DNA of 64,000 nucleotides. Source: Thermobifida alba (GTDB lineage Bacteria > Actinomycetota > Actinomycetes > Streptosporangiales > Streptosporangiaceae). Made by a program: the position numbers and the translations under genes. The notes below the pieces were generated by a model, which did not search any database, was not told where the DNA came from, and saw only the letters and a list, made by a program, of their open reading frames with translations. Positions 1 through 64,000 of the stretch are shown in pieces; position 1 is the first letter of the stretch; each line of letters begins with the position of its first letter. Where the stretch lies: the NCBI RefSeq assembly GCF_023208015.1, contig NZ_CP051627.1, positions 248,001 through 312,000 on the forward strand, read 5' to 3'.

Positions 1-164
1 GCCGGGGAACGGCGACGGCGGGCGGGGTAGCGCGGTCTTCTGCCATGCGGCACGCCTACCGAAACGGGCGCGGGGCAAACCTTGGCCCGGCGCCGCGGCC
101 CCCGGCACGATCTTGGCCGAAAACGGCGGGTTGGGGTGACCGCCTCCCGGGTAGCCGGGCGCCC

Positions 165-1121
165 ATGAGACTCGGTGAACCCATTCGCAAGATCGAGCGG
201 TACGAGCGCCTGGACCGGATCGCGGCCTTCGCCAAACAGCTGGTGGACCGCGCCATACCCGAGGGGGGCAAGGCCCGTGACCTGCTGCACGGCGTGCCCC
301 TCGGCCACCCGGCGCACCCGGTGCTGGTGCAGGTGCCGATCGGCGCGTGGCTGTCGGCGACGCTGCTGGACATGGTGCCCGGCAGCGGTCCCGGGCTGCG
401 CCGCTCGGCGCACCTGCTGGTCAACGTCGGCCTGCTGGCGGCCGTCCCGACGGCGGTGGCCGGGTGGGTGGACCTGACCCGGCAGCACGAGCGCCAGCAG
501 CGCACCGGCGTGGTCCACGCGCTGACCAACGGCGCGGGCATCGCGCTGTTCGGACTGTCCTCGCTGGCGCGCTCCCGGGGGCAGCACCCGATGGGGGCGC
601 TGCTCGGCGCGATGGGCATGGGCGCCGTCGCGGTCGGCGGGATGCTCGGCGGCCACCTGTCCTACTACCGGGCCAGCGGAGCCAACCGCGCCGACTACCT
701 GATCGACCGGATGCCGTCCGACTGGCAGGAGATCGGCCGGGTCGAGGACTTCCCGGAGGGCAGGCCCACCCGCGCCGACGTCGGCGAGGTGCCGCTGGCG
801 GTGGTGCGCACCGGCGGCCAGGTCCGCGCGCTCGTGGGCGTCTGCGCCCACCTGGGCGGGCCGCTGGACCAGGGGGAGATCGTCGACGGGGACTGCATCC
901 GCTGCCCCTGGCACGGCAGCACCTTCCGCGCCGCCGACGGCGTGGTGGTCCACGGCCCGGCCACCGCGGCCCAGCCGATGATGGAGGTGTCGGTGCGCAA
1001 CGGGGTGGTGCGGGTGCGCCGCCCCAAGGACCGCCCCGTCATGGAGGTGCCCCGTCCCCGGGACGAGACCCGGGAACGGACCAGGGCCAAGGCCCGCGGC
1101 GGGAGCCCCGCCACCGGGTGA
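165..1121 (+). CDS. Rieske 2Fe-2S protein with N-terminal DUF2231-type membrane domain
   Basis: A 318-residue protein. Roughly residues 1-170 hold hydrophobic helices and the HPxHPxL-type pattern (LGHPAHPVLVQVP) of DUF2231 membrane domains. The C-terminal third is a Rieske domain with CAH (C227, H229) and CPWH (C247, H250), the two Cys and two His that bind a 2Fe-2S cluster. It is probably a membrane-anchored electron-transfer protein; its partner is not visible. The reading frame stays open back to position 45, but the ATG at 165 begins the first family-like sequence (MRLGEPIRKIERYE), so the upstream proline/arginine-rich part is taken as non-coding. It stands alone, with a convergent broken gene downstream. 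Confidence 0.85.
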   Translation: MRLGEPIRKIERYERLDRIAAFAKQLVDRAIPEGGKARDLLHGVPLGHPAHPVLVQVPIGAWLSATLLDMVPGSGPGLRRSAHLLVNVGLLAAVPTAVAGWVDLTRQHERQQRTGVVHALTNGAGIALFGLSSLARSRGQHPMGALLGAMGMGAVAVGGMLGGHLSYYRASGANRADYLIDRMPSDWQEIGRVEDFPEGRPTRADVGEVPLAVVRTGGQVRALVGVCAHLGGPLDQGEIVDGDCIRCPWHGSTFRAADGVVVHGPATAAQPMMEVSVRNGVVRVRRPKDRPVMEVPRPRDETRERTRAKARGGSPATG

Positions 1122-1149
1122 GGCCCGCCCGGCCGCCGGGGGCGCGGCA

Positions 1150-1632
1150 GCGCTCCCGGCGGCCGGGGACGGCCCGGCCCGGGGCAGTCCGCGGAGCCGC
1201 GGCCCACGTCGAAGCGCGCGGCGTAGCGGTCGCGGGCCTGGTCCACCGCGGCCCGCGACAGCCGGGCCACCGGCACCGCGTCGGCCAGCAGCGGCTCGTG
1301 GTCGGGGCCGCGGCCGACGACCCGGCCCGACAGCACCCAGGCGGCGCGGTCGTCCGCCGCGTCGGTGAGCTCCACGTACGTGCAGATCTGGCGGGCCAGC
1401 CAGTCGGCGAGGGGCGGGTCCACCACGGCTGCGGGGTCAGCACGGTCGCCGACAGCCCCGGCAGCGCCAGACCGCTCTCGTAGTCCCGGCTGGTCTCGGC
1501 CGCGTCGGCGTCCGGCCCCCGCGAGTGGCGCAGGTACAGCGGCCGGTCCGCCCCGCCGACCAGTGCCGCCAGCGCGTCCAGACCCTCCACCACCCGGATG
1601 CGCGCCCCGGGCGTCCCGGACGAAGTGCCCAT
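1150..1632 (-). pseudogene. DUF6098-like hypothetical protein, frameshifted
   Basis: Two minus-strand frames together give one recognisable protein. The first runs from the ATG at 1632 through SRGPDADAAETSRDYESGL and GLSATVLTPQPWWTRP. The second continues LADWLARQ, VELTDAADDRAAWVLSGR and RGPDHEPLL. They join if one G is added to the run at 1411-1414, giving a continuous WWTRPLADWLARQ. This layout resembles, from memory, the actinobacterial DUF6098 family, whose function is unknown. Past the RFDVGRG segment no stop appears in the second frame, so the 3' end is also unclear and the left coordinate is approximate. It could be a real decayed gene or a sequencing error. Confidence 0.5.
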
Positions 1633-1717
1633 GTCCCGCCCCTACCCCGGCCCCGCCCCGCCCTACCCCGGCACCGCTGGTCGTGCCCGTTTTGGCGGGG
1701 TTGGCGACGCAGTGTTT

Positions 1718-1731
1718 GAGAAGCGCTTCTC
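1718..1731. promoter_or_regulatory. Perfect 14-bp palindrome GAGAAGCGCTTCTC
   Basis: A perfect palindrome with a central CG lies 43 bp before the carbamoyltransferase start. Its size and AGCGCT core resemble LacI-family operators. It is the only such site seen ahead of the glycan cluster, so it may control the whole operon. The regulator is not in this window. Confidence 0.4.
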
Positions 1732-1774
1732 CTGGTAGTCGATGCTCCGTTACGAGGCGAGAGGGGACGACCTG

Positions 1775-3421
1775 ATGCGATTCCTCGGCGTCAACGCCGT
1801 TTTTCACGATCCGGCAGCCGCGCTCGTCGTCGACGGGAGGATCGTGGCGGCGGCCGAAGAGGAGCGGTTCAGCAGGCGCAAGCACGGCAAGGAGGCCGTG
1901 CCGTTCTCCGCGTGGGAGCTGCCCGTCCAGGCCATGCGGTGGTGCCTGGCCGAGGCCGGGCTGCGCGCCGAGGAGCTCGACGCCGTCGGCTACTCCTACG
2001 ATCCCGCCCTCGTGGTGCCCGACGGCCCCGGACAGGACCCGCCCTGGGAGAGGCTGCGCACCCTCTACGCCCGCCGCGCCCCCGCGTTCCTGGCCGCCGC
2101 CCTGCCCGGCCTGGACCCGGCCCGGGTGCGGCACATCCCGCACCACGTGGCGCACGCCGCCTCCGCGGGGCTGGCCGCCCCGCCCGCGGGCGGCAGCGCC
2201 GACAGCGCCGTGTTCGTCGCCGACGGCCGCGGCGAGGCCGCCTCCCACCTGGCCGGGGTCTACACCGGCGGCGAGCTGGAGGTGCTGGTCCGCCAGGAGC
2301 TGCCGCACTCCCTGGGGCTGATGTACGAGGACCTCACCGAGCACCTGGGGTTCCGCCGCTCCAGCGACGAGTACAAGGTGATGGCGCTGGCCTCCTACGG
2401 CCGCCCCCGCATGCTCGCCGAACTGCGCGACCTGGTCCGCTACGAGGGCGGCGGGCGCATCCACGTCGCCGACGTCGACTGGGGCGCCCTCGCCAAGCGC
2501 CGCGACCCCGACCAGGAGTACACCGCCGACCACGCCGACCTGGCCGCCAGCGTGCAGCGCCGCCTGGAGGAGGTGCTGCTGGACGTCCTCGGCTGGCTGC
2601 ACGAACGCACCGGGCAGTCCCGGCTGACCCTGGCGGGCGGGGTGGCGCTCAACTGCGTGGCCAACACGCGGATCGCCGCGGAGGGCCCGTTCACCGACGT
2701 GTGGGTGCAGCCCGCCGCGGGCGACGCGGGCACGGCGCTGGGCTGCGCGCTGCACCTCGCCGCCGAGGCGGGGGAGCCGATCACCCCGATGCGCGGCGCC
2801 GACCTGGGCCGCTCCTGGACCGACGCGGAGCTCGCCGCGGTCCTGGCGCAGGCCGACGTCGCCCACGAACGCCCCGCCGACCTCGCCGACACGGTCGCCG
2901 CGGCGCTGGCCGACAACAGGCTCGTCGCCTGGTTCCAGGGCCGCGCCGAGTTCGGGCCGCGCGCCCTGGGGCACCGCTCCCTGCTCGCCCACCCCGGCGA
3001 CGCCGCCAACCCGGAACGCCTCAACCGGGTCAAGGGCCGCGAGCAGTTCCGGCCCGTGGCGCCGATGGTGCTGGCCGAGCGGGCCGCCGACGTCTTCAGC
3101 CGCGGGCCGCTGCCCAGCCCGTACATGCTGTTCGTGCACGACGTGGCGCCCGCGTGGCGCGACCGCATCCCCGCCGTGGTGCACGTCGACGGGACCGCCC
3201 GCGTGCAGACCGTGGACGCCGCCGCCGAACCGCTCCTCGCCCGCCTGCTGGAGCGTTTCGAGGCCCGCACCGGACTGCCGGTCCTGGTCAACACCAGCCT
3301 CAACACGGCGGGACGGCCCATGGTGGACTCCCCGCACGACGCGCTGGAGTGCTTCGGCTCCGCGCCCGTGGACCTGCTCGTCCTCGGCCCCTACGTCGTC
3401 CGACGGCACGGAAGGGGCTGA
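1775..3421 (+). CDS. NodU/CmcH-family carbamoyltransferase
   Basis: A 548-residue enzyme of the family that moves a carbamoyl group from carbamoyl phosphate, through an adenylated intermediate, onto a sugar or natural-product hydroxyl. The N-terminus (FLGVNAVFHDPAAALVVDG) is the Kae1-like ATPase fold start. HHVAHA at residues 123-128 is the metal-binding signature and ADGRGE follows near 149. The C-terminal half carries FGPRALGHRS and LVNTSLN, typical of the family. The ATG at 1775 is chosen over one at 1742 because GAGGGGAC precedes it and homology begins there. It heads the heptose/glycosyltransferase cluster and ends 3 bp before the next start, so the likely substrate is a sugar made or attached by that cluster. 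Confidence 0.9.
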   Translation: MRFLGVNAVFHDPAAALVVDGRIVAAAEEERFSRRKHGKEAVPFSAWELPVQAMRWCLAEAGLRAEELDAVGYSYDPALVVPDGPGQDPPWERLRTLYARRAPAFLAAALPGLDPARVRHIPHHVAHAASAGLAAPPAGGSADSAVFVADGRGEAASHLAGVYTGGELEVLVRQELPHSLGLMYEDLTEHLGFRRSSDEYKVMALASYGRPRMLAELRDLVRYEGGGRIHVADVDWGALAKRRDPDQEYTADHADLAASVQRRLEEVLLDVLGWLHERTGQSRLTLAGGVALNCVANTRIAAEGPFTDVWVQPAAGDAGTALGCALHLAAEAGEPITPMRGADLGRSWTDAELAAVLAQADVAHERPADLADTVAAALADNRLVAWFQGRAEFGPRALGHRSLLAHPGDAANPERLNRVKGREQFRPVAPMVLAERAADVFSRGPLPSPYMLFVHDVAPAWRDRIPAVVHVDGTARVQTVDAAAEPLLARLLERFEARTGLPVLVNTSLNTAGRPMVDSPHDALECFGSAPVDLLVLGPYVVRRHGRG

Positions 3422-3424
3422 CCC

Positions 3425-4963
3425 GTGCCGCGGACCGACTACGCGGTGGTCGTCCCCACCGTGGGACGCCCCAGCCTGCGACGGGTGCTGCGCCCCCTGC
3501 TGGAGGCCGCCCCCGAGGACGCGCCGGCCGAAATCGTCGTGGTCGACGACCGGCCCGACCCGGACGCGGAGCCGCTGGTGCTGCCCGACGCGCCGCTGCT
3601 GCGCCTGCTGCGGTCCGGCGGCCACGGCCCCGCCGTGGCCCGGGAGGTGGGCTGGCGCGCCACCGACGCCGCGTGGGTGGTGTTCCTCGACGACGACGTG
3701 GAGCCGCCTGCGGACTGGCCGCGGCGGCTCCGCGCCGACCTGGCGGACCTGCCTGACGACGTGGCGGGCAGCCAGGGCCGCATCGAGGTGCCGCTGCCGG
3801 ACGGGCACCGCCCCACCGACGCCGAACGCGCCGCCCTGGGACTGCGCGGCGCCCGCTGGATCACCGCCGACATGGCCTACCGGCGCACCGCCCTGCACCG
3901 GGCCGGCGGGTTCGACCCCCGCTTCCCCCGCGCCTACCGGGAGGACACCGACCTGGCGCTGCGCGTCCTGGACGCCGGGTACCGCCTGGTGCGCGGCGCA
4001 CGGGTGTGTGCGCACCCGCCGCGGCCGGGCGGACGCTGGGCGAGCCTGCGCGCGCAGCGCGGCAACGCCGACGACGCGCTGATGCGGCGGCTGCACGGGC
4101 CGCGCTGGCGCGACCGCGTGGGGGAGGCGCCCGGCCGGCTCCGCCGGCACGCGGCGACCACCGCGGTCCTGGCCGCGGGCCTGGCCGCCGCCGTCGCGGG
4201 ACGCCGCCGCCTCAGTGCGGTGCTGGGCGGGCTGTGGCTGGCCCGCACCGCCGAGTTCGCGTGGCGGCGCACCAGCCCCGGGCCGCGCACCGCCGCCGAG
4301 GTCACCGACATGGCCGTCACCAGCGCCCTCATCCCGCCGCTGGCGTGCGCGCAGCGGCTGTACGGCGAACTGCGCGCCGCCCGCCTGGCCGGGGCCGAGC
4401 CCCCGCTGCGGGCGGTCCTGTTCGACCGCGACGGCACCCTCGTGGAGGACGTGCCCTACAACGGCGACCCCGAGAAGGTGCGCCCCCGCCCCACCGCCCG
4501 CGCCGCCGTGGCGCTGGCCCGCCGCGCGGGCCTGCGGGTGGGGGTGGTCACCAACCAGTCGGGGATCGCGCGGGGCCTGCTCACCCGCGCCCAGGTCGAC
4601 GCGGTCAACGCCCGCGTCGACGCGCTCCTCGGCCCCTTCGACGTGTGGCGGGTCTGCCCGCACGCCGAGGAGGACCGCTGCCGCTGCCGCAAACCCGCCC
4701 CCGGCATGGTCGAGGACGCCGCCGCCGCGCTGGGCCTGCGCCCCCGCGACTGCGCGGTCGTCGGCGACATCGGCGCCGACATGGCCGCCGCCGCGGCGGC
4801 CGGGGCCCGCGGCGTGCTCGTGCCCACCCCCGCCACCCTCGACGCCGAACGGCGGGCCGCGCCGCGCACGGCGACCGACCTGCTCGGCGCCGTGCGGCTG
4901 CTGGTCGACGCGCACGTACCCGACAGAGCGGAGGAACGGGTGTGGTTTCCGTCACGCGGCTGA
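3425..4963 (+). CDS. Fusion of GT2 glycosyltransferase and GmhB-type heptose bisphosphate phosphatase
   Basis: A 512-residue protein with a GTG start. Residues about 5-220 are a GT-A family 2 glycosyltransferase (VVVPTVGRPSLRRVL start, FLDDDVEPP near 89-92 as the metal-binding DxD, then YREDTDLALRVL). A hydrophobic stretch near 243-275 may touch the membrane. From about 330 a HAD phosphatase begins with FDRDGTLV, then VVTNQSGIARG, CPHAEEDRCRCRKPAPGM and GDIGADMAAA. The Cys-rich zinc loop followed by RKPxPGM is the hallmark of GmhB/HisB phosphatases. GmhB removes the C7 phosphate of heptose 1,7-bisphosphate, the intermediate of the pathway whose other enzymes lie at 8437 and 9033. The fusion joins sugar making and sugar transfer in one chain. 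Confidence 0.85.
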   Translation: MPRTDYAVVVPTVGRPSLRRVLRPLLEAAPEDAPAEIVVVDDRPDPDAEPLVLPDAPLLRLLRSGGHGPAVAREVGWRATDAAWVVFLDDDVEPPADWPRRLRADLADLPDDVAGSQGRIEVPLPDGHRPTDAERAALGLRGARWITADMAYRRTALHRAGGFDPRFPRAYREDTDLALRVLDAGYRLVRGARVCAHPPRPGGRWASLRAQRGNADDALMRRLHGPRWRDRVGEAPGRLRRHAATTAVLAAGLAAAVAGRRRLSAVLGGLWLARTAEFAWRRTSPGPRTAAEVTDMAVTSALIPPLACAQRLYGELRAARLAGAEPPLRAVLFDRDGTLVEDVPYNGDPEKVRPRPTARAAVALARRAGLRVGVVTNQSGIARGLLTRAQVDAVNARVDALLGPFDVWRVCPHAEEDRCRCRKPAPGMVEDAAAALGLRPRDCAVVGDIGADMAAAAAAGARGVLVPTPATLDAERRAAPRTATDLLGAVRLLVDAHVPDRAEERVWFPSRG

Positions 4964-6141
4964 CCCCGCAGCAGGCCGACGCGGTCCGGGCGGACCCGCG
5001 GCCGCAGAGCCGGTCCGCGGTGGGCCGCCGACCCGCCGCGGCCCCGCCCGCCCGGCGGCGCGTCCCGCCCCCGCCGCGCCGCACGCCCGTGCCGCAGCGC
5101 CGCGCGGCGGGGGGACGGGACGGGGCCGGCGGCCCGACCGTCCTGGTCGCGCGGCTGGACAGCCTCGGCGACGTGCTGCTGGCCGGTCCGGCCGTCCGGG
5201 CGGTGGCGCGCACCGCCCGGCGGGTGGTGCTGCTGGCCGGGCCGCGGGGCGCTGCGGCGGGTCGGATGCTGCCCGGCGTGGACCGGGTCGTCGAGTGGTG
5301 CGCGCCGTGGATCGACGCCGACCCGCCGCCGGTGGACCGCGCCGCCGTCGCGGCGCTGTGCGCCCGGGTGCGCGCCGAACGCCCCGACGCCGCGCTGATC
5401 CTCACCTCCTTCCACCAGTCGCCGCTGCCGCTGGCGCTGCTGCTGCGGCTGGCCGGGGTGCCGTGGATCGGCGCGGTCAGCACCGACTACCCGGGAAGCC
5501 TGCTGGACCTGCGGCACCGCGTCCCCGACGGGATTCCCGAGGCGGAGCGGATGCTGTCGCTGGCCGAAGCCGCCGGATACCGGCTCGGCGAGGGCGACGC
5601 CGGACGGCTCGCGGTGCGCCGCCCCCTGCCCGACACCACCGGCCTGACCGGGCCGGGCGGGTACGTGGCGGTGCACGTCGGCGCGTCGGCGCCCGCGCGG
5701 CGGCTGCCGCTGCGGCTGGCCGTCGACACCACCGCGGCGCTGACCGCCGCGGGCGTCCGGGTGGTGGTGACCGCCTCCGCCGAGGACAAGGCGGACGCCG
5801 CGGCCGTCGCGGAGGCCGGGGCCGTGGACCTGGCCGGACGCACCGACCTGCCGGAGCTCGCCGACGTGCTGGACCGCGCCGCGGTGCTCGTCGCCGGGAA
5901 CACCGGCCCCGCCCACCTGGCCGCCGCCGTGCACACCCCCGTGGTGTCGCTGTTCTCCCCGGTCGTGCCCGCCTCGGCGTGGGCGCCCTACGGCACCCGG
6001 CTGCGGCTGCTCGGCGACCAGACGCAGCGGTGCGCCCACACCCGCGCCCGCCTGTGCCCCGTCCCCGGACACCCCTGCCTGAACTCGGTCACCGCCGACG
6101 AGGTGGTGCGGGCCGTGCGCGACCTGATGGAGGACCGGTGA
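4942..6141 (+). CDS. Glycosyltransferase family 9 (ADP-heptose transferase-like)
   Basis: A 399-residue protein whose GTG start overlaps the previous gene by 22 bp. The first 65 residues are proline- and arginine-rich and look disordered. From VLVARLDSLGDVLLAGP it follows the GT9 heptosyltransferase fold. GNTGPAHLAAAV near residue 319 is the conserved nucleotide-sugar site seen in WaaC/WaaF-like enzymes. In Gram-negatives GT9 enzymes add heptose to lipid A-core; here there is no LPS, so the acceptor must be another glycan or metabolite. Next to GmhB, GmhA and HldE this is the best candidate to use the ADP-heptose. Confidence 0.85.
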   Translation: MVSVTRLTPQQADAVRADPRPQSRSAVGRRPAAAPPARRRVPPPPRRTPVPQRRAAGGRDGAGGPTVLVARLDSLGDVLLAGPAVRAVARTARRVVLLAGPRGAAAGRMLPGVDRVVEWCAPWIDADPPPVDRAAVAALCARVRAERPDAALILTSFHQSPLPLALLLRLAGVPWIGAVSTDYPGSLLDLRHRVPDGIPEAERMLSLAEAAGYRLGEGDAGRLAVRRPLPDTTGLTGPGGYVAVHVGASAPARRLPLRLAVDTTAALTAAGVRVVVTASAEDKADAAAVAEAGAVDLAGRTDLPELADVLDRAAVLVAGNTGPAHLAAAVHTPVVSLFSPVVPASAWAPYGTRLRLLGDQTQRCAHTRARLCPVPGHPCLNSVTADEVVRAVRDLMEDR

Positions 6142-7172
6142 CGCAGCTGGGAGACCGCCCGCCGACGCCCGCCGCGGCCGCCCGCGGCGCGGCGCCGCGC
6201 CGCACCCTGCGCATCCTCCTGTGGCACGTGCACGGCTCGTGGACCACGTCGTTCGTGCACGGCGGCCACGTGTGCCTGCTGCCGGTCACCCCCGACCGCG
6301 GCCCCGACGGCCGGGGCCGCGCCGCCACCTGGACGTGGCCGGACAACGCCGTGGAGGTGCCCTGGGAGCGGCTGCGCGACACCGACGTGGACCTCGTCCT
6401 CGCGCAGCGCCCGCACGAACTGGACCTGGCCGAACGCCTGCTGGGCCGCCGTATCGGCCGCGACCTGCCCGCGGTCTACGTGGAGCACAACACGCCCCGC
6501 GGCGACGTGCCGCACACCCGGCACCCGCTGGCCGACCGCGACGACGTCACGATCGTGCACGTCACCCACTTCAACGCGCTGTTCTGGGACAACGGGCGCG
6601 CCCCGGTCGCGGTGGTCGAGCACGGCGTCGCCGACCCCGGCCACCGCTACACCGGACGCCGCGCCCGGGCGGGCGCGGTGGTCAACGAACCGCTGCGGCG
6701 CTGGCGGACCACCGGAACCGACCTGCTGCCGCGCATCGCGCGCAGCGCGCCGCTGGACCTGTTCGGCATGGGGGTCGCCGACGCGCCCGCCCGGCTGGGC
6801 CTGCCGCCGGACCTGCTGCGCGTCCACGAGGACCTGCCGCAGCACGCCATGCACGAGCGGCTCGCGCACTGCCGCGCCTACGTCCACCCGGTCCGGTGGA
6901 CGTCGCTGGGCCTGTCCCTGATCGAGGCGATGATGCTGGGCCTGCCCGTGGCGGTCCTGGGGACCACCGAGGCCCACGAGGCGGTGCCGCCGGAGGCGGG
7001 CGTCGTCACGACCCGGATCGACCGGCTGTGCGCGGCGCTGCGCGACTTCCTCGCCGACCCCGGGCTCGCCCGCGCGACGGGGGCGGCGGCCCGCGCGGCG
7101 GCCCTGCGCAGGTACGGACTCGCCCGGTTCCACTCCGACTGGGACCGGCTGCTCCAGGAGGTGACACGGTGA
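6138..7172 (+). CDS. GT-B family glycosyltransferase (GT4-like)
   Basis: A 344-residue protein whose GTG start overlaps the previous stop by 4 bp, showing translational coupling. After a 24-residue Ala/Pro-rich start it reads ILLWHVHGSWTTSFVHG. The middle contains VYVEHNTPRGDVP and VEHGVADPG, and the C-terminal half has SLGLSLIEAMMLGLPV, the E-rich donor-binding motif of GT4-like transferases. The donor and acceptor cannot be told from sequence. Position inside the cluster implies one step in building the same glycan. Confidence 0.75.
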   Translation: MTQLGDRPPTPAAAARGAAPRRTLRILLWHVHGSWTTSFVHGGHVCLLPVTPDRGPDGRGRAATWTWPDNAVEVPWERLRDTDVDLVLAQRPHELDLAERLLGRRIGRDLPAVYVEHNTPRGDVPHTRHPLADRDDVTIVHVTHFNALFWDNGRAPVAVVEHGVADPGHRYTGRRARAGAVVNEPLRRWRTTGTDLLPRIARSAPLDLFGMGVADAPARLGLPPDLLRVHEDLPQHAMHERLAHCRAYVHPVRWTSLGLSLIEAMMLGLPVAVLGTTEAHEAVPPEAGVVTTRIDRLCAALRDFLADPGLARATGAAARAAALRRYGLARFHSDWDRLLQEVTR

Positions 7173-8434
7173 GGATCGCCATGGTCTCCGAGCACGCCAG
7201 CCCGCTGGCGGCGCTCGGCGGAGAGGACGCGGGAGGGCAGAACGTCCACGTGGCCGAGCTCTCCCTGGCGTTGGCCCGGCGGGGGCACGAGGTGGTGGTG
7301 TACACCCGCCGCACCGACGGGGACGCCCCCGAGGAGGCGGCCCTGGGCCCCGGCGTGCGGGTGCGGCACGTGGCCGCGGGGCCCCCGGTGGAGATCGGCA
7401 AGGACGACCTGCTGCCGCACATGCCGGAGTTCGCCCGGCGGCTGCGCGCCGCATGGGCCCGGGACGCGCCCGACGTGGTGCACGCCCACTTCTGGATGAG
7501 CGGTGCGGCGGCCCTGCACGCCGCCCGGGACACGGGTGTCGCCGTCGTGCAGACCTTCCACGCCCTCGGCGTGACCAAACGCCGCCACCAGGGGGCCGCC
7601 GACACCAGCCCGCCCGAGCGGATCGCCGCGGAGCGGTCCGTGGCGCTGGGCGCGGCCCTGGTCCTGGCCACCTCCACCGAGGAGCAGCGGGAGCTGCGCT
7701 CCTGGGGGGTGGACCCCGCCCGCATCCGGGTGGTGCCCTGCGGTGTGGACCCGGAGCGCTTCACCCCCCAGGGGCCGTGCGCGCCGCGCGGCGAGCGGCC
7801 GCGCCTGGTCAGCCTGGGCCGCCTGGTGCCGCGCAAGGGCGTGGACACCGTCATCCGGGCGCTGCCCGCGGTCCCCGACGCCGAACTGCTCGTCGCCGGC
7901 GGCCCCGACGCCGCCGCGCTGCGTACCGACCCCGAGGCGGTGCGGCTGCACCGGATCGCCCGCGAGACGGGCGTGGCCGACCGGGTGCGCTTCCTGGGCC
8001 GGGTGGCCCGCGAGGACGTCCCGGCCCTGCTGCGCTCCGCCGACGCCGCCGTCAACGTCCCCTGGTACGAGCCGTTCGGGATGAGCACCGTGGAGGCGAT
8101 GGCCTGCGGCGTCCCCGTGGTCGCCTCCGACGTCGGCGGCCACCGCGACACCGTGGTGCACGAGGTCACCGGACTGCTCGTGCCGCCCCGCGACCCGGGC
8201 GCGCTCGGCGCGCACCTGCGGTTCCTGCTCGGCGACGTCGTCGCCGCCGAGAGCTACGGCATCGCCGGGGCGGACCGGGTCGCGGCCCGGTTCTCCTGGG
8301 AGGCCGTGGCCCGCGGCACCGAGGAGTGCTACACCGAGGCGCTGCGCCTGGCCGGCCGCCCCCTCCTCGTCCCCGAGCAGGCGCCGTCGCGCCCCCACGC
8401 CCTGGCCGCGCCCAACAGTCCGGGAGGGGAGTAG
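7169..8434 (+). CDS. Glycosyltransferase family 4
   Basis: A 421-residue protein with a GTG start overlapping the previous stop by 4 bp. The N-terminus (RIAMVSEHASPL, GGQNVHVAELSLALARRGHEV) is the acceptor-side Rossmann domain common to MshA and sucrose-phosphate-synthase-like GT4 enzymes. The C-terminal donor domain shows SLGRLVPRKGVDTVI and EPFGMSTVEAMACGVPVV, the EX7E-type signature. The sugar it moves is unknown. Its N-terminal GG-QNVHV pattern recalls enzymes using UDP-GlcNAc or similar donors, but this is only resemblance. Confidence 0.85.
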   Translation: MRIAMVSEHASPLAALGGEDAGGQNVHVAELSLALARRGHEVVVYTRRTDGDAPEEAALGPGVRVRHVAAGPPVEIGKDDLLPHMPEFARRLRAAWARDAPDVVHAHFWMSGAAALHAARDTGVAVVQTFHALGVTKRRHQGAADTSPPERIAAERSVALGAALVLATSTEEQRELRSWGVDPARIRVVPCGVDPERFTPQGPCAPRGERPRLVSLGRLVPRKGVDTVIRALPAVPDAELLVAGGPDAAALRTDPEAVRLHRIARETGVADRVRFLGRVAREDVPALLRSADAAVNVPWYEPFGMSTVEAMACGVPVVASDVGGHRDTVVHEVTGLLVPPRDPGALGAHLRFLLGDVVAAESYGIAGADRVAARFSWEAVARGTEECYTEALRLAGRPLLVPEQAPSRPHALAAPNSPGGE

Positions 8435-8436
8435 CC

Positions 8437-9036
8437 ATGCACGCCCGCCTGGCGGAACTGCGGGAGGCCCTGGCGGCCACCGACGCCGCACGGGTCGAGG
8501 AGTGGGGGCGCACCGCCGCCGCCGCGCTCAGCTCCGGCCGCCGCCTCTTCGCCTGCGGCAACGGGGGCAGCGCCGCCGAAGCCCAGCACCTCACCGCGGA
8601 GCTGACCGGCCGGTTCGAGGGCGAGCGCCGGCCCCTGTCGGCCATCGCCCTGCACGCCGAGACCTCCAGCCTCACCGCCATCGCCAACGACTACGGCTAC
8701 CGGCAGGTCTACGCCCGGCAGCTGCGCGCCCACGCCCGCCCCGGCGACCTGCTGGTGTGCCTGTCCACCAGCGGCGCCAGCGCCAACGTCATCGCGGCGG
8801 CGCTGGCCGCCCGGGAACTCGGTGTCACCTGCTGGGCGCTGACCGGGGCCGCGCCCAGCGCGCTGGCCGCCGCCAGCGACGAGGCCGTGGCGGTGCCCGC
8901 CGCCCGCGCCGCCACCGTCCAGGAGGTCCACCTCGCCCTCGTCCACCTGTTCTGCGAGACCGTGGACGCGGCCCTGGCCCCCGCCGGGCCGCTGGCCCGG
9001 GTCGCGGGCAACGGCGACGGGGAGGCGTACCGGTGA
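8437..9036 (+). CDS. gmhA: Sedoheptulose-7-phosphate isomerase
   Basis: A 199-residue SIS-domain protein, the usual GmhA length. GNGGSAAEAQHLTAELTGRF near residues 41-60 is the GmhA signature, followed by ANDYGYRQVYARQL and CLSTSGASANV, the phosphosugar-binding loop. TVQEVHLALVHLFCE near the end supplies the conserved His/Glu. The reaction turns sedoheptulose 7-phosphate into D-glycero-D-manno-heptose 7-phosphate, the first committed heptose step. It starts 2 bp after the upstream stop and overlaps the next gene by 4 bp, so it is tightly coupled to hldE. Confidence 0.93.
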   Translation: MHARLAELREALAATDAARVEEWGRTAAAALSSGRRLFACGNGGSAAEAQHLTAELTGRFEGERRPLSAIALHAETSSLTAIANDYGYRQVYARQLRAHARPGDLLVCLSTSGASANVIAAALAARELGVTCWALTGAAPSALAAASDEAVAVPAARAATVQEVHLALVHLFCETVDAALAPAGPLARVAGNGDGEAYR

Positions 9037-10415
9037 CGGCGCGGACCGGGCCGCTGGTGGTGGTCGGCGACGCCCTGCTCGACGTGGACCTGGACGGCAC
9101 CTCCCGGCGCGACTGCCCGGACGCGCCCGGCGCGCCCGTGGTGGAGGACGCCCGCGCCCGGCACCGCCCCGGCGGGGCCGCCCTGGCCGCGTGGTGCGCC
9201 GCCCGGCACCACCGCCCCGTGGTGCTGGTCACCGCGCTCGGCCGCGACGCCGCCGGGCAGCGCCTCGCCGCACTGCTGGACGACGCGGTGGCCGTGGTGG
9301 CCCTGCCCCTGCTGGGACGCACCCCCGTCAAGACCCGCGTCCGCGCCGACGGGCGCACCGTGGCGCGCCTCGACGAGGGGGCGGGCCGCGCCGCGCCCCC
9401 CGCCGCGGCCGACCGGCTCGCCGAGGCCGTCGACGGCGCGGCGGCGGTCCTGGTCTCCGACTACGGCCGCGGCCTCGCCGACCTCGCCGGGGTGCGCGGC
9501 CTGCTCGCCGGCCTCGCCGGGACCGTGCCGGTCGTGTGGGACCCGCACCCGCGCGGCGGCCCCCCGGTGCCCGGGACGCGGCTGGCCACGCCCAACGCGG
9601 CCGAGGCGCGGGCCGGCGGCGTGCCCGCCGCCGCGCGCCGGGCGGCACGGCTGGCGCGGCACTGGCGGTGCGACTCGGTGGCGGTCACCCTCGGCGCGCG
9701 CGGCGCGGTGTGGGCGGACGCGCGGGGCGGCGTCCGGCACGTGCCCGCCGACCCGCTGCCCGGCGCGGGCGACGTCTGCGGCGCGGGTGACGCCTTCGCC
9801 GCGCACGCCGCCGCCGCCCTGGCCGACGGCCACCCCGCGGACCGGGCCGTGGCGCGGGCCGTGGCCGCGGCCACCGGGTTCGTGCGCGCGGGCGGCGCGG
9901 CCGCCGTCGGCCGCACCGGAACCGGCCGGACGCCCGCCGCGCCGACGGCGGTGCCCGGCGGCGACGCGCTGGCCGTGGCCGAGGAGACCCGCGCCCGGGG
10001 CGGGCGCGTCGTCGCCGCGGGCGGCTGCTTCGACGTGCTGCACGCCGGACACGTCAGCCTGCTGCGCCGGGCCCGCTCCCTGGGCGACTGCCTCGTCGTC
10101 TGCCTCAACGGCGACGCCTCGGTGCGCGCCCTGAAGGGGCCGGGCCGTCCCCTGGTCGGCCAGCACGACCGCGCGCACGTGCTGTCGGCGCTGGAGTGCG
10201 TGGACGCGGTGTGGGTCTTCGACGAGCCGACCCCGCTGGCGGCGCTGGAGCGCCTCCGCCCCGACGTGTGGGTCAAGGGCGGCGACTACACCGCCGACGA
10301 CCTGCCCGAGACCCCGGTGGTGCGCCGCCACGGCGGCGAGGTGGTGTGCCTGCCGCTGCTGCCGGGACGCTCCACCACCGGACTGGTGCAGGCCGTGCGC
10401 GCCGCGCCCGGCTGA
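9033..10415 (+). CDS. hldE: Bifunctional heptose 7-phosphate kinase / heptose 1-phosphate adenylyltransferase
   Basis: A 460-residue two-domain enzyme. Residues about 5-295 are a PfkB-type kinase with VVVGDALLDVDLDG, a KTRVRADG motif and the catalytic GAGDVCGAGDAFAA loop. After an Ala/Pro linker, residues from about 325 form a nucleotidyltransferase with AAGGCFDVLHAGH (the HxGH motif), LNGD and WVKGGDY. It phosphorylates heptose 7-phosphate to the 1,7-bisphosphate and, after GmhB action, makes the ADP-sugar. The domain order matches E. coli HldE. Its GTG start overlaps gmhA by 4 bp. The nucleotide could differ from ADP in a Gram-positive. Confidence 0.92.
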   Translation: MTARTGPLVVVGDALLDVDLDGTSRRDCPDAPGAPVVEDARARHRPGGAALAAWCAARHHRPVVLVTALGRDAAGQRLAALLDDAVAVVALPLLGRTPVKTRVRADGRTVARLDEGAGRAAPPAAADRLAEAVDGAAAVLVSDYGRGLADLAGVRGLLAGLAGTVPVVWDPHPRGGPPVPGTRLATPNAAEARAGGVPAAARRAARLARHWRCDSVAVTLGARGAVWADARGGVRHVPADPLPGAGDVCGAGDAFAAHAAAALADGHPADRAVARAVAAATGFVRAGGAAAVGRTGTGRTPAAPTAVPGGDALAVAEETRARGGRVVAAGGCFDVLHAGHVSLLRRARSLGDCLVVCLNGDASVRALKGPGRPLVGQHDRAHVLSALECVDAVWVFDEPTPLAALERLRPDVWVKGGDYTADDLPETPVVRRHGGEVVCLPLLPGRSTTGLVQAVRAAPG

Positions 10416-10457
10416 CGCACCGCCCCGCCGACCGACGACCGACAGAAGGGAAACGCG

Positions 10458-11147
10458 ATGCGCCCGTTGGGAAACACGCTGATCACCGGGGGCGCCTCCG
10501 GTCTGGGGGCGGCCGTGGCCGAGGCGGTGGAGGCCGCGGGCGGCACCCCGCTGGTGCTGGACCGCCACCACCCCGGCCGGGACTGGCCGTTCGCCAAGGC
10601 CGACCTGGTGGACCGGGAGGCCGCCGAACGCGCCGTGGCGGAGCTGGCGGAGCAGGCGGGGGGAAGGGTCGACGCCGTGGTCAACGCCGCCGGGACCGAC
10701 GCCTGCGGACGCCTGGAGGACGTGCCCGCCGACGACTGGGAGCGGGTGGTCCGCGTCAACCTGCTCGGCACCGCCGCGGTGGTGCGCGCCGCGCTGCCGC
10801 ACCTGCGCGCCAGCGGCGGCACCGTCGTCAACTGCGCGTCCACGCTGGGGCTGCGCGCCCTCAGCGACGCCTCCGCCTACTGCGCCTCCAAGTTCGGGGT
10901 GGTCGGGTTCACCCGGGCGCTCGCCGCGGAACTCGCCGGGCAGGTCGGCGTGACCCTGCTGGTGCCCGGCGGCATGGACACCGCGTTCTTCGACGGCCGC
11001 AGCGAACAGTACCGGCCCGGCCCCGACGCGAAGCTCAACCCGCCCGGGCACGTGGCGCGCGCCGTGCTGTTCGCGCTGCGCCAGCCGCCCGGCTGCGAGG
11101 TCCGCGAACTCGTCGTCTGCCCCTCCGAGGAGACGTCCTGGCCCTGA
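10458..11147 (+). CDS. Short-chain dehydrogenase/reductase
   Basis: A 229-residue classical SDR. The N-terminus holds the TGGxxGxG cofactor motif (ITGGASGLG), NAAG is present near residue 75, and the catalytic set is visible as NCAS then YCASK (YxxxK). Its substrate is not evident. It follows hldE by 42 bp with AGAAGGGAAACG just before the ATG. Within the cluster it could reduce or epimerise a sugar intermediate, including the heptose, but it is not recognisably HldD, which belongs to the extended SDR type. Confidence 0.8.
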   Translation: MRPLGNTLITGGASGLGAAVAEAVEAAGGTPLVLDRHHPGRDWPFAKADLVDREAAERAVAELAEQAGGRVDAVVNAAGTDACGRLEDVPADDWERVVRVNLLGTAAVVRAALPHLRASGGTVVNCASTLGLRALSDASAYCASKFGVVGFTRALAAELAGQVGVTLLVPGGMDTAFFDGRSEQYRPGPDAKLNPPGHVARAVLFALRQPPGCEVRELVVCPSEETSWP

Positions 11148-11212
11148 TCGGACGGGGCCGGGCCCGGCCGCACCCGGTCGGCCCCGGCCCGCCGCCAACA
11201 GAGGAGACCGCT

Positions 11213-12199
11213 ATGGCCCGAGGGCAGCGACCCGTCGCCCTGGTGACGGGCGGAGCCGGATTCATCGGCTCCCACCTGTGCGAACGACTGTCGGACGAGG
11301 GCATGGACGTGGTGTGCGCGGACAACTTCGCCACCGGCAGCGCCGCCAACGTCGTCCACCTGCTCGACCGTCCCGGCTTCCGCCTGGTCGAGGCGGACCT
11401 GACCGAACCGCTGGACCTGGACGGACCCTTCGGCTACGTGTTCCACCTGGCGTCGGCGGCCTCGCCCCGCGACTACCTGCGGCTGCCGGTGGAGACCCTG
11501 GAGGCGGGCAGTCTCGGCACCCGCAACGCCCTGGCGCTCGCCGAGGCGCACGGCGCCCGGTTCGTCCTCGCCTCCACCAGCGAGGTCTACGGCGACCCGC
11601 TGGAGTACCCGCAGCGCGAGGACTACTGGGGCAACGTCAACCCGGTGGGCCCGCGCAGCGTCTACGACGAGGCCAAACGCTACGCCGAGTCGCTGACGAT
11701 GGCCTTCCGCCGCGCGCGCGGCACCGACGTGGGCATCGCGCGGATCTTCAACAGCTACGGGCCCCGGCTGCGCCCCGGCGACGGCCGTGTCGTGCCCACC
11801 TTCATCCGCCAGGCCCTCGACGGGGAGCCGCTCACCGTCGCCGGGGACGGCCGCCAGACCCGGTCGGTGTGCTACGTGGACGACACCGTGGCGGGACTGC
11901 TGGCGCTGGCCCGCAGCGACCTGACCGGCCCGGTCAACATCGGCAGCGACGAGGAGCTGTCGGTGCTGGCGCTGGCCCGTCTGGTCCGGGAGATCACCGG
12001 CTCGGACTCGCCGGTCGTCTTCGTGGACCGCCCCGTCGACGACCCGCGGTTCCGCCGCCCCGACATCACCCTGGCCGCCGAACGCCTCGGCTGGCGGCCC
12101 CGGGTGCTGCTGGAGGAAGGGCTGCGCCGCACCATCAACTACTTCCGCGCGCAGCGGGGACTGCCGCCCGTGTCCGAGTGGGTGGTCCCGGCGAACTGA
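11213..12199 (+). CDS. NAD-dependent epimerase/dehydratase (UDP-glucuronate decarboxylase-like)
   Basis: A 328-residue extended SDR starting VTGGAGFIGSHLCERL. Catalytic features are STSEVYG and YDEAKRYAE (YxxxK). The segments EDYWGNVNPVGPRS and FNSYGPRLRP, and the DGRVVPTFI run, are typical of UDP-glucuronic acid decarboxylases (UXS, making UDP-xylose) and of dTDP-glucose 4,6-dehydratases. It probably makes a second nucleotide sugar for the cluster's transferases. An HldD-like epimerase role is possible but the motifs favour UXS. AGAGGAGA lies 8 bp before the ATG. Confidence 0.83.
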   Translation: MARGQRPVALVTGGAGFIGSHLCERLSDEGMDVVCADNFATGSAANVVHLLDRPGFRLVEADLTEPLDLDGPFGYVFHLASAASPRDYLRLPVETLEAGSLGTRNALALAEAHGARFVLASTSEVYGDPLEYPQREDYWGNVNPVGPRSVYDEAKRYAESLTMAFRRARGTDVGIARIFNSYGPRLRPGDGRVVPTFIRQALDGEPLTVAGDGRQTRSVCYVDDTVAGLLALARSDLTGPVNIGSDEELSVLALARLVREITGSDSPVVFVDRPVDDPRFRRPDITLAAERLGWRPRVLLEEGLRRTINYFRAQRGLPPVSEWVVPAN

Positions 12200-12248
12200 C
12201 CCGCACCTCCCCGCGCCGGGGAGGCCGCGAGGAGAAAGGGGAGAGCAC

Positions 12249-13127
12249 GTGAGGCAGCACCGGGAGACGGGGGGACCGGTCACCGTCGTCGTCGCCACCC
12301 GCAACCGCAGGGAGGAGCTGCACCGGACGCTGCGCATGCTGGGGCGGCTGCGGCCCCGCCCGCCGGTGGTCGTCGTGGACAACGCCTCCACCGACGGCAC
12401 CGCCGACTCGGTGCGCGACCTCTTCCCCGAGGTGCAGGTGGTGACGCTGGCCCGCAACGTCGGGGCCGCCGCCCGCAACGTCGGCGTGTCCCTGGCCCGC
12501 ACCCCCTACGCCGCGTTCTGCGACGACGACTCCTGGTGGGAGCCGGGGGCGCTGGAGCGGGCGGCCGACGCCTTCGACGCCCACCCCCGGCTGGGGCTGG
12601 TGGCGGCGTCGGTGCGGGTCGGCGCGGAGGGCCGCCCCGACCCCCTCAACGAGCAGCTGGCGCGCGGGCTGGGCACCGTGCCGGGCCTGCCCGGCCCCCG
12701 CGTCCTGGGGTTCATGGCGTGCGCCGCGGTCGTGCGCGTCGCGGCGTTCGAGGAGGTCGGCGGGTTCAACCCGCTGCTGTTCTTCGCCGGGGAGGAGACC
12801 CTGCTCGCCCTGGACCTGGCCGCCGCCGGATGGGAGCCGTGCCACCTGCCGGAGGTGTGGGCCTGCCACCACCCCTCCGTGCGGCGGCCGCCCGGCCCGT
12901 GGCGGCGCCGCCTGGAGCAGCGCAACGCGGTGCTCACCATGTGGCTGCGCCGCCCCGTGCCGCGCGCGCTCGCCGCCACCGCGGACCTGGCCCGCCGCGC
13001 GCGGGCCGACGCCCCGGCCCGCGCGGCCCTCGCCGACGTGCTGCGCGCCCTGCCGCGCGTGCTCGCGGCCCGCCGCCGCCTGCCGCCGTCGGTGGAGGGC
13101 GACCTGCGCGTGCTGGAGGCGGGGTGA
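12249..13127 (+). CDS. Glycosyltransferase family 2 (paralogue A)
   Basis: A 292-residue GT-A enzyme with a GTG start preceded by GGAGAAAGGGGAG. It shows TVVVATRNRREELHRTLRML, VVDNASTDGTADSV, ARNVGAAARNVGV, and FCDDDSWWEPGALERA, where DDD is the metal site. GGFNPLLFFAGEE is the acceptor-side motif. It overlaps the next gene by 4 bp and shares its whole layout, so the two arose by tandem duplication. The sugar is unknown. Confidence 0.87.
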   Translation: MRQHRETGGPVTVVVATRNRREELHRTLRMLGRLRPRPPVVVVDNASTDGTADSVRDLFPEVQVVTLARNVGAAARNVGVSLARTPYAAFCDDDSWWEPGALERAADAFDAHPRLGLVAASVRVGAEGRPDPLNEQLARGLGTVPGLPGPRVLGFMACAAVVRVAAFEEVGGFNPLLFFAGEETLLALDLAAAGWEPCHLPEVWACHHPSVRRPPGPWRRRLEQRNAVLTMWLRRPVPRALAATADLARRARADAPARAALADVLRALPRVLAARRRLPPSVEGDLRVLEAG

Positions 13128-14023
13128 GCGCCGGGCCGCGGGTCGGCGTCGTGGTCATCACCCACCAGCGCCGCCCGGAGGTGCTGCACACCCTGCGCCG
13201 GCTGCGCGACCTGCCGGAGCGGCCCCCGGTCGTGGTGGTGGACAACGCCTCCACCGACGGCACCGCCGACGCGGTCGCCGCACAGCACCCGGAGGCGGCG
13301 CTCGTCCGCTCCCCGGTGAACCTGGGCGCGGTGGCCCGCAACGTCGGCGTGGAGGCGCTGGACACCCCGTACGTGGCGTTCTGCGACGACGACACCTGGT
13401 GGGAGCCGGGCTCGCTGGCGCGCGCCGCCGACCTGTTCGACGCCGACCCCCGGCTCGGCTGCCTGACCGCGCGCATCCTGGTGGAGCCGGAGGGGCGGGA
13501 GGACCCGATCACCCCGGAGCTGCGGGGCTCCCCGCTGCCGGGGCCGCCGGACCTGCCGGGGCCGGTGCTGCTGAGCGTGCTGGCGGGCGCGTCGGTGTTC
13601 CGGGTGAGCGCGTTCACCGAGGCCGGCGGGTTCTCCCCGCGGCTGTGGCTGGGCGGGGAGGAGGAGCTGCTGTCGCTGGACCTGGCCGCCGCCGGGTGGT
13701 GGATGTGCTGGGTGGAGGACATGGTGGTGCACCACGCCGCGTCCCGGGTGCGCGACAGCCGTGTCCGCCGCCGCCTGGGCATCCGCAACACGCTGTGGAC
13801 GGCGTGGCTGCGCCGCCCGGCGGGCGGGGCGCTGCTGCGCACCGGCGCGGTGCTGCGCGCCGTGCCCCGGGACGCGACCAGCCTGCGGGCGGTGGCCGAG
13901 GCGGCAGCGGGCCTGCCGTGGGTCCTGCGGGAGCGCCGCCCCGTGCCGTACTCGGTCGAACGGGGCCTGCGGATGCTCGCCGAACCCCAGCGGCACTCCC
14001 GGGCGCGGCGCTACGTGGGCTGA
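13124..14023 (+). CDS. Glycosyltransferase family 2 (paralogue B)
   Basis: A 299-residue GT-A enzyme, paralogous to the one just upstream. Shared blocks include VVVDNASTDGTADAV, ARNVGVEALDTPYVAFC, DDDTWWEPGSLARA and GGEEELLSLDLAAAGW. The GTG start overlaps the previous stop by 4 bp. Divergence is largest in the middle (residues about 120-160), which may set acceptor choice. It is the last gene of the glycan cluster; repeats begin about 70 bp after its stop. Confidence 0.87.
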   Translation: MSAGPRVGVVVITHQRRPEVLHTLRRLRDLPERPPVVVVDNASTDGTADAVAAQHPEAALVRSPVNLGAVARNVGVEALDTPYVAFCDDDTWWEPGSLARAADLFDADPRLGCLTARILVEPEGREDPITPELRGSPLPGPPDLPGPVLLSVLAGASVFRVSAFTEAGGFSPRLWLGGEEELLSLDLAAAGWWMCWVEDMVVHHAASRVRDSRVRRRLGIRNTLWTAWLRRPAGGALLRTGAVLRAVPRDATSLRAVAEAAAGLPWVLRERRPVPYSVERGLRMLAEPQRHSRARRYVG

Positions 14024-14146
14024 GCACCGCCGTTGGTCTTGACACGAGCGGGCACCAGGTCGCCTTCGTGCCAACCGGTGGGTGCGAGCCGGTCGGCGGG
14101 CGGCTGCGGGGCGGGGTGCGGGTGGGTGCTGGACCAGCGGGTGTGT

Positions 14147-14171
14147 TTCGGCCGGGAGGCCCGGCAGCCTT
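14147..14171 (-). repeat. 25-bp dispersed repeat core, reverse copy 1
   Basis: TTCGGCCGGGAGGCCCGGCA followed by GCCTT. It is the reverse complement (with three or four changes) of the core at 14344-14368, so the pair can fold into a large stem-loop about 220 bp across. Confidence 0.8.
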
Positions 14172-14321
14172 GTCCGAGCCCCGGGGTCTCGGAGGGGTTG
14201 TCGGGTGGCGGGTGTGCGGGGGTGAAGCGCCGCGGGGCTGGGAAGGCGCAGTGTCGCGGGGTTGGGGAAGTGAAGCGCCGCGGGGCTGGGGAGGTGAAGC
14301 GCTGCGGGACGACGACAGTCC

Positions 14322-14368
14322 CTCCGGTACCGGAGCGGCGGTGAAGGTTGCCGCGCCTCGCGGCCGAA
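14322..14368 (+). repeat. Palindrome CTCCGGTACCGGAG plus forward repeat core, copy 1
   Basis: The perfect 14-bp palindrome at 14322-14335 is followed 8 bp later by the forward core AAGGTTGCCGCGCCTCGCGG CCGAA at 14344-14368. This palindrome-core unit occurs four times in the window with almost no change. Confidence 0.8.
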
Positions 14369-14399
14369 GCAGACCGGTCGCCCGACTGCCTTCACGGCC

Positions 14400-14459
14400 A
14401 TGATCTTGGCGGAAATGGCCTATGTTCTGCGGTTTGGTGCCCCATGGTGTCACGATCAT
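14400..14459 (-). repeat. 60-bp palindromic element, copy 1
   Basis: It begins ATGATCTTGGCGG and ends CACGATCAT, so the ends are inverted repeats. On the minus strand it reads ATGATCGTGACACCATGGGG..., which aligns along its length with copies at 14771, 16534 and 21592. It has the look of a small palindromic insertion (REP or MITE-like). Confidence 0.7.
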
Positions 14460-14517
14460 GGCGGTTGGGGGCGGCTGCGGGGCGGGGTGCGGGTGGGTGC
14501 TGGACCAGCGGGTGTGT

Positions 14518-14542
14518 TTCGGCCGGGAGGCCCGGCAGCCCT
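14518..14542 (-). repeat. 25-bp dispersed repeat core, reverse copy 2
   Basis: Identical to the copy at 14147 except for its last bases. It is part of the second 371-bp unit. Confidence 0.8.
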
Positions 14543-14692
14543 GCCCGAGCCCCGGGGTCTCGGAGGGATTTCCGGGTGGCGGGTGTGCGGGGGTGAAGCG
14601 CCGCGGGGCTGGGAAGGCGCAGTGTCGCGGGGCTGGGGAAGTGAAGCGCCGCGGGGTTGGGGAGGTGAAGCGCTGCGGGACGACGACAGTCC

Positions 14693-14739
14693 CTCCGGTA
14701 CCGGAGCGGCGGTGAAGGTTGCCGCGCCTCGCGGCCGAA
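14693..14739 (+). repeat. Palindrome plus forward repeat core, copy 2
   Basis: CTCCGGTACCGGAG at 14693-14706 and the forward core at 14715-14739, in the same spacing as copy 1. Confidence 0.8.
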
Positions 14740-14770
14740 GCACACCGGCCACCCGACCGCCTTCACGGCC

Positions 14771-14829
14771 ATGATCGTGACACCGTGGGGCACCCAACCG
14801 TGGAACACGGGCCATTTCTGTCGAGATCG
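14771..14829 (+). repeat. 60-bp palindromic element, copy 2
   Basis: It starts ATGATCGTGACACCGTGGGGC and matches the reverse strand of copy 1. The far end (CGAGATCGC) has lost the ATGATC inverted repeat, so this copy is decayed at one side. Confidence 0.65.
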
Positions 14830-14954
14830 CCGAGGGCGGTGAAGGTCCGGGGGTTTCCCGTCGCGGAAAACATTCGTGCTTGTCTTCCGAGGACGGAGGC
14901 TTCTAACGTCGTGGCGGGGGAGGGCGGAAACTCTGCTGAAGGGAGAGCGGCCTC

Positions 14955-15152
14955 GTGCGTCTGACCAGGATCGACGGAACGTGTCGGAACGGCACGTGTC
15001 CGACCGTCTACGCAACCGACCGAGGAACGTACGTGATCCAGGGGTACGTGGTCAGCGACAGCGAACTGGCGGGGCAGGTGGACCTTCCGCGGGGAGAGGC
15101 CGCCGTCGAGGTCCCCCGGGAGCTCCTGGAGAGGGTTGCCCGTGATCTCTGA
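14955..15152 (+). CDS. Small conserved hypothetical protein
   Basis: A 65-residue protein with a GTG start and GGGAGAG 7 bp upstream. It has CRNGTCPTVYATDRGTYVIQG and a C-terminal VEVPRELLERVARDL helix. I recognise the layout as the small protein often found before DUF6879 genes in actinobacteria, but no function is known. It overlaps the next start by 11 bp, which indicates coupled translation with the DUF6879 gene. Confidence 0.6.
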   Translation: MRLTRIDGTCRNGTCPTVYATDRGTYVIQGYVVSDSELAGQVDLPRGEAAVEVPRELLERVARDL

Positions 15153-15664
15153 GGAAGGACTCGCGGAATACTTCGCTTCGTTCACGTCGTCGGCTTTCCG
15201 CCTGGAGACGCTCGACACGTACCGTGTCGCAGAGGAGGCCGAGTACTTCGACCGTTTCCTCTCCGGCGGGGAATTCCCCGAGGAGTGGCGGCACAACCCC
15301 TGGGTCCGTGGTATCACCGGTACCGGGAGAACGCTGCGGCGCGTCCGCGTTCTCACCCCCCGCTGAGCGACTATCTGAGGTTCCAACTCTCCTGGGGCTA
15401 TCCGGGAAACGTCAGGGACGGCGAGGAGATCAGTGTTCTCGACCTCTCCGAGCACCCCGCCCCAGACCTTCCGGACCACGACTTCTGGCTTTTCGACGAG
15501 AAGACGTCCTCAGGATGCACTACACCGGGGCCGGTGAGTTCCTGGGGGCCGAGCGCATCGACGAAAGCCTGACCGCCGAGTATGTGGAATACCGCGACAG
15601 AGCGCTCGGCGCCGCCGTTCCCTACACCGATTACTGGGGCCGCGTCGACGACGATGCCGAGTGA
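15142..15664 (+). pseudogene. DUF6879 protein, broken by two frameshifts
   Basis: Three frames in succession give one DUF6879-like protein: FASFTSSAFRLETLDTYRV and RTLRRVRVLTP in the first, PLSDYLRFQLSWGYPG to PDHDFWLFDE in the second, and EDVLRMHYTGAGEF to the stop at 15664 in the third. The first break is repaired by one extra C in the C6 run at about 15356-15361, the second by one extra G near 15500 (GACGAGAAGAC to GACGAGGAAGAC). Both are single-base losses in base runs. DUF6879 proteins usually accompany XRE regulators; their function is unknown. Either a decayed gene or assembly error. Confidence 0.6.
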
Positions 15665-16135
15665 CGAAAGCAGCGATCTCGCGGCCGCATGGCGGGCGGG
15701 GGTGAGCGTCCCGAGAGTCCTCGCGGCGAGGCGCACGGGCACCACACTGGGAATGCTCCTGGAGAACCTGGGGTGTCCGTACGCGCGGCCACCGATGGGG
15801 ACGGTGTCTCCGCGGCCGTGGAACCGCACTCCGCGGCGGTCCCCCACCACCTCCCTCCAGCCGACACCGACTGGCTGGCGTCGCTGCCGGAGCGGGCGCT
15901 GAGAACCCTGCGCCTGCTCACGCAGGCCGGTCGATGGTCCGGGTGCGAGGACATCGAAGAGCACCTGACAGGCATCGCCCGATCGGCGGGGAGCCGCGCG
16001 GAGGGGGCCATGACGCCGCCGTACGGCTGGGTCCACTCGGAGTTCCACCCCGAGAGCGTGTTCGTCGGCGACAACGGCGTGTACCTGCACGACTTCGCCC
16101 GCGCGTGCCACGGGCCGGGTCTTCTCGACCTCTGA
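15654..16135 (+). pseudogene. Phosphotransferase (APH/choline kinase-like) remnant
   Basis: The first frame gives WRAGVSVPRVLAARRTGTT and GMLLENLG, the hinge region of an aminoglycoside-phosphotransferase-like kinase. A second frame continues VSVRAATDGDGVSAAVEPHS and GWVHSEFHPESVFVGDNGVY then LHDFARACHGPGLLDL, where HSEFHPESV corresponds to the HGDxHxxN catalytic loop with Asp replaced by Glu and Asn by Ser. One extra G in the G4 run near 15768-15772 joins the frames. The N-lobe and the last helices are missing, so the gene is truncated at both ends as well as frameshifted. Confidence 0.55.
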
Positions 16136-16145
16136 AAGGCAGGCC

Positions 16146-16533
16146 ATGGCAGTCAGCCCCCCGTTTCTCCTGATCGACGTGGACGGCGTGCTCAACCCGT
16201 TCCCCGGTCCCGGCGGTTCCGTCCCGCCGGAGTACCGGCCCTGTCGCCTGGCCCCTGACGGGTACACCGATGTTCCGGTGTGGCTCAACCCCGACCACAG
16301 CTCCTGGATCGCGGCCGCCGGTTCCGCGGGACTGGTCCGGCCCGTCTGGGCGACAAGCTGGGCGGGTGAAGCCGGCCGCGTGGATCGACGACGACTTCAC
16401 TCCGCTCGATCACGACTGGGCGGCGCGGCGGACCTCAAGCGGAATCCCCACGCTGCTGATCAAGCCCGATCCTTACGCGGGCCTCCAGTGCCACCACATC
16501 GTCGCCGTGCGGCTGTGGGCTGACCCGCTTCCG
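16146..16533 (+). pseudogene. HAD-like hypothetical protein, internally deleted
   Basis: The start is intact: PPFLLIDVDGVLNPFPGPGG (DxDG motif), then GYTDVPVWLNPDHSSWI and LVRPVWATSWAGEA. A second frame then gives PAAWIDDDFTPLDHDWAARR and GIPTLLIKPDP. In full-length relatives (from memory) about 35-40 residues separate these blocks; here they are lost and the frame is shifted, so this is a true deletion and not a base-run error. The remaining frame runs into the palindromic element at 16534, which has replaced the natural end. Confidence 0.6.
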
Positions 16534-16597
16534 ATGATCTTGACAGCATGGGGCACCGAACCGCCCGCAGGTTATGGGGCGTTTTTGCCAAGATCAT
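16534..16597 (+). repeat. 64-bp palindromic element, copy 3
   Basis: It reads ATGATCTTGACAGCATGGGG to TTTTTGCCAAGATCAT, with matching ends ATGATCTTG/CAAGATCAT. It lies directly behind the broken HAD gene and 45 bp before the stop of the convergent HipA gene. This is the best-preserved copy of the element. Confidence 0.75.
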
Positions 16598-16641
16598 CGC
16601 GGTGGTGAACGCTGACCGCCGACTCACACGTTCGGTCCGTC

Positions 16642-17871
16642 TCAGGCGAGCAGTGTGCGGCTCCGCGCTTCGATGCTTTCGGTGACCCGGTCGCGTAGGT
16701 CGGGGAGGTCGGCGAGCAGTTCCGCCTGGGCGGGCCACGCCTCCCGGACCCGGTGGACCAGGTCGGCGACGACGTCGGCCAGGTGGGCGTCGGTGGCCTT
16801 CAGGCGGCGTTCCAGGCGGGTGAAAGCGCGAACGGTGACGTCCCCGAAGCGGCGGGAGCCCGCGAACTTCATGCCGAGTGTTTCGCCGTCGCCCATGTAG
16901 GCGCTGGTGCACACCAGGTCGTAGGCGGGGGCGAGGGTGGGTCGGCGCGGATCGTGATAGAGGAGGGACCAGTTCTTCAGGTGCGCGTCGCCGTTGGAGA
17001 TGAGCACGGTGAACGCGAGTCGACGGGCGAACTCCCGCAGTGCCCCAAGGTCCCGGCCCCGGTGGATCAGCGACGCCACCGTCTCGTAGTTGCCGTTGTA
17101 CTTCTCGTTGGGGTAGACGCCGCGCACCTGGGCGAGGTCCTCCATGTGGACGGGGCGGCGGTTCTCGTCGCGGTCGAAGCGGCGTACCGCGTAGGCGAGG
17201 TCCTCGTCGCCGGGCCACACCCGCGCGGGCAGGGAGTCGAGCTGGTCGCGGTGGTACAGCCGCACTTCGGGCACGTCGATGCCGACCGCGCGGGCCAGCG
17301 ACATCATCGCGTGCTCGTTGCGGGGCACGTCCGGGTAGAGCCGGTCGGGGAGTTTCACGATCCAGTCGCCGCCCCGCCCGAAGGCCGGGAGGGTGAGCCG
17401 GTCGCCTTCGGCGAGCATGGAGAACTTCAACGCCACCCCGGCCAGGGAGAACCGCATCTCCGGGTGGTCGTCGTGCGCGGTCGTCGGCACCGTGGCGGGC
17501 CGCTCGTCCCAGTCGGGGGCGGCGAGTTCCTCTCCGTCGTCGCAGGGCAGCACCCGAACCGCGCCGGGGAGGTCGTGGCCGACCTGGGCGAGCAGTTCCA
17601 TCTCGCGGTCGGCGGACACTCCCCGGTCGTCGGCGATCCACTGCCGCAGCACCCCTTCGGGCAGCAGGTTGGAGAACCACGGCGGCAGCCGCAGCGCGGC
17701 GGAGTGTCGGTCGGCGGGGTCCGTTTCGAAGCGCAGTCCGAGCACGGCGCGCCGGGGGTTCGCCAGGTATTCGGGGGCGAAGGTGAACCGGGTGTGGTCG
17801 CCGCGCTGGTGGAGGGTGCCCACCCGGTCCCCGTGCAGCAGGACCGCGTACCGGTGCTCAGAGAGTGTCAT
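16642..17871 (-). CDS. HipA-like serine/threonine kinase
   Basis: A 409-residue protein. The N-terminal HipA_N part (VLLHGDRVGTLHQRGDHTRF, GLRFETDP, PPWFSNLLPEG) is followed by the kinase core: LKFSMLAEGDRLTLP, WIVKLPD, NEHAMMSLARAVGI, then the catalytic NGDAHLKNW near 292-300 and APAYDLVCT near 312, the metal-binding Asp. All key residues look intact. In HipBA systems HipA phosphorylates tRNA-ligase GltX and HipB, a small HTH protein, restrains it. No HipB is next to it. Instead the start overlaps by 14 bp a DUF262 gene, so the two are made together. Confidence 0.88.
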   Translation of the reverse strand: MTLSEHRYAVLLHGDRVGTLHQRGDHTRFTFAPEYLANPRRAVLGLRFETDPADRHSAALRLPPWFSNLLPEGVLRQWIADDRGVSADREMELLAQVGHDLPGAVRVLPCDDGEELAAPDWDERPATVPTTAHDDHPEMRFSLAGVALKFSMLAEGDRLTLPAFGRGGDWIVKLPDRLYPDVPRNEHAMMSLARAVGIDVPEVRLYHRDQLDSLPARVWPGDEDLAYAVRRFDRDENRRPVHMEDLAQVRGVYPNEKYNGNYETVASLIHRGRDLGALREFARRLAFTVLISNGDAHLKNWSLLYHDPRRPTLAPAYDLVCTSAYMGDGETLGMKFAGSRRFGDVTVRAFTRLERRLKATDAHLADVVADLVHRVREAWPAQAELLADLPDLRDRVTESIEARSRTLLA

Positions 17872-19600
17872 GGTCGTCTTCGTCGGTCAGGTCCTCGATG
17901 AGGAGCTGGTCGATGGGCGGGGTGTCCTCGAAGTCCCATTCGCACATACGCGCGAGGAAATCGCGCAGGTGGTTGGTGATGGCCTGCTGCCGCTGCTGGA
18001 GGAACGGGACGATGTTCTGGGCACGGCCGAGCTCCGCTGTCTCTGGGGTCAGCAGGTGCGAGTGGAGGGTGTCCAGCCATACCTTTTTGCTCATCGTCGG
18101 CGGACGAAACCACAGGGAGTGCCCTGCGTTTTTTCCGACCTCGTCCTCCGTGAACGGGATGAACAGCCGGTTTGCGGCCCACCAGCGGTGGGACGTGGGC
18201 AGGAGCGACGGGGGGTAGACGTATCTGACGGCATCGGCGACAGTGCTCCGGTCAATCAGCGCGTCAGCAAGCTGACTGGTGTCGAATGGCTTGCCGTTGC
18301 TGGGGTCACAGGGCTGCAACGCCCACCAGGAGCACAGGGTGATCTTCGCTGACGCCTCGTTGGTCCGGAACCTGCGGAGCTCAGGAAGCGGAGGTATGGG
18401 GCGTTCGACCGCTGCCAGCAGGTCCTGGACCGAGCCGGTGAGGTCACCGGGACGGACCTTGCCGCAGAGTTGCCGGACGGCTCCCGTGGTGCTGCCCCGG
18501 AAGATCTCTGGGCCGAGCAGCGCGGTCCGCCACAGCCAGCGGCGCAGCAGTCTCCGGTTGGTCGGATCGGGGTTGGGGAAGTGCCCGAAGACCCGGGTGA
18601 GGACTACCAGAAGGTAGCGGTAGGGCAGCAGGGTGAAATGGGGAATCCCGGCGTCCTCCTGGAGGAATTCGACCGCGCGCAGCAGAGCCTCTTCGCCTTT
18701 CCGGAACGCGGTGTCCCGGTCCTCTCCTGGAAAGTCGATGGTTCCTTGGCGTTCAGCAGTACTGAATTCGAGCCGAATCTCGCGATGCACGTTCGGGCCG
18801 CGTCGGGCGAGGACCGAGGAGTGCACCGTGTCGTCGTCGATCCGGCCGAATGCCCGCTGTCTGTCGATCTGCTCGGCCATGACCCCGAAGGTCAGTGCGG
18901 GTTCCTGGTCGGACTCGTCGCCCGCGTGCAGCGCGGTGAAGATCTCCGCCCGGCTCAGCCGCTTTCCGTAGCTGTTCATCCGGTCGAAGATGTCCCGCAG
19001 GACTTCCGGGTCTTCCTGCTTCACGAGGTAGGCCGGGACAGGGTGCTGGCGGAGGATGGTCGTCAACGTGTAGGCCCGGTCCTGGAGAGCAGCTACTTCG
19101 GGGTGGTGGGCGAACCACTGGAGGAGTCGGGGGAGGTCGAAGAGGACAGGTAGCGGGAGGATGTGCGGTTCCGTGGTGAAAGGAAGCGGAGCGGTGTTTG
19201 GCTCTGTAGTGGGAGGAAGCGGAACGAACCTTTCCTCTCTCAGGTCGTAGGCGAGGGCGAATCGGGAGTCGTGCATTCCAGCCGGGTGTAGTGCGCTGGC
19301 CAGGCTGGTGACCCGCTGCTGGCCGTCGACCACCCACAGGGCTTCTTCCATGCTGGGCGCGTCGATGGAAAGCGCTCCAAGGGTGAGGCGTTGCTTCTGT
19401 GCGGGGCGGAGCCACAGCAGGAGGCTGCCCACGGGATAACCCTTGATGATGCTGTCGAAGAGTCTAATCACGTCGTCACGGCCCCACCGGAACCCGCGCT
19501 GGAAGTGGGGGACCCGGATCTGTCCACGCCAGGCCAACTGGACCAGCCGTTCGACCTCGTATGTCGTCGCTTCAGGGCGGTTGTCCAGGCCGGTGGGCAT
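17858..19600 (-). CDS. DUF262-domain protein (ParB-like nuclease fold)
   Basis: A 580-residue protein. The N-terminal DUF262 domain shows VPHFQRGFRWGRDDVIRLFD, IIKGYPVGSLLLWL and WVVDGQQRVTSLASAL, where DGQQR is the conserved active-site motif of this ParB/sulfiredoxin-like fold. DUF262 occurs in GmrSD and BrxU modification-dependent nucleases and other defence proteins. The C-terminal half is helical, with no visible HNH/DUF1524 motif of GmrD. The ATG at 19600 follows GAGGAGCAGTG, preferred over a GTG at 19603. The 14-bp overlap with hipA suggests it acts with or restrains the kinase. Confidence 0.82.
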   Translation of the reverse strand: MPTGLDNRPEATTYEVERLVQLAWRGQIRVPHFQRGFRWGRDDVIRLFDSIIKGYPVGSLLLWLRPAQKQRLTLGALSIDAPSMEEALWVVDGQQRVTSLASALHPAGMHDSRFALAYDLREERFVPLPPTTEPNTAPLPFTTEPHILPLPVLFDLPRLLQWFAHHPEVAALQDRAYTLTTILRQHPVPAYLVKQEDPEVLRDIFDRMNSYGKRLSRAEIFTALHAGDESDQEPALTFGVMAEQIDRQRAFGRIDDDTVHSSVLARRGPNVHREIRLEFSTAERQGTIDFPGEDRDTAFRKGEEALLRAVEFLQEDAGIPHFTLLPYRYLLVVLTRVFGHFPNPDPTNRRLLRRWLWRTALLGPEIFRGSTTGAVRQLCGKVRPGDLTGSVQDLLAAVERPIPPLPELRRFRTNEASAKITLCSWWALQPCDPSNGKPFDTSQLADALIDRSTVADAVRYVYPPSLLPTSHRWWAANRLFIPFTEDEVGKNAGHSLWFRPPTMSKKVWLDTLHSHLLTPETAELGRAQNIVPFLQQRQQAITNHLRDFLARMCEWDFEDTPPIDQLLIEDLTDEDDHDTL

Positions 19601-19709
19601 CACTGCTCCTCAGAGGAAGGCTGTCGGATTGTCGGATCGCTGGGTTTCTTCGCGGCCGATGAAGGTCTCCCGAGCCATTGTCGCAGGGCGGACGCCTCAC
19701 GTCGGGCCT

Positions 19710-20612
19710 TCACAGGTGGGGTTGGATGCGGGTGTGGACGGTGGTTTTGCTGAGGCCGACGGAGTGGGCGATGGCGGCGAGGGATTCGCCGGCTTGGTAG
19801 CGGCGGGCGAGTTCGCTGTCGGGGATGCCGATGTCTTTTCTGCGGCGGCCGGAGGGTTGGGGTGGGGTGGTGCGTTGGGCTTTGCGGCGTTGGCGCAGGC
19901 GCAGGACGGTGCCGGTGACGGTGCGGGTGGTGGGCTGTTTGCCGCGCACGTCGTGGCCCCAGGGGCGGGACGGGGTCTCGTGTTCGTGCCATAGGGCGAG
20001 GAAGGCCCGGCGGGCTCGGGAGAGGGCGGACAGGTAGCTGTGGTATTTCAGGCCGACGGCTTGGGCGGCTTGGGTGTAGTCGTCGTGGGCCGCGAGGGCG
20101 AGTAGGAGTTGGCGGTGGCGGGGGCGTAGGCGGGGCCAGATCTGGGCGAGGGCGAGGCGGTCCACCACGGCCGCCTCGGGGCTGGGATGCGGGTTGGCGG
20201 CCAAGGCCCAGTAGCGTTCGAAGCCGGGGCGGGTGGTCGCGTGGTAGCCGGGCTGCCAGCCGCGGAAGGCGCAGTCGGCGCGGGCTTCGTGGCGGATGGC
20301 GGTCCAGGCGAGGGTGAGCAGGGTGTGGCGGGTGGGGGCCTGGTCGGTTGCGTAGAGGTGGGTGGTGATGGCCTCCCAGGCGGCTTGGACGCGGATGTCG
20401 CGGTTGAGGTGGCTGCGGTGGTGGACGGTGGCGGCGGCGGTTGCGGCGATGTCGTCGAGTTCGGCGAGGGTGTAGCCGAACCGTAGGGGTTCGTGGCGGG
20501 GGTCGAAGGCGGCGGGGGCGGGTGCGGGCACGGCGGGTGTGGTGTCGGGCATGGCACTGGGGTCAAGTTCGGCGTCGAGGTTGGGCATGGCGTCGGTGTC
20601 GGGGGTGGTCAT
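19710..20612 (-). CDS. Sigma-70-like helix-turn-helix protein
   Basis: About 300 residues. The first 40 are Pro/Ala/Asp-rich. The middle (YTLAELDDIAATAAATVHHR, AWEAITTHLYAT, LTLAWTAIRHEAR) looks like a sigma region 2 helix bundle. RLRPRHRQLLLALAAHDDYTQAAQAVGLKYHSYLSALSRARRAF is spread over a region-4-like HTH, and a second HTH sits at the C-terminus (DSELARRYQAGESLAAIAHS then VGLSKTTVHTRI). It is probably a DNA-binding regulator. The start is uncertain: ATG 20642 abuts a repeat core, so 20612 is preferred; neither has a clear ribosome site. It lies 109 bp before the DUF262-hipA pair on the same strand and may regulate it. Confidence 0.65.
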   Translation of the reverse strand: MTTPDTDAMPNLDAELDPSAMPDTTPAVPAPAPAAFDPRHEPLRFGYTLAELDDIAATAAATVHHRSHLNRDIRVQAAWEAITTHLYATDQAPTRHTLLTLAWTAIRHEARADCAFRGWQPGYHATTRPGFERYWALAANPHPSPEAAVVDRLALAQIWPRLRPRHRQLLLALAAHDDYTQAAQAVGLKYHSYLSALSRARRAFLALWHEHETPSRPWGHDVRGKQPTTRTVTGTVLRLRQRRKAQRTTPPQPSGRRRKDIGIPDSELARRYQAGESLAAIAHSVGLSKTTVHTRIQPHL

Positions 20613-20640
20613 GGACGGGTTGTCACGGTTGCGGGTGGGC

Positions 20641-21433
20641 ATCGGCCGGGAGGCCCGGCAGCCTTGACCGGGGGCTGGGGTGTGGGAGGGATTGGGAAGG
20701 CGGGCGTCTCCAGGCGGCTGGTGTTGGGGAGGGGGGAAAGGCCGGGGCCTGGGGCGGGGTTTCCCGGTGGCAGGGGCGAGGCCCTGTGGGGTGCGGGGCC
20801 TTCAGGGGCGTGGGCATGGCCGGGGACCAGGTGAGGCCCTTGGACCAAGCCGGGGTGGGAGGGGAAGGGGTTTGAGTCCCTCCGGAACCTGGGGCGGGGC
20901 AGATTGGGTGTGGAGAAGGAGGGGGTTGAGTCCCTCCGGTACCGGAGCGGCGGTGAAGGCTGCCGCGCCTCGCGGCCGAAGCAGCGGGAAAGGTTTCCGG
21001 TTGTGGGCCTCCCGGGCGGGTGGGGCGCGGGTGATCCTCGGCCGGGAGGCCCGGCAGCTTTGGCCTGGTCCGGGGTGCGGGAGGGGTTGGGAAGGCGGGC
21101 GTTTCCAAGGGGCAGGGCGAGGTGAAAGGCCCGGGGTGCGGCTGGCTTCCTGGGCGGTGAGGGGTTGAGTCCTTCCGGGGGGGCGGGGTTTTTGGGTGGT
21201 AGGGGGTTGAGTCCTCCCGGGGGTGGAGGGCTGGCTTCCTGGGTGGTAGGGGGTTGAGTCCCTCCGGTACCGGAGCGGCGGTGAAGGCTGCCGCGCCTCG
21301 CGGCCGAAGCAGACGTGTGGGTTTTCGGCTTTGGGTGCTCCAGGCGGGTGGGGTGCGGGGTTGGTGTCGGGTGTGGGCATGGGTGGGCTTTCACGGATGC
21401 GGGTGGTCTTCGGCCGGGAGGCCCGGCAGCCTT
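20641..21433. repeat. Second repeat block: five alternating cores
   Basis: Cores alternate in orientation: reverse 20641-20665, forward 20956-20980, reverse 21037-21061, forward 21284-21308, reverse 21409-21433. Each forward core follows a CTCCGGTACCGGAG palindrome (20934-20947, 21262-21275). Between them GGGTTGAGTCC(C/T)TCCGG-like pieces recur near 20871, 20926, 21161, 21206 and 21251, and GGGAAGGCGGGCGTCTCCAG near 20694 and 21463. No gene is supported in 20643-21694; open frames here repeat the same CFGREARQP-type peptide and are repeat by-products. Confidence 0.8.
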
Positions 21434-21591
21434 GACCTGGTCTGGGGTGGGGGAGGGGTTGGGAAGGCGGGCGTCTCCAGGGGGTGTGGGAAGGCCCGGG
21501 GTGCGAGGTGCCCGAGGGTGGGTGGGGCGAGCGGCGCGGACGGCTGACGCGGTGCGGCTGCGTGGAGGCTCGCCCCCTGGGGTGGGTGTTG

Positions 21592-21648
21592 ATGTTGACG
21601 TGAGTGGGCGATAACGGGCGGATATGGCCCCCACGGCGTCAAGATCAT
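21592..21648 (-). repeat. 57-bp palindromic element, copy 4
   Basis: On the minus strand it reads ATGATCTTGACGCCGTGGGG GCCATATCCGCCCGTTATCG, aligning with copies 1-3. The other end (ATGTTGACG) is a shortened inverted repeat. It lies 47 bp past the stop of the anti-sigma-like gene at 21695, the position of a terminator. Confidence 0.65.
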
Positions 21649-21694
21649 CGGGGGTGGTGGGTCCTTGGTGGTGGGGGACCAGGGGATGCGGGGG

Positions 21695-22192
21695 TTAGGG
21701 GCGGTGGGAGAGGTGGGCGAAGGCGGGCAAGGGGGGCTCGAACACGGCCCAGACGGAGTGGCCGCCGTCTTCGGTGGTCCAGTGGCCCCAGTCGGTGGCC
21801 AGGGCCGCCACCAGACGCAGGCCGCGGCCGCCGACGGTGAGCGGGTCACCGGGTGGGCGGGCTTGTGGGATGCGGGGTCCTCCGGTGTGCGGGTCGGGGC
21901 GGGGACCTTGGTCGGCGACGGTGACCAGCACCAGGCCGGTGCGCAGGGCGGACAGGCTGACTGAGACCTTGCCGCCCTGGCCGCTGCGGGAGTGGCGGCA
22001 GGCGTTGGCGAACAGCTCGGCCGCGACCAGTTCGGCGTCGTCCACGACGTGCGGGAAGCCGGCCAGGCTGGCGCGGACGCGGTGGCGCAGGTCCGGGCAG
22101 AGCGCGGGGTCGCCGGACAGTTCCCAGAACTCCGAGACCACACACAGGCGGCCGGAGCCGGGGTGGCCGGTGTCGTTGGTGTTGTCGGTCAT
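21695..22192 (-). CDS. ATP-binding protein of the anti-sigma kinase (HATPase_c_2) family
   Basis: A 165-residue GHKL-fold protein. DDAELVAAELFANACRHSRS carries the N-box (ELxxNAxxHS), VADQGPRPDP is the G1-type motif and GGRGLRLVAALATDWG the G2-type motif. Such proteins act as SpoIIAB/RsbW-like kinases or nucleotide switches and are abundant in actinobacteria. No anti-anti-sigma partner is nearby. It overlaps the upstream gene's stop by 1 bp (TGATG), so the two are coupled. Confidence 0.8.
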   Translation of the reverse strand: MTDNTNDTGHPGSGRLCVVSEFWELSGDPALCPDLRHRVRASLAGFPHVVDDAELVAAELFANACRHSRSGQGGKVSVSLSALRTGLVLVTVADQGPRPDPHTGGPRIPQARPPGDPLTVGGRGLRLVAALATDWGHWTTEDGGHSVWAVFEPPLPAFAHLSHRP

Positions 22193-22524
22193 CAGGCGGC
22201 TCCCTTCAGCGAGGCGCGGCGCGCGGCCACCAGGTTGATGCGGGACCGGGTGGGCGGCCGCTCCCGCCCGCACAGCGCGGCGGCGGCCTCCTTGACCCGC
22301 GTCACGTGCGCGGACCCGGTGCGCCCCCAGATGAACCACCGGTTCCCGGGGGCGTCCTCCACCACCACGACCGGGACCAGGCGGGTGGACGCGCGGACGT
22401 AGAGCACCGGGTGGGCGGTGGCGGACAGGGCGATGAGCGCGGTGCCGCCCATCCTGTGGACCTCCTCTTGCAGGCGGGCGAGTAAGGACTGACGGGTGTC
22501 ACCGGTCATGACCTGTGCAGACAT
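22192..22524 (-). CDS. Conserved hypothetical protein next to anti-sigma-like ATPase
   Basis: A 110-residue protein: MTGDTRQSLLARLQEEVHRMG start, then hydrophobic ALIALSATAHPVLYVRA and NRWFIWGRTGSAH. It has no signal peptide and no domain I can name. In actinobacteria similar small proteins sit between an XRE/DUF397 unit and a GHKL ATPase. It is divergent from the XRE gene at 22734 with about 210 bp of AT-richer promoter DNA between. Confidence 0.55.
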   Translation of the reverse strand: MSAQVMTGDTRQSLLARLQEEVHRMGGTALIALSATAHPVLYVRASTRLVPVVVVEDAPGNRWFIWGRTGSAHVTRVKEAAAALCGRERPPTRSRINLVAARRASLKGAA

Positions 22525-22597
22525 GGCTCTCCCAAGGAAAGTGACGTGGCTGGTGTGTGGTCACCGGAGGAGGCGGGCTCCGTGACTGGATGACTCC

Positions 22598-22629
22598 AAG
22601 TTAAATGCAAGGCCTGTAAGTTACAAGGC
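22598..22629. promoter_or_regulatory. Imperfect direct repeat AAGTTA-CAAGGC, possible operator
   Basis: AAGTTAAATGCAAGGC at 22598-22613 is followed by AAGTTACAAGGC at 22618-22629, in an AT-rich island between two divergent genes. It could bind the XRE regulator at 22734. This is inferred from position only. Confidence 0.35.
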
Positions 22630-22733
22630 ATGCAAAAGAACTGGTCTGTATTGTTGAGCTATGTCTGTTTTCGCGCGGTGGGATGATGGTCACAGCACCC
22701 AGAAGCGGAGTCGGCCGAGCGAAGGAGACTGTC

Positions 22734-23582
22734 GTGACCCAGGGCTCACCGGTGCGCAGGCACTATCTGGTCAGCCAGCTCAAGCGGTTACGCGCGGAGG
22801 CGAAACTGTCCCAGGAGCAGGTCGCCGACGAGATGGGTTGGGACGTCAGCAAGCTCTACCGCATTGAGAACGGCCGATTCGTTCGGCTCAACACCGAGTC
22901 GGTCGCCGGGCTGTGCCGCCTCTACGGAGCCGACGACAGCCTGCGTGAAGAACTTGTCGCTATCGCCAAGGCCGCACGGAAGCACAAGCCGTGGTGGTTC
23001 CAGTACGAGGAGGTCGCGGGGAACGCCTTCTACGGCTTGGAGAACGAGGCGACCAAGATCCAAGAGTATGCAGTCGGCCTCATCCCAGGGCTACTCCAAC
23101 ACCCGGACTACATCGAGGCACTGATGAGCCGAGGACTGCTCAAGAATCCCGAGCAACAGAGGAAACGGCTCGACGCGCGTCGTCAACGGCAGACCAACGT
23201 CTTGGAACGCGACAATCCGCCACAAATGTGGTCGATCATCGACGAGTCAGCCTTGCGCTGCCTCGTCGGCGGTCGGCAGGTTATGCGCGTCCAGTTGGAG
23301 CACCTGCTCGAACTAGTAAACCGGCCCAACCTCGACATCCAGGTGCTTCCCCTGTCGAGGGGTATGACCCAGCCCTACAACTTCACGCTTATGAGCCTTG
23401 GCGAGAATGAGCGAGTGGGATACATCGACGTTCCGCCCAACGGACACTTCTTCGAGGGCTCAGACGAAGTCGCCGACCATACCCGAAGGTTCGAGCTCAT
23501 CCAGGCCGCAGCGCTGCCTCTGAGCGAGACTCCCACGTTCCTCCACCGAGTGATCACCAACCTGAAGGACGCCGATGACTGA
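22734..23582 (+). CDS. XRE-family regulator with DUF5753
   Basis: A 282-residue protein. Residues about 10-65 form an XRE HTH (QLKRLRAEAKLSQEQVADEM, VSKLYRIENGRF). The rest is DUF5753, with WWFQYEEVAGNAFYGLENEA, IPGLLQHPDYIEAL and a C-terminal FEGSDEVADHTRRFE. The GTG at 22734 follows AAGGAG by 7 bp and is chosen over an ATG at 22683. This gene and the DUF397 gene that overlaps it form the widespread XRE-DUF397 pair of actinobacteria, proposed to work as toxin-antitoxin-like or regulatory units. GC content is lower than in the neighbours. Confidence 0.87.
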   Translation: MTQGSPVRRHYLVSQLKRLRAEAKLSQEQVADEMGWDVSKLYRIENGRFVRLNTESVAGLCRLYGADDSLREELVAIAKAARKHKPWWFQYEEVAGNAFYGLENEATKIQEYAVGLIPGLLQHPDYIEALMSRGLLKNPEQQRKRLDARRQRQTNVLERDNPPQMWSIIDESALRCLVGGRQVMRVQLEHLLELVNRPNLDIQVLPLSRGMTQPYNFTLMSLGENERVGYIDVPPNGHFFEGSDEVADHTRRFELIQAAALPLSETPTFLHRVITNLKDADD

Positions 23583-23787
23583 AAACAGCCTTGCTTTCCA
23601 AACGATCACCAGCGCCCGCCAGTGGCACACCTCTAGCTACACACACGAGGAGGCCGCCTGTGTCGAGGTCTCCGAAGGTCCGGTGACGGGGGTTCGGGAC
23701 AGTAAGAACCGTGACCTGGGCGCGCTGTTCTTCCCCGCTGCCGAGTGGGCCGCGTTTGTGCGGGCGGCGCGGCAGGAACAGATCTAG
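23575..23787 (+). CDS. DUF397 protein (copy 1)
   Basis: A 70-residue protein overlapping the XRE gene by 8 bp. It has the DUF397 layout: WHTSSYTHEEAACVEVSEG, VTGVRDSKNRDLGALFF and a final EWAAFVRAARQ helix. It is the usual partner of the XRE/DUF5753 protein. Codons from about 23615 to the stop are nearly identical to the second copy 371 bp downstream. Confidence 0.85.
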   Translation: MTENSLAFQTITSARQWHTSSYTHEEAACVEVSEGPVTGVRDSKNRDLGALFFPAAEWAAFVRAARQEQI

Positions 23788-23824
23788 CGTTTACGTCGAG
23801 GACGAGGGCAGGGAGTTCAACGTG

Positions 23825-23941
23825 ATGACCGGCGGCAACCGGTCGGTGGCGTTGAGCTCCACACTGTCCATAGAGCTGGCCGAAGAGGTTCGCAAGCCGC
23901 TGGAGAGTGAGTCAAGTGGTCGAGCAACGGGTGTGGTGTAG
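23825..23941 (+). CDS. Possible 38-residue small protein between the DUF397 copies
   Basis: An ATG at 23825 has GGGAG nine bases upstream. The frame reads MTGGNRSVALSSTLSIELAE then EEVRKPLESES and ends inside the start region of the second DUF397 gene. It may be a remnant of a gene cut by the duplication, or a real coupled small protein. Support is weak. Confidence 0.25.
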   Translation: MTGGNRSVALSSTLSIELAEEVRKPLESESSGRATGVV

Positions 23942-24158
23942 GAACAGCTACAGCGGGGGCGGTGAGAACTGCGTGGAGGTCTCTCTGCGACACTGGCACA
24001 CCGCCAGCTACACCACGGACGAAGGAGCCTGCGTCGAGGTGTCCGAAGGCCCGGTGACGGGGGTTCGGGACAGTAAGAACCGTGACCTGGGCGCGTTGTT
24101 CTTCCCTGCTGCCGAGTGGGCTGCGTTCGTGCGGGCGGCACGGCAGGAGCGAGTCTAG
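23916..24158 (+). CDS. DUF397 protein (copy 2) with an extra partial DUF397 N-terminus
   Basis: An 80-residue protein. It begins VVEQRVWCRNSYSGGGENCV, a standard DUF397 beginning, then jumps at SLRHWHTASYTTDEGACVEV to a second DUF397 beginning and continues to the end as in copy 1. So one and a half DUF397 domains are joined. GGAGAG lies 9 bp before the GTG at 23916; a GTG at 23907 is also in frame. The joint and the near-identity with copy 1 point to an unequal duplication. Confidence 0.7.
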   Translation: MVEQRVWCRNSYSGGGENCVEVSLRHWHTASYTTDEGACVEVSEGPVTGVRDSKNRDLGALFFPAAEWAAFVRAARQERV

Positions 24159-24251
24159 CGTTTCTGGGGTTGTTGACGCTGTTGTCACTCTGATCGGTCA
24201 CAATGGGGAGGGTCTGTCCATCCCCCGTCCCCGTTGTGGCCAGGAGTGCCC

Positions 24252-27200
24252 ATGATCGACCATGCTTCCCTACTCAAGGATCTCCAACAGCAGGTCCGCA
24301 TCCTGGAGAAGGACCTCCGCGAACGCAGTGAGGACCCCGAGGCGGTCAACGAACACAGCGGTGAGCCCTTCGTCCACGAGTTGAAGCGTGAGTACCAGCG
24401 GGCACTGGATGCTGAGCGGACCGCTTCCACCTACGGAGCTTGGCGGGATGAGCGGGTGACCCAGGCGGCGGTGGCCTGGGTGCTGGCCACGGTCTTCGTC
24501 CGGTTCTGCGAGGACAACCGGCTTTTGGAGCAGCCGTTCATCGCCGGGCCGCGCGACGCTGCCGGGCGCTATGACATCGCCCAGGAGTTGCGGGACGCCT
24601 GGGTGGCCGAGGACCGCTCCCGCACCGACCGCGACTGGCTGGTGCACGCCTTCAAGGCGATGAGCGTGTCGCCGATCATGGCCGGGCTGTTCGACCGCGC
24701 CCACAACCCGATGTGGACCATCACCCCGTCCCACCAGGCGGCCAAGAACCTGATCGGGTTCTGGCGTGAGGTCGGCGACGACGGCCACCTCCGCCACGAC
24801 TTCACCGACCAGGAGTGGAACACCCGGTTCCTCGGCGACCTGTACCAGGACCTCTCAGAGGACATCCGCGAGAACTACGCGCTCTTTCAGACCCCGGAGT
24901 TTGTGGAGGAGTTCATCCTCGACCACACCCTGGAACCGGCCATTGAGGAGTTCGGCCTCGACGGCAACAAGATCTACCAGGCCGACAACAAGGGCTTCCG
25001 GCTCATCGACCCGACCTGCGGTTCGGGGCACTTCCTGCTGGGCGCATTCCACCGACTGCTAGCCAAGTGGCGCGAGGCCGAACCCGGTGCCTCGGACTGG
25101 GATCTGATCGCCCGCGCCCTGCGCAGTGTGCACGGGGTGGACAAGAACCCCTACGCCGTGGCGATCGCCCGGTTCCGGCTTCTGGTGGCAGCGATGAAGG
25201 AAGCGGGCATCACCACCCTCTCGGCGGGCAACCCCGACTGGCCGATCGTGGTGGCCACCGGCGACTCCCTCATCCACGGCCGAGGAGCGCCCGGCCGAAT
25301 GGACGAACTGTTCCAGACTGACGAGGTCCACCACTACGCCACCGAGGACGTCCACGACTACGAAGCCGAGCACGATCTGCTGGGTGTGCACAGCTACCAC
25401 GCGGTGGTGGGCAACCCGCCCTACATCACGGTCAAGGACAAACGAGAGAACCAGAACTACCGGGACCGGTATGCCACCTGTGCAGGCACTTACGCCCTGT
25501 CAGTGCCTTTCGCCGAACGGTTCTTCAACCTGGCCAAGCGCGCCGGTGGCGACGGAGCGGGCGCGGGAGTGGTCGGGCAGATCACCGCGAACTCCTTCAT
25601 GAAACGCGAGTTCGGCAAGAAGCTCATCAACGATTTCTTCCGCAACGAGGTGCGCCTGACCCACATCATCGACACCTCCGGCGCCTACATCCCCGGCCAC
25701 GGCACTCCCACCGTCATCCTCATCGGCCGCAACATGCCCAACACCCACACCACAACCGTCCGCGCGGTCCTGGGTATCCGAGGTGAACCGTCCCAGCCAC
25801 AGAATCCCGCCGAAGGACTGGTCTGGTCCGCCATCACCAACCAGATCGACCACCCGGGCAGCGAAAGCGAATGGGTCAGCGTCGCCGATCTTGCTTGGGA
25901 GAGGTTCAAGGACCACCCGTGGAGTCTGGCCGGGGGCGGGGCTGACAGCCTGATGGAATCTTTGCAGGAGAGAAGCACTAGAAAGCTCGAAGCAGAAATT
26001 CAAGAGATCGGCTTTGGTGCGGTAACCCGTGAAGACAGCGCCTACATGGTAGGACGTGGGGCACTCCAACGTCATGGGATTTCCCGAGAGCATCAGCGGG
26101 CTATCGTTGAAGGCGACGCAACAAGAGACTGGGATATTAAAAATCCTACAGTTTCTGTCTGGCCTTATTCAAGTAGCACTCTTGAGGCTGAGAGCAGTAA
26201 AGCCATTGAACGTTTTCTCTACCCTTATCGAGGAATTCTTCGTGGTCGTGTCGCTTACGGGAAAACTCAACTAGAGCGTGGGCTCAAATGGTTTGAGTAT
26301 TCGATGTTTTTTGCGGGGCGCTATAAAATCCCGCTCTCCATTGCCTTCGCTGAGGTTGCTACGCACAACCATTTCGTCCTGGACCGCGGTGGCAAGGTCT
26401 TCAAGCAGACTGCTCCGGTGATCAAGCTTCCCAAGGACGCCACGGAGGACCAGCACTTGGAACTTCTCGGGGTGCTGAATTCCTCAACGGCGTGCTTCTG
26501 GTTGAAACAGAACTGTACGTCTAAGGGCGGAAGTGGAATTGGGCGTGGGGTCCAGGATGAAGCCTGGGAAGGGCGCTACGCCTTTAACGCCACCAGGGTT
26601 CAGGAGTTCCCTCTCCCGGCTTCTCTCCCTCTAGACCGTGCTCGGGAACTCGACTCCCTGGCTCAGCGTCTTTCCTCCCTGGAGCCCTCCGCTGTGGTGG
26701 AGTCCGCCACTCCCACTCGATCCCGTCTGAATGAGGCGCGTGCCGAGTACGCCGCGATCCGGGCTCGGATGATCGCGTTGCAGGAGGAGTTGGACTGGGA
26801 CGTCTACCACCGCTATGGCCTGATCTCCGACGCCGAGCACGCCGAACTGGTGCTGCCGGATACCGCCGACGTGCCGGGTATCAACCTGGGTGAGCGCGCC
26901 TTCGAGATCGTCCTCGCCCGCAAGGTCGCCGCCGGTGAAGCGAAAACCGAGTGGTTCTCCCGCCACGGTTCCACCCCCATCACCGACCTCCCCTCCCACT
27001 GGCCGGACGCCTACAAGCGGGTCGTGGAAAAGCGCATCGAGTTCATCTCCTCCCGCCGCGACCTCGCGCTCATCGAACGTCCCGAGTGCAAGCGCCGCTG
27101 GCAGTCCGAACCCTGGGAGAAGAAGGAGAAGGCCGCCCTCAAGTCCTGGCTGCTGGACCGCTGCGAAACCCGCTCCCTGTGGTTCGCTCCCACCGACACC

Positions 27201-27947
27201 GGTGAGGACGCCCCCCGGGTCCGCTCGGTCCTGGAACTCGCCAACCGCCTCCGTGACCTGCACCCCGAGACGGTGGCCGTGGCCGACCTGTACGCCCCCG
27301 ACACCGACTTCGTCGATGTGATCGCCGAGATCGTCGCCTCCGAGCACGTGCCCTACCTGGCCGCGCTCCGCTACAAGGACTCCGGCCTGCGCAAGCGCGC
27401 CCAGTGGGAGGAGGTCTGGGAGCTGCAGCGCCAGGAGGACGCCCGCAACGCCACCCTGGCCGAGGGCGAGAAGGAGCACCGCCTCGACATCCCCGTCCCG
27501 CCGAAGTACACCTCCGCCGACTTCCGCCGCCCCTCCTACTGGTCCAACCGGGGCAAGCTCGACGTCCCCAAGGAACGCTTCGTCTCCTACCCCGGCGCGG
27601 AGGCCGACTCCGACGGCTCCCTGCTCCTCGGCTGGGCGGGCTGGGACCACGCCGAGCAGGCCACCGCCCTGGCCGACCTGGCCTACAACCGCCTGGAGGA
27701 GCACGGCTGGGCCTCCGACCGCGACCGGATGACGCCGCTGCTGGCGGGGCTGGCCGAACTGCGCCCCTGGGTGCACCAGTGGCACGCCGAGCCCGACGCC
27801 TACGGGCAGAGCCCGGCCTCCTACCTGGACGAGGACTTGGCGGACCTGAAGGACCGCACCGGTATCACCGACTCCGACATGGCCGCGTGGCGGCCTCCGG
27901 CCGCTGCCCGCGGCCGGGGCCGGGGGCGGGGCCGCGGCCGGGCCTGA
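24252..27947 (+). CDS. pglX: BREX type 2 adenine-specific DNA methyltransferase PglX
   Basis: A 1231-residue protein, the usual PglX length. The N-terminus (DHASLLKDLQQQVRILEKDL) and helical region lead to the SAM site DPTCGSGHFLLGAFHRLL near residue 253 and the amino-methylation motif NPPYITVKD near 387. The target-recognition part follows (about 570-770), then a long helical C-terminus ending in an RGRGRGRGRGRA-like tail. PglX methylates host DNA in Pgl/BREX-2 phage defence together with PglW, PglY, PglZ and helicases; none of these lie in this window. CAGGAG precedes the ATG by 5 bp. Bases 25970-26560 have far lower GC than the rest. Confidence 0.9.
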   Translation: MIDHASLLKDLQQQVRILEKDLRERSEDPEAVNEHSGEPFVHELKREYQRALDAERTASTYGAWRDERVTQAAVAWVLATVFVRFCEDNRLLEQPFIAGPRDAAGRYDIAQELRDAWVAEDRSRTDRDWLVHAFKAMSVSPIMAGLFDRAHNPMWTITPSHQAAKNLIGFWREVGDDGHLRHDFTDQEWNTRFLGDLYQDLSEDIRENYALFQTPEFVEEFILDHTLEPAIEEFGLDGNKIYQADNKGFRLIDPTCGSGHFLLGAFHRLLAKWREAEPGASDWDLIARALRSVHGVDKNPYAVAIARFRLLVAAMKEAGITTLSAGNPDWPIVVATGDSLIHGRGAPGRMDELFQTDEVHHYATEDVHDYEAEHDLLGVHSYHAVVGNPPYITVKDKRENQNYRDRYATCAGTYALSVPFAERFFNLAKRAGGDGAGAGVVGQITANSFMKREFGKKLINDFFRNEVRLTHIIDTSGAYIPGHGTPTVILIGRNMPNTHTTTVRAVLGIRGEPSQPQNPAEGLVWSAITNQIDHPGSESEWVSVADLAWERFKDHPWSLAGGGADSLMESLQERSTRKLEAEIQEIGFGAVTREDSAYMVGRGALQRHGISREHQRAIVEGDATRDWDIKNPTVSVWPYSSSTLEAESSKAIERFLYPYRGILRGRVAYGKTQLERGLKWFEYSMFFAGRYKIPLSIAFAEVATHNHFVLDRGGKVFKQTAPVIKLPKDATEDQHLELLGVLNSSTACFWLKQNCTSKGGSGIGRGVQDEAWEGRYAFNATRVQEFPLPASLPLDRARELDSLAQRLSSLEPSAVVESATPTRSRLNEARAEYAAIRARMIALQEELDWDVYHRYGLISDAEHAELVLPDTADVPGINLGERAFEIVLARKVAAGEAKTEWFSRHGSTPITDLPSHWPDAYKRVVEKRIEFISSRRDLALIERPECKRRWQSEPWEKKEKAALKSWLLDRCETRSLWFAPTDTGEDAPRVRSVLELANRLRDLHPETVAVADLYAPDTDFVDVIAEIVASEHVPYLAALRYKDSGLRKRAQWEEVWELQRQEDARNATLAEGEKEHRLDIPVPPKYTSADFRRPSYWSNRGKLDVPKERFVSYPGAEADSDGSLLLGWAGWDHAEQATALADLAYNRLEEHGWASDRDRMTPLLAGLAELRPWVHQWHAEPDAYGQSPASYLDEDLADLKDRTGITDSDMAAWRPPAAARGRGRGRGRGRA

Positions 27948-27985
27948 GGCCCGGCCGCTCCCCCCAGCAGTAACCCGCATCCTTG

Positions 27986-28031
27986 ATGGCCCCAGAGCCA
28001 TCACCGCCTTCTGAAATGGCTCTGGGGCCAT
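27986..28031. terminator. Bidirectional hairpin terminator between pglX and the protease gene
   Basis: A perfect 16-bp stem, ATGGCCCCAGAGCCAT at 27986-28001 and its complement at 28016-28031, with a 14-base loop. It lies between two convergent stops, so it can end both transcripts. Confidence 0.8.
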
Positions 28032-28085
28032 GATCATCAACGGGCTCAGCCCCGCCCCCGCCCGGTCCTCCCCTCCCCCTCCGGG

Positions 28086-30134
28086 CTATGCGGCCAGTCC
28101 CGGCGGCGCGGGGACCCCGTCCGGGTACAGGGCTTCGGCGACGGGGACGGCGACCCGGGGCTGGCGCAGGTACTCCTCGACGTCGTGGGGGCGCCTGCGG
28201 GAGTTGGCGGTCACCACCTCCACCAGTCCCGGACCCCACACGGGGCTCAGCGGGCAGCCGATGGTGGCGGCGTCGGCGGGGGTCCACGCGTTGAGCCAGG
28301 CCGCCACGCGGTCGGGGCGGCGGGGCGGCTGGAGGAGGACCCGTTCGTGGACGGCGTCGAGGCCGAGCGGGCTGCCCACGGTGACCAGCAGCGGCACGGT
28401 CACGTCGGGGCGGGCCCGGCTGAGCAGGTCCACGGCCACGACCGTGCCGAGGCTGTGGCCGACCACGACGACCTGTCCGCTCTGCGGGAAGCCCTCGGCC
28501 ACCCGGTCCAGGACGGCGGTCCGCACCTCCTCCTCGCCCAGGTAGGCGGCGACGTCCCGGAGGAACAGGGCGATCAGCGCCTCGTCCAGGCCGCTGCGGG
28601 CCGCCACCCAGCTCAGCTCCCGCTGCAGGCGGCTGGTCAGCGGGGCGATGAGGCCCAGGGCCGAGGCGCCCTCCTGGTCGGTGGGCCCGCCCGCCAGTTC
28701 GGCGGGCATGCCGGAGCGCAGCGCGGCCTGCTCCAGCAGCGCCGCGTAGACCGCGTGCGGCTCCTCCAGGGGCGGGGCCAGCGCCTCGGCGAGGTCCACG
28801 GACTCGGTCGCGGCGGCGTCCGCGGTCAGTTCGGCGAGCAGGTCGCCGTAGTAGGGGAACCACGCCGACGCGGCCGGCACGGTGGGCAGGCCCGCCGCGA
28901 GCAGTCCCGAGTTGAGGGCGGCCGTCCACGCGGCGCGCAGCCGCGCGGGGTCCTTGCCCGCCATGCCGCGTCCGTGCACGAACACCAGGTGGACGTCGTC
29001 GGGGCCGCCGCTGCCGCGCACCCCCGACCGGCCCGACCGGGGGAGGCGTTCGCGCGCCCAGAACGGCTGGGGGCCCTTGGGCGCGGCCCGGCCGTCCGCG
29101 GGGGGCAGTCCGGCGCCGGGCCCCAGGGAGGCGAGCAGGTCCCGTTGAGCGCGGGGGAGGTCGGCCGCGGCGAGGAAGTCCAGGATGGAGCTGACGCGGG
29201 TGCCCTCGTTGCCGAGCCAGGCCGCCGCGGAGTCGGGGTCGCCGGGGCGCAGCGGCGTGCCGTCGGTGCGCAGCCGCCGCCCGTGGGCGTCGCGCCGGGG
29301 CACGGCCGAGTGGTGCAGCGCCACGACCTCCCACTGGTCGTTGTAGACGGGCGAGCCGGAGCTGCCGGGTTCGGTGTCGGCGGAGTACTGGAGGAAGTCC
29401 TCGGTCTGCTGGAGCAGCCGGCCGCCGCGGATCGCGATCTCCTTGAGGCGTCCCCGGGGGTGGCCGACGATGTTCACCGGTTCGCCGGTGACGACCTTGC
29501 CCTGGGTGCGCAGCAGCGGGTTCCAGCCGAAGACCGCGCCCGGCGGGCGGCCCTCGGCGTCGGGGCGGACCCGGACCAGGGCGAAGTCCAGTTCCCGGTC
29601 GGCGACGAAGAACCCCTCCGGGTCGAGGCGGTGCCGCACCGGCGTGCGGGGGTGCAGGTCGGCGTCGACCTCGGCGGCGAACTCGGCGACGGCCTGCTCG
29701 GCGGCCTCGGGGGAGTCGAGCACGTGGTGGTTGGTCAGCAGCAGGTCGGGGGCGACCAGGAACCCGGTGCCGCAGGGGAGTTCCCGCCCGTGGTGGACGT
29801 GGACCAGGCGGGCCACGGACGCGGCGGCGCGCGCGCCCCGGTACAGGAAGCCGACCGACTGCGCCTGGTTGGCGGCGCCGATGACGCGCTGGTAGATGCG
29901 GTGCCGCCGCACGGGGTCGGGCTCGGCGGGGGCGGGTGCGGGGGCGCGCAGCAGCGCGGCGAGCCGCTCGGCGCGCGCCCGCAGCTGGTCGAAGGTGTCG
30001 TGGACGGGGACTCCGGTGCGTTCCTGCAGCTGACGGGTGCGGGTGCGCGCCCGTTCGGTCTCGGCGAACCGTTGTGCGGCCCGCTGCTCCTGCCATTGCT
30101 GTTCGGCGGCGGTGCGGTGGGGGAACGTGTCCAT
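28086..30134 (-). CDS. Trypsin-like serine protease fused to an alpha/beta hydrolase
   Basis: A 682-residue protein. After a charged helical start (residues 1-60), a trypsin-like domain carries GTGFLVAPDLLLTNHHVLD (His near 131), RELDFALVRV (Asp near 181) and TEPGSSGSPVYN (Ser near 256). After a linker a second enzyme domain begins at VHLVFVHGRGMAGKDPAR, with VVVVGHSLGTVVAVDLLSRA near 556 as the nucleophile elbow of a lipase/esterase-like hydrolase. There is no signal peptide or membrane segment, so it should be cytosolic. The ATG at 30134 follows GAGGAGAGGAGGG. It lies convergent to pglX. A protease-hydrolase fusion could serve as a suicide effector, but this is inference. Confidence 0.8.
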   Translation of the reverse strand: MDTFPHRTAAEQQWQEQRAAQRFAETERARTRTRQLQERTGVPVHDTFDQLRARAERLAALLRAPAPAPAEPDPVRRHRIYQRVIGAANQAQSVGFLYRGARAAASVARLVHVHHGRELPCGTGFLVAPDLLLTNHHVLDSPEAAEQAVAEFAAEVDADLHPRTPVRHRLDPEGFFVADRELDFALVRVRPDAEGRPPGAVFGWNPLLRTQGKVVTGEPVNIVGHPRGRLKEIAIRGGRLLQQTEDFLQYSADTEPGSSGSPVYNDQWEVVALHHSAVPRRDAHGRRLRTDGTPLRPGDPDSAAAWLGNEGTRVSSILDFLAAADLPRAQRDLLASLGPGAGLPPADGRAAPKGPQPFWARERLPRSGRSGVRGSGGPDDVHLVFVHGRGMAGKDPARLRAAWTAALNSGLLAAGLPTVPAASAWFPYYGDLLAELTADAAATESVDLAEALAPPLEEPHAVYAALLEQAALRSGMPAELAGGPTDQEGASALGLIAPLTSRLQRELSWVAARSGLDEALIALFLRDVAAYLGEEEVRTAVLDRVAEGFPQSGQVVVVGHSLGTVVAVDLLSRARPDVTVPLLVTVGSPLGLDAVHERVLLQPPRRPDRVAAWLNAWTPADAATIGCPLSPVWGPGLVEVVTANSRRRPHDVEEYLRQPRVAVPVAEALYPDGVPAPPGLAA

Positions 30135-30359
30135 CCGATTCCCTCCTCTCCTCCGGCGGGTCGTGCGCCGCCGGATTTTCCCTGCTCCCCCCATGATCGC
30201 CTCCGACCTCGGGGAATACCCGGGAAACCGGGAAAACAGCCGGTTTTCCGGGGGTGGGGACACCGGTGGCGGTCCCGTATCGTCCCAGGTCACGGCGGCA
30301 TGCCGGGAAAGTTGTGACAAAGGATGATCGGTGGTGCTCTGGGGGTTTTCCGGGAAAGA
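30135..30359. other. Intergenic region with GGAAAACCGG-rich inverted repeats
   Basis: Between the divergent protease and mannanase genes. It holds CCGGGAAACCGGGAAAACAG followed by CCGGTTTTCCGGGG near 30222-30255, and GGTTTTCCGGGAAAG near 30344. These resemble each other and the operator core CCGG but do not match the 12-bp consensus. No gene is seen. Confidence 0.4.
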
Positions 30360-30371
30360 AAAACCGGTTCA
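30360..30371. promoter_or_regulatory. LacI-type operator 1 of the mannanase gene
   Basis: AAAACCGGTTCA, matching the window consensus TGAACCGGTTCA in 10 of 12 positions. Its centre is 24 bp from operator 2, so both lie on nearly the same DNA face after two turns plus a little. Confidence 0.6.
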
Positions 30372-30383
30372 CCGGAAAATGGC

Positions 30384-30395
30384 TGAACCGGTTGT
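30384..30395. promoter_or_regulatory. LacI-type operator 2 of the mannanase gene
   Basis: TGAACCGGTTGT, 10 of 12 to the consensus, about 107 bp before the mannanase start. Same site type as upstream of the LacI gene, the importer and the beta-mannosidase. Confidence 0.65.
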
Positions 30396-30502
30396 GTGAA
30401 GTGCACCACTGGGGCTATCGTGGCGTCGGCGCCTCAGGAGGGAAACGGCAAGCGGGGCCGCGTAATCCACTCGTGTACACCCCTGCTTTCGTGAGGAAGG
30501 CC

Positions 30503-31867
30503 ATGAGAAAACGCCTCACGGTCGCGGCAGCGACGGTTCTCGCGCTGCTCGCCTCCGTCTTCGTCATCGCGCAGCCGGCCGGCGCCGCCACCGGTCTGCA
30601 CGTCCAGAACGGACGGCTCCACGAGGCCAACGGCCAGGAGTTCGTCATCCGCGGCGTCAGCCACCCCCACAACTGGTACCCCCAGCACACCGGCGCCTTC
30701 GCCGACATCAAGGCGCACGGCGCCAACACCGTGCGCGTGGTGCTGAGCAACGGCGTCCGCTGGGCCAAGAACGGCCCCTCCGACGTCGCCGGCGTCATTT
30801 CCCTGTGCAAGCAGAACCGCCTCATCTGCATGCTGGAGGTGCACGACACCACCGGCTACGGGGAGGAGGGCGCCGCCTCCACCCTCGACCAGGCCGTCGA
30901 CTACTGGATCGAGCTGAAGAGCGTGCTGCAGGGCGAGGAGGACTACGTCCTGATCAACATCGGCAACGAGCCCTACGGCAACGACGCCGCCACGGTGGCC
31001 GACTGGGCCCCCGACACCTCCGCCGCCATCCAGCGGCTGCGCGGCGCGGGCTTCGACCACACCCTCGTGGTGGACGCCCCCAACTGGGGCCAGGACTGGT
31101 CGCACACCATGCGCGACAACGCCGCCGGCGTCTACGCCAGCGACCCGACCGGCAACACCGTCTTCTCGATCCACATGTACGGCGTCTACGCGCAGGGCGC
31201 CACGGTCACCAGCTACCTGGAGCACTTCGTCAACGCCGGCCTGCCGATCGTCATCGGCGAGTTCGGCCACGACCACTCCGACGGCAACCCCGACGAGGAC
31301 ACCATCATGGCCGAGGCCGAGCGGCTGGGCCTGGGCTACATCGGCTGGTCGTGGAGCGGCAACAGCGGCGGCGTCGAGTACCTGGACATGGTCGACGACT
31401 TCGACGGCGACAGCCTGACCCCGTGGGGACAGCGGATCTTCTACGGCCCCGACGGCATCGCCGACACCGCCCAGGAGGCCACGGTCTTCGGCCCGCCGAC
31501 CGAGCCCACGGACCCGCCGACCGAGCCCACCGATCCGCCGACCGAGCCCACGGACCCGCCGGTGGAGCCCACGGGCGACTGCACGGCCGCCTACGCCACC
31601 ATCGGCAGCTGGGGCGGCGGCTTCCAGGGCGAGGTCACGGTCACCGCGGGCGACTCCGCCATCTCCAACTGGACGGTGAGCTGGACCTTCCCCGGCGGCC
31701 AGACCGTCAGCCAGGGCTGGAACGCCAGCTTCAGCGGCAGCAGCTCGGTCACGGCCGGCAACGTGTCCTACAACGGCCAGCTGGGCGCCGGGCAGTCCAC
31801 CGCGTTCGGCTTCATCGGCTCGGGCAGCGCCCCCGACTCGCTGGTGCTGAGCTGCACGACCGACTGA
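30503..31867 (+). CDS. Secreted GH5 beta-mannanase with C-terminal CBM2
   Basis: A 454-residue secreted enzyme. The signal peptide (RKRLTVAAATVLALLASVF, cut after AGAA near residue 31) is followed by a GH5 subfamily 8-like catalytic domain: GVSHPHNWYPQH, NIGNEPYG near 151 (acid/base Glu) and GEFGHDHSDG near 251 (nucleophile Glu). A PPTEPTD linker repeated three to four times (329-356) leads to a CBM2 (CTAAYATIGSWGGGFQGEVT, SWTFPGGQ, QGWNASFSGS) that binds cellulose. It should cut the beta-1,4 backbone of mannan on plant cell walls. GAGGAAGG precedes the ATG. Matches my memory of the T. fusca mannanase beside celE. Two LacI-type operators lie upstream. Confidence 0.92.
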   Translation: MRKRLTVAAATVLALLASVFVIAQPAGAATGLHVQNGRLHEANGQEFVIRGVSHPHNWYPQHTGAFADIKAHGANTVRVVLSNGVRWAKNGPSDVAGVISLCKQNRLICMLEVHDTTGYGEEGAASTLDQAVDYWIELKSVLQGEEDYVLINIGNEPYGNDAATVADWAPDTSAAIQRLRGAGFDHTLVVDAPNWGQDWSHTMRDNAAGVYASDPTGNTVFSIHMYGVYAQGATVTSYLEHFVNAGLPIVIGEFGHDHSDGNPDEDTIMAEAERLGLGYIGWSWSGNSGGVEYLDMVDDFDGDSLTPWGQRIFYGPDGIADTAQEATVFGPPTEPTDPPTEPTDPPTEPTDPPVEPTGDCTAAYATIGSWGGGFQGEVTVTAGDSAISNWTVSWTFPGGQTVSQGWNASFSGSSSVTAGNVSYNGQLGAGQSTAFGFIGSGSAPDSLVLSCTTD

Positions 31868-31911
31868 CCCCCCGACCACCACCCGAACCGGTCGGAGACA
31901 ACGGACACGAA

Positions 31912-31945
31912 GGAGCGGCCCGCGGGGACACCCGCGGGCCGCTCC
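31912..31945. terminator. Bidirectional hairpin terminator between mannanase and endoglucanase
   Basis: A perfect 15-bp GC stem, GGAGCGGCCCGCGGG at 31912-31926 and its complement at 31931-31945, with loop GACA. It lies between convergent stops. Confidence 0.85.
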
Positions 31946-31993
31946 GCCGGTTCCGGGCGCGCCGTGCGCGGCGCGGCCGGTCTCAGCCGGGGA

Positions 31994-33400
31994 TCAGCCG
32001 TTCCGGAGCTGGTCGCGCGCCCACTGCCCGGCCGACTTCAGCGAGGAGCCGTTCCACGGGCCCCCGGCCGCGCAGGTGCCGGGCCGGAAGACCGCCCCCG
32101 CACGGAAGTCGTCGGAGTAGTTCCACTTCGTCCAGCCGATCTTCTCCTGCTTCATCAGGTCCAGGTAGCGCTCGGCCATCACGTAGTCGTTGGTGCCGTC
32201 GCCGGTGTAGGACTCGGTGCCGAACTCGGTGACGAACACCGGGAACATCTGGGCCGCGCTGCGCAGCGCGTCGAGGTAGTCGTCCCGGTGCGAGGCCGCG
32301 TAGAAGTGGAAGGCGTACATGACGTTGCCGGCGTCGACCGGGTCGGCGGCGATCTCCGCGGGGCCGGAGCCCTCGGAGACGCCGAGCGAGGACCAGCCGG
32401 GGGTGCCGACGATGACCACCGAGTCGGGGTCGCGCTGGCGGATCACCGGGATGACCTCCTCGGCGTAGCTCTTGATCGAGGCCCAGCTCACCCCGTTGGG
32501 CTCGTTGGCGATCTCGTAGAGCACGTTCTCCTTGCCCGCGTGGCGCTGGGCGATCTCGGCGAAGAACGTCTTGGCCCGGTCGAGGTTGTAGTGGGGGTCG
32601 CCCGGGGTGAGGATGTGCCAGTCCACGATCACGTACAGGCCGCGCGCCGTGGCCATGTCGATCAGCTGGTGCATCCGGTCGGTGAAGCCGCGCGGGTTCG
32701 TCTCGTAGCCGTCCTCCTGGATGTACATCGACAGCCGGATGATGTCGGCCTGCCAGTCGTGGGCCAGGGCGTCCAGCGAGCTGTCGGTGAGGCAGTGGTC
32801 GAACCACTGGATGCCGTGCGTGCTCATGCCGCGCAGCTGCACCGGGTTGCCGTTCTCGTCGCACAGCTTGGTGCCGCAGACCTCGACCTTGCCGTACCGC
32901 TCGACGGGGGTGCCGGCGCCCGGGTCGGTGCCGGGGCCGCCGGGGTCCGTGCCCGGGCCGCCCGGGTCGGTGCCCGGGTCGGAGCCCTCGGCGCAGGGCG
33001 CGCCGTTGACCGTGCAGCCGACGGGGTCGCCGCTTCCACTGGCCGTGAAGCCGAAGGAGGCGGTGCCGCCCGGCGCGATGCTGCTGTTCCAGGAGACCCC
33101 GGTGAAGGTGTGGCTGGTGCCGTCGGCCGTGTGCTGGGCGTTCCACGCCTGGTTGACCGTGGTCCCGTTCGGCAGGGTGAGGACGACCTGCCAGTGGGAG
33201 ACGGTGCCGCCGGTGTCGTTGTGGACCGTGACGGAGGCGGTGTAGCCGCCGTCCCAGGTGGACTCCTTGGTGAAGGTGGCGGTGAGCCCGGCGGCGCGGG
33301 CCACGCCCGGGGAGAGCAGCGCGAGGAGGAGGGCGAGCGCGGCGGTCAGCGCGACGGCCGCCGGGGTGGCGCCCCGCAGGGCGGTGGGGGGTCTGGTCAT
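31994..33400 (-). CDS. cel5A: Secreted GH5 endo-1,4-beta-glucanase with N-terminal CBM2 (E5-like)
   Basis: A 468-residue secreted cellulase. After a signal peptide (about 36 residues, ending GVARA) comes a CBM2 (TATFTKESTWDGGYTASVTV, NQAWNAQH, GFTASGSGDP), a GTDPGGP linker, then the GH5_2 catalytic domain beginning near GKVEVCGTKLCDENG. LYEIANEPNG near 300 holds the acid/base Glu and TEFGTE near 389 the nucleophile. LRGMSTHGIQWFDHCLTDSS and much of the domain match, from memory, Cel5A/E5 of Thermobifida fusca, with differences mainly in the CBM, linker and C-terminus. It attacks amorphous cellulose. A CelR-type box precedes it. Confidence 0.95.
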   Translation of the reverse strand: MTRPPTALRGATPAAVALTAALALLLALLSPGVARAAGLTATFTKESTWDGGYTASVTVHNDTGGTVSHWQVVLTLPNGTTVNQAWNAQHTADGTSHTFTGVSWNSSIAPGGTASFGFTASGSGDPVGCTVNGAPCAEGSDPGTDPGGPGTDPGGPGTDPGAGTPVERYGKVEVCGTKLCDENGNPVQLRGMSTHGIQWFDHCLTDSSLDALAHDWQADIIRLSMYIQEDGYETNPRGFTDRMHQLIDMATARGLYVIVDWHILTPGDPHYNLDRAKTFFAEIAQRHAGKENVLYEIANEPNGVSWASIKSYAEEVIPVIRQRDPDSVVIVGTPGWSSLGVSEGSGPAEIAADPVDAGNVMYAFHFYAASHRDDYLDALRSAAQMFPVFVTEFGTESYTGDGTNDYVMAERYLDLMKQEKIGWTKWNYSDDFRAGAVFRPGTCAAGGPWNGSSLKSAGQWARDQLRNG

Positions 33401-33435
33401 CGTTCCTCCAGGGGGAGAGGGAGTGCCGAGCGCCT

Positions 33436-33449
33436 CGGGAGCGCTCCCA
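33436..33449. promoter_or_regulatory. CelR box of cel5A
   Basis: CGGGAGCGCTCCCA; on the gene strand TGGGAGCGCTCCCG. It differs at one base from TGGGAGCGCTCCCA, the 14-bp site known to bind the cellobiose-responsive repressor CelR in T. fusca. It lies 36 bp ahead of the start codon. Confidence 0.9.
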
Positions 33450-33652
33450 TGCCGAACGGCGCCGCGTCCGGGGGCAGGAGCGACCCCCCGGGGGGCGGCA
33501 TTCTCGTTCGGTAGGGGGACGGTAGCACACCGTCAAGGGGTGGAGGTGATCTGGATCACCCTCCGAGGTGCGAGGGACGGCCCCGAAGCCCCCGGACCGG
33601 TCCGCCGCGGGCTCTAGGGTGGAAGGCACAGGCCGGAAGGAGGACGCCGACG

Positions 33653-34651
33653 ATGCCCGATTCCTGGACCGCCATCGACTTCGAGACCGCCAACCGGGAC
33701 CGGGGCAGCGTCTGCGCGGTGGGACTGGTGCGGGTCGCCGACGGCCGGATCGTCGACCGCTACACCACCCTGGTCCGGCCCCCCGCGCCGGTCGACCACT
33801 TCGACCGCTTCAACACCGAGTTCCACGGGATCACCCCCGAGCAGGTCGCGGACGCCCCCGCCTGGCCGCAGGTGCACCGCACGATCCTGGAGTTCGCCGA
33901 CGGCGGCCCCTTCGTCGCCCACAACGCCGTGTTCGACATGGGCGTCATCCAGGCCGCCTGCGCCCACACCGGACTGGCGGACCACCCGCTCGACTACGTC
34001 TGCTCCCTGGACACCGCGCGGCGGACCTGGCCCGCGCTGCGCGACCACCGGCTGCCCACGGTCTGCCGCCGCATCGGGCACGACCTGCGCCGCCACCACG
34101 CCGCCGACGCCGACGCCGAGGCCGCCGCGCACATCATGCTCGCCGCGTTCCGGGAGCACGGCGTGGCGACGCTGCCCGAGCTGTGCCGGCGGCTGCGCCG
34201 CCCGCCGCGGCGCACCGCCGCGCGCCCCGCAGGGCCGGCCCCCCTCCCCGAGGCGCTGTGGACGCCCGGTGCGAAGTTCGACCGGTGGCGGCGGGAGGCC
34301 GAGACGCCGCTGCCCGAGCCGAACCCCGACGCCGACCCCGGCGGCCCGCTGTTCGGGCGCGTCGTGTGCGTCAGCGGCGAGCTGGCCGCCCTGTCCAAGC
34401 CCGAGGCGTGGCGGCGCATCGCCGCGGCGGGCGGCGTCCCCGCCAAAAACGTCACGCGCCGCACCGACGTCCTGGTCACGGGCGCCAACGGGGGCGGGCG
34501 CACGGCCAAGCACCGCCGGGCCGAGTCCTACAACGCCACCGGCTCCGCCATCGACATCATCGACGAGGCCGAACTACTGGCCCGGCTGGCCGCCGGGACG
34601 GGCGAGAAGGCGGCCGCTTACAGGTCCGAGGGGCGGCAGCGGAAGACCTGA
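33653..34651 (+). CDS. DEDDh exonuclease with BRCT domain (DNA polymerase III epsilon-like)
   Basis: A 332-residue protein. The exonuclease part has AIDFETANRDRGSVCAVGLV (DxE), VAHNAVFDMGVI and a C-terminal HHAADADAEAAAH (HxxxxD), the DEDDh set. After a basic linker, residues from about 228 form a BRCT domain (GRVVCVSGELAALSKPEAWR, GGVPAKNVTRRTDVLVTG). Such exonuclease-BRCT proteins are common in actinobacteria and trim 3' DNA ends; the precise role is unknown. It overlaps the convergent acetyltransferase gene by 34 bp at the 3' end. GGAAGGAGGAC precedes the ATG. Confidence 0.88.
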   Translation: MPDSWTAIDFETANRDRGSVCAVGLVRVADGRIVDRYTTLVRPPAPVDHFDRFNTEFHGITPEQVADAPAWPQVHRTILEFADGGPFVAHNAVFDMGVIQAACAHTGLADHPLDYVCSLDTARRTWPALRDHRLPTVCRRIGHDLRRHHAADADAEAAAHIMLAAFREHGVATLPELCRRLRRPPRRTAARPAGPAPLPEALWTPGAKFDRWRREAETPLPEPNPDADPGGPLFGRVVCVSGELAALSKPEAWRRIAAAGGVPAKNVTRRTDVLVTGANGGGRTAKHRRAESYNATGSAIDIIDEAELLARLAAGTGEKAAAYRSEGRQRKT

Positions 34652-35151
34652 AGGCGGCGGCCGTCGTAGTACTTGTCGGTCTCGCCCACCCACTCCATGC
34701 CGATGCGGCGCGCCGTGGCGATGGCGCGCTCGTTCGCCGGCCGCGCGACCGCGAACACCTCTTCGAGGCCCTGCTCGAACGCCCAGCGGATGAGCGCCCG
34801 GCTCGCCTCCGTGGCGTAGCCCTGCCCCCAGACGTCGGGGCGCAGCTGCCAGTTGAGCTCGAAGTCCTCCTCGAACGGCGGCAGCAGCCGCAGCGACAGC
34901 CCGCCGATGACCTCGCCGTCGGCGAGGCGCACCACCGCCCACCGGCCGGCCGGCGGCACCAGGTTGGGCTGCGCCTCCACCCACGCCTCCAGCACCGAGC
35001 GCATCGCGGGGACGCCGTCGACCGCGCCCATGGTGATCCAGCGCGCCACCTCCGAGGAGCCGTAGATCCGATAGGCGGCCTCGGCGTCGTCGACGCTCCA
35101 GTCCCGGATGAGGAGCCGCTCGGTGCGCAAGGGTGGTGTCATAGAGCTCAT
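34618..35151 (-). CDS. GNAT-family N-acetyltransferase (RimJ/RimL type)
   Basis: A 177-residue protein starting PPLRTERLLIRDWSVDDAEA, the standard RimJ/RimL beginning. The acetyl-CoA site is WGQGYATEASRALIRWAFEQ (Q/RxxGxA). VFAVARPANERAIATARRIG completes the fold. The substrate may be a protein N-terminus or a small amine. Two in-frame ATGs (35151, 35142) are possible. Confidence 0.85.
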   Translation of the reverse strand: MSSMTPPLRTERLLIRDWSVDDAEAAYRIYGSSEVARWITMGAVDGVPAMRSVLEAWVEAQPNLVPPAGRWAVVRLADGEVIGGLSLRLLPPFEEDFELNWQLRPDVWGQGYATEASRALIRWAFEQGLEEVFAVARPANERAIATARRIGMEWVGETDKYYDGRRLQVFRCRPSDL

Positions 35152-35186
35152 AGTAAGAGCCGGTATACCCGATTGGTCCAGACCTG

Positions 35187-35825
35187 TCACCCAGGATTTC
35201 CCCAGATTTGGCGGTCCCGTTGGCCGCCGGCGTGGGAGTCCGGCCAGTGCCGGCGGACCAGGGCGTCGACCTGCTCGGCCAGCGGGACGGCCCCCCGGGC
35301 GTTGTCCACCCGCACGTGGGGCGCCACCGGCGGCTCGGCGGGACGGACCCGGGCGGTGAAGGCGGCGAAGTCCGCGAGCTTCCCGGCGTCGCGGGTCCGG
35401 CCGCGGGAGACGAGGCGCTCCCGCAGCGTCTCGGCGTCGCTGCGGACCCACAGCAGCCGCACCGGCTCCCCGCCCAGCTCCGCCACCCAGGCGCGCCACC
35501 GGGACAGGTCGCGGATCTGCTGGGTGAAGGGGGCGTCCAGCAGCACCGGGCAGCCCGCCGCGCGGATGCGCCGCGCCGCCGCGGTCAACCCGCCGTACTC
35601 GTGTGCCTTGACGTGCTCGTCGTACCAGGCGCCCTCGCGCTCGCCGTGCGGGCGGCCGTGCGCGCGCAGCAGGGCCGCGACGAAACCGCTGTAGAGGACG
35701 TCCTTGTCCAGCAGGGCCGGGACGGGGCGCACACAGCGCAGCAGCAGGCCGGCGACGGTGGACTTGCCCGCGCCGGGGGCACCCGCGACGATCCACACGG
35801 GCGCGGGGGGCGGTGAGTGGCTCAT
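35187..35825 (-). CDS. P-loop kinase-like AAA protein
   Basis: A 212-residue protein with a Walker A ([12 protein letters not shown]) near residue 12, followed by [11 protein letters not shown]. Later [20 protein letters not shown] resembles the lid and sugar/nucleoside-kinase region. It is of the zeta-toxin/chloramphenicol-phosphotransferase-like kinase group, but no partner antitoxin is adjacent, so a small-molecule kinase is more likely. It stands alone between the acetyltransferase and the divergent PIG-L gene. Confidence 0.7.
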
Positions 35826-35938
35826 CCGTCCAGTCTGCCGGGAGCGGATCGGTCCCGACCAGCCGGTTCCGCGCATGCGGTGCGGGGTTTGGGGCATGTG
35901 ACCAGCACACGGGACCGCCGCTGAAGAGGAGGCACACC

Positions 35939-36688
35939 ATGCGCGCCACACGGTGGGCGGAACGGCGCCGACACCCCCTGGACCGGCCGGGGACCTCCGA
36001 GGCGTCCTGGCGGGGGTGGCCCGCGCTGCGCGAGTTCCCCGCGGTCCACATGGCCGGGATCGGCAGCGTGGTCGCCGTCGCCCCGCACCCCGGCGACGAG
36101 ATCCTGTCGGCCGGCGGGGCGATCGCCATGCTGGCCGCGGCGGGGGCGCGGCTGCGCGTGGTCTCCGTCAGCGACGAGGGCGAGTTCGGCCCCGGCACCC
36201 GGGGGACGTCCTGGGAGCGGCTGACCGAGGTGCGGCACGCGCTGCGGGTGCTGGGCGCCGAGAGCGCCGAGATCGTCCCGCTGGGGATGTCCGGCGAGGC
36301 GATCCGCGAGGGCGGGGCCGGACTGGAGGAGGCGCTGGTCCGGCTGTGCGCGGGCTTCGACCTGTGCCTGGCCCCCTGGGAGGGGGACCGGCACCCCGAG
36401 CACGAGGTGGTGGCGCGGGCGGCGCGGATCGCCGCGACCGCGCTGGGGATTCCGCTGCTGGGCTGCCCGGTGTGGCTGTGGCACTGGGCGCACCCGGAGG
36501 ACGACCGGGTGCCGTGGGAGCGGGTGAACCGCATCGTGCTGCCGGAGGAGACCCGCCGGCTCAAGGTCGACGCGATCGCCTGCCTCAACGTCTGGAGCGG
36601 CGCGAACCACGTCACGGCCGACGGCTCGGCGCTGTCCGCGGAGAAGGTCGCGCACTTCATCCGGGACGCCGAACTGGTCTTCCGGTAG
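35939..36688 (+). CDS. PIG-L family deacetylase with altered motif
   Basis: A 249-residue protein. [20 protein letters not shown] near residue 47 corresponds to the HPDDE motif of PIG-L/MshB zinc deacetylases, but the first Asp is Gly (HPGDE). In MshB the His and second Asp bind zinc and the first Asp is the catalytic base, so the base is missing here. [13 protein letters not shown] later supplies the third zinc His. It may be inactive, use another base, or belong to a variant subfamily. GAAGAGGAGG precedes the ATG. Overlapping C-glycosidic or bacillithiol/mycothiol roles cannot be told from context. Confidence 0.8.
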
Positions 36689-36692
36689 ACCG

Positions 36693-36725
36693 CCCGGCGG
36701 GCCCCGCGCACGGGGCGCCGCCGGG
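36693..36725. terminator. Hairpin terminator between PIG-L and TetR genes
   Basis: CCCGGCGGGCCCCG at 36693-36706 pairs with CGGGGCGCCGCCGGG at 36711-36725 with one bulged base and loop CGCA. It fills the gap between convergent stops. Confidence 0.7.
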
Positions 36726-37343
36726 TCAGTCGCGCGCGACGCCGAGCAGGTGGTGCAGCACCAGGTCCTCGTAGACGTCGCCGAGCTGCTCGGGGGTCAT
36801 CCGCGCGTCCGGCTCGTACCAGTTCAGGCTGGACTCCAGGGTGCTCAGCACGGTCGCGGCCGTCACCGGTTCGCGGGAGCCGCCGCCGGGGGAGAACACG
36901 CCGTCGGTGCGGCCCCGTTCGAGGATGCGGTGGATCCGGTCCTGGTAGGCGCGCAGCAGCCGGGACAGCTCCCGGTAGCGGACCGGGGACATCGTCCGCA
37001 GGGTGGGCAGCAGCACCCGGCACAGCTCCAGTTCGGTGCGGTAGCGGCAGTTGAACTCGATGTGGCGGCGGATGAGCTGGCGCATCTGCTCCACCGGCGG
37101 AGCAGACGCCTCGGCGGCCGGCCCGTGCTCCACGAGCGCGCGGACGCGGTCGAGCACGAGCCGGTGGACCAGGGCGAGCTTGCTGGGGAAGGCGCGGCGC
37201 ATGTCGGCCGGGTCGACGCCGGCCCGGGCGGCGACGGCGTCCAGGCTGACGGCCTCGGGGCCGTGCGCGGCGAAGAGGCGGCCGGCGGTGTCGAGAACGT
37301 GTCGGGTGAACGGGGCGTCCTGCGCTGAGAGGTCAGTGGTCAT
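36726..37343 (-). CDS. TetR-family regulator
   Basis: About 205 residues. The N-terminal HTH is FTRHVLDTAGRLFAAHGPEA, SLDAVAARAGVDPADMRRAF. The remaining helices (LVLDRVRALVEHG, QMRQLIRRHIEFNCRYRTE) form the ligand-binding domain, and ALE/LNWYEPD near the C-terminus resembles FadR/PaaR-type TetR proteins that sense acyl-CoA. The start may be ATG 37343 or GTG 37352. Its target is not evident. Confidence 0.85.
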   Translation of the reverse strand: MTTDLSAQDAPFTRHVLDTAGRLFAAHGPEAVSLDAVAARAGVDPADMRRAFPSKLALVHRLVLDRVRALVEHGPAAEASAPPVEQMRQLIRRHIEFNCRYRTELELCRVLLPTLRTMSPVRYRELSRLLRAYQDRIHRILERGRTDGVFSPGGGSREPVTAATVLSTLESSLNWYEPDARMTPEQLGDVYEDLVLHHLLGVARD

Positions 37344-37779
37344 CGTCGTCACTCAACCCCGGCACCTGCGAACCGTGTCCGCGGGGAGCCTGTGCGGGGC
37401 GGGGGTTGGTCCCCCTCGGGGGGTCTGCGGTTTTCGGTTACGAGCGGGGTTAGAGGTCAGAGGATAGCGCCGCCCGGGTGAGAAAGCCGTGAGTTTTTCG
37501 TTTCCCCAGGCGGGAAGACTTCTGAAGAGATATTTCCTCCTGTTACGAATTTCCTTCGAAGTGATATGAATTCCGGGATGCGCGCCATTTTCCGCGAAAC
37601 GGGGGCGCGCGGCGGCCCCGGGGCCGCCGCACCCGCTCCCGGGACCCGCCCCGCGCCGTCCTCCCCGGCGGCCGGAGAGGGCGGGGACGGGCGCGGCCTG
37701 GGCGGGCGGAACTGCTAAGAAAGAGATGCGCGCCCCACAGCGCCCCCCGCACCGAGCAGAACCGAACGAAGGCCAGAAG
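37344..37779. other. Intergenic promoter region, no gene seen
   Basis: A 436-bp gap between the divergent TetR and DeoR genes. Bases about 37490-37575 are AT-richer (GAAGAGATATTTCCTCCTGT, GAAGTGATATGAATTCC) and probably contain the promoters. No clear palindromic operator or open frame with a ribosome site was found. Confidence 0.5.
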
Positions 37780-38550
37780 ATGATCCCCGACCAGCGTCGC
37801 GAACACATCCTCAAGCTGCTGCAGGAACGCCACGTCCTCAGCATCAGTGAACTCACGTCGATGCTGTCCGTCTCGCACATGACGGTGCGCAGGGACATCC
37901 AGGCCCTGGAGAACGAGGGCAAGGTCCTGTCCGTGACCGGCGGAGTCCGGCTGGCCGCGCGGCTCAAGAGCGAGCCGTCCTACCTCGCCAAGGCGCAGCT
38001 GGAGGTGCCGGCCAAGCGCGCCATCGCCCGGGCCGCCGCCGAGCTGGTCCGGGAGAACTTCACGATCTACCTGGACGCGGGGACGACCACGCTCCAGATG
38101 GTGCCGCTGCTCACCGACAAGGCCGGGCTGACCGTGGTGACCAACGACTTCAACGTGGTCGGCCACCTCATGGAGTACCCCAACATCGAGCTCATCCACA
38201 CCGGCGGCGTGGTCTCGCACGCCGACCACTCCTCCGTCGGGCAGTTCACCGCCGAGTTCCTCCGCAGGGTCAACGTGGACATCGCGTTCGTGGCCAGCAG
38301 CTCCTGGGACCTCGACCGGGGCTCCACCACGCCCTCGGAGGCCAAGGTCGTGGCCAAGCAGGAGCTGCTGCGCGTCGCCTCCAAGAGCGTGCTGACGGTG
38401 GACAGCACCAAGTACGGCAAGTTCGGCACCTTCACGGTCGCCCACCTGGCGGAGTTCGACCTCATCATCACCGACGACCGGCTCCCCGACAGTGCGGTGC
38501 AGCAGCTGCGGGAGCGCGACATCCGCGTGCAGCTGGTCCCCGTGGAGTGA
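37780..38550 (+). CDS. DeoR/GlpR-family sugar regulator
   Basis: A 256-residue protein starting IPDQRREHILKLLQERHVLS, then ISELTSMLSVSHMTVRRDI, the DeoR winged-helix. The effector domain has DAGTTTLQM, VVTNDFNV, HTGG and DSTKYGKFG, the phosphosugar-binding fold of the family. It probably senses a sugar phosphate. No sugar gene is adjacent on its strand; the mannan genes 2 kb downstream are the nearest candidates. GAAGGCCAGAAG precedes the ATG, chosen over 37726. Confidence 0.88.
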   Translation: MIPDQRREHILKLLQERHVLSISELTSMLSVSHMTVRRDIQALENEGKVLSVTGGVRLAARLKSEPSYLAKAQLEVPAKRAIARAAAELVRENFTIYLDAGTTTLQMVPLLTDKAGLTVVTNDFNVVGHLMEYPNIELIHTGGVVSHADHSSVGQFTAEFLRRVNVDIAFVASSSWDLDRGSTTPSEAKVVAKQELLRVASKSVLTVDSTKYGKFGTFTVAHLAEFDLIITDDRLPDSAVQQLRERDIRVQLVPVE

Positions 38551-38552
38551 CC

Positions 38553-38572
38553 GGACCGCGCCGGCGCGGTCC
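38553..38572. terminator. 20-bp palindrome terminator between DeoR and VOC genes
   Basis: GGACCGCGCCGGCGCGGTCC is a perfect palindrome two bases past the DeoR stop, followed by a second GC hairpin (GGGGGCGGAGGCCCCCGCCC). It separates convergent genes. Confidence 0.65.
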
Positions 38573-38625
38573 CCGTGCGGGGGCGGAGGCCCCCGCCCCC
38601 GGCGCCGCGGGGAGGGGCAGGCGGC

Positions 38626-39027
38626 TCAGTCCGCGGGCCGGGCCGGGCAGTACAGCTCCAGCTGGATGCCGTCGGGGTCCTCGAACACCAGCAGCGACCC
38701 GTGGTCGCGGCGCAGGATCGGGGTGTGCTCCACCTCCAGCAGGTCGAGGCGCCGCTCCCACTGCTCCAGCTCCTCGGGGGAGGAGACGCTGAAGGCCAGG
38801 TGGTCCAGGCCGGCGTGCCGGGGGTCGAAGCGCGCGTTGAAGTGGTCCCGGTGCTGGGTCAGGCACAGCAGCAGCCCGCTGGGGTGGCGGCAGGTGGTGC
38901 GCAGCCACCGGGCGTCGTCGGTGGTCTCGTACTCGCGGAAGCCCAGGACGTCACGGTAGAACTCGACGCTGTCGTCGCGGTCGCGCACGGACAGGGTGAC
39001 GTGCGCGATCCCGGTCAGGACGGGCAC
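38626..39027 (-). CDS. VOC-family (glyoxalase/dioxygenase-fold) protein
   Basis: A 133-residue protein, one vicinal-oxygen-chelate unit pair. IAHVTLSVRDRDDSVEFYRD is the first metal-binding strand (His), GLDHLAFSVSSPEELEQWER the second, and VFEDPDGIQLELYCP the third with the metal Glu. Enzymes of this length are often glyoxalases or drug-binding proteins; the substrate is unknown. The GTG at 39027 follows AGAGAGGG. Confidence 0.83.
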   Translation of the reverse strand: MPVLTGIAHVTLSVRDRDDSVEFYRDVLGFREYETTDDARWLRTTCRHPSGLLLCLTQHRDHFNARFDPRHAGLDHLAFSVSSPEELEQWERRLDLLEVEHTPILRRDHGSLLVFEDPDGIQLELYCPARPAD

Positions 39028-39307
39028 GGGTCCCTCTCTTCGGCGGTACGGCGACCGCCGTCCGCGCGGGGAGAACAAGGCAGGCACGAACGCCCAGCGT
39101 ACGCCGCGGCCCCGGAGAAGGGAACACGGCGGGGGCAATGGTGGAAAATGGTGCGCCCCCGGGGCCGCGGCACGTTTCCGCACACCGGCGGGCGGACGGA
39201 AGGGGCGGCGGGACCGCCCCGCGGCGCCGCGCACCCCGCGGGGCGCGTGGTCGGACCACTCCTGCGGCGCGCTCGCGGGGAAACGGCCGTTGGTAACCTC
39301 ACCCCAG
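39028..39307. other. Intergenic region upstream of the LacI gene, no gene seen
   Basis: About 280 bp between divergent VOC and LacI genes. It is very GC-rich with no frame carrying a ribosome site. The promoter of the LacI gene probably lies near 39270-39310, overlapping the operator at 39308. Confidence 0.45.
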
Positions 39308-39321
39308 ATGAACCGGTTCAT
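39308..39321. promoter_or_regulatory. Auto-operator of the LacI-family gene
   Basis: ATGAACCGGTTCAT, a perfect 14-bp palindrome and the best match to the window consensus, 18 bp before the LacI start codon. Its position implies autoregulation. Confidence 0.8.
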
Positions 39322-39339
39322 CAGCCACGGGGGAGACGG

Positions 39340-40356
39340 ATGAGGCGCCCGACGATCGTTGACATCGCCAAAGCCGCGGGAGTGTCCAAGGGAGCGGTCT
39401 CCTACGCGCTCAACGGCCGCCCCGGGGTCTCCGACGCCACCCGCCGCCGCATCCTCGACATCGCCGAGCAGCTGGGGTGGGCGCCCAGCAGCGCGGCGCG
39501 GTCGCTGTCGGACGGCCGGGCCTGGGCGATCGGCATGGTCGTGGACCGGCCCGCCCGGACGCTGGCCGCCGAACCGTTCTTCATGCAGCTGATCGGGGGC
39601 ATCCAGATCGAACTGGACGGCAGCCCGTTCTCCCTGATGATGCGCTCGGCGGAGGACCGGGAGGTGGAGACGGCCACCTACCAGCGCTGGCACGCCGAGC
39701 GCCGGGTCGACGGCGTCCTGCTGGTGGACCTGCGCCGCGACGACCCCCGGCTGCCCTACGTCAAGGAGCTGGGGCTGCCGGCGGTGGTGATCGGCGGCCC
39801 CGAGCACACCCAGGGGCTGCCGTGCGCGTGGACCGACGACGCCGACGCCATGAGCGAGGTGGTCCGCTACCTGGCCGGGCTGGGCCACCGGCGGATCGTC
39901 CGGGTGGCCGGACCGGCGGAGTTCGTGCACACCGAGGTGCGCTCGCGGGCCTTCGCCCGGACGGCCCGGGAGGCCGGGCTGACCCTGGCCGAGGTGGTCC
40001 ACGCCGACTACTCCGACTCCCGGGCCGCCGACCTCACCCGGGAGCTGCTGTCCGGTCCGCACCCGCCCAGCGCCCTCGTCTTCGACAACGACCTGATGGC
40101 GGTGGCGGCGCTGGGCGCGGCCCAGGAGATGGGCGTGCCGGTCCCCGGGCAGCTGTCCATCGTCGCCTGGGACGACTCCAGGATCTGCCAGGTCATCCGG
40201 CCCGCGCTGACCGCGGTCGGGCGCGCGGTGACCCAGCACGGCCGGATCGCCGCGTCCCTGCTGATGGAGGTCATCGAGGGGGGAGCGCCCCGCTCCCGGC
40301 AGACCCCGCCCAGCCGCCTGGTGCCGCGGGCCAGCACCGGCCCGGCCCCGTCCTGA
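39340..40356 (+). CDS. LacI-family repressor, probable regulator of mannan use
   Basis: A 338-residue protein. The N-terminal HTH (TIVDIAKAAGVSKGAVSYAL, NGRPGVSDATRRRIL) and hinge (LGWAPSSAARSLSDGRA) are canonical, followed by a periplasmic-binding-like effector domain (WAIGMVVDRPARTLAAEPFF, VDGVLLVDLR, GHRRIVRVAG, ALVFDNDLMAVAALGAA). It differs clearly from T. fusca CelR as I remember it. A perfect palindrome in front of its own gene recurs before the mannanase, the importer and the beta-mannosidase, so it most likely represses them until a mannooligosaccharide binds. The effector is inferred. GGGAGACGG precedes the ATG. Confidence 0.88.
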   Translation: MRRPTIVDIAKAAGVSKGAVSYALNGRPGVSDATRRRILDIAEQLGWAPSSAARSLSDGRAWAIGMVVDRPARTLAAEPFFMQLIGGIQIELDGSPFSLMMRSAEDREVETATYQRWHAERRVDGVLLVDLRRDDPRLPYVKELGLPAVVIGGPEHTQGLPCAWTDDADAMSEVVRYLAGLGHRRIVRVAGPAEFVHTEVRSRAFARTAREAGLTLAEVVHADYSDSRAADLTRELLSGPHPPSALVFDNDLMAVAALGAAQEMGVPVPGQLSIVAWDDSRICQVIRPALTAVGRAVTQHGRIAASLLMEVIEGGAPRSRQTPPSRLVPRASTGPAPS

Positions 40357-40460
40357 CCCGCCCGCCGGCCCCGCACTCCTCCGCAAGGAGGACCCGCGTC
40401 CTTCGTCCGGGCCCGTGGCACGGAGCGGCTAAAATGGCCGTTGACCTGCGCTGATTCGCG

Positions 40461-40472
40461 TAAACCGGTTTA
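40461..40472. promoter_or_regulatory. LacI-type operator 1 of the importer operon
   Basis: TAAACCGGTTTA, a perfect palindrome, 36 bp (centre to centre) before operator 2. Confidence 0.75.
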
Positions 40473-40489
40473 GTTTTCATAACGGTGTC

Positions 40490-40508
40490 TTGACGCTGAA
40501 CCGGTTTA
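40490..40508 (+). promoter_or_regulatory. Promoter -35 with overlapping LacI-type operator 2, importer operon
   Basis: TTGACG at 40490-40495 resembles a -35 box. TGAACCGGTTTA at 40497-40508 then fills the spacer before GATGTT. The beta-mannosidase promoter has the same TTGAC-TGAACCGGTTTA order, so the repressor would sit between the two promoter boxes and block polymerase. Confidence 0.65.
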
Positions 40509-40633
40509 TTGATGTTCTTTCGTTCACTCCCGTCCGTGACCCACGTCATGCTGCGGACGGGGAGGGAGAGAGAAGCAGCCGCCTCGGGCGGCATCCGCGT
40601 ACCCAGATGGACCGGCTACGGGGGGCCGGGGTT

Positions 40634-40647
40634 TGGGAACGCTCCCA
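40634..40647. promoter_or_regulatory. CelR-like box upstream of the importer operon
   Basis: TGGGAACGCTCCCA differs from the CelR site TGGGAGCGCTCCCA at one base. It is 57 bp before the start of the binding-protein gene and downstream of the likely promoter, where a bound repressor would act as a roadblock. Confidence 0.7.
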
Positions 40648-40704
40648 GTCGGCTGTCGCCGGAGGACACGCCGCCGGCGACAGATGGAGGAGAGAAGAAG
40701 GACG

Positions 40705-42423
40705 ATGCGAAACCGCTACAGGTTTCTGATCCCCCTCGCGCTGGTCAGCCTGCTGGCCACGTCCTGCGCGGGTGACACGGAAGGCGACGGTGGCGCGGCA
40801 GGCGACTACCCCCGTGCGGAGACCCTCTACACCGGCGGCACCCAGTGGGGGCCGCCGAGCACCTGGAACCCCCTCGACACCGGCGGACACGCCACCGGCA
40901 CGGTGGGCCTGGTCTACGAGACCCTGTTCCTCTACGAGCCGCAGTCCCGCGAGTACATCCCCTGGCTCGCCGAGAGCGGCGAGTGGGTCGACGACACGAC
41001 CTACGAGCTGAAGCTCCGCCAGGGCGTCACGTGGAGCGACGGCGAGGACTTCACCGCCGACGACGTGGTCTTCACCGTCGAGGTCGGCAAGTACGAGGCC
41101 TCCACCTACCACAACCTGTGGGAGTGGCTGGAGAGCGCCGAGGCGGTCGACGACCACACGGTCAGGTTCACCTTCTCCCAGGCCAACTACGCGCAGTGGG
41201 CGAACTGGCTGTACTCCAACGCCATCGTGCCCGAGCACCTGTGGTCGGAGCGCTCCGAGGAGGAGATCCTCACCGGCGCCAACGAGGACCCCGTCGGCAC
41301 CGGCGCCTACCTCTACGAGACGCACGACCAGGACCGCCAGGTCTGGAAGAAGAACGAGGACTGGTGGGCCATCGAGGCGCTCGGCCACGAGGTCGCCCCC
41401 ACCTACATCGTCGATGTGGTCAACACCAGCAACGAGGCCGCGCTGAGCCAGGTGCTGCAGGGCAACATCGACATGAACAACAACTTCCTGCCGGGCATCG
41501 CCCAGCTGGTCCAGGGCGGGTACCAGGTCCAGACCTACTACCCCGAAGAGCCCTACATGATCCCGGCCAACACCGCCTGGCTGGTGCCCAACACCACCAA
41601 GGCGCCGATGGACGACCCCGAGTTCCGCAAGGCGCTCTCGGCCTCCATCGACATGGACGAGATCGTCAACAACGTCTACGGCGGCCTGGTCACCGAGGCC
41701 GACCCCACCGGCCTGCTGCCCGTGTGGGAGGAGTACATCGACACCGGGGTCGTCGAGGAGTACGCCACCCCGCGCGACCCCAAGGTCGCCAAGGACCTCC
41801 TCAAGGAGGCCGGCTACGAGGACACCGACGACGACGGCTTCGTCGAGACGCCCGACGGCGACCCGATCGACCTGAGCCTCATCGTCCCCAGCGGCTGGAC
41901 CGACTGGATGGAGGCCGCCCGGGTCATCAGCGAGAGCGCGGCCGAGGTCGGCATCAAGGTCACCGCCGACTTCCCCGAGTTCAACGCCCTGGTGGACCAG
42001 CGCAACAGCGGCGAGTTCGACCTGGTGATCAACAACGAGCGCCAGATCAGCAACACGCCGTGGACCTACTACGACTACATGTTCCGGCTGCCGATCCAGG
42101 AGCAGCAGGGCACGACCAACTTCGGCCGCTACGAGAACGAGGAGATCTGGGAGCTGGTGGGCGAACTCGACAGCATCCCCGTCGAGGACACCGAGAAGAT
42201 CCGCGAGGTCGCCGGCAAGATCCAGCGGATCCACCTCGAGGAGCTGCCCATCATCCCGCTCTGGTACAACGGCCTGTGGTCGCAGACCAACACCTCGGTG
42301 TGGACCAACTGGCCCTCCAGCGAGACCGACAACAACTACCTGCCCTCGACCTGGCGCGGCTACTTCCAGCTGGGCGGCATCCTGATGCTGACCGAGCTGG
42401 AGCCCGCTCCGGAAGAAGAGTAG
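40705..42423 (+). CDS. ABC importer solute-binding lipoprotein (family 5), probable oligosaccharide binder
   Basis: A 572-residue protein with a lipoprotein signal (FLIPLALVSLLATSC, Cys near residue 21) and an acidic spacer. The family 5 (DppA/OppA-like) fold is shown by YETLFLYEPQSREYIPWLAE, LRQGVTWSDGEDFTADDVVF and PVGTGAYLYE. Several members of this family in cellulolytic bacteria bind cello- or mannooligosaccharides and not peptides. Its operon carries both the LacI-type and CelR-like sites and ends next to the beta-mannosidase, so mannobiose or related sugars are the likely cargo. GGAGAGAAGAAGG precedes the ATG. Confidence 0.88.
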   Translation: MRNRYRFLIPLALVSLLATSCAGDTEGDGGAAGDYPRAETLYTGGTQWGPPSTWNPLDTGGHATGTVGLVYETLFLYEPQSREYIPWLAESGEWVDDTTYELKLRQGVTWSDGEDFTADDVVFTVEVGKYEASTYHNLWEWLESAEAVDDHTVRFTFSQANYAQWANWLYSNAIVPEHLWSERSEEEILTGANEDPVGTGAYLYETHDQDRQVWKKNEDWWAIEALGHEVAPTYIVDVVNTSNEAALSQVLQGNIDMNNNFLPGIAQLVQGGYQVQTYYPEEPYMIPANTAWLVPNTTKAPMDDPEFRKALSASIDMDEIVNNVYGGLVTEADPTGLLPVWEEYIDTGVVEEYATPRDPKVAKDLLKEAGYEDTDDDGFVETPDGDPIDLSLIVPSGWTDWMEAARVISESAAEVGIKVTADFPEFNALVDQRNSGEFDLVINNERQISNTPWTYYDYMFRLPIQEQQGTTNFGRYENEEIWELVGELDSIPVEDTEKIREVAGKIQRIHLEELPIIPLWYNGLWSQTNTSVWTNWPSSETDNNYLPSTWRGYFQLGGILMLTELEPAPEEE

Positions 42424-42537
42424 GCGGAGAGTTTTCCCGAGACGTGGTCCGCTGAACCGCCCCCGCCCCGCCGCCCGGCCCACCGCGCCGGGCGGCGGGG
42501 CGGGGGCCCGTGCGACCACCGAGCCCAGGAGGGCCCG

Positions 42538-43533
42538 TTGCGCAGATACTTCGGCCGCAAGATCTTCGTCTACGTTCTGACCTTCTTCGCAGCCGTCACC
42601 ATCAACTGGATGATCCCGCGGCTCATGCCCGGGGACCCCATCAAGAGCCGCCTCGCCCGCGCCTCCCTGAGCGACTCCGCGGCGGCCGAGGCGCTCTACG
42701 ACTACTTCAACAAGATGTTCGGCCTGGACCAGCCGCTCTGGCAGCAGTACCTCAACTTCTGGGTGTCGCTGCTCCAGGGGGACCTGGGGATCAGCATCTG
42801 GAACTTCCCCACACCGGTCACCGACCTCATCATGGGAGCGGTCCCATACAGCCTGGGGCTGCTGCTCCCCTCCATCGTCATCAGCTGGTTCGTCGGCAAC
42901 TGGTTCGGCGCCTACGCCGCGCGCAGCAAGTGGCTGGACAACACCATCCTGCCGCTGGGCTACGTGCTGACCGCCACCCCCTACATGTGGCTGGCGCTGC
43001 TGCTGGCCTGGAGCCTGGGCATCGTCGCGGGCTGGTTCCCCGCCGCCGGCTCCTACGGCCTCTCCCTCCAGCCCGCCTTCACCTGGACGTTCATCGCCAG
43101 CCTGCTGGAGCACTGGTTCCTGCCGTTCCTGTCGCTGTTCCTGGTCGCCCTGGGCGGCTGGGCCATCGGCATGCGCAACATGATCATCTACGAGCTGGAA
43201 TCGGAGTACTCCAACTACCTGCAGGCCCTGGGCGCGCCGCGCCGACTGGTCCGCCGGTACGCCTTCCGCAACGCCATGCTGCCCCAGATCACCGGCCTGG
43301 CCGTGCAGCTGGGCACGGTCGTGGCGGGCGCGCTGCTCACCGAGATCGTCTTCTCCTACCAGGGCCTGGGCTACCTCATCCTCCAGGCGATCCAGAACCA
43401 GGACTTCTTCCTGCTGCAGGGAGCCTTCCTGTTCATCGTCATCGGCGTGCTGATCGCCAACTTCATCATCGACGTCGTCTACGTCCTGGTCGACCCGCGG
43501 GTCCGCGTCCAGATGCAGGGAGGGGCCAAATGA
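42538..43533 (+). CDS. ABC importer permease 1 (DppB type)
   Basis: A 331-residue membrane protein with about six helices. YFGRKIFVYVLTFFAAVTIN is the first helix, and ALGAPRRLVRRYAFRNAMLP is the EAA loop that contacts the ATPase. The start is TTG, with AGGAGGG 5 bp upstream. It overlaps the next permease by 4 bp. Partner in the importer with genes at 43530, 44449 and 45404. Confidence 0.9.
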   Translation: MRRYFGRKIFVYVLTFFAAVTINWMIPRLMPGDPIKSRLARASLSDSAAAEALYDYFNKMFGLDQPLWQQYLNFWVSLLQGDLGISIWNFPTPVTDLIMGAVPYSLGLLLPSIVISWFVGNWFGAYAARSKWLDNTILPLGYVLTATPYMWLALLLAWSLGIVAGWFPAAGSYGLSLQPAFTWTFIASLLEHWFLPFLSLFLVALGGWAIGMRNMIIYELESEYSNYLQALGAPRRLVRRYAFRNAMLPQITGLAVQLGTVVAGALLTEIVFSYQGLGYLILQAIQNQDFFLLQGAFLFIVIGVLIANFIIDVVYVLVDPRVRVQMQGGAK

Positions 43534-44444
43534 CCGCCGCGCAGCCGCTGCCCGACCCGACCACGGCGCCGGAGGAACCCGCGGCCGCCGCGCCGGAGGC
43601 CCCCCGGCGCGAGGCCCTGTACTTCGCGCTGCGCAACCCCAAGCTGATCGTCGGCCTGACCATCGTGCTGCTGTTCCTGCTGGTCGGACTGGTCGTCCCG
43701 CCGTTTCTGGAGCACGGCCCCGGCGACCGGTACGCGCCGCCGCTGCTGCCGCCCTCGGGCGAGCACTGGTTCGGCACCACGCAGTTCGGCCAGGACCTGT
43801 TCACCCAGTTCGCCTACGGCGTCCGGGCGACCTTCCTGGTGGGCCTCCTCGGCGGCGGCATCGCGGCCGTCATCGGCATGACGATCGGCTTCGTCGCCGG
43901 GTACAAGGGCGGCTGGATCGACGAGGTCCTCAACATGCTGACCAACGTCGTCCTGGTGCTGCCCACCCTGGCGGTGCTGTTCATCATCGCCGCCTACGTG
44001 GACTCCTACAGCGTGGCGACGCAGTCCTTCTTCATCGGCATGACCTCCTGGCCGTGGGCCGCGCGCGCCGTCCGCTCCCAGGCGCTGTCGCTCAGCTCCC
44101 GCGACTTCGTCGACCTGGCCCGCCTCAGCGGGGTGCGGCCCTGGAAGATCATCGTCCGCGACATCGCGCCGAACATGAGCTCCTACCTGTTCATGACGTT
44201 CATCCTGCTCTTCGGCGGGGCCGTGCTGGCCGCCGCGGGACTGGACTTCGTGGGGCTGGGCCCCAGCGACGGCATGTCGCTGGGCCTGATCATGCACCAG
44301 GCCGTCAAGTGGGGCGCCCTGCAACTGGGCGTGTGGTGGTGGTTCGTGCCCCCGGGCCTGGGCATCACCGCGATCGTCGGAGCGATGTACATCATGAACG
44401 TGGGTCTGGACGAGGTCTTCAACCCCAAGCTGAGGGAGATGTGA
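43530..44444 (+). CDS. ABC importer permease 2 (DppC type)
   Basis: A 304-residue membrane protein. A Pro/Ala/Glu-rich cytosolic start of about 30 residues precedes NPKLIVGLTIVLLFLLVGLV. HWFGTTQFGQDLFTQFAYGV is the typical DppC/OppC segment, and DLARLSGVRPWKIIVRDIAP the EAA loop. ATG overlaps the previous stop by 4 bp. Confidence 0.9.
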   Translation: MTAAQPLPDPTTAPEEPAAAAPEAPRREALYFALRNPKLIVGLTIVLLFLLVGLVVPPFLEHGPGDRYAPPLLPPSGEHWFGTTQFGQDLFTQFAYGVRATFLVGLLGGGIAAVIGMTIGFVAGYKGGWIDEVLNMLTNVVLVLPTLAVLFIIAAYVDSYSVATQSFFIGMTSWPWAARAVRSQALSLSSRDFVDLARLSGVRPWKIIVRDIAPNMSSYLFMTFILLFGGAVLAAAGLDFVGLGPSDGMSLGLIMHQAVKWGALQLGVWWWFVPPGLGITAIVGAMYIMNVGLDEVFNPKLREM

Positions 44445-44448
44445 GCAG

Positions 44449-45399
44449 GTGACCCTCGAAGTCTCGGACCTGCGGGTCTACTACCGCACCCTGCGCGGCG
44501 ACGTCCGCGCCCTCGACGGCCCCACCTTCACCCTCGCCGACGGCGAGATCATGGGCCTGGCGGGCGAGTCGGGCAGCGGCAAGTCCACACTCAGCAAGAG
44601 CCTGATCCGGCTGGACGGCCGGATGCGCTACATCGGCGGCGACGTCGTCCTGGACGGCGACACGGTGCCGGTCTGGGACGACCGGGCCATGAACGACTTC
44701 CGCTACAAGCGGATCTCGATCATCCCGCAGTACGCGATGAGCGCGATGAACCCCACGCGCAAGATCGGCAGGATGATCGCCGAACTGCTGGAGTCGCGGG
44801 GGGTCCGCTTCCGGGAGATCCGCGACGAGCTGCACCGCCGCCTGGAACTGGTCGGGCTGGAGCGGGACGTGCTGGACCGCTACCCGCTCGAACTGTCGGG
44901 CGGCATGAAGCAGCGCACCGTCATGGTCATCTCGACCCTGCTCAACCCGTCGCTGCTGATCGCCGACGAGGTGACCTCGGCGCTGGACGTCTCCACCCAG
45001 CGGGCGGTCGCCGAGACCCTGGTGGAGTTCCGCGACCGCGAGTTCGTCAAGAGCATGATCGTGGTCACCCACGACATCTCGCTGGTCTACCAGATCGCCG
45101 ACAGCATCATGGTGATGTACGCGGGACGGCTCGCGGAGAAGGCGCCGGCCAAGACCATCATCGAGATGCCCAGGCATCCCTACACCAAGATGCTGCTGGA
45201 CTCCCTTCCCGAGGTGGGCGTCAAGTACGAGGACAGGCGGCTGAGCGGCATCCCGGGCAGCCCGCCCGGCCTGCTCAACCCCCCGCAGGGCTGCCGGTTC
45301 CGGGACCGCTGCCCGCTGGCCGACGAGCAGTGCCTGGAGCAGCCGCCGTTCGTGGAAGTGGAGAGCGACCACCACGTCGCCTGTTGGAAGGCCGAGTGA
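44449..45399 (+). CDS. ABC importer ATPase 1 (DppD type)
   Basis: A 316-residue ATPase with Walker A GESGSGKSTLSKSL, signature LSGGMKQR, Walker B LLIADEVTSALDV and H-loop VVTHDIS. The C-terminal oligopeptide/dipeptide transporter region (GSPPGLLNPPQGCRFRDRCP, ADEQCLEQPP, HHVACW) has the four conserved Cys that in DppD/OppD can hold an iron-sulphur cluster. GTG start 5 bp after the permease stop. Confidence 0.92.
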   Translation: MTLEVSDLRVYYRTLRGDVRALDGPTFTLADGEIMGLAGESGSGKSTLSKSLIRLDGRMRYIGGDVVLDGDTVPVWDDRAMNDFRYKRISIIPQYAMSAMNPTRKIGRMIAELLESRGVRFREIRDELHRRLELVGLERDVLDRYPLELSGGMKQRTVMVISTLLNPSLLIADEVTSALDVSTQRAVAETLVEFRDREFVKSMIVVTHDISLVYQIADSIMVMYAGRLAEKAPAKTIIEMPRHPYTKMLLDSLPEVGVKYEDRRLSGIPGSPPGLLNPPQGCRFRDRCPLADEQCLEQPPFVEVESDHHVACWKAE

Positions 45400-45403
45400 G
45401 CAG

Positions 45404-46336
45404 ATGCTGAAATTCGACCGCGTCACCAAGGTCTACAAGGTGGGCGCCTTCGGCGGGGGCGAGTTCACGGCCGTGCGGGAGGCCACCTTCGAGGTGCGTC
45501 CCGGCGAGGTGGTGTCCCTGATCGGGGAGAGCGGCAGCGGCAAGAGCACCCTGGGCAAGATGGCGCTGCGGATCGCCTCGGCGAGCTCCGGGACGATCAC
45601 CTGCGACGGCGTCGACGTGTCCACGCTGCGCGGCCACCGGCAGCTCAAGGACTACTACCGCAGGGTCCAGGGCGTCTTCCAGGACCCCTTCAGCAGCTAC
45701 AACCCCGTCTTCAAGGCCGACCGGGTCTTCGCGATGATCCGCTCGGAGTACCACCCGGGCGTCTCCGACGCCGAGTGGCGCGACCGCGTGGCCGAGGCGC
45801 TGAAGGTGGTGCGGCTCGACCCGGACCAGGTCCTGGGCAAGTACCCGCACCAGCTCAGCGGCGGCCAGTTGCAGCGCATGCTGCTGGCCCGCGCCCTGCT
45901 GCTGGACATCGACTACCTGGTGGCGGACGAGGTGATCAGCATGCTGGACGCCTCCACCCGGATCGACGTGCTCAACCTGCTGGCCGACCTGAAGGCGCGG
46001 GGCATGGGCATCCTGTTCGTCACGCACGACCTGGCGCTGGGCAACTACATCAGCGACCAGACCGTGATCCTCCACAAGGGGGAGATCGTGGAGCGCGGAC
46101 TCACCGGGAAGGTGTTCGGCGACCCGCGGCACCCCTACACCAAGAAGCTGTTCGCCTCGGTGCCGCAGTTCCACAAGAAGTGGGAGGAGGTCGAGGAGGA
46201 GCTGCGCGCCCGCGAGGCCGCCGACTCCTCGGCCCAGCCCTACCACCTGGCCGAGGGCCAGGAGGTCCCCAGCGAGCTGGTGGAGGTCTCGGAAGGGCAC
46301 TACGTGCAGCCCTTCCGGCCCCGGGCCGCGGTCTGA
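45404..46336 (+). CDS. ABC importer ATPase 2 (DppF type)
   Basis: A 310-residue ATPase with GESGSGKSTLGKMALR, LSGGQLQRMLLARALL, YLVADEVISMLDASTR and LFVTHDL. In the Walker B/D-loop the usual SALD is SMLD. The C-terminus (HPYTKKLFASVPQFHKKWEE) is shorter than in DppD and lacks the Cys cluster. Starts 5 bp after the upstream gene; last gene of the importer operon, closed by the hairpin at 46349. Confidence 0.92.
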   Translation: MLKFDRVTKVYKVGAFGGGEFTAVREATFEVRPGEVVSLIGESGSGKSTLGKMALRIASASSGTITCDGVDVSTLRGHRQLKDYYRRVQGVFQDPFSSYNPVFKADRVFAMIRSEYHPGVSDAEWRDRVAEALKVVRLDPDQVLGKYPHQLSGGQLQRMLLARALLLDIDYLVADEVISMLDASTRIDVLNLLADLKARGMGILFVTHDLALGNYISDQTVILHKGEIVERGLTGKVFGDPRHPYTKKLFASVPQFHKKWEEVEEELRAREAADSSAQPYHLAEGQEVPSELVEVSEGHYVQPFRPRAAV

Positions 46337-46348
46337 GGACGCTTCGAC

Positions 46349-46379
46349 GAGCCGGTCGGCGCAGGCCGCCGACCGGCTC
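46349..46379 (+). terminator. Hairpin terminator of the importer operon
   Basis: GAGCCGGTCGGCG at 46349-46361 pairs perfectly with 46367-46379, loop CAGGC. No U-run follows at once, though a T7 run occurs at 46409. Confidence 0.75.
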
Positions 46380-46425
46380 CCACGCATGCCCGGCAACGGG
46401 GAAACCTCTTTTTTTCGGCTATTGC

Positions 46426-46437
46426 TGAACCGATTCA
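46426..46437. promoter_or_regulatory. LacI-type operator 1 of the beta-mannosidase gene
   Basis: TGAACCGATTCA, one mismatch to the consensus, centred 35 bp before operator 2. The importer promoter has the same paired spacing (36 bp). Confidence 0.7.
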
Positions 46438-46453
46438 TTTTGATCTCGGCCTC

Positions 46454-46472
46454 TTGACCCTGAACCGGTTTA
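46454..46472 (+). promoter_or_regulatory. Promoter -35 with overlapping LacI-type operator 2, beta-mannosidase gene
   Basis: TTGACC at 46454-46459 followed by TGAACCGGTTTA at 46461-46472 and TAGTCT just after. The same arrangement as at 40490. Confidence 0.7.
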
Positions 46473-46618
46473 GTAGTCTCATGGAAATCGCGGTGGCCCG
46501 ACCACGGCCGCCGCGCGAGTCGGGTGCGGCCCGGCACCGGGTTACGCCCCCTCCCTCCTCCAGGCGCCCGGGTCGCACCCCCGACGTGCAACACACTCGC
46601 CTCACGTGTGGAGACGCC

Positions 46619-49114
46619 ATGGCCGTGCGCATCGAACTGCGCGAGAACTGGACCCTGCGAGCCGAGGACCCCGGGCGGGTCCCGGTGCGGATCGGCCCCG
46701 CGGGGATACCGGCGACCGTGCCGGGATGCGTGCACACCGACCTCATGGCGGCCGGCCTCATCCCCGACCCCTACCAGGGCCGCAACGAGACCGGACTCGG
46801 CTGGATCGGCCGCACCGGGTGGAGCTACACCACCGCCTTCGACGCCGCGGCCCTGGCCGGGGCCGAACGGGTGGACCTGGAGTGCGAGGGGCTGGACACC
46901 GTGGCCACGGTGCTCCTCAACGGCGAACCGGTCGGCGAGAGCCGCAACATGCACCGCTCCTACCGCTTCGACCTGCGCGGCGCGCTGCGCCCGGGCGGCA
47001 ACGAGCTGCGGGTCGACTTCGCCTCCCCCTACGGCTACGCCGAGGCGCTGCGCGACGAGCTCGGCGAGCGGCCCAACGCCTACCCCGAGCCGTTCCCGTT
47101 CATCCGCAAGATGGCCTGCAACTTCGGCTGGGACTGGGGGCCCACCCTGGTCACCTCCGGCATCTGGCGGCCCATCCGGCTGCACGCCTGGAGCACCGCC
47201 CGCCTGGCCCGGGTGGTGCCGCAGGTCACCGTGGCCACCGCCCACGACGGCACCGTGGAGGGCCGCGTCCTGGTCCGCGTCGAGGTGGAGCGCAGCGAGG
47301 CGGGCGAGGACGCCGAACTGGCGCTGAGCGCCCGCGTCGCCGGCCGGGAGCACACCGTCGTGCTGCCCGGCGGGGTGTGCCGCGCCGAGGTCGAGGTGAC
47401 CGTCGCCGACCCCGGGCTGTGGTGGCCCCGCGGCTACGGCGACCAGCCGCTGTACGACCTGCGGGTCGGACTCGCCGGGAACGGCGCGGAACTGGACTCC
47501 TGGCAGCGCCGCGTCGGCTTCCGCAGCGTCGAACTGGACACCGGCGTCGACGAGGGCGGCCGCCGCTTCGCCATCGTCGTCAACGGCGTCCCCGTGCTCG
47601 TCAAGGGGGCCAACTGGATCCCCGACGACTGCTTCGTGACCCGGGTGGGACGCGACCGCTACGCCGAACGCATCGACCAGGCGGTCGCGGCCAACATGAA
47701 CCTGCTGCGGATCTGGGGCGGCGGCCGCTACGAGAGCGAGGACTTCTACGAGCTGTGCGACGAACGCGGCGTCCTCGTCTGGCAGGACTTCCTGTTCGCC
47801 TGCGCGGCCTACCCCGAGGAGCCGCCGCTGGCCGAGGAGGTCGAGGCGGAGGCCCGCGAGGCGGTGGCCCGCCTCGCGCCCCACCCCAGCCTGGTGCTGT
47901 GGAACGGCAACAACGAGAACATCTGGGGTTTTTGGGACTGGGGCTGGCAGGAGCCGCTGGCCGGCCGCAGCTGGGGCGAGGGCTACTACCTGGACCTGCT
48001 GCCGCGCGTCGTCGCCGAGGTCGACCCCACCCGCCCCTACTGGCCGGGCAGCCCCTACTCGGGCACGCCGGACGTGCACCCCAACGACCCCCGGCACGCC
48101 ACCGTGCACATCTGGGACGTGTGGAACGAGGTGGACTACACCGCCTACCGCGACTACCGGCCCCGCTTCGTCGCCGAGTTCGGGTTCCAGGCGCCGCCCA
48201 CCCACGCCACCCTGCGCTCGGCGCTGCCCGACGAGGAGCTGCGCCCGGACTCGCCCGGCATGCTGCACCACCAGAAGGCCGCCGACGGCAACGGCAAACT
48301 CGCCCGCGGCCTGGCCCCGCACTTCGGCGAGCCCGCCGACTTCGACGACTGGCACTACCTGACCCAGGTCAACCAGGCCAGGGCGATCACCCTGGGCATC
48401 GAGCACTTCCGCGCCCAGTGGCCCGACTGCACCGGAAGCGTCGTCTGGCAGCTCAACGACTGCTGGCCGGTCACCTCGTGGTCGGCCGTGGACGGCGGGG
48501 GACGGCGCAAACCCCTCTGGTACGCCCTGCGCGCGGTCTACGCCGACCGCCTGGCCACGGTGCAGCCCGACGGCGACGGCCTGGTCCTGGTCCTGGCCAA
48601 CGACACCGACGAGGAGTGGGCGGCCACCGCGCACGTGGCGCGGCGCGCCCTCGACGGCACGGTGCTGGCCCACACCGAGACGCCCTTCACCGTGCCCGCC
48701 CGCGGCGCGGCCCGGGTGCCGCTGCCCCGCCGGGTGGCCCGCCCCGGCGACGCGGCCGCGGAACTGGTCACCGCGGACACCGGGGCGCGCCGGGCGTACT
48801 GGTTCTTCGCCGAGGACCGCGACATCGCCTACCCCGAGCCGGCCTACGCCACCCGCGTCGTGCCCGACGGCGACGACCTGCGCGTCACCGTGACCGCGCA
48901 GAGCCTGCTGCGCGACCTCGCGCTGTTCGCGGACCGCCTCGACCCGGGGGCCGAGGCGGACGACATGCTGGTCACCCTGCTCCCGGGCGAGTCGCACACC
49001 TTCACGGTGCGCGGCGGCGCCCGCCTCGACCCCCGACGGGTGGTCGAACCGCCCGTGCTGCGCACCGTCAACGACGCGCTGCGCTGTGCCCGGGCGGCGG
49101 GGGCGCGGGGCTGA
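46619..49114 (+). CDS. manB: GH2 beta-mannosidase
   Basis: An 831-residue protein without a signal peptide, so cytosolic. The N-terminal sugar-binding domain (ATVPGCVHTDLMAAGLIPDP, NFGWDWGPTLVTSGIWRPIR) and beta-sandwich lead to the TIM barrel: KGANWIPDDCFVTRVG, WGGGRYESEDFYELCDERGV, NGNNENIWGFWDWGW near 430 (acid/base Glu of NEN) and RFVAEFGFQAPP near 518 (nucleophile Glu). It removes mannose from mannooligosaccharides brought in by the adjacent importer. This matches my memory of the T. fusca GH2 beta-mannosidase and its location. The ATG at 46619 follows GTGGAGACGCC. Confidence 0.92.
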   Translation: MAVRIELRENWTLRAEDPGRVPVRIGPAGIPATVPGCVHTDLMAAGLIPDPYQGRNETGLGWIGRTGWSYTTAFDAAALAGAERVDLECEGLDTVATVLLNGEPVGESRNMHRSYRFDLRGALRPGGNELRVDFASPYGYAEALRDELGERPNAYPEPFPFIRKMACNFGWDWGPTLVTSGIWRPIRLHAWSTARLARVVPQVTVATAHDGTVEGRVLVRVEVERSEAGEDAELALSARVAGREHTVVLPGGVCRAEVEVTVADPGLWWPRGYGDQPLYDLRVGLAGNGAELDSWQRRVGFRSVELDTGVDEGGRRFAIVVNGVPVLVKGANWIPDDCFVTRVGRDRYAERIDQAVAANMNLLRIWGGGRYESEDFYELCDERGVLVWQDFLFACAAYPEEPPLAEEVEAEAREAVARLAPHPSLVLWNGNNENIWGFWDWGWQEPLAGRSWGEGYYLDLLPRVVAEVDPTRPYWPGSPYSGTPDVHPNDPRHATVHIWDVWNEVDYTAYRDYRPRFVAEFGFQAPPTHATLRSALPDEELRPDSPGMLHHQKAADGNGKLARGLAPHFGEPADFDDWHYLTQVNQARAITLGIEHFRAQWPDCTGSVVWQLNDCWPVTSWSAVDGGGRRKPLWYALRAVYADRLATVQPDGDGLVLVLANDTDEEWAATAHVARRALDGTVLAHTETPFTVPARGAARVPLPRRVARPGDAAAELVTADTGARRAYWFFAEDRDIAYPEPAYATRVVPDGDDLRVTVTAQSLLRDLALFADRLDPGAEADDMLVTLLPGESHTFTVRGGARLDPRRVVEPPVLRTVNDALRCARAAGARG

Positions 49115-49299
49115 CCAGCGCCGAGCCGGTCCCGGAGGGGTGAGGAAGCGGGCTTTCCGGGACCGGAGGGAGACGGCGGCACGTGGTGGGGCAAGCACCG
49201 CGTGCCGCCGTCGGGTAGTGTGGCGCCCTGCCGGCCGCGTGCCGGCGGGGCGACGCGCGGCCGTCGCGGTGGAAAGCGGTCGGATGCGGGAGGAAAGCG

Positions 49300-49779
49300 A
49301 TGGACAACCGCGCCTCAGCGGAGCAGACGGCGCGCGACGCACTGGCCGAGGCCGCGGCCGTCGACCGCCGGATGCGGGCCCGGACCCGCGGATACGGCGT
49401 CTTCGTGCTGGCCCTGGCCCTGTTCTTCCCCGCGGTCCTGCTCGTCCTCGGCTTCGTCCCGCTGGACCCGGTGGTCCTCGCGGTCGGCAGCGCCGTCGTC
49501 GGCCTCTCGGTCGGGGTGGGCAGCGCCGTCGTCGGCGCGCGGCTCACCACGACCCCCCGCGGCTTCCACCGACGCTACCTCACGGCGTTTTTGACCTCCG
49601 CCGGCCTGTACACGGTGGCGGTGCTGGTCGGCGCGACGCTCCTCGCCGACAGCGCGGCCTGGTGGATCGGCAGCGCCGTGCTCACCGCCGTGCCGCTGGC
49701 CGTGCTGGGCTGGCAGATCCTGCGCGACGCCCGGCGGCCCGCGCCGGGTCAGGAGTCCGGGGCCGCCAGGCGGGCGTAG
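49300..49779 (+). CDS. Hypothetical membrane protein, four helices
   Basis: A 159-residue protein: a charged helix (QTARDALAEAAAVDRRMRAR), then four predicted membrane segments (VFVLALALFFPAVLLVLGFV, VVLAVGSAVVGLSVGVGSAV, FLTSAGLYTVAVLVGATLL, VLTAVPLAVLGWQIL). No family recognised. GAGGAAAGCG precedes the ATG. Its 3' end overlaps the convergent sortase gene by 31 bp. Confidence 0.75.
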   Translation: MDNRASAEQTARDALAEAAAVDRRMRARTRGYGVFVLALALFFPAVLLVLGFVPLDPVVLAVGSAVVGLSVGVGSAVVGARLTTTPRGFHRRYLTAFLTSAGLYTVAVLVGATLLADSAAWWIGSAVLTAVPLAVLGWQILRDARRPAPGQESGAARRA

Positions 49780-50327
49780 ACCACGGTGTTGTCCGAGTAG
49801 TGGCCGGTGGCGGGGTCGAACGTCCCGCCGCAGGTGATCAGGCGCAGCTCCGGGCGGTCGAGCGGGCCGTAGACCCGTTCGGTCGGGAAGTCCTCCTTGG
49901 CCACCTGCTCCACCCGCTCCACCACGAAGACCGGCCGGGACCCGTCGGCGCGCAGGACGCGGACGGTGTCCCCGGGACGCAGTTCCGCCAGGCGGGCGAA
50001 GACCGACGGCCCGGTCCGGGTGTCCAGATGCCCGGTGATGACGGCGGGCCCCCGCTCCCCCGGGGAGGCGCCCAGCGAGTACCAGCCCGCCAGGTTGCCC
50101 TCCTCCAGCGGCGGGTCCTCCAGCGTGCCGTCGGGCTTCAGCCCCAGTTCCATCAGGGGCGCGTCCACCCCGATCGCCTCGATCGTCAACCGGACCGGCG
50201 CCGAGCGCTCCAGCGCCCGCTCCGGCACGGCGGCGCCGATCCCGCCGTCGGCCAGCGCGAACGCCACCCCCAGGACCACGGCCGCCAGGGCCCCGGCGCC
50301 GGTGCTTCTTCGTCGTCTAGCGGCCAC
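49749..50327 (-). CDS. Class E/F sortase
   Basis: A 192-residue protein with an N-terminal membrane anchor (GALAAVVLGVAFALADGGIG). The catalytic domain has AVITGHLDTRTGPSVF (His near 98), LRLITCGGTF (Cys near 164) and an Arg in the last strands. Actinobacterial class E/F sortases attach or polymerise surface proteins, cutting LPxTG/LAxTG-like signals. GTG start, overlapping by 11 bp the surface protein gene upstream, so the two are co-expressed. Confidence 0.88.
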   Translation of the reverse strand: MAARRRRSTGAGALAAVVLGVAFALADGGIGAAVPERALERSAPVRLTIEAIGVDAPLMELGLKPDGTLEDPPLEEGNLAGWYSLGASPGERGPAVITGHLDTRTGPSVFARLAELRPGDTVRVLRADGSRPVFVVERVEQVAKEDFPTERVYGPLDRPELRLITCGGTFDPATGHYSDNTVVYARLAAPDS

Positions 50328-50883
50328 GGCGCACCCCCCGCCGGCCGGAGGCCAGGACGAGGGCGCAGGCCGCCAGGACGCCGACCGCCAGCGCCGTGGG
50401 CAGCGCGGCGGAGCCGGCCGGGTCGGCCGTGCGGTGCAGGCCGCCGCCCCCCGAGTCCGGCGCGCCGCTCGGGGTGGGCCCCGCCGGCGGGCCGGCGAGG
50501 TCCGCCGACGCGTCCGGCGCGCCGTCCGGGGCGCCGTCCGGCGCGACCACGGTGACGCCGGAGTACAGCATCCGGCTGGAGTCGGCGGACCCGCACTCCG
50601 CCCTCACCTGGTACTGGCCGGGCTCCAGGTCCGCGTCCAGGGCGAAGTGCTCCTCGGAGTCCGCGGCCCCGTCCAGCGCGACCCGCGAGACCTCCGAGAA
50701 CGCGGGCGAGGTGTACTCCACCCACTGGGCCCCGCCGGCGCAGGAGGCCCGCACGGCGACCGTGGACCCCGGTTCCGCCTTCGGCGGGAACACCGTGACG
50801 GCGTCGTCGGCGGACGCCGGTCCGGTCCCCGCGGCCAGGACCACGGCCACGGCCGCGATCGCGAACGCTGTCCGCACTCTCAT
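50317..50883 (-). CDS. Secreted surface protein, probable sortase partner
   Basis: A 188-residue protein with a signal peptide (VRTAFAIAAVAVVLAAGTG, cut near ASA). A single immunoglobulin-like beta domain follows (VFPPKAEPGSTVAVRASCAG to SGVTVVAP), a Pro/Gly/Asp-rich stalk, then a C-terminal helix LPTALAVGVLAACALVLASG with RRGVRRGR. A membrane helix and basic tail fit a sortase-type cell-wall signal, but no clear LPxTG is visible; PTPSGAP/ADPAGSA precede the helix. It overlaps the sortase gene. Gene start ATG after GAGGGAGCGG. Confidence 0.75.
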   Translation of the reverse strand: MRVRTAFAIAAVAVVLAAGTGPASADDAVTVFPPKAEPGSTVAVRASCAGGAQWVEYTSPAFSEVSRVALDGAADSEEHFALDADLEPGQYQVRAECGSADSSRMLYSGVTVVAPDGAPDGAPDASADLAGPPAGPTPSGAPDSGGGGLHRTADPAGSAALPTALAVGVLAACALVLASGRRGVRRGR

Positions 50884-51058
50884 GTTCCGCTCCCTCGCTG
50901 ACGGGTCGCCGATGCCACACAGGAAACATCGCAGAGGGTCGGACATCTGTGACGTAAAGTGACGGGTGGTTGTGTAGTTTTTGCCCGATCTTTTCGGGTT
51001 TCGACAGCTGACTTTCGGCGGTGGTCGGCCCCCCGTACCCCGGACTAGCGTCGCCTCC

Positions 51059-52426
51059 ATGAGGTTGTCGACCACGGGACTGCGCGACGTCAGAAAGGCC
51101 CTCCGCCCCGCCGGGGACTGGTCCACCCGGCGCGCGCGGATCGAGGACGCCCTGCTCGTCCTCGTCCTGGCCCCGGTGTTCGCCCTGGCGGCCGTCGGCG
51201 CGCGCTGGGAGCTGTGGCAGCAGGCACAGACCGCCCCGGTCGTCGCCGAGGCCGCCGCGGCGGTCCTGGCCCTGCTCGGCATCGTGCTGCTGGCCCGCCC
51301 CTACCCGCTGGCCGCGCTCGCCGCCGCGTTCCTGGGACTGGCGTGGCTGCCCGTCTTCGCACTGCTCACCGTGGTCACCGCCTACCTGGTGGGCAGCCGC
51401 ACCCCGCACTCGCGGGCCACCACGGTCGTCTTCGCGCTGATCGGCGCGGGCGTCGTCCTGCAGGTCGTCCTGGCCCACCCCGCCGCGGCGACGGGCTGGT
51501 TCCGGGCGGTCACGCTCCTCACGTTCCACCTCCTGTTCCCGTGGGTGGTCGGCAAGTACCGGCGCCAGCGCGCGGCACTGGCCACCGCGGGCTGGGAACT
51601 GGCCGAGCACCTGGAACGGGAGCAGCGCATCGTCGCCGACCGGGCCCGGCTGCGCGAACGCTCCCGCATCGCCCAGGACATGCACGACTCCCTCGGCCAC
51701 GAGCTGAGCCTGATCGCCCTGCGCGCGGCCGCGCTGGAGGTCGCCCCCGGCGCGGACGCGCACGTCCGGCAGGCCGCGCGGGACCTGCGGGAGAACGCCG
51801 CCGCGGCCACCGAGCGGCTGCGCGAGATCATCGGGGTGCTGCGCGACGACGCCGACCCCGCCCCGGTGCGGCCCGCGGGCGAGGACGTGGCCGCCCTGGT
51901 GGACCGCGCCCGCGCCGCCGGCATGGCCGTGACCCTCCTGCGCCGGGGACCCGTCCCGCCGCTGTCGGAGATGGCCGACCGCGCCGTGTACCGGGTCGTC
52001 CAGGAGGCCCTGACCAACGCCGGCAGGCACGCCCCCGGGGCGGCGGTCACCGTCCGGCTGGACCACGCCCCCGACCGGGTGGAGGTGCGGGTGGTCAACG
52101 ACCCGCCGCCCGGGCCCGCGGCGGCGCCGGCCGGCGGCGGACACGGGCTGATCGGACTGCGCGAGCGGGTCCGCCTGGCCGGCGGGGTCCTGCGGGCCGG
52201 CGAGCACGCGGGAGGATGGCGGGTCGAGGCCCGCCTGCCCGCCCTGGGCAGGGACCTCGACGGCCGGCGGGAGCAGCCGCCCGCCGAGCCGGCCGAACGC
52301 AGCCGCACCTCCCGCTACTACCGCCAGGTCCGCGACCGGGTGCGCGGGGGACTCGTCGCGTTCGTGGCGCTGCCCTGCGCCGGGGCCGCGGTGCTCGCGG
52401 CCATCGTCCTGCTGGACAGCCTGTGA
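51059..52426 (+). CDS. NarL-type sensor histidine kinase
   Basis: A 455-residue membrane kinase. Four to five N-terminal helices (LLVLVLAPVFALAAVGARW to LLTFHLLFPWVVG) precede the HisKA_3 domain: RIAQDMHDSLGHELSLIALR, with the phosphorylated His near 208. The ATPase domain has VVQEALTNAGRHAPG (N-box) and GGHGLIGLRERVRLAGG. An unusual last helix (GGLVAFVALPCAGAAVLAAI) adds a C-terminal membrane anchor. The likely response regulator is convergent to it, 34 bp away. Confidence 0.88.
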   Translation: MRLSTTGLRDVRKALRPAGDWSTRRARIEDALLVLVLAPVFALAAVGARWELWQQAQTAPVVAEAAAAVLALLGIVLLARPYPLAALAAAFLGLAWLPVFALLTVVTAYLVGSRTPHSRATTVVFALIGAGVVLQVVLAHPAAATGWFRAVTLLTFHLLFPWVVGKYRRQRAALATAGWELAEHLEREQRIVADRARLRERSRIAQDMHDSLGHELSLIALRAAALEVAPGADAHVRQAARDLRENAAAATERLREIIGVLRDDADPAPVRPAGEDVAALVDRARAAGMAVTLLRRGPVPPLSEMADRAVYRVVQEALTNAGRHAPGAAVTVRLDHAPDRVEVRVVNDPPPGPAAAPAGGGHGLIGLRERVRLAGGVLRAGEHAGGWRVEARLPALGRDLDGRREQPPAEPAERSRTSRYYRQVRDRVRGGLVAFVALPCAGAAVLAAIVLLDSL

Positions 52427-52460
52427 ACCGCCCCGGCGCGGACGTGCGGCGGTCCGGGGC

Positions 52461-53117
52461 CTAGCGCCCGTCGGCCAGCCCCGCCTCGTGGGCCAGGATC
52501 GCGGCCTGCACCCGGTTGCGGACGTCCAGGCGGTTCAGGATCGTGCTGACGTAGCTCTTGACCGTGCCCTCCGTCAGGAACAGGCGGCGGGCGATCTCGG
52601 CGTTGGACAGCCCGGCCCCCACCAGAGCCAGCACCTCGCGCTCCCGGCCGGTGAGCGCCGCGACGCGGCGGCGCGCCCGGTCGGCGCGCGCCAGCCGGTC
52701 GCCGCTGAGCTCGGTGATGACCCGCTGGGCCACCCGGGGCGACAGGAACGCCGCGCCGTCGGCGATCGCGCGCACCCCCGCGATCAGCTCGTGCGGGTCC
52801 CCCGACTTGAGCAGGAAGCCGGACGCGCCGTCGGCCAGGGCGCGGGCGATGTAGGCGTCCTCCCCGAAGGTGGTGAGGACGGCCACCGCGGTCCGGGGCA
52901 CGGCCCTGCGGATCTCGGCGACCGCGGCCAGGCCGTCCAGCCGGGGCATGCGGATGTCGAGCAGCGCCACGTGGGGCCGGTGCGACCGGGCCAGCGCGAC
53001 GGCCTCGTGCCCGTCGGCGGCCTCGGCGACCACCTCGATGCCGGGGTCCGCGCTGAGGATGGCGCGCACCCCGGCCCGGACCGTCGCCTCGTCGTCGGCC
53101 AGCAGTACTCGGATCAC
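52461..53117 (-). CDS. NarL/FixJ response regulator
   Basis: A 218-residue protein. The receiver domain has LLADDEATVRAGVRAIL, the phospho-Asp in VALLDIRMPRLDG near 54 and SGFLLKSGDP (Lys). The C-terminal LuxR-type HTH is LTGREREVLALVGAGLSNAE and GTVKSYVSTILNRLDVRNRV. Probably phosphorylated by the kinase at 51059. GTG start. On the same strand as the ABC exporter upstream, which it may control. Confidence 0.9.
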   Translation of the reverse strand: MIRVLLADDEATVRAGVRAILSADPGIEVVAEAADGHEAVALARSHRPHVALLDIRMPRLDGLAAVAEIRRAVPRTAVAVLTTFGEDAYIARALADGASGFLLKSGDPHELIAGVRAIADGAAFLSPRVAQRVITELSGDRLARADRARRRVAALTGREREVLALVGAGLSNAEIARRLFLTEGTVKSYVSTILNRLDVRNRVQAAILAHEAGLADGR

Positions 53118-53165
53118 CCGGCTCCTCCGTCCTCCCGTCCCGGCAGCGGCTGCCCCCTCGACGCT

Positions 53166-53210
53166 AGCGGCTGCCGCCCCCGCGACGCGGTCGCGGGGGC
53201 GGCAGCCGCT
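53166..53210 (-). terminator. 21-bp perfect stem at the end of the ABC permease gene
   Basis: AGCGGCTGCCGCCCCCGCGAC at 53166-53186 pairs with 53190-53210, loop GCG. It touches the permease stop codon and separates the exporter from the response regulator gene. Confidence 0.8.
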
Positions 53211-53992
53211 CAGGCGTCCCGGCCGCGCAGCGCCGCGTACCCCACGGCCAGCCCGCCCGCGGCCCAGCAGACCATGAACAGGGCCGACAGCGCGGGGGAG
53301 TGCGGGACGTCCACCCCCGAGGTGAGGACCTGCCCCAGCGGGGTGGGGGTGTAGTCGACGACCTCCAGCAGCCTCCGGCTGCCGATGATCTGCGCGAGCA
53401 GGGGGACGCCCACCAGCAGGCCGATGGCGCCCGTCACCGTGCCCGCGGTGCTGCGCAGCGCCGCACCGGCCCCCAGGACCAGCAGCGCCAGCGGAGCGAG
53501 GAACAGGCCGGGCCCCAGCAGGGCGTGGAACAGGCCGGAGGCGCTCACCTCCAGCGCGTCGCCGAAGTACCAGGCGGTCACCGCGAGGGAGACCAGGCCG
53601 ATCAGGACCCCGGCCAGCAGGGCCACCACCGCGGTCACCACGGCCTTGGCCGCCAGCAGGACGCCCCGGCGCGGCACGGCGGTCAGCGTGGTGCGGGCCG
53701 CGCCGGCGGCGTACTCTCCGGTGACGACCAGCGAGGCCAGGGCGACCAGGGCGAACTGGGGCAGCAGGGTCGCCATCTGGGTCAGGGCCTGGGCGTCGAT
53801 CCGCGTCGCGCCCCCGGAGTGCAGGATGGACTCCGCGCCCATCACGCAGGTGCCCGCCGCCAGGACCAGCGCCGCGGCCAGGCACGTCCAGGTGGACCGC
53901 AGGCCCCACAGCTTGGTCCACTCGGCGGCCAGGGCGCCGGGGAGACCGCCGCCCGCGCGCGCCGTCCCGGTCCGCGCCGTCGTGTTCGCCAT
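53210..53992 (-). CDS. ABC transporter permease (ABC-2 type)
   Basis: A 260-residue membrane protein with six helices: LAAEWTKLWGLRSTWTCLAA start, ALVALASLVVTGEYAAGAAR, TALTAVPRRG and a final SALFMVCWAAGGLAVGYAAL. This is the NatB/ABC-2 exporter layout. Starts 1 bp after the ATPase stop. Cargo unknown; possibly antibiotic or lipid. Confidence 0.88.
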   Translation of the reverse strand: MANTTARTGTARAGGGLPGALAAEWTKLWGLRSTWTCLAAALVLAAGTCVMGAESILHSGGATRIDAQALTQMATLLPQFALVALASLVVTGEYAAGAARTTLTAVPRRGVLLAAKAVVTAVVALLAGVLIGLVSLAVTAWYFGDALEVSASGLFHALLGPGLFLAPLALLVLGAGAALRSTAGTVTGAIGLLVGVPLLAQIIGSRRLLEVVDYTPTPLGQVLTSGVDVPHSPALSALFMVCWAAGGLAVGYAALRGRDA

Positions 53993-53993
53993 G

Positions 53994-54923
53994 TCAGACT
54001 CCCGTTCCGTTCCGGTCCGCCGTGGCGGCGGAGTACTCGACGCTGGAGGCGGTCAGCTCCAGGTACGCCTCCTCCAGGGACACCGGCCGGGGGCTCAGCT
54101 CGTGCAGCACGACCCCCTCCCGGTGGGCCAGCCCGCCGATGTGCTCGGCGCTCAGCCCGGTGACGAGCAGCTCGTCGGCGGCGCCCTGCTCCACCAGGGC
54201 GCCCTCGGCGGCCAGCCGCCCGCCCAGCAGGGACGCCTGCGGGCTGCGCACCCGCACCGCGTGGCCCGAACCGGCCGCGACCACCTCGGCGACGGGGGCG
54301 TCGGCGATCAGCCGCCCCCGGCCGAGCACCACCAGCTGGTCGGCGGTGGCCTGCATCTCGCTCATCAGGTGGCTGGAGACGAACACGGTGCGCCCCTCGG
54401 CGGCCAGCGACCGCATGAGGCGCCGCACCCAGCGCACCCCGTCCGGGTCCAGGCCGTTGACCGGCTCGTCGAACAGCAGCACGGCCGGATCGCCCAGCAG
54501 CGCGGCGGCGATGCCCAGGCGCTGCCCCATCCCCAGGGAGAAGGAGCCGGTGCGGCGGTCGGCCACCTCGGTCAGGCCCACGGTCTCCAGCACCTCGGCC
54601 ACCCGGGAGACGGGCAGGCCGTTGCTGCGCGCGAGCGCCGTGAGGTGGGTGCGGGCGGTGAGGCCCGGGTGCACGGCCCTGGCGTCCAGCAGCGCGCCCA
54701 CCTCGCGCAGCGGGTGGCGCAGGGCGGCGTAGGGGCGGCCGCCCACCAGGGCGCTGCCGCTGGTGGGGCGGTCCAGTCCCAGGACCATCCGCATCGTGGT
54801 GCTCTTGCCCGCCCCGTTGGGGCCGAGGAACCCGGTGACCCTGCCGGGCAGGACGTCCAGGGTCAGGTCGTCCACGACGGTCTTGGCGCCGTAGCGCTTG
54901 GTCAGTCCGCGCAGGCTGATCAC
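53994..54923 (-). CDS. ABC transporter ATP-binding protein
   Basis: A 309-residue ATPase: GFLGPNGAGKSTTMRMVLGL (Walker A), FSLGMGQRLGIAAALLGDPA (signature), VLLFDEPVNGLDPDGVRWVR (Walker B) and VFVSSHLMSEM (H-loop). The C-terminal region resembles drug- or bacitracin-type exporter ATPases. GTG start. It pairs with the permease at 53210. Confidence 0.92.
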   Translation of the reverse strand: MISLRGLTKRYGAKTVVDDLTLDVLPGRVTGFLGPNGAGKSTTMRMVLGLDRPTSGSALVGGRPYAALRHPLREVGALLDARAVHPGLTARTHLTALARSNGLPVSRVAEVLETVGLTEVADRRTGSFSLGMGQRLGIAAALLGDPAVLLFDEPVNGLDPDGVRWVRRLMRSLAAEGRTVFVSSHLMSEMQATADQLVVLGRGRLIADAPVAEVVAAGSGHAVRVRSPQASLLGGRLAAEGALVEQGAADELLVTGLSAEHIGGLAHREGVVLHELSPRPVSLEEAYLELTASSVEYSAATADRNGTGV

Positions 54924-55153
54924 GTGCTCTCCTCCGTCCTCGGGTGTGCGGTCCCGACGCTACGGAGCGCGGGCCGGGCGCCGCATCCGGCGACCGGCAG
55001 GAGCGGCCCCTGACTTTCGGCAGGGAGGGCGGCCGGCGGGACGGGCGTGGGTCCCCGGCCGGGGGCCGCCGGACGGGTAGATTCGCGCAGGAACGGGCAT
55101 CCTCGGGGTGCCGCCGGAGGGGCGGGGACACGCGGCAGGAGGAGGAGACGCCG

Positions 55154-55813
55154 ATGGCCCGACTGCTGTTCGAGCTGGCCGGGGAGTGGAAGCGGCTGGC
55201 CGGGCCGGGAGAGGGGGCCGCGTCGGTGGGCGCCGAACTGCTCGCCCGGTGGGCCGAGCCGCACCGCCGCTACCACACGCTCGACCACCTCAAGGCGGTG
55301 CTGGCCGCCGTGGCGGAGCTCGCCGACGCCGCCCGCGACGTCGACCTGGTGCGCTACGCCGCCTGGTTCCACGACGCGGTGTACCGGGGGGAGCCCGGCG
55401 CGGACGAGGAGAACAGCGCCCAGCTCGCGGAACTGCTGCTGCCCTCGTGCGGACTGGACGCGGACCGGGTCGCCGAGGTGGCCCGGCTGGTGCGGACCAC
55501 CGCCGACCACGCCCCGGCCCCGGGCGACGCCGACGCCGAGGTGCTGTGCGACGCCGACCTGGCGGTCCTGGCCGCGGACGAGGCGGAGTACGCCGCCTAC
55601 GCCGCGGCGGTGCGCGAGGAGTACGCGCACGTGGGCGACGTGGACTTCGCGCGGGGCCGCACCGCGGTGCTGCGCGAGCTGCTGGCCGCGCCGCGCCTGT
55701 ACCGCACGGCGCGGGGCCGCGAGCGGTGGGAGGAGCGCGCCCGGGCCAACCTGGAGGCCGAGATCGCCCGGCTAGCGGAGCAGGCGGCGGGGCTTGCGCC
55801 GTCGCAGCCCTGA
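55154..55813 (+). CDS. HD-domain protein (predicted metal-dependent hydrolase)
   Basis: A 219-residue protein. PHRRYHTLDHLKAVLAAVAE gives the first His, YAAWFHDAVYRGE the HD pair, and VLCDADLAVLAADEAEY the last Asp. Such proteins may be nucleotidases or phosphohydrolases; the substrate is unknown. GGAGGAGAC precedes the ATG. Its 3' end overlaps the convergent DUF4031 gene by 42 bp. Confidence 0.82.
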   Translation: MARLLFELAGEWKRLAGPGEGAASVGAELLARWAEPHRRYHTLDHLKAVLAAVAELADAARDVDLVRYAAWFHDAVYRGEPGADEENSAQLAELLLPSCGLDADRVAEVARLVRTTADHAPAPGDADAEVLCDADLAVLAADEAEYAAYAAAVREEYAHVGDVDFARGRTAVLRELLAAPRLYRTARGRERWEERARANLEAEIARLAEQAAGLAPSQP

Positions 55814-56047
55814 GGCGTGCAGGCGCGCCACGAGCGTGCGGCTCGACACCGGCAGCGCCCCCAGGTCCAGCGCCCTGGCGTAGAGCGTCTCGGGCACGTC
55901 GTAGTGGTCCCGGTCGAAGGCGCGCTCCGGCACCCCGAGGGCGCGGGCGAACGCGTGCAGCTCCGCGTAGGAGGAGTCGCTGACCAGGTGGGACCAGAGC
56001 AGGCCGCGCGGCCCCGGCCACGCGGGCGGATCGATGAGGACGCTCAC
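55772..56047 (-). CDS. DUF4031 protein
   Basis: A 91-residue protein with the full DUF4031 layout: MSVLIDPPAWPGPRGLLWSH, SDSSYAELHAFARALGVPER and FDRDHYDVPE. The function is unknown. It ends in a basic RRRKPRRLLR tail. It overlaps the HD gene at the 3' end. Confidence 0.82.
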   Translation of the reverse strand: MSVLIDPPAWPGPRGLLWSHLVSDSSYAELHAFARALGVPERAFDRDHYDVPETLYARALDLGALPVSSRTLVARLHASGLRRRKPRRLLR

Positions 56048-56057
56048 CGCACCGAGG

Positions 56058-56507
56058 CTACCGGTCGGCCGCCGCGGGGGTGACCGCCCGCCAGCCGACC
56101 GGGGAGGACAGCACCATCGTGGAGGAGGGGCGGCCGTGCTCGGCGAGGTCGTCGATGAGCCGTTCGAAGCGCTCCATCGACGGCACGCCCACGAGCAGCA
56201 CGCAGCAGGCGTCGCCGGTGACCCGGTGCAGCTGCAGGATCTCCGGGCGGGCCAGCGCCGCCTCGTCGCGCAGCAGGCACAGCGGCCCGTAGCAGCCCAT
56301 CTGCACCAGGGCGACCACCGGCAGGCCCACGGCGGACAGGTCGACGTGGGCGTGGTAGCCGGTGATCACGCCGCGCTCCTCCAGGCGGCGCACCCGTTCG
56401 GCGACGGCCGGGGGCGACAGCGCCACCCGGCGGGAGAGCTCGTTGTAGGAGAGGCGGCCGTCCTCCTGCAGCTCGGTGAGGATCCGCCAGTCCACCGCAT
56501 CCACCAT
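56058..56507 (-). CDS. Lrp/AsnC-family regulator
   Basis: A 149-residue protein. DAVDWRILTELQEDGRLSYN and ELSRRVALSPPAVAERVRRL form the HTH; the RAM ligand domain follows (VDLSAVGLPVVALVQMGCYG, VTGDACCVLLVGVPSMERFE). It is divergent from the tryptophan dioxygenase and kynureninase genes with 150 bp between, so it probably senses tryptophan or kynurenine and controls them. Confidence 0.88.
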   Translation of the reverse strand: MVDAVDWRILTELQEDGRLSYNELSRRVALSPPAVAERVRRLEERGVITGYHAHVDLSAVGLPVVALVQMGCYGPLCLLRDEAALARPEILQLHRVTGDACCVLLVGVPSMERFERLIDDLAEHGRPSSTMVLSSPVGWRAVTPAAADR

Positions 56508-56657
56508 GGTTGCCGATCATAAGGGAAAAACGGGAAACGCCTTCGATTGTGCGGCCGAAAGGCCCGAATTGCCTTTTATTTCTCCTTCCCGGGCGGCCGG
56601 GTCGGCGGCATCCTGGAGACCTGCCAGGACCCGCCCCGTCCCCGGGAGGTGACCCCC

Positions 56658-57518
56658 GTGCCCTCGTCCGCCGCCCTCTCCCGCCAGGAGCGCGCCGAGC
56701 GCAACCGCGGCCGCCCCACCCTCGCCTTCGACGGCACCACCCCCTACGCCCGCTACGGCGCCATCGACACCCTGCTGTCGCTGCAGCGGCCCGCCACCGA
56801 CGAGCCCGCCGAGACCTCGTTCATCATCGCCACACAGGTCATGGAACTGCTGTTCACGCTCGTCCGGCACGAGTGGGAGCGGGCCCGCGACGCGCTGGAC
56901 GCCGACGACGTGCCCGCCGCGCTGGCCGCGCTGCGCCGCGGCCACGGCGCCCAGGACGTGCTGGTCGACTCCTGGGAGCTGCTGGCCACGCTGACGCCCA
57001 CCGAGTTCAACCGGTTCCGCGACCACCTGGGCGAGGCCTCCGGGTTCCAGTCGTACAGCTACCGCCACCTGGAGTTCCTGCTCGGCAACAAGTCCGCGGC
57101 CATGATCCGGCCGCACCGCGCCGACCCGCGGGCCGGCGCGCGGCTGCGGCGCGCGCTGGGCGAGCCGAGCCTGTACGACGCGGCGCTGCGGCTGCTGCAC
57201 CGGCGCGGCCTGCCGGTGCCCGCCGAACGGGTGGAGCGCGACTGGACCCTCCCGGTCGAGCCGCACCCGCAGGTGGTGCGCGCCTGGGAGCTGGTCTACG
57301 CCGACGACCGGCCCGGCAACGAGCTGCTGGCCCTGGCCGAGGCCCTGCTCGACACCGCCGAACGGGTGACCCGCTGGCGGCACCGCCACCTGATGGCGGT
57401 CAAGCGCACCCTGGGCGCCAAACCGGGAACCGGCGGGTCCTCCGGTCTGCGATGGTTGAGCGGGAACGTCCAGCAGGACGTCTTCCCCGAGCTCTGGCAG
57501 CTGCGCACCGGGATCTGA
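56658..57518 (+). CDS. kynA: Tryptophan 2,3-dioxygenase
   Basis: A 286-residue protein. Family signs are PYARYGAIDTLLSLQRPATD, FIIATQVMELLFTLVRHEWE, FNRFRDHLGEASGFQSYSYR and the heme-side TERVTRWRHRHLMAVKRTLG with GTGGSSGLRWL. It opens the indole ring of L-tryptophan to N-formylkynurenine. The GTG at 56658 lies 8 bp after GGGAGG and is preferred over 56649 or the frame back to 56547. Kynureninase follows 41 bp later. Confidence 0.9.
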   Translation: MPSSAALSRQERAERNRGRPTLAFDGTTPYARYGAIDTLLSLQRPATDEPAETSFIIATQVMELLFTLVRHEWERARDALDADDVPAALAALRRGHGAQDVLVDSWELLATLTPTEFNRFRDHLGEASGFQSYSYRHLEFLLGNKSAAMIRPHRADPRAGARLRRALGEPSLYDAALRLLHRRGLPVPAERVERDWTLPVEPHPQVVRAWELVYADDRPGNELLALAEALLDTAERVTRWRHRHLMAVKRTLGAKPGTGGSSGLRWLSGNVQQDVFPELWQLRTGI

Positions 57519-57559
57519 GCCGTGGACGCACGCCCCGGCGAGTGAAGGAGTCGACAACC

Positions 57560-58801
57560 GTGACCACCCCCATCACCCGTGACGACTGCGCGGCGCGCGA
57601 CGCCGCCGACCCCCTGGCGCCCTTCCGCGACGAGTTCGTCCTCCCCGACGGCGTCGTCTACCTCGACGGCAACTCCCTGGGCGCGCTGCCCCGGGCGACC
57701 CCCGCGCGCGTCGCGGAGCTGGTCGAACGCGAGTGGGGGCAGCGGCTCATCGCCAGCTGGAACGAGGCGGGCTGGTGGGACAAGCCGCGCACGCTGGGCG
57801 CGCTGCTCGCGCCGCTGGTCGGGGCCGGGGCCGACGAGGTCGTGGTGGGCGACGGCACGTCGGCGAACCTGTTCAAGACGCTGGTGGCGGCGCTGCGGCT
57901 GAACCCCGGCCGCCGCGTGGTGGTGGCCGAGGCCGGGAACTTCCCCACCGACCTGTACATCGCCCAGGGCGTGGCGGAGCTGTTCGACGGCGCGAGCGTG
58001 CGCCGGGCCGACGTGGACGACGCCGCCGCGCTGGCCGCCGCGCTGGAGCCCGGCGACGCCGCCGTGGTGCTGCTCAGCCACGTGGACTACCGCACCGGCG
58101 TGCTGCGCGACATGGCCGCCGTCACCGAGCTGGCCCACGCCCACGGCGCGCTCGTGGTGTGGGACCTGTGCCACAGCGTGGGCGCGCTGCCCGTCGAGCT
58201 GTCGCGGGCGGGCGCGGACTTCGCGGTGGGCTGCACCTACAAGTACCTCAACGCCGGTCCCGGCGCGCCCGCCTTCACCTACGTGGCCCGCCGCCACCAC
58301 GAGCGCGCCCGCCAGCCGCTGAGCGGCTGGCACGGGCACGCCCGGCCGTTCGACTTCGCCGGGGAGTACGAGCCCGCGGCCGGGGCGAGCCGGTTCCTCA
58401 GCGGCTCGCAGCCGCTGGTCGCCGCGGCCGCGCTGGAGGCGAGCCTGGAGCTGTGGCAGCGCGTCGACCTCGACCAGGTGCGCGCCAAGAGCCTGGCGCT
58501 GACCGACCTGTTCTTGGAGGTGACCGCGGCGGCGGGGCTGGAGTGCGTGACGCCGCTGGAGCACGCCCGCCGCGGCAGCCAGGTCGCGCTGCGCCACGCG
58601 GACGGCTATGCGATGGTCCAGGCGCTCATCGCCCGCGGCGTCGTCGGGGACTTCCGGGCCCCCGACATCCTGCGCTTCGGCTTCGCCCCGCTGTACCTGC
58701 GCCACGTGGACGTCTACGACGCGGCCACAGCACTGGTGGAGGTCGTCGCCTCGGAGGAGTGGCGCGACCCCCGCTTCGCCCGGCGCGCGCAGGTGACCTG
58801 A
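57560..58801 (+). CDS. kynU: Kynureninase
   Basis: A 413-residue PLP enzyme. YLDGNSLGALPRATPARV is the N-terminal signature, ASWNEAGWWDKPRTLGALLA follows, and the PLP lysine is K228 in CTYKYLNAGPGAPAF. SGWHGHARPFDF and RFLSGSQPLVAAAALEA match the family. It converts kynurenine to anthranilate and alanine. No kynurenine formamidase gene lies beside it, so that step must come from elsewhere. GTG start after GAAGGAG. Confidence 0.92.
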   Translation: MTTPITRDDCAARDAADPLAPFRDEFVLPDGVVYLDGNSLGALPRATPARVAELVEREWGQRLIASWNEAGWWDKPRTLGALLAPLVGAGADEVVVGDGTSANLFKTLVAALRLNPGRRVVVAEAGNFPTDLYIAQGVAELFDGASVRRADVDDAAALAAALEPGDAAVVLLSHVDYRTGVLRDMAAVTELAHAHGALVVWDLCHSVGALPVELSRAGADFAVGCTYKYLNAGPGAPAFTYVARRHHERARQPLSGWHGHARPFDFAGEYEPAAGASRFLSGSQPLVAAAALEASLELWQRVDLDQVRAKSLALTDLFLEVTAAAGLECVTPLEHARRGSQVALRHADGYAMVQALIARGVVGDFRAPDILRFGFAPLYLRHVDVYDAATALVEVVASEEWRDPRFARRAQVT

Positions 58802-58818
58802 GGCACAGAGGGCGTCGA

Positions 58819-58856
58819 CCGTGGGGGCGGTCCGGGGATCCGGGCCGCCCCCACGG
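58819..58856 (+). terminator. Hairpin terminator after kynU
   Basis: CCGTGGGGGCGG at 58819-58830 pairs with CCGCCCCCACGG at 58845-58856, with TCCGG/CCGGG extending the stem inward. Confidence 0.75.
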
Positions 58857-58861
58857 CGTGT

Positions 58862-59217
58862 CCGCACCCCCGCGGGCGTGGCGGGAGGGTCACTTTAGGT
58901 AATTTTACCCTTTTTACTCTTGTTTGGGGTGTTTTGTCGATTAGAGTCCTCGTGACCGGTTTGTAACGAGAGTTTGATCAAACCAGGTCAACCAACCAGC
59001 CCTCTCGCGCGTCCACGGGCGCTCGTGGGGGGTGGAGCCCGCCACGCGGTGCGGAGCACGGCCAGTGCTCCGCCGCCCCCAGAACCGCTGTCTGTGACGG
59101 TGACCGCACAGCGCACGCCCGGCCCCGCGGCCGCGGCGCCCCGCCGCGCTCCCCGCGAGCGCCGGGGCACCACCCAGGGCTCCGCGACCTTCCCGCCGCC
59201 GACCCCTTGGTTCTCTC
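58862..59217 (+). promoter_or_regulatory. Promoter and long structured leader of the double-psi-barrel gene
   Basis: An AT-rich stretch carries TTGTTT at 58920-58925 and TAGAGT at 58942-58947, 16 bp apart, a plausible promoter. Some 260 bases then precede the start codon. The leader holds a 9-bp hairpin GCGGAGCAC/GTGCTCCGC (59051-59059, 59065-59073) flanked by G- and C-runs that could pair. Genes for secreted wall enzymes in actinobacteria often have c-di-AMP riboswitch leaders, but I cannot match that consensus here. Confidence 0.4.
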
Positions 59218-60063
59218 ATGACACCTTCCACGCCCACCGACGACGTGCTGCTGCACGGCGAGGTCAAAGCCTCCTACTTCTGGGACGACGGTTCCGGCAT
59301 CAACGGCGACACCGGGCCGCCCGCCTCCGGCGAGCCCATGCAGAAGGGCCTGTTCGCGGCGCCCAGCTGGCCGCTGGGAACCAAAGGCTACGTGGTCTAC
59401 GAGGGCAAGACCGCCGAGTTCTTCATCGGCGACCGCGGCCCCGGCGACCCCTCGCAGGGCTGCAACGTGATGCTCGACATCGACGGCAAGACCTTCGCCG
59501 AGCTGACCGGGGAGTCCTGGAACGACACCAGCTACACGGTCACCGGCGGAGCCGGGCACATCAACGTCGAGTACTACATCACCGAGTGGGGTGACGGAAA
59601 CGGCACCCCGGGCACCCCCCACCCCTTCCAGAACCCCTCCGAGCCCTGCGACAGCGCGGTCTCCCCGCTGCCCGAGCCGGAGGACCCCACCCCGGAGGAG
59701 GAGGCCACCCCGGAGGAGGCCGCGGCGGAGGAGCCGCAGCAGGACGCCGGGCAGCAGCCGCAGCAGTCCGACCAGGACGGGGCCGAGGAGGAGGCCCCGG
59801 CCGCCGCGGAACCGCCCCAGGACGCCGCGTCCCCCGGCGACCAGCAGCCCGCGCCGGACAGCCCGGCCGACACCTCGGGAGAGGACGGGCAGACCACCGC
59901 CGGCACCGAGGTCGGCCAGCCCGCCCTCGACCTGGTCTCCACCGAGGCGCCCCTCGCCTCGGCCGGACTCACCCTCGCCGTCGTCGTCGCGGCCGGAGCC
60001 GTCGTGGCCCGGCGGATCGCCGTCCTCACCCGCCCCACCGGACGCCACCACCGCGGCTCCTGA
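59218..60063 (+). CDS. Double-psi beta-barrel (RlpA/expansin-like) protein with C-terminal membrane anchor
   Basis: A 281-residue protein. Residues about 10-125 look like an RlpA/expansin double-psi barrel: EVKASYFWDDGSGINGDTGP, QKGLFAAPSWPLGTKGYVVY, FIGDRGPGDPSQGCNVMLDI. An acidic Pro/Glu/Gln-rich stalk of about 110 residues follows, then a membrane helix (ASAGLTLAVVVAAGAVVA) and basic tail. The C-terminal helix and tail suggest a wall or membrane anchor, yet no signal peptide is visible after any usable start and no ribosome site precedes the ATG at 59218. The true start or a leader in another frame may have been missed. Confidence 0.6.
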   Translation: MTPSTPTDDVLLHGEVKASYFWDDGSGINGDTGPPASGEPMQKGLFAAPSWPLGTKGYVVYEGKTAEFFIGDRGPGDPSQGCNVMLDIDGKTFAELTGESWNDTSYTVTGGAGHINVEYYITEWGDGNGTPGTPHPFQNPSEPCDSAVSPLPEPEDPTPEEEATPEEAAAEEPQQDAGQQPQQSDQDGAEEEAPAAAEPPQDAASPGDQQPAPDSPADTSGEDGQTTAGTEVGQPALDLVSTEAPLASAGLTLAVVVAAGAVVARRIAVLTRPTGRHHRGS

Positions 60064-60157
60064 CCGCCGCGGGGCCGCCCCGCAGCGGCGCTCCCCGCCC
60101 CCGCCGACCGGTGGCATGCTGGCCCTTGCTCCTTCCCCCGACGGATGAGGAGGGTCC

Positions 60158-61249
60158 TTGACACCCGACAGCGAACGGACCGCCGCGTACCGGTCGCGGG
60201 TCCGCGGCTGCCTCCTGGGAGGCGCCCTCGGCGACGCGCTCGGCGCCCCCGTGGAGTTCCACACGCTGCGCCAGATCCGCGCCGCGCACGGCCCGAGAGG
60301 CGTGCGGTCCCACGCCGACCCGCGGGCGCGGGTCACCGACGACACCCAGATGACCCTGTGGACCGTCGAGGGCCTCCTGCGCGCCCGCAGCCGACAGGCG
60401 GTCCACGGCGGAGAGTTCGACCCGGTCCCCGCCGTGCACGACGCCTACCTGCGCTGGTACCACACCCAGCACGCCCCGGCCCCCACCGGCGGGCACACCG
60501 GCTGGCTGGCCGGCCGGGAGTGGCTGTACGCCCAGCGCGCCCCCGGCACCACCTGCCTGACCGCCCTGCGCGAGGCCGACCTGGGACGGCAGGGCAGGGG
60601 AGAGGCCGCCGCCAACGCCTCCAAGGGCTGCGGCGGGGTCATGCGCAGCGCCCCCTTCGGACTGCTCCCCGCGCACGCCGCCACCGACGCCGACGTCTTC
60701 GACTGGGCCGACCGGGCCGCCGGGCTCACCCACGGCCACCCCACCGGACGGCTCGCCTCGGGGGCCACGGCGCTGCTGGTCCGGCGCCTCCTCGCCGGAG
60801 ACGGCCTGGACGCCGCCCTCGACGCGGTCCTGGCCGCGCTGCGCACCCGCCCCGGCCACGAGGAGACCACGAAGGCCCTGGTCGCGGCACGGACCGCGGC
60901 CGCCGACGGCACCCCGGACGCCGAGACCGTCGAGTCCTTCGGCGGCGGCTGGACCGCCGAGGAGGCGCTGGCCATCGCGGTGTACGCGGCCCTGGTCCAC
61001 CGCACCCCCGAGGAGGTCACCGACGCCCTCGCCCTGGCCGTCACCCACTCCGGCGACAGCGACTCCACCGGCGCGGTCTGCGGCAACCTCCTCGGCGCCC
61101 GGCACGGCGAGGCCGCGCTGCCCCCGGCACTGGCCGACGGCCTGGAGGGCCGCGCCGACCTGCTGGACCTGGCCGACGACCTGGTCGCCGCCTTCACCGC
61201 CGCCCCGTCCGCCGGGGCGCAGTGGCGGCGACGCCACCCGGCGGACTGA
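60158..61249 (+). CDS. ADP-ribosylglycohydrolase family protein
   Basis: A 363-residue protein. RGCLLGGALGDALGAPVEFH and ARVTDDTQMTLWTVEGLLRA carry the first metal-binding Asp residues; HSGDSDSTGAVCGNLLGARH near residue 305 carries the second set. This is the DraG/ARH3-like fold that removes ADP-ribose from proteins or other targets. NASKGCGGVMRSAPFG is also typical. TTG start after GAGGAGGG. The substrate is not evident from neighbours. Confidence 0.88.
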   Translation: MTPDSERTAAYRSRVRGCLLGGALGDALGAPVEFHTLRQIRAAHGPRGVRSHADPRARVTDDTQMTLWTVEGLLRARSRQAVHGGEFDPVPAVHDAYLRWYHTQHAPAPTGGHTGWLAGREWLYAQRAPGTTCLTALREADLGRQGRGEAAANASKGCGGVMRSAPFGLLPAHAATDADVFDWADRAAGLTHGHPTGRLASGATALLVRRLLAGDGLDAALDAVLAALRTRPGHEETTKALVAARTAAADGTPDAETVESFGGGWTAEEALAIAVYAALVHRTPEEVTDALALAVTHSGDSDSTGAVCGNLLGARHGEAALPPALADGLEGRADLLDLADDLVAAFTAAPSAGAQWRRRHPAD

Positions 61250-61511
61250 CCCGGACCCCGCCGCCCGGCCGCGGGATCCGGCACGGCCGGGCGGCGCCGC
61301 CGACGGAGACCGGGCGGGTCGCGGCCGCCGCCGCGGCGGGTGTGGGAAACCACCACGACCGCCCCCCCGCACGGTGTGCCACCGCGCAGTGTCCCGGATC
61401 ACAGCGGATTCCTACCGTGGGGCGGTACGGGGAGCCGGACGACCGCACACCCGCTCCCCGCGCCGGCCGAGAAACCGCCGGCCCCCCGGAACACGGAGTG
61501 GTGGACCCCAG

Positions 61512-62843
61512 ATGACCCAACCCCAGCCGCAGCAGCGGACCAGGATCGGCAAGATCGTCGGCGCCAGCCTGGTCGGCACCACGGTCGAGTGGTACGACTT
61601 CTTCCTCTACGGATCGGCGTCCGCGCTCGTCTTCGGCCCGGTGTTCTTCCCCGAGCAGAGCGCCATGACCGGAATCCTGCTCTCCTTCGCCACCTACGCG
61701 GTCGGCTTCGTGGCCCGCCCCCTGGGCGGACTCGTCTTCGGCCACTACGGCGACCGGCTCGGACGCAAGAAACTCCTCGTCATCAGCCTGCTCATGATGG
61801 GCGGCGCCACCTTCCTCATGGGCCTGCTGCCCACCTACGCGGCCATCGGACTGGGCGCCCCGATCCTGCTCACCCTGCTGCGCGTGGTCCAGGGCTTCGC
61901 GCTCGGCGGGGAGTGGGGCGGCGCGGTGCTCATCGTGAGCGAACACGGCAGCGACCGGCACCGCGGCTTCTGGGCGTCGTGGCCCCAGGGCGGCGCGCCC
62001 GGCGGGAACCTGCTGGCCACCGGAGTCCTCGCCGTCCTCGCCGTGACCATGGACGACGCGGTGTTCCTCGACTGGGGCTGGCGCATCCCCTTCCTGCTGT
62101 CGGGCGTCCTGGTCCTCATCGGCCTGTGGATCCGCATGGCCATCAGCGAGTCCCCCGTCTTCCAGGAGGCGGCCCGGCGCGCCGAGCAGAGCGGCGCACC
62201 GGAGCGCGCCCCCATCCTGGAGGTGCTGCGCCACCAGTGGCGCGAGGTCCTCATCGCGATGGGCGTGCGCATGGCCGAGAACGTCTCCTACTACGTCGTG
62301 ACCGCGTTCATCCTCGTCTACGCCACCCAGCAGGCGAACCTGGACAACTCCCTGGTGCTCAACGCGGTCCTCATCGGCTCGGCCGTCCACTTCGTCTCCA
62401 TCCCGCTGTGGGGCGCGCTCTCCGACCGCCTGGGCCGCCGGCCGGTCACCGCCCTGGGCGCGGCCGGGGTCGCCGCGTGGAGCTTCGCCTTCTTCCCGCT
62501 GATCGACACCGGCAGGTTCGGCCTCGTCGTGCTCGCCGCCACGGTCGGCCTGGTGCTGCACGGCGCCATGTACGGCCCGCAGGCGGCGTTCTTCTCCGAG
62601 CTGTTCAGCACCCGGGTCCGCTACTCCGGCGCGTCGATCGGCTACCAGCTCGCGTCCATCGCCGCGGGCGGGGTGGCCCCCCTCATCGCGGCCAGCCTGC
62701 TCGCCGCGTTCGGCTCCAGCCTGCCCGTCGCGCTGTACGTGACCGCGGCGTCGGCGCTCACCCTGGTGGCGGTGTGGGTGTCGCGGGAGACCCGCGGCAG
62801 CGACCTGACCAGGGTCGCCGCCACCGACACTGCCCAGGGCTGA
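61512..62843 (+). CDS. MFS transporter of the metabolite:H+ symporter family
   Basis: A 443-residue protein with 12 helices. SLVGTTVEWYDFFLYGSASA is the start typical of the MHS family (ProP, ShiA, CitA). The loop signature GHYGDRLGRKKLLV is between helices 2 and 3, and RVVQGFALGGEWGGAVLIV follows. RGFWASWPQGGAPGGNLLAT and the second-half SDRLGRRPVTALG repeat complete it. Substrate may be a carboxylate or betaine. A 16-bp stem terminator follows. Confidence 0.88.
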   Translation: MTQPQPQQRTRIGKIVGASLVGTTVEWYDFFLYGSASALVFGPVFFPEQSAMTGILLSFATYAVGFVARPLGGLVFGHYGDRLGRKKLLVISLLMMGGATFLMGLLPTYAAIGLGAPILLTLLRVVQGFALGGEWGGAVLIVSEHGSDRHRGFWASWPQGGAPGGNLLATGVLAVLAVTMDDAVFLDWGWRIPFLLSGVLVLIGLWIRMAISESPVFQEAARRAEQSGAPERAPILEVLRHQWREVLIAMGVRMAENVSYYVVTAFILVYATQQANLDNSLVLNAVLIGSAVHFVSIPLWGALSDRLGRRPVTALGAAGVAAWSFAFFPLIDTGRFGLVVLAATVGLVLHGAMYGPQAAFFSELFSTRVRYSGASIGYQLASIAAGGVAPLIAASLLAAFGSSLPVALYVTAASALTLVAVWVSRETRGSDLTRVAATDTAQG

Positions 62844-62853
62844 GCCCCGCCGG

Positions 62854-62895
62854 CCACGGGGACCCGCGCAGCGCACCCGGCGCGGGTCCCCGTGG
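62854..62895 (+). terminator. Hairpin terminator after the MFS gene
   Basis: CCACGGGGACCCGCGC at 62854-62869 pairs perfectly with 62880-62895, with a 10-base loop. Confidence 0.8.
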
Positions 62896-62939
62896 CATCC
62901 TGGGACGTGGCAACCGAGCACACGGGGGGGCACACGGCC

Positions 62940-64000
62940 ATGTCGGCGGGGTACGGCGGACGGCGGCGCGGACGGGACCGCGACGACCACGGCAGCGGGG
63001 AGCACCACCGGCGCCGCGAGGCCGAACCGATCCGGGGACACCGCGACGCCCGGCGGCTGGAGGAGGAGCTGCGCCGCATGGACGGCGCCCCCTACGGCCG
63101 CTACCGGTCCCTGGCCGGCGACTGGGACTTCGGCGACTTCACCCTCACCGTCGCCAAGGTCCAGGCCGACCCCTTCGCCCCGCCCTCCCGGATCCTGGTG
63201 CACGTGCCCGCCGCGACCGCGGGAATGCCCGAGCACGCCTGGCGCGACCCGGTGCGCCGCCGCGCCACCGCCGACCACCTGGCCCGCTGCGCCCGCCGCA
63301 GGCTCCGCGACTCGCGGGTGCGCATCGACGCCGGCGGCCAGCAGGTCCTCGACCGCTCCTCCTGCCAGATCCGCGACGGCGCGGTCCTGCTGCGGCTCGG
63401 CGTGGACCTGCCCGGACACGGCCGCCGCATCGACGGCCGCGGCGCCGGCCGCGCCCTGTGCCGGACCGTCCCCGACCTGGTCGACGCCCTGTGCTGGGAC
63501 GCCCTGGACACCGCGGCGGCCACCGCCTTCGCCGACAGCGTCGCCGACACCGTCGCGCTGCGCGACCGCCTCGCCGAGCTGCGGCTCGTCGCCTTCGTCG
63601 GCGACGGCGCGATCCTGCCCCGCGCCAGCGGCGTCAGCGACCTGCCGATGCCGGACGCCGTCCCGTTCGCCTCCCCCGAGAGCCTGCGCGTCACCGTGGA
63701 GCTGCCGCACCGGGGAACGGTTACCGGCATGGGGGTGCCCGAGGGCATCACCCTCGTCGTCGGCGGCGGCTTCCACGGCAAGTCGACCCTGCTGCACGCC
63801 CTGGAGCGCGGCGTCTACGACCACGTGCCCGGAGACGGCCGCGAACTCGTCGTCACCCGCGCCGACGCCGTGAAGATCCGCGCCGAGGAGGGGCGCCGCG
63901 TGGTGCGCACCGACGTCAGCGCGTTCGTGCGCAACCTGCCCACCGGAGCCGACACCTCCGACTTCACCACCGACAACGCCTCCGGCTCCACCTCCCAGGC
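62940..64000 (+). CDS. ABC-class P-loop ATPase, partial (runs off the window)
   Basis: The frame is open from the ATG at 62940 to the end (353 codons seen). A basic Arg/His-rich start leads to RRLEEELRRMDGAPYGRYRS and DWDFGDFTLTVAKVQADPFA, the N-terminal domain of the predicted ABC-class ATPases (COG3044 type). GITLVVGGGFHGKSTLLHAL near residue 276 is the Walker A in its family form GGGFHGKST. The signature and Walker B lie beyond the window. The cellular role of the family is unknown; some members occur near RNA-processing genes. Confidence 0.85.
   Translation, partial: MSAGYGGRRRGRDRDDHGSGEHHRRREAEPIRGHRDARRLEEELRRMDGAPYGRYRSLAGDWDFGDFTLTVAKVQADPFAPPSRILVHVPAATAGMPEHAWRDPVRRRATADHLARCARRRLRDSRVRIDAGGQQVLDRSSCQIRDGAVLLRLGVDLPGHGRRIDGRGAGRALCRTVPDLVDALCWDALDTAAATAFADSVADTVALRDRLAELRLVAFVGDGAILPRASGVSDLPMPDAVPFASPESLRVTVELPHRGTVTGMGVPEGITLVVGGGFHGKSTLLHALERGVYDHVPGDGRELVVTRADAVKIRAEEGRRVVRTDVSAFVRNLPTGADTSDFTTDNASGSTSQ

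Follow-up and report, generated by a model that had tools for sequence, protein, structure and literature searches.

A conserved, accessory two-gene operon couples a DUF262 protein to a HipA-family kinase

A HipA-family kinase gene of the actinomycete Thermobifida alba is the second gene of a conserved, tightly coupled operon in which a DUF262 gene comes first. The two genes are co-inherited, the active sites of both products are strongly constrained, and the pair is accessory. HipA, the first of the persistence toxins, was for many years investigated only together with HipB, the small DNA-binding protein that normally restrains it. The partner here is instead a large DUF262 protein, of a type that serves in sensing foreign DNA. 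We consider it moderately likely that the pair described here forms one functional module, in which a HipA growth-arrest kinase is regulated by the DUF262 protein in HipB's stead. Such a module would probably act as a switch, in a toxin-antitoxin role or in phage defence.

Organization of the locus

The window, as we call the whole 64-kb stretch of DNA that was analysed, has a GC content of 73% and comes from the 4.9-Mb, single-contig genome of T. alba. The features of the pair are collected in Table 1. A preliminary description of this DNA had placed the start of the kinase gene 14 bp inside the DUF262 gene and had reported that no HipB accompanies the kinase. The ORF coordinates confirm the overlap, and no HipB-like gene adjoins the pair in the window. 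A gene upstream of DUF262 (19710-20642), whose 310-aa product has no more than an HTH match below threshold in Pfam, was considered as an antitoxin and rejected: its conservation does not follow that of the pair, and a congener without the pair possesses it. A promoter scan of this GC-rich stretch returned no match and is uninformative.

Table 1. Coordinates of the HipA/DUF262 pair and associated features (window positions)
Feature	Position	Strand	Basis
HipA-family Ser/Thr kinase, 409 aa, ATG start, second gene of unit	16642..17871	-	ORF call, Pfam, AF2, PDB sequence matches
DUF262 (GmrSD_N) protein, 581 aa, GTG start, first gene of unit; BrxU-like architecture, no detectable HNH	17858..19603	-	ORF call, Pfam, AF2
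14-bp overlap, DUF262 stop / HipA start (translational coupling)	17858..17871	-	ORF coordinates
Gly-loop (FSLAGV) Ser142 of HipA	17446..17448	-	invariant in 64 homologues
HipA catalytic motif NGDAHLKNW with Asp295	16969..16995	-	N293, D295, H297, K299, N300 invariant in 64
HipA Mg-binding motif YDL with Asp318	16915..16923	-	D318 invariant in 64
GmrSD_N / DUF262 domain, residues 19-226, ParB/Srx-like NTP-binding fold	18926..19549	-	Pfam E=1.1e-26; structure matches
DGQQR nucleotide-pocket motif of DUF262 protein, residues 93-97	19313..19327	-	alignment of 64
~4.0-kb segment with pair, absent at same place in congener G131	15688..19713	.	blastn of window to L235
Palindrome-type repeat copies	14439-14460, 14770-14791, 16533-16554, 16577-16598, 21628-21649

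The HipA-family kinase

Pfam recognizes Couple_hipA (residues 9-107, E=2.1e-22) and HipA_C (residues 141-379, E=3.2e-48) in the kinase, both above cut-offs, and GmrSD_N in its partner; no further Pfam domain was detected in either protein. The AlphaFold2 model of the kinase has a mean pLDDT of 92, and its PDB sequence matches are HipA, HipT and HipS. Both catalytic motifs noted earlier are present and are conserved across relatives, with S142, K149, K173, E186, D295, N300 and D318 invariant in 64 pairs; these residues include the Gly-loop serine, the ATP-binding lysine and the catalytic and Mg-binding aspartates. Ser142 occupies what we take to be the place of the autophosphorylated Ser150 in E. 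coli HipA.

HipA proteins from DUF262-linked loci form one clade (support 100/99), outside of which lie nine HipB-linked HipAs, that of E. coli among them. Helix-turn-helix genes are rare beside the DUF262-linked kinases: within 1 kb of the pair only 6 HTH matches were found across 80 loci, scattered and in some cases on the other strand or downstream, as against an HTH gene directly upstream in 9 of 12 ordinary HipA controls.

The DUF262 protein

The DGQQR motif, which the preliminary description had called intact, is indeed so and is conserved across relatives: D93, G94, Q95 and R97 are invariant in the 64 pairs, Q96 is retained in at least 90%, and VEGRQR replaces the motif in one of the 22 sequences of the order-level alignment. 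The AlphaFold2 model (mean pLDDT 90) finds its best structure match in BrxU (Z 15.9, residues 10-559), followed by SspE; the rmsd is large, so the superposition on BrxU holds domain by domain. ParB and Srx match only the N-terminal domain of the model (Z 4-6).

An HNH nuclease was sought in this protein and rejected. DUF1524/HNH was recognized by the Pfam profile in 0 of 64 DUF262 partners at E<=1, and no conserved histidine appears in the expected HNH region of the C-terminal alignment of these 64 proteins, in which H322 and H516 (58/64) are the only strongly conserved histidines. The protein is therefore BrxU-like and most likely lacks an HNH nuclease domain, so that DUF262 probably does not act as an HNH nuclease in this system; the full-length fold match to BrxU leaves a small chance of an altered nuclease.

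DUF262 partners of HipA form one clade (support 100/100). A sister clade of 8 loci is linked instead to PDC-M55A, an AAA/OLD-like ATPase, and PDC-M55B, an unknown protein. At five further sister-clade loci (L053, L054, L058, L059, L068) a RadC-family (JAB) protein is encoded directly behind DUF262, a possible partner system. Because sister clades carry PDC-M55A/B or RadC in the place of HipA, this type of DUF262 protein suggests a sensor or regulator module with exchangeable partners. DUF262 proteins without DUF1524 occur also in Menshen, Dazbog and PD-T4-2, and defence by Menshen and Dazbog requires their DUF262 genes, for whose products a regulatory or sensing role has been proposed (PMC10952713). 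Two loci (L061, L062) carry tandem DUF262 genes, the first encoding a GmrSD_N + GmrSD_C + RAMA protein of ~740 aa and the second a PDC-M55C-type protein with DUF262 alone.

Conservation and coupling of the pair

The pair was sought elsewhere by scanning ~85,000 genomes, one per species, and examining the best 80 DUF262 relatives. HipA sequence lies directly downstream in 75 of these 80, interrupted in a few of them, an arrangement far beyond chance given that so many of the closest relatives share the HipA position. Two other loci (L100, L110) are cut off by a contig edge or stop close to one, and HipA has been lost behind DUF262 in three (L078, L088, L099). The hosts are mainly Actinomycetota and include Pseudomonadota, Myxococcota, Acidobacteriota, Thermomicrobiota and Ignavibacteriota, so the pair occurs in at least six bacterial phyla. 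No natural DUF262-HipA fusion was found in the 80 loci, and neighbour clustering revealed no conserved third gene beside the pair, barring synteny common to five related actinomycete loci.

In an independent sample, the 299 genomes of the order, searches from either side gave the same picture. All 22 strong full-length DUF262 relatives (E<1e-50, the T. alba copy counted among them) have a HipA gene in the same direction directly behind, and an intact DUF262 gene precedes 22 of 23 strong full-length HipAs found in the reverse search. Three further strong HipA matches in a phylum-wide sample are all paired with DUF262. Decayed pairs were seen at L104, L106, L178 and L184/L186.

In genome G217 (L165; L187, C58:22585-23769, minus strand) a HipA belonging to the DUF262-linked clade keeps its motifs intact, and the DUF262 gene is gone. 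Since this HipA branches within the DUF262-linked clade, DUF262 was lost there, and the kinase is therefore not always lethal alone; this locus argues against the strict form of the earlier suggestion, that the kinase should be active and toxic unless restrained. The G217 gene follows a nitronate monooxygenase-like gene and is an experiment of nature on whether the kinase does harm by itself. Orphan counts were also tried as a means of telling toxin from antitoxin and set aside, three DUF262 genes without HipA against one case of the reverse being too few.

Coupling of the two genes is close. With HipA starts inferred from the alignment, 39 of 63 relatives have a start that overlaps the stop of DUF262, 20 have it 0-20 nt from the stop and 4 farther away. 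Pairwise HipA and DUF262 distances over 64 loci are strongly correlated (Mantel r=0.867, a value reached by none of 5000 permutations, of which the maximum was 0.20), a correlation that partly reflects shared species history. At places in the HipA tree one phylum is nested inside another.

Distribution and mobility

The pair is patchily distributed among close relatives, HipA of this clade being present in 0 of 3 congeners and in 25 of the order's 299 genomes. In congener G131, blastn shows both flanks kept at 84-87% identity, with window positions 15,688-19,713 replaced by ~53 bp; the ~4-kb segment that bears the pair is therefore accessory DNA. The pair also occurs, in the same gene order, on two plasmids of Azospirillum, of which one is conjugative. 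Its annotations there read 'DUF262 domain-containing protein' for the first gene and 'type II toxin-antitoxin system HipA family toxin' for the second, and the copy on the conjugative plasmid adjoins a recombinase. Phage records and viral contigs yielded only a weak partial DUF262 match.

Few neighbours of the pair are defence genes. PADLOC models matched at 1e-20 in ~10 of 125 genes near actinomycete pairs (PglX, Mokosh genes, AbiEi and others) and, around mostly non-actinobacterial pairs, in ~8 of 116 (DRT, HamB, MzaA and others). These counts are pooled over loci and stand beside a single 129-gene control sample which happened upon one CRISPR cluster.

Comparison with known systems

By analogy, the closest functional precedent for the proposed module is HipAD (DS-6A/DS-6B), which likewise consists of two genes, a HipA-related kinase and a non-HipB partner. 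HipAD is a validated phage defence in E. coli and requires its kinase activity (PMC13092281). The partners, compared by Pfam only, differ: that of HipAD is a DUF3037-DUF1829 protein, whereas Pfam finds GmrSD_N alone, and neither DUF3037 nor DUF1829, in the partner described here. With E. coli hipBA and other Hip organizations the pair shares a full-length HipA with its N-subdomain, Gly-loop serine, and catalytic and Mg-binding aspartates, and the kinase gene in second place; it departs from hipBA in that the partner is not an HTH protein and the kinase clade is apart from HipB-linked HipAs.

GmrSD, BrxU and SspE (DUF262-DUF1524) resemble the DUF262 protein in their N-terminal DUF262 with DGQQR and, for BrxU, in the full-length fold, but they differ in domain content and context, since DUF1524/HNH is absent from all 64 partners and a kinase is nearly always present here. 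The PADLOC candidate PDC-M55 and Menshen provide parallels for a DUF262 protein without DUF1524 that is coupled to other genes. Among PADLOC models, PDC-M55C matches the T. alba protein at 1e-51 (8.7e-236 for a clade member) and NsnA at 3.6e-11. PDC-M55 differs in having PDC-M55A/B as partners, as opposed to HipA alone, and in its separate clade of the DUF262 tree; PDC-M55A and PDC-M55B were never found at the HipA-linked loci examined and are confined to the 8 sister-clade loci. In ptuXYZ (PMC11980606) a DUF262 protein lacking DUF1524 adjoins a toxin-type effector, but that system has three genes, with a PtuA-like ATPase and a BECR RNase and no kinase.

The HipA module as such is known. DUF262 is not among the Hip partners named in the portion of PMC8262856 that we consulted, and we found DUF262 described as a HipA partner nowhere in the literature searched, which covered few subscription papers and no bioRxiv preprints; PMC11980606 alone joins HipA with DUF262 or GmrSD, naming both in unrelated passages. 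The preliminary proposal of an undescribed two-gene unit of a DUF262 sensor/nuclease and a HipA kinase would have been refuted by a pair that is not conserved elsewhere; the pair is conserved, in at least six phyla and with both active sites intact. The proposal thus holds for the conserved unit, of which no description was found, and lacks support for the nuclease.

Proposed function and alternatives

If the pair is a single module, the DUF262 protein would bind NTP through its DGQQR pocket and keep HipA inactive, and the two proteins would presumably be in physical contact. Invading or modified nucleic acid would be sensed, NTP binding or hydrolysis would change the conformation of the DUF262 protein, and this change would release or activate HipA. 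Freed kinase would then phosphorylate a target in the host, an aminoacyl-tRNA synthetase being likeliest by the example of other HipA/HipT kinases; the targets known for HipA kinases are of this enzyme class (PMC8262856). Phosphorylation of the target would stop growth, to be seen as abortive infection or toxin-antitoxin behaviour. In a broader form, which we put forward tentatively as a possibility, the pair would be a widespread and so far undescribed immune module: NTP-driven sensing of modified or foreign DNA by DUF262 would unleash a translation-stopping HipA, with no cutting of DNA, and the DUF262 platform would swap partners (HipA, an OLD-like ATPase, RadC).

That the pair serves maintenance or stress tolerance as a toxin-antitoxin module with no anti-phage role, the DUF262 protein being simply the antitoxin, appears rather unlikely. 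Relatives of HipA are toxins of such modules, and both the presence/absence cassette and the conjugative plasmid copy beside a recombinase would suit it. The partner would be an unusual antitoxin, however, for HipA antitoxins are usually small or DNA-binding, whereas this one is an NTPase-type protein of 550-580 aa whose invariant nucleotide motif suggests sensing, and relatives of its DUF262 clade belong to defence systems or candidates.

We think it unlikely that the logic runs in reverse, with the DUF262 protein as a DNA-acting effector through a non-HNH site and HipA as a phosphorylating on/off regulator. The full-length BrxU alignment (Z 15.9) would accommodate such an effector, H322 and H516 could mark another site, both enzymes are conserved, and a HipA without DUF262 exists and is tolerated; set against this are the lack of DUF1524 (0/64 at E<=1) and of any HNH-type histidine column, the persistence of DUF262 without the kinase in three loci, and the action of HipA kinases of known function on aminoacyl-tRNA synthetases (PMC8262856). 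Ordinary cellular signalling, with kinase and NTPase in a non-conflict pathway, is very improbable: many loci do sit amid housekeeping genes and five share a syntenic site in related actinomycetes, but the patchy occurrence (25/299 genomes of the order, 0/3 congeners), the decayed copies, the phylum-in-phylum nesting in the HipA tree and the empty site in a congener speak against it.

Should the sensor-and-kinase module prove correct, it would directly link sensing of DNA modification to a growth-arrest kinase. DUF262 would be the second type of non-HipB partner after that of HipAD, which points to HipA kinases as an effector that can be reused in immunity, and nuclease-less DUF262 proteins may be sensors open to coupling with widely differing outputs. 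Simple point mutants can be made in both active sites, which puts the idea within reach of a direct test.

Surroundings of the pair

A full-length BREX-2 PglX gene (24234-27947, plus strand; NCBIfam 1827 bits) stands alone ~4.6 kb from the pair. The sole PglZ match in the genome is at C1:4858903, and another PglX, at C1:3196271, contains one in-frame TGA. The orphan methyltransferase gene pglX has no counterpart at that place in congener G131; since the pair segment and pglX are both missing from this congener, the site is a place of turnover.

Palindrome-forming repeats of the type GATGATCTTGACnnnrTGGGGC match the window 6 times, compared with 0.09 expected, and flank the pair on both sides. 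A direct duplication of 300 nt with 96% identity is present at 14098-14397 and 14469-14768, with related repeats of 112-113 nt at 20.6-21.5 kb. Farther along the window, two convergent GH5 cellulase genes with CBM2 (30254-31867, plus strand; 31994-33400, minus strand), which point to a cellulolytic way of life, are 82-87% conserved in congeners.
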